A stretch of DNA of 35,635 nucleotides from Kangiellaceae bacterium (GTDB lineage Bacteria; Pseudomonadota; Gammaproteobacteria; Enterobacterales; Kangiellaceae): the NCBI GenBank assembly GCA_026196875.1, contig JAPHTP010000177.1:1-35635 (forward strand). The letters are read 5' to 3'. This document shows, in pieces, positions 1-35,635 of the stretch (position 1 is its first letter; each line of letters begins with the position of its first letter). The notes beneath the pieces were generated by a model. That model was not told the origin of the DNA. It worked only from the letters and a program-made list of their open reading frames with translations, and searched no databases. The position numbers and the translations under genes are program-made.

Positions 1-322
1 AAATGGTATCTGCTTGTAAATCTGCGGTTACCGGAGCGAACGCGTCTATAGTGGACTCATCAGGTAAAATCGCTCTGACTGCGGCAGTATGAGAGCCGGC
101 GGTAATTTCAGTAATCGCGGTAGCTTGCTTGTAGTCAACATTTTCCGCTACACCTGAACCATCTAAAACGAGATCAACTAAAGGGGCATCAGGAGATGCA
201 TGCACAATCTGCAGTTTTGTGGTTGCTACAGGACCTGGCTGTTCAACGACGGGAGCGTTGTCATCGCTACAACCAATTAGTACAAAAAATATTAAAAATA
301 ACCAAACGCTAAAATTTTTCAT
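1..322 (-). CDS. DUF4397 domain lipoprotein, 5' part only
   Basis: Reading the minus strand from the ATG at 322 gives an open frame of 107 residues that leaves the left edge without a stop, so only the N-terminus is present. A good ribosome binding site (AGGAG, about 8 bases upstream) supports this start. Residues 1-18 form a lipoprotein signal (hydrophobic stretch, then LIGC with Cys18), followed by an acidic/proline linker and, from about residue 36, the segment LQIVHASPDAPLVDLVLDG. That is the typical opening of a DUF4397 domain, an immunoglobulin-like envelope domain of unknown function often present in tandem. The gene is divergent from the lipid operon, with 133 bases between start codons. 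The family call is from recognition of this motif; the function is unknown. Confidence 0.8.
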   Translation of the reverse strand, partial: MKNFSVWLFLIFFVLIGCSDDNAPVVEQPGPVATTKLQIVHASPDAPLVDLVLDGSGVAENVDYKQATAITEITAGSHTAAVRAILPDESTIDAFAPVTADLQADTI

Positions 323-419
323 GTTCTTTCTCCTGTAAATTGGTCATCTAAATTGGTTTACGCGAGAAAGAGTTGCTTGGATCAGTTAATTTAAAAAAAG
401 AAAAAAACTCACATATAAA

Positions 420-445
420 TGATCTGGTTACAGATGCCCAACGTA
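420..445 (+). promoter_or_regulatory. Candidate ECF-sigma promoter of the lipid-modification operon
   Basis: TGATCT at 420-425 is followed by 16 bases and CGTA at 442-445. This layout matches, as I recall it, the promoters of RpoE-ChrR (ECF11-type) sigma factors, which drive the same lipid gene module in other proteobacteria. Transcription would begin near 452-456, just upstream of the first gene. The match is by eye; the sigma factor itself is not encoded beside it. Confidence 0.5.
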
Positions 446-455
446 GAATCAATTA

Positions 456-1085
456 ATGACGAAACTTTTGACAGGTACAGCTTTGGAAAAGTTATTGTTG
501 AGCGCGATTCTAGCTCTTTTATTATCTAGTTGCTCTGTGAATGGAAACAACTATTCAGAAAATTCGCCTAAGTTTGTTTTTACCGAATTTTTCGATGGTT
601 CTCTATGTGCTTGGGGGACAGTTAAAAATGACAACTCAGAACTATTGCGCAAGTTTATTGCAAAGATTGATGCATACCAAAGAAACGGAGTTACCTACTT
701 GGACGAAGTTTTTATGTTTAATGACGGAGAAAAACAACTAAGGCGCTGGGAGTTTACTCTCGAAGACGGTCTATTTAGCGGAGTCGCCAATGACGTAGTC
801 GGAAGCTCTCAGGGAAAAGTGTACGGTGATAGCTTGCACCTGGAATATGTTATGGCGATTGCTAACGATGATACTGAATGGCATATCAACATGGATGATT
901 GGCTGCATTTAATAGATGAAAATACATTAATGGGAACCACTCAGATGAGCAAGTTTGGATTTAACCTTGGTAGAGTTGATATTGTTATACGCAGACAGAA
1001 GGCCTCTTTGAACGAATGTGAAAACTTTGACCGAGTTTATGTGCGCACGACTATGCATAGTGCGACTGAGAACTCGAGCAATTGA
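456..1085 (+). CDS. DUF3833 family lipoprotein
   Basis: This is a lipocalin-like DUF3833 protein of 209 residues and the first gene of the lipid operon. The N-terminus is a lipoprotein signal ending in LLSSC (Cys26). The mature part carries the family pattern: FFDGSLCAWG near residue 45, RRWEF, SGVANDVVG, the YVMAIANDDTEWHINMDDWL block, and the MSKFGFNLGRVDIVIRR ending. DUF3833 genes regularly accompany DUF2878, DUF1365 and CFA-synthase-like genes; the role is unknown but probably lipid binding at the envelope. The start is uncertain. ATG 456 has no ribosome binding site and lies at the predicted transcription start. The in-frame TTG at 483 has AGGT at 473-476, correct spacing, and would give a 17-residue lipoprotein signal. 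Confidence 0.85.
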   Translation: MTKLLTGTALEKLLLSAILALLLSSCSVNGNNYSENSPKFVFTEFFDGSLCAWGTVKNDNSELLRKFIAKIDAYQRNGVTYLDEVFMFNDGEKQLRRWEFTLEDGLFSGVANDVVGSSQGKVYGDSLHLEYVMAIANDDTEWHINMDDWLHLIDENTLMGTTQMSKFGFNLGRVDIVIRRQKASLNECENFDRVYVRTTMHSATENSSN

Positions 1086-1118
1086 TAACTCGAGCGACCA
1101 ATAATTCGAAGGATGATT

Positions 1119-2030
1119 ATGAGTAGTTTAAAACAGATTGCCGCCTGGTTTGATTCTACCGCTGTGAGAACCGAAAAGTCAGACCATATTTCATGGACTA
1201 GAGTCGTTCCCTTTATTATGATGCATTTGGCTGTCGTAGGCGTGTTTTGGGTCGGTTTTAGCTGGTTCGCATTCTGGGTATGTATATTTTTATACTTTGT
1301 ACGTATGTTCGCTATTACCGGGTTTTATCATCGGTACTTTTCTCACAAGAACTTTAAGACTTCACGCTTTCTTCAATTTGTCTTTGCGTTTGTAGGCGCT
1401 ACATCGGCCCAAAGAGGGCCGTTGTGGTGGGCTTCACATCACAGATTTCACCATGCAAAATCTGATACAAGCGAGGATCCTCACTCACCTCGCCAAAAAG
1501 GGTTCATGTGGAGTCACGCTCTGTGGTTTTTGTCAGATAAGAATTTTGCGACCAATGAAAGACGCATCAAAGACTTCACAAAGTTTCCTGAATTAAAGTG
1601 GCTAGATCGGTTTGATGTCGTCGCGCCCGCAATTTTAGCAGTTGTGCTGTTTGGAGTAGGTGAGTACTTAACAGCTTACTATCCTGGATTGGAGACAAGC
1701 GGCTGGCAGTTGGTCATATGGGGATTTTTCATATCAACCATTTTACTCTACCACGCTACCTACACGATTAATTCTCTAGCGCACCGGTTTGGCAGTCGCC
1801 GCTTTGAAACAAAAGATGACAGCAGAAATAATCTGATGCTCGCTCTATTAACAATGGGCGAAGGCTGGCACAACAATCATCACTATTATTCCGGTACTGC
1901 CAGACAAGGTTTTGTATGGTATGAGATTGACCTAACTTTCTATATTCTAAAATTGATGAGTTATTGTGGGCTGGTATGGGACCTAAAACCGATCCCCGAC
2001 AAAATAAAAACTCAACTGCACAAGGCTTAA
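1119..2030 (+). CDS. Membrane fatty acid desaturase (delta-9 type)
   Basis: This is an integral membrane di-iron desaturase that would introduce a cis double bond into acyl chains. Counted from the upstream ATG at 1113, the three histidine boxes are HRYFSH (73-78), HHRFHH (109-114) and HNNHH (253-257). NSLAHRFG near residue 220 is also typical of the acyl-CoA/acyl-lipid delta-9 group. Two hydrophobic hairpins flank the first box and the 165-215 region. I chose ATG 1119 because GAAGG (1108-1112) is 6 bases upstream; it touches the ATG at 1113. The gene is 33 bases after the DUF3833 gene and 2 bases before the next. Such a desaturase is not a usual member of this cluster; here it may supply the unsaturated substrate for the downstream methyltransferase. 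Confidence 0.9.
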   Translation: MSSLKQIAAWFDSTAVRTEKSDHISWTRVVPFIMMHLAVVGVFWVGFSWFAFWVCIFLYFVRMFAITGFYHRYFSHKNFKTSRFLQFVFAFVGATSAQRGPLWWASHHRFHHAKSDTSEDPHSPRQKGFMWSHALWFLSDKNFATNERRIKDFTKFPELKWLDRFDVVAPAILAVVLFGVGEYLTAYYPGLETSGWQLVIWGFFISTILLYHATYTINSLAHRFGSRRFETKDDSRNNLMLALLTMGEGWHNNHHYYSGTARQGFVWYEIDLTFYILKLMSYCGLVWDLKPIPDKIKTQLHKA

Positions 2031-2032
2031 TT

Positions 2033-2449
2033 ATGACAGTAGAAAAATTTAAGCATACTTTTAAAGAGATGGGTGCTCACAATATTGACATCATTGAATC
2101 TCTCTATGGAGATAAAGTTATCTTTCTCGACCCTTTTCACAAAGTCGTCGGAATTGATGCATTGAAAGAATATTTTGAGCGACTCTACAAAAACGTCAAT
2201 CAAATAAGTTTTGAGTTTGGTGAACATATCCAAGAAGGCAATAACATCTCCATTCAATGGATAATGTATTTAGAGCATCCTAAACTCAATGGCGGTGAGC
2301 CGGTAAGAGTTGCCGGCGTTTCTTTGTTAAAAGTCAATCCCATAGGCCAAGTTATATTCCATAGAGATTATTTTGATGGCGGTTCTATGCTGTATGAGCA
2401 GGTCCCGGTGATAGGTTTTCTAGTAAAGTGGTTAAAAAAGCGGCTTTAA
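2033..2449 (+). CDS. NTF2/SnoaL-like protein
   Basis: This is a 138-residue protein with the small cone-shaped NTF2-like fold signature: an N-terminal helix, DPFHKVVGIDALKEYFERLY (about 32-51), then strands including IQWIMYLEH, VRVAGVSLLKV and the conserved HRDYFDGGSMLYEQVPVIGFLVKWLKKRL end. The HRDYFD...YE..P..G pattern is that of the NTF2-family member found in ChrR-type lipid clusters. The start at ATG 2033 has AAGG at 2022-2025 and lies only 2 bases after the desaturase stop. A longer frame reaches back into the desaturase but has no support. Its function is unknown; it could bind or isomerise a lipid intermediate. Confidence 0.8.
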   Translation: MTVEKFKHTFKEMGAHNIDIIESLYGDKVIFLDPFHKVVGIDALKEYFERLYKNVNQISFEFGEHIQEGNNISIQWIMYLEHPKLNGGEPVRVAGVSLLKVNPIGQVIFHRDYFDGGSMLYEQVPVIGFLVKWLKKRL

Positions 2450-2483
2450 ATAGCGCTGTATTTTAAGACAATGGTTTTGCTGT

Positions 2484-3248
2484 ATGAGTAAGTACGATTT
2501 TGAGAATAAGATAGTTTGGATAACCGGCGCGTCAAGTGGCTTGGGGTTTGCTTTAGCTGAAGAGATGGTAGCGACTTGTGAACATCTTTTTGTTACCGCT
2601 AGAAACCAAGACAAATTAAGGCGATTATTTGGTGATTATTCGAATGTCACAATCCTTGAAGGGGACATAACCGATGTTGAAGTGAATCGCTCTATTGCAG
2701 ACCAAATTGATTCGCAATTCGGTCGTCTAGACTGTGTTATTTTTAATGCCGGTAATGCTGAATATATTGATATATGGAATTTTAATTATCAACCATTTGA
2801 GAGAATGATGAATACAAATTTCATATCTATGGTGAAAGGTATCGAGGTCGCTCTACCTTTACTAAGAAAATCATGCTCACCATATTTAGTGGGAATGAGT
2901 AGTAGTGTAGCCTGGCAAGGGTTACCGCAAGGTCAGGCTTATTCTGCCAGCAAAGCGGCAATTCGTAATTTATTTCAAGGTTTGAGAATTGAATTGGTGC
3001 AAGAAAATATCGATGTGAGTTGGATTTGTCCTGGCTTTGTAAAAACGCCTCTCACAGATAAAAACACATTCGATATGCCTTTGATTATCGAACCAGAACA
3101 AGCCGCGCATGAGATTATTCGAGGCTTGGAAAATAAGACGCCGGAAATTCATTTTCCGAAAATGTTTACTCGAATGTTAAAGTTGATTTCGATTTTACCA
3201 ACAAGGTTAAGTGGTTGGCTGTTAAAAGGAACGGTACCGACAAGATGA
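2484..3248 (+). CDS. Short-chain dehydrogenase/reductase
   Basis: This is a 254-residue classical SDR, an NAD(P)-dependent oxidoreductase. The cofactor motif TGASSGLG is at 14-21, NAG at 88-90, the structural MNTN near 109-112, the catalytic serine in GMSSSVAW (139-141), YSASK with Tyr153 and Lys157, and CPGFVKT after 192. The C-terminal segment is basic and hydrophobic and may touch the membrane. The stop overlaps the next start (ATGA), indicating translational coupling to the flavoprotein. SDRs occupy this position in ChrR-regulated clusters, where the substrate is thought to be a modified acyl chain; the exact reaction is not established. The ribosome binding site is weak. Confidence 0.9.
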   Translation: MSKYDFENKIVWITGASSGLGFALAEEMVATCEHLFVTARNQDKLRRLFGDYSNVTILEGDITDVEVNRSIADQIDSQFGRLDCVIFNAGNAEYIDIWNFNYQPFERMMNTNFISMVKGIEVALPLLRKSCSPYLVGMSSSVAWQGLPQGQAYSASKAAIRNLFQGLRIELVQENIDVSWICPGFVKTPLTDKNTFDMPLIIEPEQAAHEIIRGLENKTPEIHFPKMFTRMLKLISILPTRLSGWLLKGTVPTR

Positions 3249-4564
3249 AAATTGCAATTATTGGAACAGGCATTGCTGGTAATTTCGCGGCTTATCATTT
3301 AAATAAAAAACACGATATTAAGGTGTTTGAGGCCAATGATTATGTAGGTGGTCACACTCATACTCATGAAATAGAGCTCGAAGGTGAGACACATAATATT
3401 GATACGGGGTTTATCGTATTCAACAAGCGAACTTATCCCAATTTTCTTAATTTGCTCAATGAACTCAAGGTCGATTATCAACCAAGTCAGATGAGTTTCA
3501 GTGTGCAATGCCAGAAAACAGGGCTTGAATATAACGGAACCAACTTAAATAGCTTGTTTGCTCAAAGACGCAACCTTTTCAGGCCGAGTTTTTACCGAAT
3601 GATAAAGGATATCTTGAGATTCAATGAAGAGTCTTTGGAGCTTCTACTGCAAGATAGCACAGATATTTCACTTGGCGATTATCTAGCTTCCAATAATTAT
3701 TCTGAACAATTTATAAACCACTATATTATCCCTATGGGGGCCGCAATTTGGTCGACTGACCATAATAGTATGTTCAATTTTCCTGCACGGTTCTTTGTCA
3801 AATTCTTCCATAACCATGGTATGTTAAGTGTTGACAACAGGCCGCAATGGCACGTAATTAAACAAGGTTCTAAACAATATGTAGAAGCACTTGTTAGCGA
3901 ACATAAGCACCTTATTCGAACAAATTGTAGAGTTGACGAAATAATTCGAGATTCAGAAAAAGTTACCATTAAATCGAATGGGCAAGAAGAGATATTCGAT
4001 TACGTGTTTATCGCTACTCACAGCGATCAAGCCTTGAAAATGCTTCGACAGCCTTCGCAACTTGAATCAGAAGTTCTCGGTTCAATCCCTTACACTTACA
4101 ATCAAGCAATACTACATACAGACGCAGAAGTTCTACCAAAGAAAAAACTTGCCTGGGCGGCATGGAACTACCACCTGATGAGAGAAGAAAGCGAGCAAGT
4201 GGCGCTAACTTATAATATGAATATATTGCAGTCATTAAAAAGTAAAAATACTTTTTGTGTGTCTTTAAACTACAGTGATCACATAGACGAATCTAAAATT
4301 ATCAAAACGATTGATTACACTCATCCGTTTTTTACCCAGGCTGGAGTAGATGCTCAAATGCGCCATAGTGAAATCAATGGTGATAATAGAACTTTTTACT
4401 GCGGAGCTTATTGGCGCTATGGATTCCATGAAGACGGTGTAGTTTCGAGTTTAAGAGCACTCAGTGATTTTAACAGGGTATTAAAAGAACAATCCGCTGA
4501 AATAATTGATATCAACGAGCTAGGTAATGAAAAGCAAGATTTACTTTGGTCACATACAGCATAG
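3245..4564 (+). CDS. FAD-dependent amine-oxidase-like oxidoreductase (UfaD-like)
   Basis: This is a 439-residue flavoprotein. It begins with a Rossmann dinucleotide motif (G7, G9, G12, in IIGTGIAG), then an acidic strand end (VFEANDYVGGHT) and DTGFIVFN, which is the NAD/FAD-binding amine oxidase pattern found in the NAD(P)-binding_8/amino_oxidase group. Near the C-terminus, FYCGAYWRYGFHEDGVVSSL is the usual second FAD-contact block. The start at 3245 overlaps the SDR stop by four bases; an upstream in-frame ATG exists but would run further into the SDR gene. In Rhodobacter a flavoprotein of this family (UfaD) desaturates a methylated acyl chain during furan fatty acid synthesis. By analogy this enzyme probably oxidises a phospholipid acyl chain. 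That role is inferred. Confidence 0.85.
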   Translation: MKIAIIGTGIAGNFAAYHLNKKHDIKVFEANDYVGGHTHTHEIELEGETHNIDTGFIVFNKRTYPNFLNLLNELKVDYQPSQMSFSVQCQKTGLEYNGTNLNSLFAQRRNLFRPSFYRMIKDILRFNEESLELLLQDSTDISLGDYLASNNYSEQFINHYIIPMGAAIWSTDHNSMFNFPARFFVKFFHNHGMLSVDNRPQWHVIKQGSKQYVEALVSEHKHLIRTNCRVDEIIRDSEKVTIKSNGQEEIFDYVFIATHSDQALKMLRQPSQLESEVLGSIPYTYNQAILHTDAEVLPKKKLAWAAWNYHLMREESEQVALTYNMNILQSLKSKNTFCVSLNYSDHIDESKIIKTIDYTHPFFTQAGVDAQMRHSEINGDNRTFYCGAYWRYGFHEDGVVSSLRALSDFNRVLKEQSAEIIDINELGNEKQDLLWSHTA

Positions 4565-5330
4565 GCGATTTAAGCCTAAACCACATTCTTTCAAGTATCG
4601 TATATGTATGTTCTATATCGATTTGGATGAGTTGCCAAATTTGTTTGAACATTACTGGATGTGGAGCCTCGATAAAAATAATTTAGCGGGCTTTAGATCT
4701 AAAGATTACTTGCATCAAAATGGTAGCGTGAAAGCAGGGGTTAAAAGCGCAATAGAACAGAAGTTTGGTGTGCTCCATCAGGGGCCGATTAGGATGCTGA
4801 CTCACCTTCGTTACTTCGGGCATTGCTTTAATCCGGTAACTTTCTATTATTGTTTTAACGAGCAAGGCACTCAGGTAGATTTTTTACTCGCTCAAATAAA
4901 CAATACACCATGGGATGAACGATTCACCTATATTTTCGATAATCGCCAGGGGGAGCTAGAAAATAACGGTTCCAACTCTATCCGTATGAATTTCGCGAAG
5001 GAATTTCATGTTTCACCTTTTTTACCAATGAATATGCAATGTGATTGGCGGTTTTTGATCCCAAATGACAATTTAACCGTATATATGAAAAACAGCATCG
5101 TGGAAGATAGAGTAAGTCAACCTGAAAAGGTATTTGATGCCAGTCTTGTCCTTGAAGCTCAAGATCTCAATTCGAGAAGCTTGGCAAGGGTGCTGATGGT
5201 GTACCCCTTGATGACAATGAAGGTTGCAACTGGAATTTACTGGCAAGCGCTTAAATTATGGTTTAAGAAAATACCATTCTTCGAACATCCCGGTGCTAAC
5301 AAAACTAGCCAAACAACAGAAAGCACTTAA
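4527..5330 (+). CDS. DUF1365 domain protein
   Basis: This is a 267-residue DUF1365 protein. The family pattern is clear: IYFGHIQHRRFKPKPHSFKYR at the N-terminus, YIDLDELP, the NLAGFRSKDYL segment and the strongly conserved RMLTHLRYFGHCFNPVTFYYCF block near residue 90-110. It overlaps the flavoprotein gene by 38 bases, so the two are coupled. GAGCTAGG just upstream of ATG 4527 is a poorly spaced ribosome binding site. DUF1365 proteins almost always neighbour the amine-oxidase-like and CFA-like genes, implying a shared pathway. The biochemical role is unknown to me; a plasma-membrane-associated C-terminus (about 225-245, PLMTMKVATGIYWQALKLWF) is possible. Confidence 0.9.
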   Translation: MKSKIYFGHIQHRRFKPKPHSFKYRICMFYIDLDELPNLFEHYWMWSLDKNNLAGFRSKDYLHQNGSVKAGVKSAIEQKFGVLHQGPIRMLTHLRYFGHCFNPVTFYYCFNEQGTQVDFLLAQINNTPWDERFTYIFDNRQGELENNGSNSIRMNFAKEFHVSPFLPMNMQCDWRFLIPNDNLTVYMKNSIVEDRVSQPEKVFDASLVLEAQDLNSRSLARVLMVYPLMTMKVATGIYWQALKLWFKKIPFFEHPGANKTSQTTEST

Positions 5331-5384
5331 CTATTTAAGTTTTGGTTCATTGTTTGAATAACAACTACATATGAGAATCCAATT

Positions 5385-6668
5385 ATGAGTGATGGAATTT
5401 CGGTCAGAGCTTATGCCGATAATTTAAAAAACAAGAGAAGTACTTCTCGCTTCTGCCAGCTACTAAAGAAACTCATGTTTAATCAGTTGCAAACGCTCCA
5501 GTTTGGTGAGCTAAGTATTCGTGAAGCCGCAAAAACCTATAGGTTTGAATCAAATCAATTGGCTTGTCTACAAGCCGATATAGAAGTACTTGATGAGCAA
5601 TTCTACCCGTATATTATTTTCGGCGGAGGTGTTGGTGCAGGAGAAGCCTATATGCAAGGCTTTTGGCGCAGTAACGACCTAACCAAAGTGATCCAGCTAT
5701 TCGCCTTAAATCAATCTGTGATGGACTCTGTGGAGAGCGGGTTTGCAAGAATATCTAGTCCAATCAAAAAAGTTGCTCATTGGCTCAATAAAAATACCCA
5801 TTCCGGCAGCAAGAAGAACATTGTTGCCCATTACGATTTGGGAAATGAATTTTTTAAATTGTTTCTAGATCCAACTATGATGTATTCCTCGGGAATTTTT
5901 CATTCCGAGCAGGACTCTATGCAGCAAGCATCAATCAATAAACTGGATAGAATCTGCAACAGGCTTAGGTTAACCAGTCAAGATAGGGTCGTTGAAATAG
6001 GTACCGGTTGGGGAGGGTTTGCCATCCACGCTGCGAAAAGTTATGGATGTCACGTTACCACCACAACTATCTCTGAAGAACAGCATAAATATGCGCAGCA
6101 GAGAATAATTGAAGAAGGCCTTCAAGATAAAATAACACTGCTTAAACGGGATTATAGAAAGCTAGAAGGCAAGTATGACAAACTCGTTTCGATAGAAATG
6201 ATTGAAGCGGTAGGCCATCATTATTTTAATCAGTTTTTTAAAAAGTGTTCAAGTTTATTAAAGCCTGACGGAGAAATGCTGCTTCAAGCGATCACTATTA
6301 CCGATCAACGTTTTGATCAAGCAAAGTCTCAAGTTGACTTTATTAAACGCTATATTTTTCCTGGTAGTTGCATACCTTCTGTTGATTCTATGAGCGATAG
6401 TATCCGTCGAGCAACTGATATGAGAGTGCTTAATTTGGAAGATATTGGTGCCCATTATGCTCGTACTTTAAAGAAATGGCATGAAGCCTTTATGTCTAGA
6501 CTCGGCGAAGTGCGTCAGCAAGGATTTAGTGATGCGTTTATTCGAATGTGGGAGTTTTATCTCTGCTACTGCGAAGGTGGTTTTAGAGAAAGAGTAATTA
6601 GTGATGTGCAATTGCATCTTGTTAAACCAATTGCTCGAGTACCTGAAACTTTACCTGGACTGGAGTAA
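5385..6668 (+). CDS. CFA-synthase-like SAM-dependent fatty acyl methyltransferase
   Basis: This is a 427-residue member of the cyclopropane-fatty-acyl-phospholipid synthase family. It has HYDLGNEFFKLFLDPTMMYSS (149-169), the SAM-binding motif VVEIGTGWGG (202-211), SIEMIEAVGHHYF (269-281), KRYIFPGS (321-328) and the C-terminal EFYLCYCEGGFRER. Compared with E. coli Cfa, Glu (E274) and Tyr (Y358) of the bicarbonate site are kept, but the Cys of QYSC is Ser169 and the His of the LLHTI segment is Gln301. It may therefore methylate or methylenate the double bond rather than close a cyclopropane ring, as UfaM-type enzymes do. It lies 54 bases after DUF1365 and overlaps the reading frame of the next gene. 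Confidence 0.9.
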   Translation: MSDGISVRAYADNLKNKRSTSRFCQLLKKLMFNQLQTLQFGELSIREAAKTYRFESNQLACLQADIEVLDEQFYPYIIFGGGVGAGEAYMQGFWRSNDLTKVIQLFALNQSVMDSVESGFARISSPIKKVAHWLNKNTHSGSKKNIVAHYDLGNEFFKLFLDPTMMYSSGIFHSEQDSMQQASINKLDRICNRLRLTSQDRVVEIGTGWGGFAIHAAKSYGCHVTTTTISEEQHKYAQQRIIEEGLQDKITLLKRDYRKLEGKYDKLVSIEMIEAVGHHYFNQFFKKCSSLLKPDGEMLLQAITITDQRFDQAKSQVDFIKRYIFPGSCIPSVDSMSDSIRRATDMRVLNLEDIGAHYARTLKKWHEAFMSRLGEVRQQGFSDAFIRMWEFYLCYCEGGFRERVISDVQLHLVKPIARVPETLPGLE

Positions 6669-7194
6669 CGTTATTTCTACCTGGTTCACGATTGCCTATT
6701 TTCAAATCGGCTGGTTGCTATTAGTCATTGGTAGCCAATCGGACTATTACATACTTGGGATTGTATGGACTAGCATTTTTATCGCTTCTTACGCCAAGAT
6801 TTCTGCACCATGCAAACATTATTATTCGAGTGTACTGCTAATCGTTTTTGTTGGTTTGTTAACGGACTTCCTTCTGAGCAACTTTAACTTAATTAATTTT
6901 GGTAGTAGCAGCCAGTTTATACCTGCTTGGTTGATTTGTTTATGGATTCTATTTGCGCTCACTTTCAGAGATAGTTATCGCTGGATGCGCTCGATTAATC
7001 CGGTAACAGTTTTTCTTATCGGCGGAGTTTTTGGGCCGCTTGCTTATAAAGGGGCTTCTCTTCTGAGTGACGTTGAGGTATTACAACCAACCATTTTTTA
7101 TCCGGTCAGTGCGTTGTTCTGGGGGAGCCTTTTTACATTTTTGGCCAAAAACAATCGAATAAACCAATTAGTCTTCTCAAAGAAGAGTATTTGA
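6604..7194 (+). CDS. DUF2878 integral membrane protein
   Basis: This is a small polytopic membrane protein with about five or six hydrophobic segments and the DUF2878 hallmarks: FQIGWLLLV near the start, then DFLLSNFNLINFG, PAWLICLWILFALTF and a GGVFGPLAYKGASLL loop. The conserved part begins near 6679, inside or just after the end of the CFA-like gene. ATG 6604 has GAGAAAGAG upstream and overlaps the CFA-like frame by 65 bases. Starts further in (TTG 6631, CTG 6655) would make a protein of more usual length, so the start is uncertain. It is the last gene of the operon. The role is unknown; it probably assists export or handling of the modified lipid. Confidence 0.8.
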   Translation: MCNCILLNQLLEYLKLYLDWSNVISTWFTIAYFQIGWLLLVIGSQSDYYILGIVWTSIFIASYAKISAPCKHYYSSVLLIVFVGLLTDFLLSNFNLINFGSSSQFIPAWLICLWILFALTFRDSYRWMRSINPVTVFLIGGVFGPLAYKGASLLSDVEVLQPTIFYPVSALFWGSLFTFLAKNNRINQLVFSKKSI

Positions 7195-7574
7195 TCATAT
7201 CTACTTCCAACGCAATTATTTCTCCATGAAATCGATGTAATATAAGCTAGTTGTAGATACCGTTCATATTAAAGATATAGTGTATTTAACACGTTTTTGT
7301 GTTGTAACTAGTTGATTTAAAAAAGGAACAAGAAGTAAAATTGTATTTAAATACAGTGAATCTCGTTAAATGTAATCTTGACACCGTAAGAAAGTTAAGT
7401 AACTATCTGAATATATTGGGTAAAACGGTTTATTAGTAAATGCTCATTCCAGTATTAATGAGATTTACCGCATATAATCAACTGTTATGTTCCCTGTCGG
7501 GATTATCATTTATATTCGAGGCTGTGAAGTCGGGTATAATTTTTCAACTTTCATCAACACAATGAGTAAAGAGA
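7195..7574. other. 380-base gene-free leader before the cold-shock gene
   Basis: There is no convincing gene here. The interval is very AT-rich and presumably holds the terminator of the lipid operon and the promoter plus long untranslated leader of the cold-shock gene. A TTGACA hexamer is at 7378-7383, but no good -10 follows at 16-18 bases. Two related dyads share the nine bases TGTATTTAA: 7281-7289, inside GTGTATTTAACAC, and 7342-7350, inside the perfect 14-base palindrome TGTATTTAAATACA (7342-7355). Confidence 0.4.
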
Positions 7575-7781
7575 ATGAGTAAAGGTACAGTAAAGTGGTT
7601 CAACCCAGATAAAGGTTTTGGTTTTATTACTCCAGAGGATGGCGGCAAAGACCTTTTTGTTCACCATTCAGAAATACAAAGTGGTGGCGGTTTTGCGACG
7701 CTAAATGACGGTCAGCAAGTAGAATTTGAAATAGGACAAGGCCAAAAGGGCCCTTGTGCTAATAAAGTCGTTCCACTCTAG
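7575..7781 (+). CDS. Cold-shock family RNA chaperone
   Basis: This is a 68-residue single cold-shock domain protein that binds single-stranded RNA/DNA and melts RNA structure. RNP-1 is KGFGFI (13-18 region) and RNP-2 is LFVHHS (27-32). [13 protein letters not shown] and the terminal NKVVPL are typical. It is slightly unusual in the [24 protein letters not shown] stretch, which resembles CspA-like paralogues outside the main CspA/C/E set. AAAGAGA upstream is the ribosome binding site, but the same ten bases (ATGAGTAAAG) occur twice, at 7562 and 7575. This creates an out-of-frame start 13 bases upstream that encodes only six codons and ends within the gene. The long AT-rich leader fits post-transcriptional control. 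Confidence 0.95.
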
Positions 7782-7807
7782 TAGGTAATATAATAAGTCG
7801 CTTCAGA

Positions 7808-7850
7808 CAGCTAAGACCTCCGGTCAAAAAATGGCCACCAGTCTTAGCTG
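7808..7850 (+). terminator. Hairpin after the cold-shock gene
   Basis: CAGCTAAGAC at 7808-7817 pairs perfectly with GTCTTAGCTG at 7841-7850. GGTC and GGCC inside the loop can extend the structure. It lies 27 bases after the stop codon. No T-run follows, so it may be a factor-dependent terminator or RNA-stabilising hairpin rather than a classical intrinsic terminator. Confidence 0.5.
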
Positions 7851-7884
7851 CTGTAGCGCTTAGCCTTAACTCTCAGTGAGAGTC

Positions 7885-8412
7885 ATGAAGCATCTAGCCA
7901 AATTTTCACTTTTTGTATTCCTAGTTTTTACTAATTCCATATTTGCTTGCTCGTTCGGAGGTTCTGATTTATTTAAACCTTCCTTAGAGCGATGGGAAGA
8001 GCATCCCGGCCCCGCTCAAAAGGGGAAGGATGGAGATTATTGGGAAAAGGTTCCCGCTCCTGTGGTAAATGTTTCAAGTATCAAAAGAGGTTCTGCTAAA
8101 CCGGGAAGCTCATGTGATGATGCTGGAATTATCCTTTTAGAAATTTCGTTGCCAAAAGAATCAACTTATTCGATCGAAGAGTTTGCTATCTATTTCCGTG
8201 TTAAAGAGGGTCAGCTACCTGATGCAATATTTCCCGATGTCCCGCTAACCGGCGAGTATAAAGACGGAAAAATGACGCTTTTACTTGCATGGCTGGATGG
8301 GCATCCGTCAAGCCAAATAGCTCTAGACTTAAAGGTTGAGGCGTTCTTTGTTACCAATAGCCTTAACATTGGCGAATCTACTGTTTTTAATATTGTGGCA
8401 AGCAAGGGTTAA
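7885..8412 (+). CDS. Small secreted protein of unknown function
   Basis: I do not recognise this 175-residue protein. MKHLAKFSLFVFLVFTNSIFA is a clear export signal and the next residue is Cys. The box IFAC is a poor lipobox (Phe at -2), so it may be either lipoprotein or ordinary secreted protein. The mature part is rich in Pro, Gly and Lys at first, then has an apparent all-beta body (YSIEEFAIYFRV, MTLLLAWL, IALDLKVEAFFV) and a second Cys in SSCDDAG, which could pair with the first. ATG 7885 is chosen because GAGAG lies just upstream; the GTG at 7876 has no ribosome binding site. It is a single gene with a hairpin upstream. Confidence 0.7.
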   Translation: MKHLAKFSLFVFLVFTNSIFACSFGGSDLFKPSLERWEEHPGPAQKGKDGDYWEKVPAPVVNVSSIKRGSAKPGSSCDDAGIILLEISLPKESTYSIEEFAIYFRVKEGQLPDAIFPDVPLTGEYKDGKMTLLLAWLDGHPSSQIALDLKVEAFFVTNSLNIGESTVFNIVASKG

Positions 8413-8568
8413 TAATTGCAGGCAGTAGGATGAGATACTGGTAAGCTCGCATTTTTGCCTATGCTGCAAGCACTGATATGTCCTCTTCAGGGAGCATTAC
8501 ACTCAAATAGCACCTCATCTCAACACAAATTTATAGGATTGAACTTTAACTTCCTCAATATTAATCCA

Positions 8569-8599
8569 CTCACAGAGCATTTTAAATTCGCTATGTGAG
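8569..8599. terminator. Imperfect hairpin between convergent genes
   Basis: CTCACA-G-AGC (8569-8578) pairs with GCT-A-TGTGAG (8590-8599), nine base pairs with one mismatch, around an AT-rich loop. It sits between the convergent ends of the secreted-protein gene and the aminopeptidase gene, 26 bases past the latter's stop. No clear T-run is present, so terminator function is tentative. Confidence 0.35.
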
Positions 8600-8624
8600 C
8601 GGTATTTAATAAGGAAGGAAGCGA

Positions 8625-10178
8625 TTAATCGCGCAAGAACTTCGCTGCTAAAGCCAACACTGGCGCAGAGGTTGGCTTGTCGTGTTGCCAATCTCCTGCT
8701 TCAACACCACTCCCTGCTATATCGACGTGAATAAAAGGAATCGGTGTCTCACTACGCAAGCCATGGTCGTCCAATCCAGAAGCAAGTGATAGGAACGCCA
8801 TAGGAAATTGATGGCCACGAGCGACTGAAACCGACGGTCCATTATTTGAAGATAAAACATCATCAGCTTTAGTGCGGGCTTTAATTATTTTCCAATCCTC
8901 TCGGCGAGAACGACTGATTTCGCAGCCATCTCCCCACTGCTCACCGGCAGCGGTAATTTGTTGTGGCAACTGTTTATCTCGCGCTGGGCCATTAGCCACC
9001 AAAATGGTGTAAGGACCTGCGGTTAAAGCAGCGTGCCCGGTTAATGTCGCGACTGTAAATAGAGTAGGATTGGTTTCATTTCCAGCCTGTTCCCTAAAGT
9101 GGGATAAGCTATCAACCATAGCTAATCTGCCTTCCGCGTCTGTATTACCAACACGGACCCGTTTTCCTGAGTGACCGACAATGATCTCGTCTGCGACATA
9201 AGCATTAGCGCCAATTGAATTTCTTACCGCGCAGATTTTAGCGACTACTTTAACGCCTTTCGGATTTAACTCCGCGACGGTTTTCATAAATCCCGCGACT
9301 GCTGCGCCGCCTCCTTTATCGCGGCTCATACCGGCCATATGCCCGCCGGTTTTTATATCCGCGCCGCCAGTATCATAGGTAACCGCTTTGCCAACAAGCA
9401 TCAGGGTGTTTTTAATCGGGCCTTCGCCTTGGTATTCCAACTCGATAACACGTGGGTGATGACGTTCGACAGAATAGGAGGCTCTGGCTACCGCAGCAAA
9501 TACCGGGAAATCTTTTTCTATTTGAGCGCGGTCCTCAATAACATTGACTTTCACACTGGAGCCCTGAAAAGCTTCAACGCAATAATCAGCAAAACCAATT
9601 GGCGCCATTCTTTCCGGCTCCGTTCCGCATAGGTCTCGACCTAATCTGCGACCTGCCTCAGTCGCGGCTAAATAAGCCAGGTCTAAGTCATTGTTTGGAT
9701 CGAAAATACCAATCGATTGAACTGGCTCCTGTTCTTCTTCTCTGTCCTGGCGCGCTTCAAGCGGTTGCCAAAGCCCCTGACAGGCGCCCAGGTATGCGTT
9801 TTCTGTGGCAAATTGATAGTCTTCATGGGGCGGAACCTGATCTACGATAATCGCTGGATTAATTGCTCCTGCATTCTTAGCCATTTCCACGCCTGCTTTG
9901 GCCGCGTCAGCAAAGTTGCGAACGTCATCATAATCTTTGCTTAAATCGCCGGTGAAAGCATGGATCAGTCTGCCGCCTGCGACCTTTTCGTTATGGATTA
10001 ATACGTGCTCACCACCCAGGCGACTATCTACTTTTTGTGCTGACTTCAATATCGAGTTTATAGTGTCATTATCGGCAAATTCAGCCTGGGGTGAAATTAA
10101 TACGACCGCGTCAAATTCGCTTTCATATTGCGTTAACTGATTGATATCAGAAATTTTTTTAGGGGTTGGTTGTGACAT
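8625..10178 (-). CDS. M17 leucyl aminopeptidase family metallopeptidase
   Basis: This is a 517-residue two-domain cytosolic aminopeptidase, removing N-terminal residues from peptides with two metal ions. The C-terminal catalytic domain keeps every key residue in the spacing of bovine lens aminopeptidase: K264 and D269 (VGKAVTYDTGG), K276, D287 (SRDKGGG), and D347, E349 and R351 (NTDAEGR). The N-terminal domain (1-170) is more divergent, and a charged stretch EARQDREEEQEP lies at 141-152. AAGGAT just upstream of the ATG is the ribosome binding site. The canonical motif reads FDSGG where this has YDTGG, placing it in a divergent M17 branch rather than as the standard PepA. It appears monocistronic. 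Confidence 0.92.
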   Translation of the reverse strand: MSQPTPKKISDINQLTQYESEFDAVVLISPQAEFADNDTINSILKSAQKVDSRLGGEHVLIHNEKVAGGRLIHAFTGDLSKDYDDVRNFADAAKAGVEMAKNAGAINPAIIVDQVPPHEDYQFATENAYLGACQGLWQPLEARQDREEEQEPVQSIGIFDPNNDLDLAYLAATEAGRRLGRDLCGTEPERMAPIGFADYCVEAFQGSSVKVNVIEDRAQIEKDFPVFAAVARASYSVERHHPRVIELEYQGEGPIKNTLMLVGKAVTYDTGGADIKTGGHMAGMSRDKGGGAAVAGFMKTVAELNPKGVKVVAKICAVRNSIGANAYVADEIIVGHSGKRVRVGNTDAEGRLAMVDSLSHFREQAGNETNPTLFTVATLTGHAALTAGPYTILVANGPARDKQLPQQITAAGEQWGDGCEISRSRREDWKIIKARTKADDVLSSNNGPSVSVARGHQFPMAFLSLASGLDDHGLRSETPIPFIHVDIAGSGVEAGDWQHDKPTSAPVLALAAKFLRD

Positions 10179-10403
10179 TTATAATCCTTATGGGTAGCAC
10201 GTCTATTTAGTCGTGAAGCGATGTTATTTTTATGCTCTCTTTTAGATCTTCTCTTACAAGCTCGCAAATTGCGTTTAACAATACTTAGGTATCATACTCA
10301 AAAACAGGTTGGTTGGAAAATATAGCAGATTTAAATTACAACTTAGAATAATGTTTGTTTTGAAAAAACCAAAGATGACAGATGAATGGGATTTAAGGAA
10401 AAT

Positions 10404-11852
10404 CTATGAAAACTGTTTAGCCTCTATCGAAGGCGATACACGGCTAAATAATGTGAGTTGAGGTAAATGTCTGCGGAGCAATAAGTAGCTAGCAATTCCA
10501 CAGGTTATATTGGCTGTTAACAGGGCTAGATAAAATCCTTCTAATCCCGCCAGATACATGCCAGCATAACTCATCGGTACACTTAGAACAACCACTCTGA
10601 GCAGAGTAGAATAAAGCGCCGTCTTAGCTCTAAAGATCGCTTTGGCACTAGATACACAAATGATGGTCGATGCTAATCCTAAATAACCGAAAGGTAGAAT
10701 TTTAAGCATATCAACTAAGTGATGATTTGTCGTTTGGGATTCAGTGAAAAGCCCTGCGACACAGCTAGCAAAGTAGCTTAGAAATAAAGCTGTAATCAAT
10801 TGAGTGAAGAAACAGATTTTTAAACTTACTGCGATTGATTGGGACACTCTTTTGGTCAGACCTGCTGCGATATTCTGGCCAATAACCACAGGTAGAGATG
10901 TCGTTAATAACATCGGCAAGAATAAGGCTAACGATTCAATCCGATTGATCACACCGAATGCTGCTACTTGCTCACGGCCATAAAAGGCGACCCAACTGGT
11001 TAGTATGCCCAATCCAAGAGGGATCAATAAATTTACTAGTGAAGAAGGAAGGGCGACTGATAAAAAGCGGCGATTGATTTTCCATAAATGAGTAATGTTA
11101 ATTTTTTGCCAAGATAAGATTTTTTCTCTTTGAGATAATGCAAAAACTGATATAAAACTAAACACTACGTCGACTAATAGATGGCCATAAGCAATGACCT
11201 GTAATGTAGCTTGAAACTGGCTGGTATAGATAAAAACTGAATCGACTAAAGCAGTCAAGCTCAACCAGACAAACATCAGCTTACCTGCATTTTTGGTATC
11301 TCCGGTAGCGCGCATTACAGCATTACAAACAAAAGGGATCAGCATAAAAACGAAACCGACATAGCGAATAGTCATATAGTCGCTAGCGATAGGCATCAGA
11401 TCCGGAGCCGGACCTTGATGAAAAGAGTCTGGCATTAGGGCGTAGTTGATCCCTAGTAGATTTAATAATGGTTCAATGGTTAGTAAGCCTACCGCGCTAA
11501 TTAGAATGGCGGTAGCCGCGCTGCTTAGCAGACAATAAAAAACGATTCTTCGACAGCTACGATGGTTGCCTTTACCAATCGATTGGGTTACTAAATTAGT
11601 AATCGCGATCGAGAAACCGATTGAAATAGCAAAAAGTGCTGTGGTTATTGGGAAACTAAAACTAAATGCTGCTAGAGCTTCAGTTCCCAGGCGTGAAACT
11701 AAAAATGTATCAATTACTTCTAAGCCAAACAAAGCCAAAATTGCCGGCAACATTGGCAAAGACAGGCGCGTCAAGATTGATTTAATCGGCGCTGTAAGCA
11801 ACCATTGGGAACGCTCGACTCTCTGTTGTTGTCTTTGACAATTATCAGTCAT
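10404..11852 (-). CDS. MATE family multidrug/toxin efflux transporter
   Basis: This is a 482-residue integral membrane protein with about 12 hydrophobic helices in two halves, typical of MATE exporters, which use Na+ or H+ gradients. Recognisable features are PIKSILTRLSLPMLPAIL at the start, VIDTFLVSRLGTEALAAFSFSFP in the first helix pair, and RATGDTKNAGK after helix 6. In the second half, the matching positions are LPSSLVNLLIPLGLGILTSWVAFYGREQVAAFGVINRIES and FRAKTALYSTLLRVV. The ATG at 11852 has AGG six to seven bases upstream and overlaps the methyltransferase-like gene by 8 bases, so translation is coupled. A longer in-frame extension to 11978 lies wholly within that upstream gene and is rejected. 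The substrate is unknown. Confidence 0.9.
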   Translation of the reverse strand: MTDNCQRQQQRVERSQWLLTAPIKSILTRLSLPMLPAILALFGLEVIDTFLVSRLGTEALAAFSFSFPITTALFAISIGFSIAITNLVTQSIGKGNHRSCRRIVFYCLLSSAATAILISAVGLLTIEPLLNLLGINYALMPDSFHQGPAPDLMPIASDYMTIRYVGFVFMLIPFVCNAVMRATGDTKNAGKLMFVWLSLTALVDSVFIYTSQFQATLQVIAYGHLLVDVVFSFISVFALSQREKILSWQKINITHLWKINRRFLSVALPSSLVNLLIPLGLGILTSWVAFYGREQVAAFGVINRIESLALFLPMLLTTSLPVVIGQNIAAGLTKRVSQSIAVSLKICFFTQLITALFLSYFASCVAGLFTESQTTNHHLVDMLKILPFGYLGLASTIICVSSAKAIFRAKTALYSTLLRVVVLSVPMSYAGMYLAGLEGFYLALLTANITCGIASYLLLRRHLPQLTLFSRVSPSIEAKQFS

Positions 11853-12663
11853 TAAGTGCCTGGTTTGAGGTTTTAAATGGTTTGACAAAACGTAGCATAA
11901 AGCGATCAGTCGGTTTTCCTTTAAGCGATGAACTGAAGAATGCTTGCGTTCTATCATCATCTGGCTGGGCGAGTGCATGACTTTCAGCGTCTAATACAAA
12001 CCCTTTGTCTAGCAGTGTATCAATGACAAATTGTCTTTCAATTCGATGGATACCTTGCATATCGAGTGCGTGCTCATTACCGCTATCCAACGGCGCTGAA
12101 TGATCTACAATTCCTAGCATTCCACCTGGTTTTAAACTTTGAAAAATGTTTTCTAAGATTGTGTCAACATCAGACTCCATCCAATAAAGATCATGCAAAA
12201 CTAATATCATGAGAACTTTATCTAAAGAATCAGATTCAAAGCCCAACGCATCTAGTTCTTTATCCCAGCGATGAACATTTGCCAGTCGATTGTTTTGTAA
12301 TCTTTCATTAACTGATTTGTCAGTTTGGAACTGGTAGAATTTTTGGTTATTTTGCATAAATACTGAGCCTGTCGGGCCAACGCAGCGCGAAACCAGTTCT
12401 GTATAGTATCCGCCGGCAGCTAGAATTTCGGCCACGCGGTCGCCTTTTTTAATTTCAAAAAATGCCAATACTTTTTCCGGTTGTCTTACTTCATCTCTGA
12501 CAAGATCGGATGTAGGTCTATTTTTGTGGCCCATGGCTTTTGCTATGGATGATTTGGTTTGACTCTCCTGACGAGCCTTTTCAGGATGTTCACAAGCCGA
12601 TAACGAAAATAGGAACATCGAAATAGTTAGAAACTTATGTAAACGCCCTTTGATTACAAGCAT
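11845..12663 (-). CDS. Exported SAM-methyltransferase-like lipoprotein (COG4798 type)
   Basis: The 272-residue product starts with a lipoprotein signal (KGRLHKFLTISMFLFSLSAC, Cys24), then a polar linker. A class I methyltransferase-like fold follows: VRQPEKVLAFFEIKKGDRVAEILAAGGYYTELVSR contains motif I, LDKVLMILVLHDLYW motif IV, and LKPGGMLGIVDHSA motif VI. COG4798 proteins of this kind commonly carry export signals, which is puzzling because SAM is cytoplasmic. ATG 12663 is preferred, since it places the signal peptide normally; a TTG at 12705 would add 14 residues. The gene ends 8 bases inside the MATE gene, and it diverges from the S9 peptidase gene. Real methyltransferase activity outside the cytoplasm is unproven. 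Confidence 0.8.
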   Translation of the reverse strand: MLVIKGRLHKFLTISMFLFSLSACEHPEKARQESQTKSSIAKAMGHKNRPTSDLVRDEVRQPEKVLAFFEIKKGDRVAEILAAGGYYTELVSRCVGPTGSVFMQNNQKFYQFQTDKSVNERLQNNRLANVHRWDKELDALGFESDSLDKVLMILVLHDLYWMESDVDTILENIFQSLKPGGMLGIVDHSAPLDSGNEHALDMQGIHRIERQFVIDTLLDKGFVLDAESHALAQPDDDRTQAFFSSSLKGKPTDRFMLRFVKPFKTSNQALND

Positions 12664-12813
12664 AGTGGTTGGCAAGTCAGTTTTTAGGGAACCGTATTGT
12701 CGCAAATAACAGTTTAAATATGTATTGATAGATGTTTCCGAATGTTACTCGGCACTTTATAAACATTGGTATAGTTTCTAGCCTCATGAAAAGTGGAGGT
12801 ATAAAGCTTGACT

Positions 12814-12826
12814 AAGAATGATTCTT
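12814..12826. promoter_or_regulatory. Dyad in the leader of the S9 peptidase gene
   Basis: AAGAATgATTCTT is a perfect 13-base dyad 40 bases before the peptidase start. Flanking TGAC and GTCA can extend it with one bulge. It could be an operator or an mRNA hairpin in the divergent intergenic region; there is no direct evidence for either. Confidence 0.35.
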
Positions 12827-12865
12827 GTCAGACTATTATCCGCCATCTTGTCCAAGGAAGAAAAA

Positions 12866-14836
12866 ATGAAATTGACAAAGTATCTCTTACTGGTTTTTAT
12901 AAGCAACGCCACTTTTACACTAGTATCTTTGAGTGCATACGCTGAAAGTATTTCTGGTGGTGAGCAAGGTTACGACAAAAATCTACAGGCTATTGAACCT
13001 CAAAGTGAGCGTATAAATATTGGCTTGGCCGGTGAGCAACCGGCAAATATTGCTCGATATATTTTGGCGGGCAATCAAGGCGTTAGTTCTGCTGCAATTT
13101 CACCAGATGGAAAGTCCGTCGCTTTTGTTTGGTCTATTACGGGAAAACGACAGCTCTGGATTGTGTCCACCCAAGGAGGACAACCTCAGCAATTGACCTT
13201 TGGCAACGGAGTGACTTTTTTCCGTTGGTCTCCAAACGGTGAAGCATTGGTATATGGAGCCGATAATGACGGAAATGGTCGGGAAGCATATTACTCGGTA
13301 TCGCGAGATGGAAGAACTGAAAAGTTGCTAGTGAAAGCAACTGAGGGGGGCTATCGTGTGTTTGGTGATTTTGTGAACAATCACTCTATTGTTTATGCTT
13401 CAACGGAAAGAAATAGATTGGATTTTGACTTGTATACGGCCGATATAAATACCGGAAATAGCAAACAGATCTATCAAGGAAAATATGGAATCTACGCTCG
13501 CGAAGTTTCGCCTTCCGGTCGTTATTTAGTTGTTTCCGAAGTTGTTGGAGAAGATTCCGATAATCTTTTCTTGTTTGATTTAGAGAAAGATAAATTAAAG
13601 ACAATCTCAAAACCAAAGCGACGCGCAAATCACACTAAAGGAAACATTGTCTGGCGCGAGGATAGCCAGGGTTTTTATCTTTCATCTAACTTAGACAGAG
13701 ACTTCTCCGCATTAATGTATTTTGATGTTGATAAAGGATTTCAACTTGTTCACGAAGAGCAAGGAGATATCGAAAATGTTGGGCTTTGCGGAAAAAATAA
13801 GGAGTATTTATATTGGAGCTTAAATGATGGTGGTTATAGTCGTCTTCGCGTGAAGAGTTTAGAGCGCAATAAAATGCTATCTATACCAGAATTACCACAA
13901 GGCGTATACGGCTTATCTTGTGGGGAGGCGACTATGGCGATTACTATCTCCGGTTCGAAAACTCCGACTAGTGTTTATAGCTGGAATATAGCTTCCAACC
14001 AAGTGCTGCCAACTTTTGTCGCATCTTTGGCCGGTCTTGACCCTGAGTCATTAATAGAACCAGAGAGCATCAGAATCCCTGCAAGAGACGGAGTCCTACT
14101 ACAAGGGCTTTTGTATTTACCAAAAAATTCCGCCGAAAATAAACCACCGGTGGTTTTTAATGTTCATGGCGGACCGACAGGTCAAGCAAGACCTAGGTTC
14201 TCGGCTTCAACTCAATATTTACTGGCTCAAGGGATCGCGGTATTTGCGCCTAACGTCCGTGGGTCGACAGGTTTTGGTCACAAGTACGTGACTTTAGATG
14301 ATAGAGAAAACCGACTAGAGAGTATTGCAGATCTTGTAGACATGCTAAAACACTTAGAAAAAGATGGCAGAGTTGACGCAAAAAATGCAGCTGTGGTAGG
14401 TGGTTCTTACGGCGGTTATGCGGTGAATGCGGTGCTCGCAAATTATCCTGGGCATTTTAAAGCAGGGATTTCAATATTTGGCGTATCTGACTGGGTTACC
14501 GCGTTGCAGATCGCTTCACCTTCGTTAAAGGCTTCAGATCGAATCGAGTATGGCGATATTTCGGAAAAAAAATGGCTGGACTTTTATACAAAGTACTCTC
14601 CAATTAGGCAAGCCGATAAAATCAACGTACCTGTTCTTTACGCTCACGGTGTCAACGACCCGCAAGTTGACGTTATGGAGACTGAAGTCATGGTAAAGAC
14701 TCTGAGGAAGAACGGACTTAAGGCGCCGTACATCAGATTTTTAGATGAAGGGCATGGATGGCGAAAGTTGAAAAACAAACTTTTCTATCATCGGCGTTCT
14801 ACCGAATTTTTAAAGCAGCAATTAGGATTGAAATAA
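12866..14836 (+). CDS. Secreted S9 family prolyl oligopeptidase
   Basis: This is a 656-residue exported serine peptidase. MKLTKYLLLVFISNATFTLVSLSAYA is a Sec signal with cleavage after AYA. Residues about 60-380 form a TolB/WD-like beta-propeller (AAISPDGKSVAFVW, FFRWSPNGEALVYG). The alpha/beta hydrolase domain follows: NVHGGPTG oxyanion loop, NVRGSTGFGHKY, nucleophile Ser514 in GGSYGGYA, Asp598 in GVNDPQVDV and His630 in DEGHGW. The triad is complete, so it is probably active, cutting short peptides in the periplasm or outside. ATG 12866 follows AAGGAAG at proper spacing; an upstream ATG at 12818 only lengthens the signal. A hairpin follows the stop. Confidence 0.93.
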   Translation: MKLTKYLLLVFISNATFTLVSLSAYAESISGGEQGYDKNLQAIEPQSERINIGLAGEQPANIARYILAGNQGVSSAAISPDGKSVAFVWSITGKRQLWIVSTQGGQPQQLTFGNGVTFFRWSPNGEALVYGADNDGNGREAYYSVSRDGRTEKLLVKATEGGYRVFGDFVNNHSIVYASTERNRLDFDLYTADINTGNSKQIYQGKYGIYAREVSPSGRYLVVSEVVGEDSDNLFLFDLEKDKLKTISKPKRRANHTKGNIVWREDSQGFYLSSNLDRDFSALMYFDVDKGFQLVHEEQGDIENVGLCGKNKEYLYWSLNDGGYSRLRVKSLERNKMLSIPELPQGVYGLSCGEATMAITISGSKTPTSVYSWNIASNQVLPTFVASLAGLDPESLIEPESIRIPARDGVLLQGLLYLPKNSAENKPPVVFNVHGGPTGQARPRFSASTQYLLAQGIAVFAPNVRGSTGFGHKYVTLDDRENRLESIADLVDMLKHLEKDGRVDAKNAAVVGGSYGGYAVNAVLANYPGHFKAGISIFGVSDWVTALQIASPSLKASDRIEYGDISEKKWLDFYTKYSPIRQADKINVPVLYAHGVNDPQVDVMETEVMVKTLRKNGLKAPYIRFLDEGHGWRKLKNKLFYHRRSTEFLKQQLGLK

Positions 14837-14844
14837 TTTTTGAT

Positions 14845-14882
14845 TTTATCGCCGGTAGAGCCATTTTTCTACCGGTGATAAA
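14845..14882. terminator. Terminator hairpin between convergent genes
   Basis: TTTATCGCCGGTAGA (14845-14859) pairs with TCTACCGGTGATAAA (14868-14882), 15 base pairs with one G-T wobble and an 8-base loop. It begins 8 bases after the S9 peptidase stop and lies before the convergent gene's stop at 14953. There is no long T-run on either side, but the stem is strong. Confidence 0.6.
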
Positions 14883-14892
14883 CCAGTATATT

Positions 14893-14928
14893 AATACCTG
14901 GACTCAATTTAATACCTGGATTCAATGG
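14893..14928. repeat. Two-copy 18-base tandem repeat
   Basis: The unit beginning AATACCTGGA occurs at 14893-14910 and 14911-14928, with 15 of 18 bases identical. It lies between the hairpin and the next gene's stop. It is probably a neutral slippage product. Confidence 0.6.
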
Positions 14929-14952
14929 TCGTTAGCGGTATTTGACCCCTGA

Positions 14953-15393
14953 TTAGTAGAGAGGAACTTCGTACTTTACTGTTTGGTCAACCACAATATA
15001 TATTTTCTTATATTTTTCTGGCCAAGCTTTTATACCAACTTTAAACAATTGAAAGCAGTTTTTTCCGCTTTCTTCTACTTGTTTAGACGCTGAGTCCATA
15101 GAAAATGTAATCGTTCCCCAGCCTTTGTGCACTTTTGGATTTACAAAAAACTTGCCACCAAAACTGGCTAATATAAATTCGGTATGGATTGTTGTGCGAT
15201 CAGCATAGGCTTGCGCCAATACATCCAAACGATCGTCGTCTACGTCAAGACATGGGGTTTCTTCATATTTCGCTAATAAAGGCCACTCTCCAAGAGGGTA
15301 ATCTTTTATATCTTCGCTAATAGTACAAAGAGACCAAGTACTGATAAAGAATACCAAAATCGATTTTAAGGAAATTCTACTCGCTCTTATCAT
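14953..15393 (-). CDS. Secreted protein of unknown function
   Basis: I do not recognise this 146-residue protein. Residues 1-26 (arginine/lysine then SILVFFISTWSLCTIS) form an export signal, with cleavage probably near residue 25. The mature part has two cysteines (CLDVDDD and NCFQLFKVG) that could form a disulfide. Its body looks beta-rich: a GEWPLLAKYEETPCLD opening, a central FILASFGGKFFVN and a terminal KKIYIVVDQTVKYEVPLY. The ribosome binding site is weak (GGTGGG, 13 bases upstream). It is convergent with the S9 peptidase gene and stands alone; nothing around it indicates a role. Confidence 0.65.
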   Translation of the reverse strand: MIRASRISLKSILVFFISTWSLCTISEDIKDYPLGEWPLLAKYEETPCLDVDDDRLDVLAQAYADRTTIHTEFILASFGGKFFVNPKVHKGWGTITFSMDSASKQVEESGKNCFQLFKVGIKAWPEKYKKIYIVVDQTVKYEVPLY

Positions 15394-15459
15394 TGGTTAT
15401 TCACTATTCCCACCTACATGAATCCAGTATAGTATATCTGTTACCTGTGTAGCAAATAA

Positions 15460-15498
15460 AAAGAGAACAAACAAAGAGAACAAACAAAGAGAACAAAA
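15460..15498. repeat. Three-copy 13-base tandem repeat
   Basis: AAAGAGAACAAAC is repeated at 15460-15472, 15473-15485 and 15486-15498; the third copy differs only at its last base. It lies in the intergenic space upstream of the aldo/keto reductase promoter. The short purine-rich unit could vary in copy number by slippage. Confidence 0.8.
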
Positions 15499-15550
15499 AA
15501 GGAGAGCGCAAAATTGTAGAAGTAAAATCAGAATTGGTGTGTAATCGGAC

Positions 15551-15580
15551 TTGAATACGTATTCAATTTAATTTTATAAC
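15551..15580 (+). promoter_or_regulatory. Sigma-70-like promoter with overlapping palindromic operator
   Basis: TTGAATACGTATTCAA (15551-15566) is a perfect 16-base palindrome. Its first six bases serve as a -35 element (TTGAAT), and TATAAC at 15575-15580 is the -10 after an 18-base spacer. The reductase starts about 40 bases downstream of the expected transcription start. A repressor bound here would block polymerase. Both are by-eye matches. Confidence 0.5.
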
Positions 15581-15628
15581 GTTACCGTTTAAAGTCTTGA
15601 GCTAATACCCTGGACCTACCATAAAACT

Positions 15629-16522
15629 ATGGATTCTGAACTTATTCAAAAAGAGCTTTACCTTTCGCCTATTATTGCTGGTGTATGGAAAATGAGCGAA
15701 TGGAACTGGTCAATACAAGAACGGCAGGCTTACATTGAGCATTGCATTGAGCTAGGGATCACTTCCTTTGACCATGCGGATATATATGGTGATTATCGGT
15801 GCGAATTCTTGTTTGGGCAGGCGCTAAAACAGATGAACCTTGCTAGAGAAGAGTTCCAAATTGTATCTAAGTGCGGAATTAAACTGCTGTCAAAACAGCA
15901 CCCTGAAATTCAGGTAAAGCACTATGATACTAGCTACGCGCATATTATCGAGTCTGTAGAAAACTCTTTAGTTAATCTCAATGTTGATTACCTCGACTGT
16001 GTTCTAATCCATCGTCCGGATCCACTTATGCAGTGTGAAGAAGTTGCCAGAGCATTCTCTGATTTGCTCGCAAAGGGTAAAATCAAATCGGCTGGAGTAT
16101 CAAATTTTAAGCCGCATCAACTCAGCATGTTGCAGAGTTTCTGCGATTTTCGATTGGTAACTAACCAGGTGGAAATATCGTTACTCCAAGATGAATGTAT
16201 TAATGATGGAACTTTAAGTCTCAGTCAACAATACCAAACATCAGTGATGGCCTGGTCTCCGCTGGCAGGTGGGCGGATATTTAATGAGAGACAAAACTCT
16301 GATTTATTAGCTGAACTAGCTAGTGTTGCAAAAGAGAGCGGCGTAACGCCTGCCACTGTTGCCTTAGCTTGGCTAATGAAGTTACCTGTGAAACTTCACC
16401 CAATTATTGGAACAGGAAACTCAGTGAGAATATCTGAGTTGGTCAAGGCTACCCAATTAAACTTGAATACTACTCAATGGTTTAAACTATACAAAGCCGC
16501 CAAGGGGAGTGATGTCGCCTGA
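15629..16522 (+). CDS. ydhF: YdhF-type aldo/keto reductase
   Basis: This is a 297-residue NADPH-dependent aldo/keto reductase with a TIM-barrel fold. It closely resembles E. coli YdhF along its length: DHADIYGDYRCE, VSKCGI, NLNVDYLDCVLIHRPDPLM, GVSNFKPHQ, TNQVEIS, MAWSPLAGGR and PIIGTGN. The catalytic tetrad is visible as D48, Y53, K81 and H128. The natural substrate of YdhF is not established. The ribosome binding site is weak (TGGA about 15 bases upstream). The gene stands alone behind a palindrome-overlapped promoter and is convergent with the following acetyltransferase gene, with only 18 bases between the two stop codons. Confidence 0.93.
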   Translation: MDSELIQKELYLSPIIAGVWKMSEWNWSIQERQAYIEHCIELGITSFDHADIYGDYRCEFLFGQALKQMNLAREEFQIVSKCGIKLLSKQHPEIQVKHYDTSYAHIIESVENSLVNLNVDYLDCVLIHRPDPLMQCEEVARAFSDLLAKGKIKSAGVSNFKPHQLSMLQSFCDFRLVTNQVEISLLQDECINDGTLSLSQQYQTSVMAWSPLAGGRIFNERQNSDLLAELASVAKESGVTPATVALAWLMKLPVKLHPIIGTGNSVRISELVKATQLNLNTTQWFKLYKAAKGSDVA

Positions 16523-16540
16523 CACAAATCTAGTTCGATA

Positions 16541-16996
16541 TTAGTCGAAGTGCAGCTTCATTCCTTCATGGGTTGAATGAAAACCGTGTTGTTGATAAAA
16601 GCGAATTGCATCGGGCCGCCTTTTGTCGCTAGTTAACTGGACAATTTTGCAACCCCGTTGTTTCGCTCTTTCGATTGACCAACTTATCATTTTTCCGCCA
16701 ATACCTTGTCCACGAAATTCGTTACTCACTCTGACACCTTCAATTTGTGCTCTCCAGGAGCCTTGATAGGTTAGCGATGGAATGTAAGTCAGTTGCAATA
16801 CTCCGGCGACATTGTTGTTCACTTTAGCAACAATAATTTCATTATTCGGGTCTTGCTCGATATGATTAAACGCAGACAGATAGGTCTTGTTGTTTTCACT
16901 ACTTCCTTCTCTGGTCGAACCTAAAGGATCATTGCTCAGCATTTTTACTATGATTGATAAATCCTCACTTGAGGCTCTTTCAAAAGTAATTTGCAT
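16541..16996 (-). CDS. GNAT family N-acetyltransferase
   Basis: This is a 151-residue GNAT enzyme, transferring an acetyl group from acetyl-CoA to an amine. The acetyl-CoA pyrophosphate loop is RGQGIGGKM (95-103), preceded by the beta-4 strand IEGVRVSNEF. The terminal SDKRRPDAIRFYQQHGF is typical of GNATs acting on small molecules or protein N-termini. The substrate cannot be told from sequence. GGAAC lies about 10 bases upstream of the ATG. It is one of three GNAT genes in the window; the three are not close copies. Confidence 0.9.
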   Translation of the reverse strand: MQITFERASSEDLSIIVKMLSNDPLGSTREGSSENNKTYLSAFNHIEQDPNNEIIVAKVNNNVAGVLQLTYIPSLTYQGSWRAQIEGVRVSNEFRGQGIGGKMISWSIERAKQRGCKIVQLTSDKRRPDAIRFYQQHGFHSTHEGMKLHFD

Positions 16997-17145
16997 TGTT
17001 GTATTGTTCCGTATGGTAATTGTAACCTGGTTGAAGTCTAACAGTTTGAATTCATCTGTAAGTATTAAAACTTATAAACTGGTATCGGAATTTGGAGCTA
17101 GTAGAAGAGTTCACAAGGAAGATAGAAACTCTCTACCGTTAGCGA

Positions 17146-17322
17146 TTAATTTTTTGCATCGTTATTTTCTAACTGTTCCAAGAACTTTTTTCTATCGTTA
17201 TCTTCTATTTTTTTACGAATTACTTTTAACCGTTCGCTATAGGCTTTTTTTTCAGCGCGCACACTCTGCCAGTAGACGAGTCCGCCTAGAACAAAGAAAA
17301 TAATGACAAGCCAGAAAAACAT
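17146..17322 (-). CDS. 58-residue single-pass membrane protein
   Basis: The minus strand from ATG 17322 to TAA 17146 encodes 58 residues. MFFWLVIIFFVLGGLVYWQS (1-20) is a membrane segment with a short exposed N-terminus. It is followed by a charged, heptad-like helix (VRAEKKAYSERLKVIRKKIE, 21-40) and a hydrophilic end DNDRKKFLEQLENNDAKN. It resembles the many small inner-membrane proteins that tether a coiled coil to the membrane, but I do not recognise a family. The weak ribosome binding site (AAAGA, 8 bases upstream) lowers certainty. It fills most of what would otherwise be a 533-base gap between two acetyltransferase genes on the same strand. The bases 16997-17145 and 17323-17529 around it show no gene. 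Confidence 0.6.
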   Translation of the reverse strand: MFFWLVIIFFVLGGLVYWQSVRAEKKAYSERLKVIRKKIEDNDRKKFLEQLENNDAKN

Positions 17323-17529
17323 ATTTTAATCTTTTCAGTTTAACATGTAATGACGATTAATTCACAATGTAGCCAAAAGGGTAAAAACAATGCAATTACT
17401 TCTCCGAGGAAATGGCTAATTTCAACATTAATTCCACCCCGAACAGAAATATGAACAAGTTACGCAATACAGATAGGTTAAATGTTAAACGACATTTGGT
17501 TGAATTCGGGGGGAGCAACAGCTTTTAAT

Positions 17530-18012
17530 CTAAAGAGACTTCTCCCAAAATAGAGCTTGCCCCATTTTCGGATCGAGTTCATAGCCCTTAAATCCAAAAT
17601 TCAAGTAGGCCTGTTTGGCGACTTGATTACCTTCCAGTACTTCTAAGGTTAGCTTGCAACAGCCCTTGTCGATTGCAATATCTTGCGCAGCTTGCAACAG
17701 TTTCCGTGCAATACCTTTGCCCCTGAATTCGGGATTGACCGTAACATCATGGATGTTAAGCAATGGCTTGCACTTAAAAGTAGAAAAACCTAGCACGCAA
17801 TTGATCAGACCCGCAGGTTTATCATCGTAGTAGGCAATTACACTCAACAACTGAGGATAATTTTTGAGCTCTGTTATCAAGTTGTTTTTTACTTCTGGCG
17901 AGAGTGGCTCACCGCCGCCCATAGGATCTTTAGCGTAGTTATCCAGCAATTCGACTAATTGTTCCACCTGATTAGAATCTTGATAGTCAACTGCAAGGCA
18001 TTGAATTGTCAA
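17530..18012 (-). CDS. GNAT family N-acetyltransferase with TTG start
   Basis: This is a 160-residue acetyltransferase. NIHDVTVNPEFRGKGIARKLLQAA holds strand 4 and the acetyl-CoA loop (R97 to G100), and LTLEVLEGNQVAKQAYLNFGF is the usual C-terminal block. The start is unusual. The frame could begin at TTG 18027, but that codon overlaps a strong ribosome binding site, GGAGGA, which is correctly spaced for the next in-frame TTG at 18012. I therefore call TTG 18012 (MTIQCLAVDYQ). The substrate is unknown. It is unrelated in detail to the GNAT gene at 16541. Confidence 0.88.
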   Translation of the reverse strand: MTIQCLAVDYQDSNQVEQLVELLDNYAKDPMGGGEPLSPEVKNNLITELKNYPQLLSVIAYYDDKPAGLINCVLGFSTFKCKPLLNIHDVTVNPEFRGKGIARKLLQAAQDIAIDKGCCKLTLEVLEGNQVAKQAYLNFGFKGYELDPKMGQALFWEKSL

Positions 18013-18189
18013 AAGAAATTCCTCCAAGATAATTATGAGAGAGTTATTTTGCTACACAGATGTGCAAAATCAAAGCTCGAAAAGCGGCTTGCTCCAATTA
18101 AAGTAGTATTTTTCGGTCAGTTTTAGTTCTCTGTCAACCGAAAGGTTAGTCCTTCGTTTTAAGGAGTACAACAATCGGAGGGTAAATCC

Positions 18190-20061
18190 ATGAAAATGAA
18201 AACTAACTGGTTAATTTTACTATTTATTTCTATAAGCATTTTAGGCCTAAGCGGGTGTGGAGGGTCATCTGAGCCCGACCCCTTAGTTACTGAGCAGTCT
18301 TCCCAATGTGAGACCGGTGATGACGATAGCAATGATGATAACTGTGGCTCTCTTCTCCTTGGGCTTACGGACGCTGACGGCGACTTTCTCACCTACAACG
18401 TGCAAGTTACCGGTATAGAATTGATCCGGAACGATGGAACCGCTGTGTCCGTGATGCCTAGTGCACAATCTATCGACTTTGTAGATTATGTTGAAATGAG
18501 CGAATTGGTAACCGCGGCGACTGTTCCGGCAGGTATTTATACTCAAGGTACCATTCAAATTAGTTACCAAGATGCGGACATTCAAGTTGAAAAAGATGGA
18601 GCTGCGGTTGCGGCAAGCATGGTTGATGCTGATAGTAATCCATTAAATAGTGTCTCTCTAACATTGCAATTGGATGAAGATAACCGTTTGGTGATCCATA
18701 GAAATCGCCCTGCTTTAATTGAGCTTGATTTCAATCTTGCGGCATCTCATACCGTAAATTTAGAAACAGACCCAGTAACAATCACTACTGAACCATTTAT
18801 CATTGCAGAAGTAGATCCAGTAATGAATAAAGAGTTTCGCATCCGAGGCCCGCTTATCAGAGTAAATGAAGATGAAAGCAGCTTTCGTATTGCGGTAAGA
18901 CCATTTCATCGCCGCGATGGGCGATTCGGTGGTGTCAATGTTCAAGTGGATGAAAACACTAACTTCGAGATTGATGGTGAAGCTTTTGTCGGTGCTGAAG
19001 GAGTGACTCAAATGGCGGGTCTATCTGAAGGAACACCAACGGTGACCTTGGGGTTATTCGAAAGAGACCGAAACAGCTTTACGGGAATAACTGTTTTAGC
19101 GGGTTCAAGTGTACCGGGTAGTGATAGCGATGCTGTTAAAGGAGTAATTGTTGCTCGTGATGAAAATCAGTTAACGGTTCGTGGAGCTTCGATAATCCGG
19201 GACACTGGAGATGTTTCTTTCCGCGAAGAAGTAACCGTATTAATTGGTGAAGAAACGCGAGTGAGTATGCCGCGCCGGATCGATCAGGCCGTTACCATCG
19301 CCGATCTTTCTGTAGGCCAAGCAATTACCGTAGCTGGTGACGCGACTATTACAGACGAAGCGACAACAATCGATGCGACCCAAGGCGCGGTAAAGATGCG
19401 TTTAACTTTTGCATCGGGTCATGCTACAGCGGTTAATGACATCCAATTAAATATGGAATTGCAGGCGCTTCAAGCTAGAAGTCCTGAAGTTTATGATTTC
19501 AGTGGTACTGGAATTGACCCATCATTTGACGCAGATCCTCTAGATTATGAAGTGTCAGTTGAGAATCTAATGATCGGAAATCTTGCAGCTGATGCCCCTG
19601 TCAGGGTGAGTGGGTTTATTACTCCGTTTGGTGCTGCTCCAGCTGATTTTGATGCATACAATCTAATTAACTATGCTGAATCTAGAAGCCAACTTTATGT
19701 CGACTGGCCTGATGCAAGTGAAGAAGCGTCTATCAACGATTTAACTAGCGAAGGTTTTAGCATAAACATTATTAATAATGGAGAAGAGGGGATCTATAAG
19801 CTCTTGCAAGGCGGTATTCGCACAGAGTTAACCAGCTTTGATACATTAGTCAGTGTTTCACCTAAAGCAGAAAGAGGTATTTATACTTTACGGCTCAGTG
19901 ATTCAGTGATGGCCTTTTCTGATTTTGCAGATTTTGCTGCAGAGCTACAGCAAAAGTTAGATGAAGGTATGTCCATTGATAAGCTACATGCAATCGGCGG
20001 ATTCTCGACCAGCGAAGTTAGTTTCAGCGCTTTGAAAATAGCGGTCAAATTGGATGAGTAA
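18190..20061 (+). CDS. DUF4382 domain lipoprotein
   Basis: This is a 623-residue surface or periplasmic lipoprotein. The signal ends in LGLSGC (Cys23), followed by a Ser/Asp-rich linker with an acidic run (GDDDSNDDN). Residues about 53-190 match DUF4382: GSLLLGLTDADGDFLTYNVQVTGIELIR, DFVDYVEMSELVTAATVPAGIYTQGTIQISYQDADI. The remainder (about 215-500) consists of OB-like beta repeats resembling DUF5666 (FRIRGPLIRV, VKGVIVARDENQLTVRGASI, VRVSGFITPFG). The protein is strongly acidic, fitting a marine envelope protein. GGAGGG at 18177-18182 is an excellent ribosome binding site. An inverted repeat (TTTCGGT 18111, ACCGAAA 18137) lies in the leader. Function is unknown. Confidence 0.85.
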   Translation: MKMKTNWLILLFISISILGLSGCGGSSEPDPLVTEQSSQCETGDDDSNDDNCGSLLLGLTDADGDFLTYNVQVTGIELIRNDGTAVSVMPSAQSIDFVDYVEMSELVTAATVPAGIYTQGTIQISYQDADIQVEKDGAAVAASMVDADSNPLNSVSLTLQLDEDNRLVIHRNRPALIELDFNLAASHTVNLETDPVTITTEPFIIAEVDPVMNKEFRIRGPLIRVNEDESSFRIAVRPFHRRDGRFGGVNVQVDENTNFEIDGEAFVGAEGVTQMAGLSEGTPTVTLGLFERDRNSFTGITVLAGSSVPGSDSDAVKGVIVARDENQLTVRGASIIRDTGDVSFREEVTVLIGEETRVSMPRRIDQAVTIADLSVGQAITVAGDATITDEATTIDATQGAVKMRLTFASGHATAVNDIQLNMELQALQARSPEVYDFSGTGIDPSFDADPLDYEVSVENLMIGNLAADAPVRVSGFITPFGAAPADFDAYNLINYAESRSQLYVDWPDASEEASINDLTSEGFSINIINNGEEGIYKLLQGGIRTELTSFDTLVSVSPKAERGIYTLRLSDSVMAFSDFADFAAELQQKLDEGMSIDKLHAIGGFSTSEVSFSALKIAVKLDE

Positions 20062-20133
20062 GTGAATTGGGAATAGGCAAATAGTGAAAAGTAAATGAAT
20101 TCGAACTTTTTTAAAATTGCTAACCCATTGACA

Positions 20134-20158
20134 AGCGCCGTTGCAAGTTAACGGCGCT
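20134..20158 (+). terminator. Terminator hairpin after the DUF4382 gene
   Basis: AGCGCCGTT (20134-20142) pairs perfectly with AACGGCGCT (20150-20158) around a 7-base loop. A T-rich but interrupted stretch (CTGTTGTATTCT) follows. It separates the DUF4382 gene from the sigma operon. TTGACA immediately precedes the stem, but no -10 element is properly spaced. Confidence 0.6.
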
Positions 20159-20186
20159 CTGTTGTATTCTGCAAGGAATAAGTAAT

Positions 20187-20783
20187 ATGCATACCCTAGT
20201 TTTAAACGCAAGTTATCAATCAGCCGAAGCCCGTGATAGAGGAGAGATGGCTCTGCAAGTGCCTATCGAGCAATTTCTTATTCAAGTAGAAAAGAAGGCC
20301 TACCGCATGGCAGAAATTGCTACGCAAAGTCCTTCCGATGCGTTGGATATTGTTCAGGACTCGATGATTAAACTAGTTGAAAAATACGGCCATAAACCTT
20401 CGCAAGAATGGAAGCCACTTTTTTATCGAATTTTGCAATCTAGAATCACGGATCATTTTCGAAAGCAAACATTAAAGAATAAGATCTTCTTTTGGAAATC
20501 AAGCGGCGGCGAAGATGAAAATAATGGGTTTGATATTTTAACAGAAGGAACCGATTTTATTTCACCCGATCGAGAGTTGGAAGGACAGCAACAAGTAAAT
20601 ACTGTTTTATCCGCTTTAAAAAAACTACCTACGAGGCAGCAGCAGTGTTTTATGCTACGTAGTTGGGAAGGACTAAGTGTCGCTGACACTGCGATAGCGA
20701 TGGGGTGTTCGCAAGGGAGCGTCAAAACGCATTATTCGAGAGCAAAAGAAGCTCTTAGGAAGGCGGTTGAAGTTGAACAGTAG
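20187..20783 (+). CDS. ECF-like RNA polymerase sigma factor
   Basis: This is a 198-residue sigma-70 family protein. Region 2 is ALDIVQDSMIKLVEKYGHKPSQEWKPLFYRILQSRITDHFRK (about 52-93). Region 4 is VLSALKKLPTRQQQCFMLRSWEGLSVADTAIAMGCSQGSVKTHYSRAKEALRK (about 141-193), with the helix-turn-helix at its end; there is no region 3. It would direct RNA polymerase to a small regulon. ATG 20187 has AAGGA nine bases upstream. An internal ATG at 20247, directly after GAGGAGAG, would give MALQVPIEQF and may be the conserved start. It opens a four-gene operon whose second gene looks like its membrane-bound regulator. In this group, sigma-DUF3619-DUF3106 neighbours recur in Gammaproteobacteria. Confidence 0.9.
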   Translation: MHTLVLNASYQSAEARDRGEMALQVPIEQFLIQVEKKAYRMAEIATQSPSDALDIVQDSMIKLVEKYGHKPSQEWKPLFYRILQSRITDHFRKQTLKNKIFFWKSSGGEDENNGFDILTEGTDFISPDRELEGQQQVNTVLSALKKLPTRQQQCFMLRSWEGLSVADTAIAMGCSQGSVKTHYSRAKEALRKAVEVEQ

Positions 20784-20840
20784 TTTACTGGGGTAGTTGA
20801 AATATCTGAAATACAGCGTGGTATCGCGCAGGTGGTAAAC

Positions 20841-21188
20841 ATGAAAGACAAAGATGATGAATTTAATCGAGAACAAGATGAACTTGAGCTACGCGCAAAC
20901 TCAGCTTTGGAATCAAGTGTCGAAAATTTAGATCCCGCGGTTCGTCGAAAGTTAAATCAAGCGAGAATAAAGGCGCTTGAATCGAAAGCTTCCGGAGTCA
21001 GGGTGTTCAAACTTGTTGGTGCTGTTAGCTTTGTTTTGGCGATTGGTTTTGTTTCGCTTTTTAATATGGAACAAGAATCTATTAATTCGACTCCTTTTGC
21101 TGAAGTTCTTGAAGAAGACTTGGAAATGCTTGAAGATTTGGAGTTTGTATATTGGATGGCCGAGCAAGAGTTGGAAGTTACTAACTAA
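20841..21188 (+). CDS. DUF3619-like single-pass membrane protein, putative anti-sigma factor
   Basis: This is a 115-residue protein with a cytoplasmic, charged N-terminal half containing ENLDPAVRRKLNQARIKALES. One membrane segment follows (FKLVGAVSFVLAIGFVSLF, about 55-73), then an acidic periplasmic tail, EDLEMLEDLEFVYWMAEQELE. That pattern resembles DUF3619. The layout, small helical cytoplasmic domain plus one transmembrane helix immediately after a sigma gene, suggests it holds the sigma factor at the membrane. This is inference: no classical ZAS domain (HxxxCxxC) is present. ATG 20841 follows AGGTGG at five bases; a GTG nine bases earlier is less likely. The gene starts 57 bases after the sigma gene. 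Confidence 0.75.
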   Translation: MKDKDDEFNREQDELELRANSALESSVENLDPAVRRKLNQARIKALESKASGVRVFKLVGAVSFVLAIGFVSLFNMEQESINSTPFAEVLEEDLEMLEDLEFVYWMAEQELEVTN

Positions 21189-21233
21189 TTACTTGTTTAA
21201 ACAAGAAGGTATTTTATAACGAGAATATATTAA

Positions 21234-21578
21234 GTGAATACTAGTCAGCATTTAAAAATCCTTACACTAATTACTGGAATGAGCATTTCCCAGTGTGTAG
21301 TAGGGGGCACAAACAATGAAAAAGACAATGACAAAGTTGCAAAGCTGGACTCGGCGTTCTTAGAGTATTTAGCGTTGACTAGTTTTGATGGAGATGAAAT
21401 AAGTGATCCTTTGGATATGTTGGATGTTGACGAGGAAAGCTTGAATGCAAATTTTGACCAACTGGATAAGCAGCAAGGTCAAAATGAACAGGCAGAACAA
21501 AAGAAAGTAATATCAAAGTCGAATTCTGGAGATGATGCTTCAGATCTGGATTTGCAAAAACAGAAGGAGGAAAAATAA
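21234..21578 (+). CDS. Exported acidic protein of the sigma operon, unknown
   Basis: This is a 114-residue product starting at GTG 21234. A weak signal sequence (HLKILTLITGMSISQCVVGG) is followed by LDSAFLEYLALTSFDGDEISDPLDMLD, which looks like a short conserved helix motif, and then a very polar Gln/Glu/Lys/Asp-rich tail that is probably disordered. I know of no named family. The stop codon overlaps the next gene's ATG by one base (TAATG), so the two are coupled. GAGA about 12 bases upstream is a poor ribosome binding site, so the start is uncertain. It probably bridges the membrane-bound regulator and the DUF3106 protein in the periplasm, judged only by position. Confidence 0.65.
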   Translation: MNTSQHLKILTLITGMSISQCVVGGTNNEKDNDKVAKLDSAFLEYLALTSFDGDEISDPLDMLDVDEESLNANFDQLDKQQGQNEQAEQKKVISKSNSGDDASDLDLQKQKEEK

Positions 21579-22066
21579 TGAAGCGATTATTTTTTCTGGT
21601 ATTTATATTAATAGTCCCCATTTTATTTTTACCGCTTTCATTAAAGGCGGAAGTAAATGATTGGGAGTCATTATCACCTGAAGTTCGTCAGGTATTGCAG
21701 CAGTTTGAAGGCGACTGGCAATCTTTACCTGAACAGCGGAAGCAGAATTTAGTTAAAGGAGCTAACCGCTGGTTAAGCATGAATGATGAGCAAAAACAAG
21801 TCGCCAGTCAGCGTTTTAAAAAGTGGCAGTCGTTATCTCCAGAACAGCGAGCAAATTTAAAGAAGCGATTGCATAGATTTCGTTCACTTCCGCTAGATAC
21901 CCAAAAACGTTTAAGGGATACATTTAGGCAATTTAAAAATTTAACACCTGATCAGCGTAAAAAGCTACGCCAGAAATTTCGAAATCTGTCGCCTGAAAAA
22001 CGCCAACAACTGCTAAAACGTATGCAGCAAAGGTTGAAGAAAAAGAAACCGAGAAGACGCCAATAG
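21578..22066 (+). CDS. DUF3106 periplasmic repeat protein
   Basis: This is a 162-residue exported protein. Residues 1-24 (KRLFFLVFILIVPILFLPLSLKA) are a signal peptide. The rest is DUF3106, built here of about seven 18-residue repeats with the pattern W/F-x-x-L-S-P-E-Q-R-x-x-L. Examples are WESLSPEVRQVL, WQSLSPEQRANL, FRSLPLDTQKRL, FKNLTPDQRKKL and NLSPEKRQQL. The protein is strongly basic, ending in KKKKPRRRQ. The LSPEQR units recall the LTxxQ motif of CpxP/Spy-type periplasmic chaperones. AAGGAGG seven bases upstream is the best ribosome binding site in the operon. As last gene of the sigma operon it may be a stress sensor or an effector; the function of DUF3106 is not established. Confidence 0.88.
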   Translation: MKRLFFLVFILIVPILFLPLSLKAEVNDWESLSPEVRQVLQQFEGDWQSLPEQRKQNLVKGANRWLSMNDEQKQVASQRFKKWQSLSPEQRANLKKRLHRFRSLPLDTQKRLRDTFRQFKNLTPDQRKKLRQKFRNLSPEKRQQLLKRMQQRLKKKKPRRRQ

Positions 22067-22071
22067 GTATT

Positions 22072-23019
22072 CTAAAAATCAATTCCTAAATCTAGTGAGA
22101 AACTATCAATTCTTTGTGGTGCACTTATTGTCTGGCCGTAACTCAAGGTAGTAAACCAACCATTTTTCCAATCAAAATTAGCTGAGAGTTCCCAATATCC
22201 TGAATCTGGTGTACGAAGCGTATCCGCTATTCGGTCATTAAGTCTCGGTAATATTCGTTGTTCATCACCTCGAATGACTAACGCGAGAGGTTCTCCTTCT
22301 GAAGATATTTCCCAGGTCCATCCCAACGATATCTGTGGAGCCCAACTAAATACTTCATTTTCGAACCAATAGCTAAAATCCACATCAGTAAACAGGCTGG
22401 TTTGTGTTTGGTCAAACTCACCATTGATAAAGGTAATAGGATCAGAACCAGAGGCTTGTAGCACGTCATTATCACTATCTATGTATTGAACACCTATGCT
22501 CCACCCCATATCCAAGGCCAAAAATGTGGTTGAGGAATTGAAACTCGTACTGAATACACGCTCTTTACTTTCAATTGACTCCGCCTCTGCAGGTAATCTT
22601 GATAAAGCCGCTTCTGTATTATTCAGTTCAGCGATAGATACTGAAATTATATAATCACTGTTTAGCCAGCCGACACTAACGGCGTAGGAGTCTTGCTCTA
22701 CTCTTGCTTGATTAAAGAGATTGGGAAAATCAGTATTCGGGACGGGCCACCGATCGTTTTTTTCTGATTGAGAGTAGCTAAGCGCGATTTGCCAGTTATC
22801 TGCAAAAATTCTGCTGTAACCGATACTACTGGAAGATGGTCGCAATTCACTCGGAGCGTCTTCAAAATACTCATATTGAGTGCTCTGATAGCCCAGCCAT
22901 AGGCTATTATCATCTGCAATTACTGGGGATGCGAGTAGCAGACCTAGCTGAAATGCCACAAATCTCGGTACTTGGCTGTTTTTACTTTTGCTATGCTCCA
23001 AAGCTTTTTCCTGTAACAT
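22072..23019 (-). CDS. Putative outer-membrane beta-barrel protein
   Basis: This is a 315-residue protein with an export signal (VPRFVAFQLGLLLASPVIA, after a polar N-terminal stretch) cut before DDNSLWLGY. The body alternates short amphipathic beta strands with polar turns: SSSIGYSRIFADNWQIALSYSQSE, DSYAVSVGWLNSDYIISVSIAE, WAPQISLGWTWEIS, GYWELSANFDWKNGWFTTLSYGQ. It ends in SLDLGIDF with a terminal Phe, the classic signal for barrel assembly. I do not recognise the family. ATG 23019 has GAGT upstream; a TTG at 23049 would add ten residues. Its stop is only five bases from the convergent DUF3106 stop. It could be a target of the neighbouring sigma factor, but nothing proves this. Confidence 0.7.
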   Translation of the reverse strand: MLQEKALEHSKSKNSQVPRFVAFQLGLLLASPVIADDNSLWLGYQSTQYEYFEDAPSELRPSSSSIGYSRIFADNWQIALSYSQSEKNDRWPVPNTDFPNLFNQARVEQDSYAVSVGWLNSDYIISVSIAELNNTEAALSRLPAEAESIESKERVFSTSFNSSTTFLALDMGWSIGVQYIDSDNDVLQASGSDPITFINGEFDQTQTSLFTDVDFSYWFENEVFSWAPQISLGWTWEISSEGEPLALVIRGDEQRILPRLNDRIADTLRTPDSGYWELSANFDWKNGWFTTLSYGQTISAPQRIDSFSLDLGIDF

Positions 23020-23136
23020 TTTATACTCAACTAATTTTAATTTTAACAAAGAAAAATTGCTTGTTCATTTTTCGGAGGACGGATTGGTGACAAACGCACA
23101 CAATTAGTATAAAACAATTAGCAGGAAGTCAACCAC

Positions 23137-24246
23137 GTGACCTTAGAAACGTTAAAAGGCGATACAAATTTCATTATGAGCAGTAGTGAAGATAAATTAG
23201 AACGCTTGCCCACTCAACGGGAGATGTATCAAGCGCTAGTTAACAAAGACTCTTCATTTGAGGGGATTTTTATTGTTGGCGTAAAAACTACCGGGATATT
23301 CTGCCGTCCCACTTGCAATGCTCGCAAACCGAAACCTGAGAACGTTGAGTATTTTGCTAATACGAAGCAAGCGCTAAGTTTGGGATACCGCCCGTGTAAG
23401 GTTTGTAGCCCTATGAAACCTTATGGAGAGGAACCCGATTGGCTTAAGGGGTTATTAAAAAGTGTTCAGCAGTCCAGTGACAAGAAATTTAGAGATCAGG
23501 ATTTAAGAGAACTAGGCCTTGATCCTGTGCGTGTCAGACGTTGGTTCAAAAAGCACCATGGAATGACGTTTCAAGCCTATGCCAGAGCGTTGCGAATCAA
23601 CCATGCATTCGGATTGATTCAGCATAAGCAAAAGGTCATTGACGTTGCACTTGAAAGCGGATTTGAGTCGTTAAGCGGCTTCAATGAAGCATTCAAAAAG
23701 CTGACAGGTGGGGTCCCAACTTCAAAACAAACTAATGTTATCGCGGTTACCCGTATCTTGACACCGTTAGGTCCGATGTTTGCTGCAGCAACTCAAAAAG
23801 GTATTTGTTTGTTGGAATTCACTGATCGCCGAATGCTGGAGAGCCAAATAGCCCGGTTATCAAAATTGCTAAACGCTCGATTTGCTCCAGGTAAACACAA
23901 ATTTTTTGAGCAATTAGAGTCTGAGTTAACCGCTTATTTTAATGGCAAGCTTCAACACTTTAATGTGCCTTTGGATATTCCTGGAACAGAGTTTCAAACC
24001 CAAGTTTGGCGAGAGCTAATAAACATTCCTTATGGAGAAACGCGCAGCTATCAAACCCAAGCGATGACTATTAAGCGACCAGAAGCCGTGAGAGCCGTTG
24101 CGAAAGCAAATGGAGATAATCGCATTAGTATAATCATACCTTGCCACAGAGTTATCGGTAAAAATGGAAAACTGACTGGGTATGGTGGCGGCCTATGGCG
24201 TAAAAAACGCCTTCTAGAACTAGAGCAAGGCCAAAGTGAATGGTAG
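23137..24246 (+). CDS. ada: Ada: methyl-DNA repair protein and transcriptional activator
   Basis: This is a 369-residue protein with the full Ada architecture. The N-terminal zinc domain has C56, C60, C87 and C90 (FCRPTC and RPCKVC), spaced exactly as Cys38/42/69/72 of E. coli Ada, so methylphosphotriester acceptance is likely. An AraC-type helix-turn-helix domain follows (about 115-195, KVIDVALESGFESLSGFNEAFKKLTG). The C-terminal O6-methylguanine methyltransferase domain has IPCHRV with Cys336. GTG 23137 with AGGAAG eight bases upstream is the chosen start; ATG 23176 is an alternative. AAACGCA at 23092-23098 loosely resembles half of an Ada box (AAAGCGCA) and could serve autoregulation. E. 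coli Ada has 354 residues. Confidence 0.95.
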   Translation: MTLETLKGDTNFIMSSSEDKLERLPTQREMYQALVNKDSSFEGIFIVGVKTTGIFCRPTCNARKPKPENVEYFANTKQALSLGYRPCKVCSPMKPYGEEPDWLKGLLKSVQQSSDKKFRDQDLRELGLDPVRVRRWFKKHHGMTFQAYARALRINHAFGLIQHKQKVIDVALESGFESLSGFNEAFKKLTGGVPTSKQTNVIAVTRILTPLGPMFAAATQKGICLLEFTDRRMLESQIARLSKLLNARFAPGKHKFFEQLESELTAYFNGKLQHFNVPLDIPGTEFQTQVWRELINIPYGETRSYQTQAMTIKRPEAVRAVAKANGDNRISIIIPCHRVIGKNGKLTGYGGGLWRKKRLLELEQGQSEW

Positions 24247-24393
24247 CCGACATATCTCGAATAAAGAAGAGTTATCAAGTATTCTGTCAACCCAAATTGT
24301 ATTGATATAATTGGGTGAAGATTAATAATCTTACTTTATGAGGTTAATCTATAATTAAAATTTAGTCATACTACTAATCAATAAACTGCTTGA

Positions 24394-25263
24394 ATGAAAA
24401 ATACAACGATTATCAAGCTCGCGTGTATTCTATTTTTGTGCGCTTGTGAGCCACAGCCTCAACAACAAGATCTGGCACTCATTCGCATAGGAGTATTGCC
24501 CGATGAGTCTCACGAGCGGGTACATCAGAAATATGAGGCTTTGATGGATTATCTCAGTTCAACTGTCGGAGTAAAGTGTAAGCTTGTAGTACCTGAAAGT
24601 TACGACAACCTGCTCGAGATGTTTATCAATGGAGATTTAGAGCTAGCCTATTTTGGTGGAAATACTTTTGTCCAGGCATACTCCAAAGTTGGTGCATTGC
24701 CTATTGTGATGCGCAATATCGACAAAGAATTTATGAGTTACATTGTAACCCAAGAAGCTAGCCAATTTAATTCGATTAATGATTTAAAAGGAAAGCGATT
24801 CAGTTTTGGTTCCAGACAGTCTACATCTGGTCATATTATGCCGAGATATTTTCTTGCAGCGTTATTTGAAATACACCCGGAAGATTACTTTTCCGATATT
24901 GTTTTTTCGCCAAATCATAACAGTACATTGTTAAACGTTATTGAAGGAAATGTTGAAGCGGGTGTTGCCAACGGTTTAATTGTTGACAAGATGATGAAGA
25001 CAATAAGCGAGCCAAATAAGCTGAAGATTATTTGGCGGTCGCCACCTTACCCTGACTATGTTTGGGCGGCTAACAATAAGTTACCTGAAAGGCAAAAAAT
25101 CAAGATACAAAAAGCATTTCTTGAACTTAGTCATAGCAATACCTCACATAGAGAAATTTTAGATAAGCTGAGAGCGAATCACTATGTTTCATCATCCATA
25201 AATGACTTTAAACTATTGTTTGAAGCAAGAAAGAAAGTTATGTCAGCAGGGATGAATCCATGA
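24394..25263 (+). CDS. PhnD-like periplasmic binding lipoprotein
   Basis: This is a 289-residue solute-binding protein of the phosphate/phosphonate (PhnD) family. The signal ends FLCAC (Cys18). The mature part shows IRIGVLPDESHERVHQKYEALMDYLSSTVG, then NGDLELAYFGGNTFVQA, DLKGKRFSFGSRQSTSGHIMPRYFL and GNVEAGVANGLIVDKM. The SxSTSGHxxPR segment contacts phosphonate-like ligands in the family. It has no ABC permease or ATPase partner. Instead the last codon overlaps (ATGA) the start of a diguanylate cyclase gene, so it probably acts as the ligand-sensing half of a signalling pair. The true ligand is unknown. The ribosome binding site is not evident. Confidence 0.87.
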   Translation: MKNTTIIKLACILFLCACEPQPQQQDLALIRIGVLPDESHERVHQKYEALMDYLSSTVGVKCKLVVPESYDNLLEMFINGDLELAYFGGNTFVQAYSKVGALPIVMRNIDKEFMSYIVTQEASQFNSINDLKGKRFSFGSRQSTSGHIMPRYFLAALFEIHPEDYFSDIVFSPNHNSTLLNVIEGNVEAGVANGLIVDKMMKTISEPNKLKIIWRSPPYPDYVWAANNKLPERQKIKIQKAFLELSHSNTSHREILDKLRANHYVSSSINDFKLLFEARKKVMSAGMNP

Positions 25264-26444
25264 CTGTTCGACTATCGAGTGCTTTTTACGGCGCGCTAGC
25301 CCTAATTGTCCTATTCATTTTGTTAACTGTTAAGCTGTTCAGTCATGATAATCAAAAGAATGTTATTCAAGATTATAAATACGATGTTTTGTTTCCATTA
25401 TCAAATGACGTAAAAAGTTTGACTGCGGTTGTTTACGAGATAAAAGTGAAACTGTTCGAAGAATCCTTACCCGGTTCCTATGAAAATTACGAAACGTTTA
25501 TTGAAGAAAATCTACCTCATAAGTATCAGCAACTAAGTAACAAAATATACAGCACTAAATCTAAGGTGAGCGAAGAGTTAGTGTTTTTTTTAATTGAAAA
25601 GGTTGAATATGAAGCTCTTAAGATAGACTTTGAAGTTCTAAACCTAGAAAGAGATCACCAAAGAATAAATTCGGTTTTACAATCATTGAACCAACTTTCT
25701 ACTGAAGTAAGTCACCAAATCCAACTTGCAGATAATAAAAAGTATGAGCTAGGTAAAGAGAATGCGACTCAAACTTTGCTGTTGGTGAGTATGATTATTC
25801 TGGTTTCTGTGCCGCTCATGTGGCGACTGTACTTTCGATTGCGTTCTTCAGTGCAAAGAGAAAAAGATGCCCTTGCAAAGTTGGAGTTAAGCAACCGAAG
25901 GTTACAGCACTTAGCAATGTACGATGGGCTTACCGGTATTGCCAATCGTACCTTGTTTGAGGAAAGAGCATCGCAATTACTTATTAGTGGACAACGTAAT
26001 AGTTTTCAGGCGGCAATATTGTTTATTGACCTCGATCTTTTTAAAAACATCAATGATTCAATGGGGCATGACTATGGCGACTTTGTACTCAGGCAAGTTG
26101 CCAAAAGAATTCACAGTCATGTGAGGTCGACAGATACGGTTTGCCGTTTAGGCGGTGACGAGTTTGTTGTATTGCTGGCTAATGTCGATGGTGTCGAAAA
26201 CACCAGGATAATAGCAGAAAAGATTAGAGAAAGCATTTGCGTGCCTATGCATTGCAATGAACAAAAAATCAATATTACCACTAGCATAGGTGGGGTTGTT
26301 TTTAATGAGAGTCAAACTGATCTTAAAGAACTGCTCAAGCAAGCGGATTCTTCCTTGTATCAAGTAAAAAGCTCAGGCAGGAATGGAGTTCGAGTGCTGC
26401 AGTCTAGAACCAAGCCATTGCTAAGAGAAATCAATAATCAATGA
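25260..26444 (+). CDS. Membrane diguanylate cyclase (GGDEF) paired with the PhnD-like protein
   Basis: This is a 394-residue cyclic-di-GMP synthase. A membrane segment at 7-27 and another at about 171-190 enclose a periplasmic domain of roughly 140 mostly helical residues. A short coiled linker (195-215) leads to the GGDEF domain: YDGLTGIANR (221-230), FIDLDLFKNINDSMGHDYGD and the active site GGDEF at 298-302. The inhibitory-site motif RSTD at 289-292 sits five residues before it, so product feedback is likely. There is no EAL domain. The four-base overlap with the binding-protein gene argues that the periplasmic domain reads the binding protein's ligand state, as MbaA does with NspS in Vibrio; this pairing is inferred. 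Confidence 0.93.
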   Translation: MTVRLSSAFYGALALIVLFILLTVKLFSHDNQKNVIQDYKYDVLFPLSNDVKSLTAVVYEIKVKLFEESLPGSYENYETFIEENLPHKYQQLSNKIYSTKSKVSEELVFFLIEKVEYEALKIDFEVLNLERDHQRINSVLQSLNQLSTEVSHQIQLADNKKYELGKENATQTLLLVSMIILVSVPLMWRLYFRLRSSVQREKDALAKLELSNRRLQHLAMYDGLTGIANRTLFEERASQLLISGQRNSFQAAILFIDLDLFKNINDSMGHDYGDFVLRQVAKRIHSHVRSTDTVCRLGGDEFVVLLANVDGVENTRIIAEKIRESICVPMHCNEQKINITTSIGGVVFNESQTDLKELLKQADSSLYQVKSSGRNGVRVLQSRTKPLLREINNQ

Positions 26445-26656
26445 ATATTTTGTCGGGTCAACTCAATTAACTATAGCGCTTTCTCACGTAATATACCTGT
26501 CCAGTTTCTTTAAGAGCATATCAGTATCTGTTAATTGAAAAGTTTATTTGGAGTTATAAGATTAAACCTATTCAGCATATTTAAAATATCATTTGGGTGC
26601 AGGCGTTTAAGTTTAGCTTAGACCGTGTAGTGCCGTAAAATATATGAAGAGTTTTC

Positions 26657-27574
26657 ATGACAATTAAGCACTTGTTTTTATTAACCTTACTCGCAGCAAT
26701 TTGGGGAGCATCATTTTTATTGATGCGAGTTTCGGTACCCGAATTCGGCGCAGTACCTATGATGTTTATTCGAGTGCTAGTGGCTGGTTTAGTATTAATG
26801 CCGTTGGTATACATTAAGAATAAACAACATATCATGTACCAAAAAGCGAAAACTATGACGTTGGTAGGGTTTTTCAATTCAGCGCTTCCTTTCTCTCTTA
26901 TTGCATATTCTACTCTATACGTTACGGCGGGCTTTGCTTCAGTTTTAAATGCTGCTACGCCAATCTGCGCGGCTTTGGTTGCACTTGTCTGGCTGGGTGT
27001 GAAGATTAATCGAACAGCAATGTTCGGTTTGATGGTGGGAATAAGCGGAGTTATTGTGCTAGTTTGGGAAAAAATTGGATTTAGTTCAGACACAAATCAG
27101 TTAAACACAACTCTCGCAATTTTAGCTGGGTTAGGAGGTGCATTTAGTTATGGGATTGCGGCTAATATGAGCAAAATTAAGTTAGCCGGCATCAGTCCTA
27201 CTGTATCTACGGTTGCGACACAATTAGGGGCGGCGTTAATATTGCTGCCTCTGGCAATATACTGGTGGCCGTCTTCAATGCCATCTTTGAAGGCATGGAT
27301 AAATGTTGTGGTGCTTGCGGTAGTTTGTACCGGTTTTGCCCAAATTCTCTACTTCAAATTAATCGAGGAAACCGGTGCTGCAAATGCCACTACCGTGACT
27401 TTTTTAATTCCAATCTTTGGTTTGGTATGGGGAAATCTATTTCTCGCAGAAGTTATTCCTCTAAATACAATAATTGCCTGTGTCGTAATTCTGTTGGGGG
27501 TTAGTTTAACGACGGGGATCCTTCGTCCTAAACATTGGATAAGAAAATTTCGTAAATTAGGGGAGTCTCCGTGA
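26657..27574 (+). CDS. EamA/DMT superfamily transporter
   Basis: This is a 305-residue membrane protein with ten predicted helices in two EamA repeats (about 3-140 and 150-292). Family signs are AAIWGASFLLMRV at the start, SALPFSLIAYSTLYVTAGFASVLNAATPICAALVALVWLG at the end of the first repeat, and the matching CTGFAQILYFKLIEETGAANATTVTFLIPIFGLVWGNLFL in the second. Such proteins export amino acids or metabolites; the substrate cannot be told. GAAGAG five bases before ATG 26657 is the ribosome binding site. The stop overlaps the next start by four bases (GTGA), coupling it to an acetyltransferase gene, which may modify the exported compound. Confidence 0.9.
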   Translation: MTIKHLFLLTLLAAIWGASFLLMRVSVPEFGAVPMMFIRVLVAGLVLMPLVYIKNKQHIMYQKAKTMTLVGFFNSALPFSLIAYSTLYVTAGFASVLNAATPICAALVALVWLGVKINRTAMFGLMVGISGVIVLVWEKIGFSSDTNQLNTTLAILAGLGGAFSYGIAANMSKIKLAGISPTVSTVATQLGAALILLPLAIYWWPSSMPSLKAWINVVVLAVVCTGFAQILYFKLIEETGAANATTVTFLIPIFGLVWGNLFLAEVIPLNTIIACVVILLGVSLTTGILRPKHWIRKFRKLGESP

Positions 27575-28077
27575 GCAATACCGTTGAAACCCAGATAGTT
27601 AAAATGTCTCGCAAGGATTTTGAAGATTTTTGGCCGACTTTTGAAAAAGTAATTAACGCGCAGAAGACCTACGCGTTTGAGTCGAACATGACGCTGCAAC
27701 AGGCGTTTCATCTTTGGTGCGAAATTCCGCAACAAACTTACGTGGCTAAGCAAGGCGAGTTGGTTCTGGGCACCTATTACATTAAACCTAATGCTGCCGG
27801 GCCCGGAGATCATATTTGTAATTGTGGTTATATGGTATCTGAGGCAGCTCGAGGAAAAGGGCTGGCAACCATAATGTGTAAACACTCGCAGAAAGTTGCG
27901 GTCAATTTAGGCTTTCGTGCGATGCAGTTTAACTCAGTAGTATCAACTAACGAAGTTGCCGTTAAGTTATGGCAATCGCTGGGCTATCAAGTAATAGGCA
28001 GGATACCGGAAGCTTATCGTCACCCCGATAAAGGACTGGTTGATTCGCTAATTATGTATAAGAAATTGGACCAATAG
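27571..28077 (+). CDS. GNAT family N-acetyltransferase coupled to the DMT transporter
   Basis: This is a 168-residue acetyltransferase. The acetyl-CoA loop is ARGKGLAT (93-100), after the GYMVSEA strand, and FRAMQFNSVVSTNEVAVKLWQSLGYQVIGRIPEAYRH is a typical ending for GNATs near L-amino-acid or antibiotic acetylation enzymes. It starts at GTG 27571, four bases inside the transporter gene, with GGGGAG five bases upstream. Coupling to an exporter suggests detoxification or modification of a small amine; the substrate is unknown. About 190 bases without a gene follow before the DUF3581 gene. Confidence 0.9.
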   Translation: MSNTVETQIVKMSRKDFEDFWPTFEKVINAQKTYAFESNMTLQQAFHLWCEIPQQTYVAKQGELVLGTYYIKPNAAGPGDHICNCGYMVSEAARGKGLATIMCKHSQKVAVNLGFRAMQFNSVVSTNEVAVKLWQSLGYQVIGRIPEAYRHPDKGLVDSLIMYKKLDQ

Positions 28078-28265
28078 TTTCATAACTGTCATTGAACAAT
28101 ATTTGAACACAGGTACGACCTGCCAGTACTAGCGTTAATAAGTAATCATCGGTATAGTGCGCGCTCACTTAATGGAACAAACTGTCTGGAGATTAAATCT
28201 ATACTTTTGCTTCCATAGTGTTTCAACAAAATATCGCAAAAATTTCGCAATAGATCGGAGAGTTC

Positions 28266-28970
28266 ATGTTCGTTACTGAATATTACAATCAGGCTGACCA
28301 ATCAATCACCATTTCTCGCCAACAAGCAAGTGATTTTGCCAAGTCAATTGCAGGGGATTTCAACCCCATTCATGATCCAGACAATAAGCGCTTTTGTGTG
28401 CCTGGTGACTTGCTGTTCTCAATGAGTCTTACTAAGTACGGGGTAAGCGAGTCAATGAGCTTTGACTTTCAGGGGATGGTCGGTGGTGACGCAGAAATTC
28501 ACTTTGAAGAGTCGGACAACCAATTGATGATCAAAAATGAGAAGGATAAAACCTTTCTAACGGTTGAACGTGATGGCAATGTCACCCACTCAGAAACTTT
28601 TATTGATGGTTTAATTCGATCTTATGTTGCCTTCTCAGGTAAAACATTCCCTCACATCCTGGTTGAATTAATGCAGGAAGAAGGCGTTATGCCTCACCCG
28701 GACCGTCCAATGGTTATTTATGACTTGATGAAAATTAAGTTTGAACGTTTTTCGGAATCTGCTCCAGAGGTTGTTCTATTAAACAGAACCCTGGATGTTG
28801 ATGGTAAACGCGGGATGGTCACTATGAAATTTGACATTCAGGCGGATGGCGGATCAATCGGATCCGGAGAAAAACAAATAATTATGAGTGGATTACGTGA
28901 ATATGAGCAATCTGGCATCGATACTATCGTAAGTAACTACGAAGCTTCAAAGGCCCGTCATTCCAGTTAA
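28266..28970 (+). CDS. DUF3581 family hotdog-like protein
   Basis: This is a 234-residue DUF3581 protein. ISRQQASDFAKSIAGDFNPIHDPDNKRFCVPGDLLFSM carries GDFNPIH at 30-36, the signature of MaoC-like hotdog hydratases, where Asp and His are catalytic. The usual second hotdog half (KTFPHILVELMQEEGVMPHPDRPMVIYDLMKIKFERF) follows, so it may be a double hotdog that binds an acyl thioester. No enzymatic role has been shown that I know of. GGAGAG lies just before ATG 28266. It ends before a strong terminator, and it appears monocistronic. Confidence 0.88.
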   Translation: MFVTEYYNQADQSITISRQQASDFAKSIAGDFNPIHDPDNKRFCVPGDLLFSMSLTKYGVSESMSFDFQGMVGGDAEIHFEESDNQLMIKNEKDKTFLTVERDGNVTHSETFIDGLIRSYVAFSGKTFPHILVELMQEEGVMPHPDRPMVIYDLMKIKFERFSESAPEVVLLNRTLDVDGKRGMVTMKFDIQADGGSIGSGEKQIIMSGLREYEQSGIDTIVSNYEASKARHSS

Positions 28971-28995
28971 TCACCAATTTATCGCATTTTCGGAC

Positions 28996-29024
28996 AAAAA
29001 AGCGGCTATTTAGCCGCTTTTTTT
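28996..29024 (+). terminator. Intrinsic terminator of the DUF3581 gene
   Basis: GCGGCT (29002-29007) and AGCCGC (29012-29017) close a four-base loop. An A-run lies before the stem and a seven-base T-run at 29018-29024 after it. This is a textbook rho-independent terminator 25 bases after the stop codon. Confidence 0.92.
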
Positions 29025-29226
29025 AACCAAATGTGAAAATCGTAATATAAAATCAGTTTATTAAAAATTTGCTTTATTAGGCAAAAACTCCTAAATTATC
29101 AGTCAGATAGAAAAGAAACATAAAAATCATCTTATGTTTTGGTGTGGATTGCTGAGCTTTAATCAAAAGGACATAAATCGGCGCCACCCTTGTCGTCTTA
29201 AGGATGGTTAATTTGGGTGAAGTCTT

Positions 29227-29937
29227 ATGAAAGCGAAAATTATCTCAGTAGCACAGGCTAAAGGCGGTGTAGGAAAAAGCACCATGTGCGCTAATTTGGC
29301 GGTGACATTTTCTCAGTCCGCCAAGGTATTGATGATCGACTGCGATCCGCCTCAGCATTCGCTTTCAGCGTGGTTTAAGGTACGTTCTGAGCTGTATGAG
29401 GATACTGGCCTATTACTAGATCAGGCAGCCACTCCGGCTCAATTAGCCACCTTGCTTGATAAATACGGTGACCAGTTTGACTATATTCTTATTGATGGCG
29501 CTCCCCATGTGAATCCGGTGGTACGAGCTATGATGCTGCATTCCAATCTAGTTTTGGTGCCGCTGGCACCATCATCTGTCGAAATCTGGTCTTTTGAGGC
29601 ATTCGAAGGACTACTCCATAAAGCCGAAAAAGTAAATCCAGCATTAAAAACCAAGATTTGCTGGAATAGAGTCCGCAAGAGGGTAAAGTCATCCGAAGAA
29701 GTGATTCAAAACGTTGCTAAAGATTCAAAATTAACCGCTTTTAAAAATCAGCTGACTTTCAGGGTTGCCTACATGGATTCTTTCTCTGAGGGTTGTAGTG
29801 TCTATGAATGGACGGATCCTGTGGCTAGTGCGGAGATCTGGTCTCTCAGCTCTGCAATTAAACGAGTCGTTAGCAAATCTGAACCGGTTAAGCTATCAAA
29901 GTCTTCAGCGGCTCAGGAGTTCATTAAGAAGGGTTAG
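29227..29937 (+). CDS. Orphan ParA/MinD-family ATPase
   Basis: This is a 236-residue P-loop ATPase. The deviant Walker A is KGGVGKST (12-19), the A' motif DCDPPQHSLSAWF follows at about 38, and Walker B is FDYILIDGAPHV near 85. The middle region EIWSFEAFEGLLHKAEK is typical of chromosomal ParA-like proteins. No ParB, MinC or partner gene and no obvious centromere-like repeats lie beside it, so it may position a cellular structure rather than a plasmid. GGTGAAG five bases before ATG 29227 is the ribosome binding site. An imperfect hairpin (CCACCCTT 29184, AAGGATGG 29200) lies in its leader. It is convergent with the sterol-desaturase-family gene, with 22 bases between. Confidence 0.9.
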   Translation: MKAKIISVAQAKGGVGKSTMCANLAVTFSQSAKVLMIDCDPPQHSLSAWFKVRSELYEDTGLLLDQAATPAQLATLLDKYGDQFDYILIDGAPHVNPVVRAMMLHSNLVLVPLAPSSVEIWSFEAFEGLLHKAEKVNPALKTKICWNRVRKRVKSSEEVIQNVAKDSKLTAFKNQLTFRVAYMDSFSEGCSVYEWTDPVASAEIWSLSSAIKRVVSKSEPVKLSKSSAAQEFIKKG

Positions 29938-29959
29938 TTGGTTTACTTTGACACGCTTG

Positions 29960-30955
29960 CTAATTAGTAGGCCCAGCTTTTTTTTTCAATTGTGAGAGTT
30001 TGAATAGAGAGAGTAATTTCATGGTCGCAGCCTGAATAGGCTGCCAGTATATTCCCCAAACGGTATCGTGCTCTTTAAAATCTTTTCCTACTCCAAATCG
30101 AATTCGTTTGACCTGGTTAGCCGTAATCAGGGTTCCCGCAATTCTATCCCATATGGCCAAGGCCGAGCCTAGGTTTTTGTCAAAGTGGGCAGGATTATCA
30201 CTGTGATGAATTTGATGCTGAGCAGGGCTTACAAGCCAGCGTTCTACCTTTTCACCCCAACTCAGCCAAACGTGCGAATGGCGCAAATTTGATCCCATAA
30301 AATTAAATGCAAAGATAAAAATGTTTGCGCCCGCAAATTCTATAACTGAAAGTGTAGGACCAAATAAGAAATAGGCGATACCAATTGAAGTACCTTGAGA
30401 AAGCGCCAAGCGACAAGCAAATAAGTAGTTTTCAATTGGGTGGGATCGATAAATAGTGATTGGGGTTAACACTTTTGCCGAATGGTGAACTTTATGGATT
30501 TCCCACAAAAACGGGACCTTGTGAAGAATTAAGTGGAGTAAGAATCGAGACAGGTCGTCAAGTACAAAAAGGAGTAGGGTAAAAGTGGTCATAATCACCC
30601 ATTTCGATTGACTGAGCGGTGCGATCATACCAAATGTAGATTCAAAGAAATTGGCTACTGAAAGACCAATTGGCGCAATTGCTAGGATCGCAGGCGCGAG
30701 TAAAATACCACGGATGATCTTGTTCACAACGAATAATACATAATCGTTTTTTGCAGATTTAGAAAGCCAGATTTTCTTGGGAAACAGGAATTGGATGAAA
30801 CGCGCAAAAGAAGGTTTGTTACTCGCTTTATAAAAGACAATCAGAGCTAGTAGTAGTGAGCCGACCAAGTACCAAATATAGATTCGCTGACTGGGATCTA
30901 TCAAGTAACGACTTAAGTCGTACAAACTTGAATTTAATGAATCTAATAACTGCAT
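29960..30955 (-). CDS. Sterol desaturase/fatty acid hydroxylase family protein
   Basis: This is a 331-residue membrane di-iron oxygenase-like protein. The histidine clusters are HLILH (141-145), HKVHH (154-158) and HQIHH (257-261). RSHPIEN and LRHSHVW supply further metal ligands (H182, H236, H238). About four membrane helices lie before and between them. Family members hydroxylate or desaturate sterols, carotenoids or acyl chains; the substrate here is unknown. It is the last gene of a minus-strand cluster with a TonB receptor and imelysin, 114 bases downstream of the receptor gene. Its leader holds a motif shared with the imelysin gene and a large imperfect hairpin, so it may have its own promoter or attenuator. 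Confidence 0.88.
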   Translation of the reverse strand: MQLLDSLNSSLYDLSRYLIDPSQRIYIWYLVGSLLLALIVFYKASNKPSFARFIQFLFPKKIWLSKSAKNDYVLFVVNKIIRGILLAPAILAIAPIGLSVANFFESTFGMIAPLSQSKWVIMTTFTLLLFVLDDLSRFLLHLILHKVPFLWEIHKVHHSAKVLTPITIYRSHPIENYLFACRLALSQGTSIGIAYFLFGPTLSVIEFAGANIFIFAFNFMGSNLRHSHVWLSWGEKVERWLVSPAQHQIHHSDNPAHFDKNLGSALAIWDRIAGTLITANQVKRIRFGVGKDFKEHDTVWGIYWQPIQAATMKLLSLFKLSQLKKKAGPTN

Positions 30956-30978
30956 AATATTTTCTCAACTAATTGCCG

Positions 30979-31020
30979 GGACTGACCTAAAAATTCATCG
31001 AATTTTAAATGCCAGTCCTT
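30979..31020 (-). promoter_or_regulatory. Imperfect hairpin/operator upstream of the sterol-desaturase-family gene
   Basis: On the plus strand, GGACTGACCTAAAA (30979-30992) faces an inverted relative, GCCAGTCC (31011-31018), across an AT-rich centre where GAATTT/AAATTC also pair. The first block is 13/14 identical to 34670-34683 before the imelysin gene. It is 23 bases upstream of the start codon. Confidence 0.5.
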
Positions 31021-31069
31021 AGATAGTTTGAGCCTCGTATAAGTTTAATCAAAACTCCATTTTTATGAA

Positions 31070-33310
31070 TTACCAGCGGTATTTATATCCCATAAAAATT
31101 TGCTGGGGTTTGTTTGGTCTTGCTCCATAAGGGCGCCGACTAATTATGTTAATCTCATCTAACAGATTATCAACTTTTAAGTAAACTGTACCAAAGTTAT
31201 CAAAGTCGTACGCTGCTGATAGATCTACATTCCAAAAAGAATTTGTTGTCACTCCCGAAAGTACCACGTTACTTCCTGCCGCTTCATTCAATTCATCAGT
31301 ATAGTTTGCCATCAGATTGACCCGCCACTTACTCGTTTCCAGGCCTAAGCTTAAAGTTAATTGATTTTCTGGCAGGTAGGGCACACTATCACCAGCGATT
31401 ACATCGCCCCAGAGTTCGAAGTCAGAATTAAATGATTCCTGAAATTCGGCACTGGTATAGGTATAAATGATCGACCAGGGCATTTCAATTGAGCCGTTAA
31501 CTTCCAGTCTGTCAGAATAGCTCGCTTCAATACCGGAAACATCGACTGCTCCAGCATTATACTCCTGATCGATTATCGAAAAGCAGTTAGAAGAAGTAGA
31601 AGCGGTGCAGCTCTCTTTTAAGTTTTTAAAATCACTCACAAAGCCGACTAATTCGATTTGCGAAGTCTGGTTACTGTAGCGATAACCCAGTTCTAAATTG
31701 GTACTGTCTTCTATTTCAATATCAGGAGATTGTTTTGGGCTAGTGGGAACAAAACCTCGGTGGATCCCTGCGAACAATCCAGAGTGGGAGTCGAGCGAGT
31801 AAAATGCACTCGCGCCAGGTAACCAGATAGTATTGCTTTTCTTGAGCCAGTCTTGTTCTGAACCGGTTAAGTTATTTTGATAGAAAGAGTCAATTTTCTC
31901 TCCCCGAATACCCAAAGATAATTCCCATTTATCGAGCTTCAAAGTGTCTTGGAAATATACTGAAATAACTTCTGACCTTTCAGTATTCGCCGTTGTTAAG
32001 CTTGTTGCTTCACCTGTGCTTGTTAACATGCGTGAAACCATATTAAAACTATCTTCAGTATGATTTCTTTCGATTTCATCTTCATGGTAGCGAACACCTG
32101 CCTTAATGTAGTGGGTAAAACCGGCCCAATCGACTTCCCATTGCAGATCCGATTGGATTCCTTGAGAATAAAACGAGCGATCGTTAGTTCCTATGATAAG
32201 TTGTTCGAATAGACCTTCACTATCCTTATCTCCAGTTAAGACTTGGTAGTAGATGGCATTAATTCCCTCTGTTGGGCTTTGTAAAATTTCTTGCAGACTT
32301 CTTCTTGTGGCTGGGTTACTCGACTGACGGAAATTATTTAATTTTCGCCACGCTCGATCAAATTCATTGCGATAGACGCGAGTCGTAACATCGAAATTTG
32401 TTCCCGAAATGAAATGGGTAAATTGAAATTGCTTATGCTCCCAATCCATAAGTCCTAACTGTGAAGCTGCATATCGTCTGTAAGGTGATGCTGCAAAGTC
32501 GGAATCGGTTAATCCAAGATAAGTTTCGTCAGAAACCTCATCGGCATAACCTAACTTTAACTCAAATACTTGGTCAAACTCAGCGCCGTCAAGGTCATAT
32601 CGAAATTTTGTGGTAATATCATTTTTATCGAAGCCTGTGTCAGCGCCGTTCTCCAATTCTTTGAACCCTTCACTTCCAGAGTGTAATGCTTCAACTAAAA
32701 TGCCAAGGTTTCCTGTATTTTGGATTGTATAGGCGTGAAGCTTCTGATAACCAAAGTCGCCAAGCGACAGGTCGACCATTCCCTCGTCTTGAGAAGTTAC
32801 CTGACGAGTATGTAGGTTTAATGTTCCGGCTACTGTATTTGGACCATAAAGTATGGCAGAAGGACCTTTAAACACTTCAATTGATGATAAGCGGCTGACC
32901 ATAGGAAAGTAGTAGGCTGCCGGAGCCGAGTAGGGGGCAGGACCGATTAATATGCCGTCTTCGAGAATATTAATTTTCTTACTTCGCTCAGGGGTAACCC
33001 CACGAAATCCTATATTCGGTCTTAGGCCATAGCCGTCCTCCTGGCGAATATTTACTCCAGGAACTTCTGCGAGAATTCGATGAATGTCATCAAATTCAAA
33101 CTTTTCCAGTTGAGCTTCATCGATAACGGTTACCGCTCCTGCTTCGGTATTAAGTTCTTCTTTTTGCCCTATGATAAGCATGCGTTGCGAGTAAGTGTCG
33201 TCTGAATCATTATTCGGAGACTCGCTTTGTTGCGCATGAAGATTCAAACACAATCCTAGAGAAACTGCCAGCGAGCAGGTTTTTACTAGATATTTTTTTG
33301 GTAAATTCAT
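31070..33310 (-). CDS. TonB-dependent outer-membrane receptor (FecA-like)
   Basis: This is a 746-residue receptor for uptake of an iron chelate or similar ligand. Signal peptide 1-26 (cut at LHA) is followed by a plug domain at about 50-170: VTVIDEAQLEKFEFDDIHRILAEVPGVNIRQEDGYGLRPNIGFRGV, then ERSKKINILEDGI and FKGPSAILYGPNTVAGTLN. The rest is a 22-strand barrel ending in QQIFMGYKYRW with terminal aromatic Trp. RMLIIGQKE near residue 43 could serve as TonB box. The RGxTPERSKKINILEDGI pattern is typical of the Fe(III)-dicitrate receptor-like group. It starts 61 bases after the imelysin gene stop and is likely cotranscribed with it. The ligand is inferred, not shown. Confidence 0.93.
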   Translation of the reverse strand: MNLPKKYLVKTCSLAVSLGLCLNLHAQQSESPNNDSDDTYSQRMLIIGQKEELNTEAGAVTVIDEAQLEKFEFDDIHRILAEVPGVNIRQEDGYGLRPNIGFRGVTPERSKKINILEDGILIGPAPYSAPAAYYFPMVSRLSSIEVFKGPSAILYGPNTVAGTLNLHTRQVTSQDEGMVDLSLGDFGYQKLHAYTIQNTGNLGILVEALHSGSEGFKELENGADTGFDKNDITTKFRYDLDGAEFDQVFELKLGYADEVSDETYLGLTDSDFAASPYRRYAASQLGLMDWEHKQFQFTHFISGTNFDVTTRVYRNEFDRAWRKLNNFRQSSNPATRRSLQEILQSPTEGINAIYYQVLTGDKDSEGLFEQLIIGTNDRSFYSQGIQSDLQWEVDWAGFTHYIKAGVRYHEDEIERNHTEDSFNMVSRMLTSTGEATSLTTANTERSEVISVYFQDTLKLDKWELSLGIRGEKIDSFYQNNLTGSEQDWLKKSNTIWLPGASAFYSLDSHSGLFAGIHRGFVPTSPKQSPDIEIEDSTNLELGYRYSNQTSQIELVGFVSDFKNLKESCTASTSSNCFSIIDQEYNAGAVDVSGIEASYSDRLEVNGSIEMPWSIIYTYTSAEFQESFNSDFELWGDVIAGDSVPYLPENQLTLSLGLETSKWRVNLMANYTDELNEAAGSNVVLSGVTTNSFWNVDLSAAYDFDNFGTVYLKVDNLLDEINIISRRPYGARPNKPQQIFMGYKYRW

Positions 33311-33371
33311 TTAAGTCACAACCCCTATGGTTTGATTTCTATATTTATTTCTGTTGTTTGCACAACCGGCA

Positions 33372-34640
33372 TTAATCGTTATCTCCGGCTGAACTCGCTG
33401 GTAGAGTCAGGGCTAATTGATTGATAAAGTCTGTTTTCATCTGATCTGTTATTGCTTTGATTTGTTCGTGCGTGAGCTGAACTTGATTAGGATTATTGGC
33501 TAAGGCTTGCCCTAAGGTTTCTTGGTAAGCATCTAGATTACTTAGTGCATTGTTAATCGAATTATTGATATTGGTCGCTGCTGCCTGCGCGCCAACTTCA
33601 TTTAAAAAATCATCAAAGCCAACTGTGTCATTGTGGCTCGCAATTTCACCATTAAAAATCATTTGTAAACTCAATAAGTTGTTACGTATGTGTTCTATTG
33701 ATTCGCTGGCGTACAAAGATTCAACATTCTCCGGGCACGCGTTCTGTTGACAGTCGTTTGCAAATAATCCGAGTGGAATTGCTAACTTTGCGTCTTTGGT
33801 TACGCTATCGATGTAAAAAAGCCCGTCAGATATACGGTTAACCGCTTCGTGGACATTGTCAAAGTCTGGACCTGGTTGATTCGCAGCGTTAAGTAGAGAT
33901 TGCGCGTAGCCGTTTGAACCTGTCCAATCATCAAGCAGTAATTGTGAGTTGTTCACAATATCTGAGGAGACTTCAACAGCGAATAAACACCGTTGTTCTC
34001 GCCTTTGAGCATCAGTTAAATTGTCCCAACCGGCAGGGGCTGTTGAAGCTGTACAAGAGTGATTTAGGTCGGTGTTGAATAATAAGTACTCTGCGGCATC
34101 AAGCCCTTTGCGAGTAACTACCCTATCGTTAATATCATAGGGGTTGCCATTAATCTCTCCCTGGTTGAAAAATACAACGTCTTGATCCACTGCACAGCTA
34201 TTAGTTACCGGCCAAGAATAGATCCGGTTGCGTAAAGCGCCCTGGTTTTCAACTAGTGGTCCAATTTGCATTATTTCAATGGTTTGCCATTTTCCCATGG
34301 TTTCTTTCCATTGGTTTTGGGCGGCAAGTTTGTGTTCATCTCGTTGTTGCTCGCTGTTGCTGCCTGATGCAAAACCTCGCTCACTTGTGCAGTATTGGTT
34401 AACCGCTTGTTGCAGTGTAATTGCGAGAGAATTAAAGTCCTGATAAGTTGGGGTGAATACATTGTTAGTGAGGTGTGCAACTAGGCTCTCCTCATTAAAC
34501 TGCGTAGGTGTACCGCCGTTTCCGCTGTTATCATTAAATTGAGAACCTGCAGTACTATTTGAACTGTCACTGCAACCTGTTCCAAATAAAGCTATTGAAA
34601 TTGAAATAGCAATTGGGCTGATTAGCGATACACTTTTCAT
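33372..34640 (-). CDS. Imelysin family (M75-like) lipoprotein
   Basis: This is a 422-residue lipoprotein. The signal ends FGTGC (Cys23) and a Ser/Asn/Gly-rich linker follows to about 45. The imelysin helical bundle follows, with FNEESLVAHLTNNVFTPTYQDF, AQNQWKETMGKWQ, RNRIYSWPVTNSC and RKGLDAAEYLLF. The last block is where iron-regulated imelysins have GxHxxE; here Asp replaces the His (GLDAAE), so a metal-binding histidine is missing. Imelysins are iron-regulated surface or periplasmic proteins, seen beside TonB receptors and EfeO-like systems. The remainder is more divergent. The start has AGGA about 10 bases upstream. It is preceded by an inverted-repeat operator and a terminator, so a promoter probably lies at 34641-34780. 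Confidence 0.88.
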   Translation of the reverse strand: MKSVSLISPIAISISIALFGTGCSDSSNSTAGSQFNDNSGNGGTPTQFNEESLVAHLTNNVFTPTYQDFNSLAITLQQAVNQYCTSERGFASGSNSEQQRDEHKLAAQNQWKETMGKWQTIEIMQIGPLVENQGALRNRIYSWPVTNSCAVDQDVVFFNQGEINGNPYDINDRVVTRKGLDAAEYLLFNTDLNHSCTASTAPAGWDNLTDAQRREQRCLFAVEVSSDIVNNSQLLLDDWTGSNGYAQSLLNAANQPGPDFDNVHEAVNRISDGLFYIDSVTKDAKLAIPLGLFANDCQQNACPENVESLYASESIEHIRNNLLSLQMIFNGEIASHNDTVGFDDFLNEVGAQAAATNINNSINNALSNLDAYQETLGQALANNPNQVQLTHEQIKAITDQMKTDFINQLALTLPASSAGDND

Positions 34641-34664
34641 ATTAATTTATTCCTGGCATTAATT

Positions 34665-34683
34665 TTTTAGGACTGGCCTAAAA
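34665..34683 (-). promoter_or_regulatory. Inverted-repeat operator upstream of the imelysin gene
   Basis: TTTTAGG (34665-34671) and CCTAAAA (34677-34683) form a perfect 7-base inverted repeat around ACTGG, 25 bases before the start codon. The right-hand 14 bases recur before the sterol-desaturase-family gene. It could be a repressor site for the whole cluster or an mRNA hairpin. It does not look like a Fur box. Confidence 0.5.
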
Positions 34684-34780
34684 CGTATTTTTCATTTAGC
34701 TAAATTTATAAAACCGTATAATTCAAATTGTCCAAGCATCAAACAAAAAATGCGAAATTTGACTTTCCTCAAAACAACAA

Positions 34781-34806
34781 ATGGTTAAGCCCGAAAGCTT
34801 AACCAT
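34781..34806 (-). terminator. Intrinsic terminator of the DUF4856 gene
   Basis: ATGGTTAAGC (34781-34790) and GCTTAACCAT (34797-34806) pair perfectly around a six-base loop. Read on the minus strand, the stem is followed by TTGTTGTTTT. It begins 39 bases after the DUF4856 stop and separates that gene from the imelysin gene. Confidence 0.8.
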
Positions 34807-34844
34807 TAGCAACTTCACATTAACTGATAACCTTGAATTGAGTT

Positions 34845-35606
34845 TTACCAGTTTTCAACATGTTCTGCTTCGAAACTATAAGCTTGTTGTAACAGATCTC
34901 TAGCTGCCCTCAAGTCAAGCTTGTACTGATCTAAAGCTTCTTGCGGAGAGACTACCGGTGCATCTTGAAGTAATGTATGCAACTGAGTGTAGTTTTCATC
35001 TGTTAGTGGTGAAAAACGATTAAATTGAAGGTTTAAAGCAAACCCTTTCATTTCTGACCAGTGTTTGGCAAGGTCATCATAGTTAAAATCGTTAGTACCA
35101 AGTTGATCAAGGTCAGCTAAGGTATCATTGATGTAATGCACTACCGTGGCCGAAATTGATTTTTCCCAATATTCAACAACAATATCGCGTTGAGCAACTA
35201 GTTCGTCCATTTGTGCAGTTGTTAGTTCTGCGCCAATGTTGTCATTAATAATTTTTCGACCGTTTAACAGTGCATTAAATGCAGCCGCCGTAAAGTCAGT
35301 AGGATTAGTTAAACTGGCAGTTCCTCTGTCACGCTTAGCAGCATTTTGGGAGTTACCCAAATTAACTTCAGATTTTAAATCGAAGAATGTGTCAGCGTTA
35401 CTATCATGTTTACCGGTTGCATAATCATCTCGACCTCCTTTAGCAGCGATTTCATCGTCAGTGTACTCAAGGTAGTCGCGGGCTGCGCCGAAGTATCCGT
35501 AGCCTTCATCCCATTGATGTTCAAGAGCCGTATACGCCGAGCCTGATGCTATGTTAGTACTTAAAAGCCCTTTAGAATCTGTGTCGTTCTTGCAAGGCGT
35601 TGACGA
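34845..35606 (-). CDS. DUF4856 domain protein, C-terminal part
   Basis: The frame ends at TAA 34845 and is open back to 35606, where an in-frame TAA (35607-35609) breaks it inside an inverted repeat at the window edge. The readable 253 residues contain YTALEHQWDEGYGYFGAARDYLEY and the later SLTNPTDFTAAAFNALLNGRKIINDN, which are DUF4856 hallmarks. DUF4856 proteins are exported, usually lipoproteins, and their genes typically precede an imelysin and a TonB receptor gene, exactly as here. No start codon or signal is present in the window, so the gene is truncated. I infer a role in metal acquisition; the molecular function is unknown. A TTG at 35360 would give only the C-terminal 171 residues and is not a credible start. 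Confidence 0.82.
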   Translation of the reverse strand, partial: SSTPCKNDTDSKGLLSTNIASGSAYTALEHQWDEGYGYFGAARDYLEYTDDEIAAKGGRDDYATGKHDSNADTFFDLKSEVNLGNSQNAAKRDRGTASLTNPTDFTAAAFNALLNGRKIINDNIGAELTTAQMDELVAQRDIVVEYWEKSISATVVHYINDTLADLDQLGTNDFNYDDLAKHWSEMKGFALNLQFNRFSPLTDENYTQLHTLLQDAPVVSPQEALDQYKLDLRAARDLLQQAYSFEAEHVENW

Positions 35607-35635
35607 TTACCTAGATAACGACACAGATTCTAAAG
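35570..35635. repeat. Perfect 19-base inverted repeat at the window end
   Basis: CTTTAGAATCTGTGTCGTT (35570-35588) is repeated in reverse complement at 35617-35635, ending exactly on the last base, with a 28-base spacer. The right-hand arm puts a stop into the DUF4856 frame. This suggests a fold-back artefact at a contig end rather than a natural structure. Confidence 0.85.

Follow-up and report, generated by a model that had tools for sequence, protein, structure and literature searches.

Furan fatty acids are produced on phospholipids in R. sphaeroides and R. palustris by UfaM, UfaD and UfaO, and in these two alphaproteobacteria cis-vaccenate was the starting chain from which the pathway was elucidated (PMC7380195). 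The three proteins are a CMAS-family methylase, a FAD desaturase and a DUF1365 protein, respectively; the UfaM, UfaO and UfaD genes are adjacent in R. palustris, and R. sphaeroides has a link to RpoE-ChrR (PMC7380195). A proposed role of furan fatty acids is to pass the signal of singlet-oxygen damage on to ChrR (PMC6852236). In Halomonas, ufaM, ufaD and ufaO are consecutive, and UfaM in E. coli produced 11-methyloctadec-12-enoate (PMC12089945). A series of NTF2-SDR-FAD-DUF1365-CFA-DUF2878 genes is found in Aeromonas salmonicida (PMC10012899) and Salinivibrio kushneri (L120), the latter also with ybgA, photolyase and DUF3833. The RpoE2-ChrR regulon of Shewanella oneidensis has TGATCC-16-CGTA promoters and includes cfa, ybgA and photolyase, with cfa and photolyase in one operon (PMC4336711). 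On plasmid p1AsACE of Acinetobacter schindleri, a desaturase gene is immediately followed by genes for a FAD oxidoreductase, a DUF1365 protein and a CFA-like enzyme, with lipocalin and photolyase genes near.

The window analysed here is the whole of contig C178 (35,635 bp) of a Kangiellaceae bacterium. Like the R. sphaeroides and R. palustris systems, it has the methylase, FAD desaturase and DUF1365 genes adjacent and a predicted RpoE-ChrR link, but it adds a three-histidine-box membrane desaturase, DUF3833 and an NTF2-like gene. The six genes of A. salmonicida and S. kushneri are present in the same order; however, no desaturase is among the six genes named in the available text for A. salmonicida, and the S. 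kushneri stretch has none and carries DUF3833 downstream instead of upstream. The Shewanella promoter type and the members cfa, ybgA and photolyase are shared, whereas the photolyase of the window genome lies with ybgA beyond rpoE-chrR. In contrast to the window, the p1AsACE cluster also contains DUF1295, a further methyltransferase gene and a two-component system, has no SDR gene and carries the NTF2-like gene at its far end. Overall, the locus is likely to be a ufa operon that belongs to the singlet-oxygen regulon of RpoE-ChrR (ECF11) and to come from a lineage with a dedicated membrane desaturase that would make the substrate double bond. The ufa pathway itself is already known; no published example of the desaturase-coupled form of the operon was among the matches listed in a search of mainly open-access literature.

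Table 1. Features at and upstream of the predicted ufa operon in the window.
Position	Strand	Feature	Basis
1..322	-	DUF4397 gene, N-terminal 107 codons, cut by contig start	PF14344 in both pieces
357..384	-	ECF11-type motif TGATCC-16-CGTAAA into DUF4397-rpoE-chrR	Pattern match
420..447	+	ECF11-type motif TGATCT-16-CGTAGA into operon	Pattern match
456..1085	+	DUF3833 protein, lipoprotein-like N-terminus by reading	PF12915, 160.7 bits
1116..2030	+	Membrane fatty acid desaturase, DesC/SCD type	PF00487, 77.8 bits; ATG 1113 also possible start
2033..2449	+	NTF2/SnoaL-like protein	PF12680, 49.9 bits
2484..3248	+	Short-chain dehydrogenase/reductase	PF00106, 132.9 bits
3245..4564	+	UfaD-like FAD desaturase	PF01593, 88 bits; PF13450, 50.8 bits; order with DUF1365 and CMAS
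4527..5330	+	UfaO-like DUF1365 protein, predicted furan-forming oxygenase	PF07103, 257.1 bits
5385..6668	+	UfaM-like SAM-dependent acyl methylase, CMAS family	PF02353, 277.4 bits; Ser169 and Gln301
6601..7194 (longest frame; start uncertain)	+	DUF2878 membrane protein	PF11086, 98.5 bits

Gene identities, gene order, promoter motifs, contig adjacency and co-conservation are what this analysis shows. The eight ORFs at 456-7194 all lie on one strand with gaps of +30, +2, +34, -4, -38, +54 and -68 bp in order, the last measured from the longest DUF2878 start, which agrees with the tight packing and several overlaps claimed in the original prediction. The gene identities given there also held, as all eight products matched Pfam families above the gathering score (DUF3833, FA_desaturase, SnoaL_2 (NTF2-like), adh_short (SDR), Amino_oxidase, DUF1365, CMAS and DUF2878), and the expected three histidine boxes of the desaturase between DUF3833 and the NTF2-like gene were found as HRYFSH, HHRFHH and GEGWHNNHH. 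The identical eight-gene order was present in five same-family relatives (L014-L018) and in L074, a genome from a different family. This repetition is beyond chance, and the arrangement is thus not random among relatives; a random one would have spoken against the original prediction. An alternative start of the DUF3833 gene was seen at TTG 483.

The operon had been described as having no resident sigma/anti-sigma pair, which proved to be an artefact of the contig edge. The remaining part of the cut DUF4397 gene lay at the end of contig C16, with rpoE and chrR after it. Alignment to the homologues of L015 and L017 showed that the two DUF4397 pieces abut with two residues missing, and no exact sequence overlap was found between the C16 and C178 ends. 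The genome encodes a ChrR-family anti-sigma factor (TIGR02451, 158.9 bits against a cut-off of 124.5) and an ECF sigma factor (TIGR02937, 88 bits). The sigma-chrR pair was divergent and just upstream in 6/6 loci with this eight-gene order, and the full predicted order of rpoE-chrR, DUF4397 and operon was present in L015 and L017. Since the DUF4397 pieces align as one protein and the six relatives agree, we infer that rpoE-chrR physically adjoins the operon across the contig gap. The seemingly orphan operon would then be one arm of a locus in which rpoE-chrR and the ufa genes diverge and which the assembly has broken in two. A photolyase gene was also observed on C16. No sigma-chrR pair was seen in the fetched neighbourhoods of the genus with Kangiella koreensis, and ChrR control is therefore not universal for such operons.

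Two ECF11-type motifs point in opposite directions from the gap between DUF4397 and the operon, and a divergent pair was common to L014 and L017 too. The motif was defined from a Shewanella table (PMC4336711) and was chosen after the window sequence had been seen. Genome-wide, the pattern produced 34 matches compared to 26 when reversed, and promoter pattern alone was rejected as proof of regulation. Because the pattern is unspecific, what supports the promoters is that two of the 34 matches fall in one 133-bp gap, where approximately 0.0007 were expected, together with the relatives. The motif at 420-447 is a putative ECF11-type promoter of the operon. One further match was located inside ufaO.

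UfaO (DUF1365), UfaD (FAD oxidoreductase) and a CMAS-family methylase were encoded together in the window and in the neighbourhoods of relatives. From protein families and gene order, the predicted counterparts of UfaD, UfaO and UfaM are the flavoprotein, the DUF1365 protein and the CFA-like enzyme, respectively. DUF1365 had been listed as an uncharacterised accessory, which does not fit its membership of the UfaO family. The flavoprotein, expected to oxidise the product of the CFA-like enzyme, keeps its place in the pathway but would itself be a desaturase. A scan of genome contigs with the DUF1365 protein showed two distant loci. The predicted UfaO structure, from an alignment of three sequences, had a mean pLDDT of 56.8, and a search of solved structures with UfaO gave no match with an E value of 1 or below.

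In the proposed mechanism, singlet oxygen or organic peroxides would release the sigma factor of the divergent rpoE-chrR pair, approximately 1.6 kb away across the contig break, and the promoter at 420-447 would fire. The DesC/SCD-type desaturase would then act on an acyl chain of a phospholipid and leave a cis double bond, the UfaM-like methylase would add a methyl group from SAM and shift the bond, UfaD would form a second, conjugated double bond in a FAD-dependent reaction, and UfaO would insert O2-derived oxygen and close the furan ring. All steps except the desaturation are known from other species; the desaturation and the running of the pathway by this host are what we infer. DUF3833, DUF2878, SDR and the NTF2-like protein would be accessories outside the assigned steps.

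The comparison of neighbourhoods used all 42 ufaO relatives, and nearly all neighbourhood gene labels were best matches to window or C16 proteins or to profiles built from these. For trees and residue counts, neighbourhoods were kept if all three core proteins passed the score cut-offs, which left 72 of 89; the class-sample neighbourhoods L074-L117 were chosen for having the desaturase, so that the split of 51 with and 21 without it is not a frequency. In 61 related genomes, a desaturase orthologue was found beside ufaO in 24/24 carriers. In the 369-genome class sample it was within 10 kb of ufaO in 29/112 ufaO-bearing genomes, and the other 83 had no such desaturase within that distance. The desaturase, described as an addition to the operon, is no local insertion but a recurrent component of one ufa-operon lineage, and insertion only in this genome was rejected. 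It stood directly before ufaD in 35/51 desaturase-bearing loci, with a -4 bp gap in 22 of these 35. Desaturase distances tracked those of UfaD (r 0.87, 0/999 permutations), with UfaO-UfaD giving 0.86 as a yardstick. Counting against the proposed reading, a Marinimicrobia locus without the desaturase grouped beside the set of the window in one tree. The box histidines were kept in at least 95% of 68 desaturase homologues. The enzyme showed 54-58% identity to cyanobacterial desaturases and approximately 105 bits with SCD1 chains 4ymk/4zyo; it has the same histidine boxes as DesC/SCD-type delta-9 desaturases, but sits in a ufa operon.

The original prediction of a self-contained route to a methylated, cyclopropane or furan fatty acid is retained for the methylated and furan products, since the locus encodes homologues of all three Ufa enzymes, and not for cyclopropane because of the active-site residues. 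The Cys (of the YSC motif) and active-site His of solved CFA synthases are both absent from the CMAS protein, where Ser169 and Gln301 replace them, which disfavours a cyclopropane product. Among the cluster relatives, Gln replaced His in 72/72 and Ser or Ala replaced Cys in 65/72. Within the set of solved CFA synthases and cluster relatives, these residues would separate UfaM from Cfa. The protein, the only clear CMAS-family homologue in the genome, also scored below the NCBIfam equivalog cut-offs (PRK11705 280.2/400, CfaB 227.1/650 and CPFASynBruc 278.3/600 bits) and is probably not a cyclopropane synthase. That it is an ordinary Cfa and the operon makes cyclopropane fatty acids is highly improbable, even though CFA synthases were its best matches in solved structures. 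E. coli has its own Cfa. Overexpression of ufaM in that host also gave cyclic chains (PMC12089945), but the product of the published UfaM is a methylated trans-olefin (PMC7380195). In R. sphaeroides, the furan lipid did not depend on RSP1089, which adjoins ufaO (PMC7380195); we take RSP1089 from its gene position to be a CFA-like protein, and in that case a cluster CMAS protein need not be UfaM.

For the desaturase, it is plausible that it makes the double bond used by UfaM. FabA was detected in the genome (272.6 bits, cut-off 238.15) and above the cut-off in 55/61 genomes, so the operon desaturase need not be the sole source of double bonds, and a host dependent on it for want of other sources was rejected. 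With four PF00487 desaturases also above the cut-off in the genome, the desaturation step is not forced. The enzyme could instead serve membrane fluidity or repair, replacing unsaturated chains that are oxidised or lost under photo-oxidative stress and sharing the regulon but not the pathway. Its resemblance to general DesC/SCD desaturases, the 83/112 genomes with no desaturase nearby, the supply of double bonds from FabA and the frequent mixing of functions in regulon operons, such as the photolyase on C16, agree with this; however, the restriction of the orthologue to ufaO neighbourhoods among relatives, the frequent 4-bp overlap with ufaD and the divergence in step with UfaD make it unlikely. 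Late action of the desaturase, placing an extra double bond on the methylated or furan chain, would share the tie to the ufa genes, and unsaturated furan fatty acids do exist (PMC10558370). DesC/SCD-type desaturases, to which its relatives belong, are delta-9 enzymes acting on saturated chains, and late action is very unlikely.

If the desaturase supplies the substrate of UfaM, recurrent gammaproteobacterial operons with their own desaturase predict that chains needing prior desaturation also enter the pathway, and a wider set of furan lipids would be expected. Tentatively, in this family, whose named members seen here are rich in iso-branched lipids, the desaturase may unsaturate iso-chains (e.g. 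iso-17:0), from which the ufa enzymes would produce iso-branched furan fatty acids with a ring position unlike that of 9M5-FuFA, not bound to cis-vaccenate. Kangiella koreensis (L022, G034), which carries desaturase-ufaD-ufaO-CMAS, has 57.6% iso-15:0, 7.2% iso-17:0 and 8.6% iso-17:1w9c, with no straight-chain 18:1 in the part of its fatty acid list available. Against this idea, G034 also encodes FabA, and the w9 position given for iso-17:1 is not simply that of a delta-9 product.

The host genome comprised 6.28 Mb in 188 contigs and the window was the complete contig C178, with a G+C content of 40.6%. The operon was filled by eight ORFs, all on one strand, each with a Pfam match above the gathering score: DUF3833, FA_desaturase, SnoaL_2 (NTF2-like), adh_short, Amino_oxidase/NAD_binding_8 (UfaD-like), DUF1365 (UfaO-like), CMAS (UfaM-like) and DUF2878. 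Intergenic gaps along the operon were +30, +2, +34, -4, -38, +54 and -68 bp. The ORFs, Pfam matches and gap lengths agreed with the original observation of eight packed genes.

Coordinates of the operon, putative promoters and other features (window positions unless a locus is named)
Feature	Position	Strand	Remarks
Eight-gene operon	456-7194	+	
Putative promoter TGATCT-16-CGTAGA	420-447	+	Reads into DUF3833; Shewanella-derived motif
Putative promoter TGATCC-16-CGTAAA	384-357	-	Reads into DUF4397-rpoE-chrR; Shewanella-derived motif
Third match of loose promoter pattern	5056		Inside ufaO; also in L015 and L016
Small cold-shock-domain gene (PF00313)	7575-7781		About 380 bp past operon end
Further ECF sigma gene, then two small ORFs lacking Pfam matches, then DUF3106 gene	20187-22066		Position unrelated to operon
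FA_hydroxylase family protein (PF04116)	29960-30955	-	Adjoins TonB-receptor-like ORF (by reading) and imelysin (PF09375)
Lipocalin (Blc-like), DUF523-DUF1722 (YbgA-like), photolyase	L004:8584-11603		On contig C16, far side of rpoE-chrR
DUF2878, DUF1295 and second, diverged CMAS-family methyltransferase	L026:11712-14150		Related locus; similar in many of loci L074-L117

In the published furan fatty acid pathway, UfaM methylates cis-vaccenoyl phospholipid, UfaD (which is akin to carotenoid desaturases and has an annotated NAD-FAD-binding domain) forms the conjugated diene, and the DUF1365 protein UfaO inserts O2-derived oxygen and closes the furan; deleting RSP1087, 1088 or 1089 singly caused no change (Lemke et al., PMC7380195). 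The R. palustris ufaM, ufaO and ufaD are adjacent (RPA2569-2571; PMC7380195), and the three ufa genes of a Halomonas strain are consecutive, its UfaM yielding 11-methyloctadec-12-enoate in E. coli (PMC12089945). UfaD, UfaO and CMAS likewise stood in a row in the window and belonged to the families of this pathway, so the core idea of an operon-borne route to a methylated or furan fatty acid was upheld. The window CMAS protein scored below the NCBIfam cut-offs for Cfa. Four solved CFA/CMAS enzymes in the alignment carried YSC and a His, compared with YSS (Ser169) and Gln301 in the window; the corresponding E. coli residues bind bicarbonate. Among 72 cluster homologues, the Cys column held Ser in 55, Ala in 10 and Cys in 7, the His column held Gln in 72/72 and the neighbouring His was Ala in 72/72. 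As read from its sequence, the window CMAS protein is probably not a cyclopropane synthase. Family, gene order and residues relate the operon core to the characterised Ufa proteins, and by this kinship it is a predicted furan fatty acid pathway.

In UfaO, His12, Arg14, Asn126, Thr127, Tyr135, Lys158, His161 and Ser163 were among the residues kept in at least 95% of 72 aligned rows and are candidate cofactor-site residues. The second CMAS-family methyltransferase present in many desaturase-type ufa operons is a candidate for the FufM step leading to dimethyl furans. No second clear CMAS was found in the host genome, where the operon CMAS was the sole one and the next match was partial (26.8 bits).

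The operon desaturase was a PF00487 protein whose solved relatives by sequence were SCD1-type chains only, and it shared 54-58% identity with cyanobacterial acyl-CoA desaturase/desC1 as well as with full-length Acinetobacter proteins. Among 61 genomes (own and 60 relatives), ufaO was found in 43 and a clear desaturase orthologue in 24 (at least 361 bits; next best 141). All 24 orthologues shared a contig with ufaO, a few kb apart, and the desaturase, which had been regarded as an addition, is a recurrent neighbour of ufaO. Both genes were present in the window's genome and 4/6 relatives of its genus (g1), and in 1/1, 1/6 and 17/17 genomes of the family's genera g2, g3 and g5. Neither was present in the remaining g1 and g3 genomes (G001, G003 and five of g3), and ufaO occurred without the desaturase in g4 (5), g6 (1) and 13 genomes from other families of the order. 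Since close relatives lacked both genes, the operon appears to have been gained or lost as a unit within genus and family, several such assemblies consisting of hundreds of contigs.

Of 369 genomes drawn class-wide, 112 carried ufaO and 44 carried 45 desaturase places (E ≤1e-45). Both lay within 10 kb by coordinates in 29 of the 112 ufaO genomes, own included, while 16/45 desaturase places did not adjoin ufaO, two of them (L108, L114) adjoining other ufa genes. No ufa genes were found within 6 kb of the Chroococcidiopsis desaturase. On plasmid p1AsACE of Acinetobacter schindleri, lipocalin, acyl-CoA desaturase, FAD oxidoreductase, DUF1365, CFA-like, DUF1295 and methyltransferase genes are consecutive. 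Salinivibrio kushneri has an NTF2-SDR-FAD-DUF1365-CFA-DUF2878 form which, unlike the window, is without the desaturase. The desaturase-coupled form is widespread in the class. The furan fatty acid pathway is known, as is its regulator next door; among the papers listed in literature searches, none described a desaturase-coupled ufa operon.

On a UfaD+UfaO+CMAS tree of 72 of the 89 neighbourhoods, in which desaturase loci were over-represented by design, desaturase presence required 3 changes against a shuffled mean of 18.6 (0/500 shuffles as low). Every row was desaturase-bearing in the smallest supported sets containing the window (4, 7 and 11 rows). FastTree set an 18-row desaturase-free group of order-mates apart from the window's set (weak support, 0.54) and put L002, a Marinimicrobia locus lacking the desaturase, next to that set; deep joins are unsure because the program warned of long branches and odd composition in several rows. 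Desaturase and UfaD distances were correlated (r 0.87, 0/999 permutations), as were those of UfaO and UfaD (0.86). The desaturase directly preceded ufaD in 35/51 desaturase-bearing loci, with a -4 bp gap in 22 of these when the domain start was taken as gene start (confirmed for L026). In 12/51 it lay further upstream, separated from ufaD by NTF2 and SDR in 8 (among them the window), by SDR in 2 and by a gap of 133-134 bp in 2; in 4/51 it was downstream.

The simplest reading is that the desaturase may supply the double bond needed by UfaM. FabA is present in the host, so the desaturase is not the sole possible source. The host group offers a hint. The Kangiella koreensis profile, as excerpted from PMC3035244, lists iso-15:0, iso-17:0 and iso-17:1w9c and is without straight-chain 18:1. 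In the data on Aliikangiella strains as excerpted from PMC11849500, main chains include iso-15:0 (15-17%) and summed feature 9 (iso-17:1w9c/10-methyl-16:0; 10-14%), and summed feature 8 (18:1w7c/w6c) makes up ≤2.7%. If the window's genus is Aliikangiella, the ufa enzymes there may act on iso-chains, for which a dedicated desaturase would make sense. Should the reactions follow those on cis-vaccenate, a double bond at delta-9 would lead to a C9 methyl and a ring spanning C8-C11.

The operon had also been described as having no resident sigma/anti-sigma pair. The single ChrR cupin family match of the host genome was on contig C16; its protein passed TIGR02451 (158.9 against a cut-off of 124.5 bits) and its gene overlapped an ECF sigma gene. 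This pair was followed by a DUF4397 gene cut by the right end of C16, and the window started within a minus-strand DUF4397 gene. Aligned to the homologues of related loci L015/L017, the window piece stopped at 130/122 and the C16 piece started at 133/125, leaving exactly two residues (Tyr-Thr in both homologues). The spare base T at the end of the window piece was compatible with the Tyr codon, the orientations of the two pieces were compatible, and a search for overlapping sequence between the contig ends found none. In L015 and L017 the order was chrR, sigma and DUF4397, then divergent DUF3833, desaturase, NTF2, SDR, ufaD, ufaO, CMAS and DUF2878; L014, L016, L018 and L074 had that order without a DUF4397 match. 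The sigma-chrR pair was therefore divergent and adjoining in 6/6 loci with this eight-gene order. Judged from the sequences at the break and from the related loci, the absence of the pair is an assembly-edge artefact, with rpoE-chrR of C16 the putative neighbour.

Shewanella RpoE2 promoters read TGATCC-16-CGTAAT or similar, one serving a photolyase and cfa operon (PMC4336711). The loose pattern TGATC-N17-CGTA is by itself not specific, with 34 matches genome-wide against 26 for the reversed pattern; 2 of the 34 shared one 133-bp gap (~0.0007 expected). The divergent motif pair was kept in L014 and L017, and one of the two in L015, L016 and L018. With the DUF3833 ATG (456) 8 bp past the end of the -10 motif, either a leaderless message or use of TTG 483 as the start is possible. 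Another such ECF11-type motif lay upstream of lipocalin-ybgA-photolyase on C16, and these genes are likely the second arm of the same rpoE-chrR regulon. No sigma or chrR match was found in 17 g5 neighbourhoods. ORFs reading as a histidine kinase and response regulator followed the operon of L026, and an annotated pair of this kind stands beside the A. schindleri cluster. ChrR control is thus a feature of the operon form found in the window, not of every desaturase-type ufa operon.
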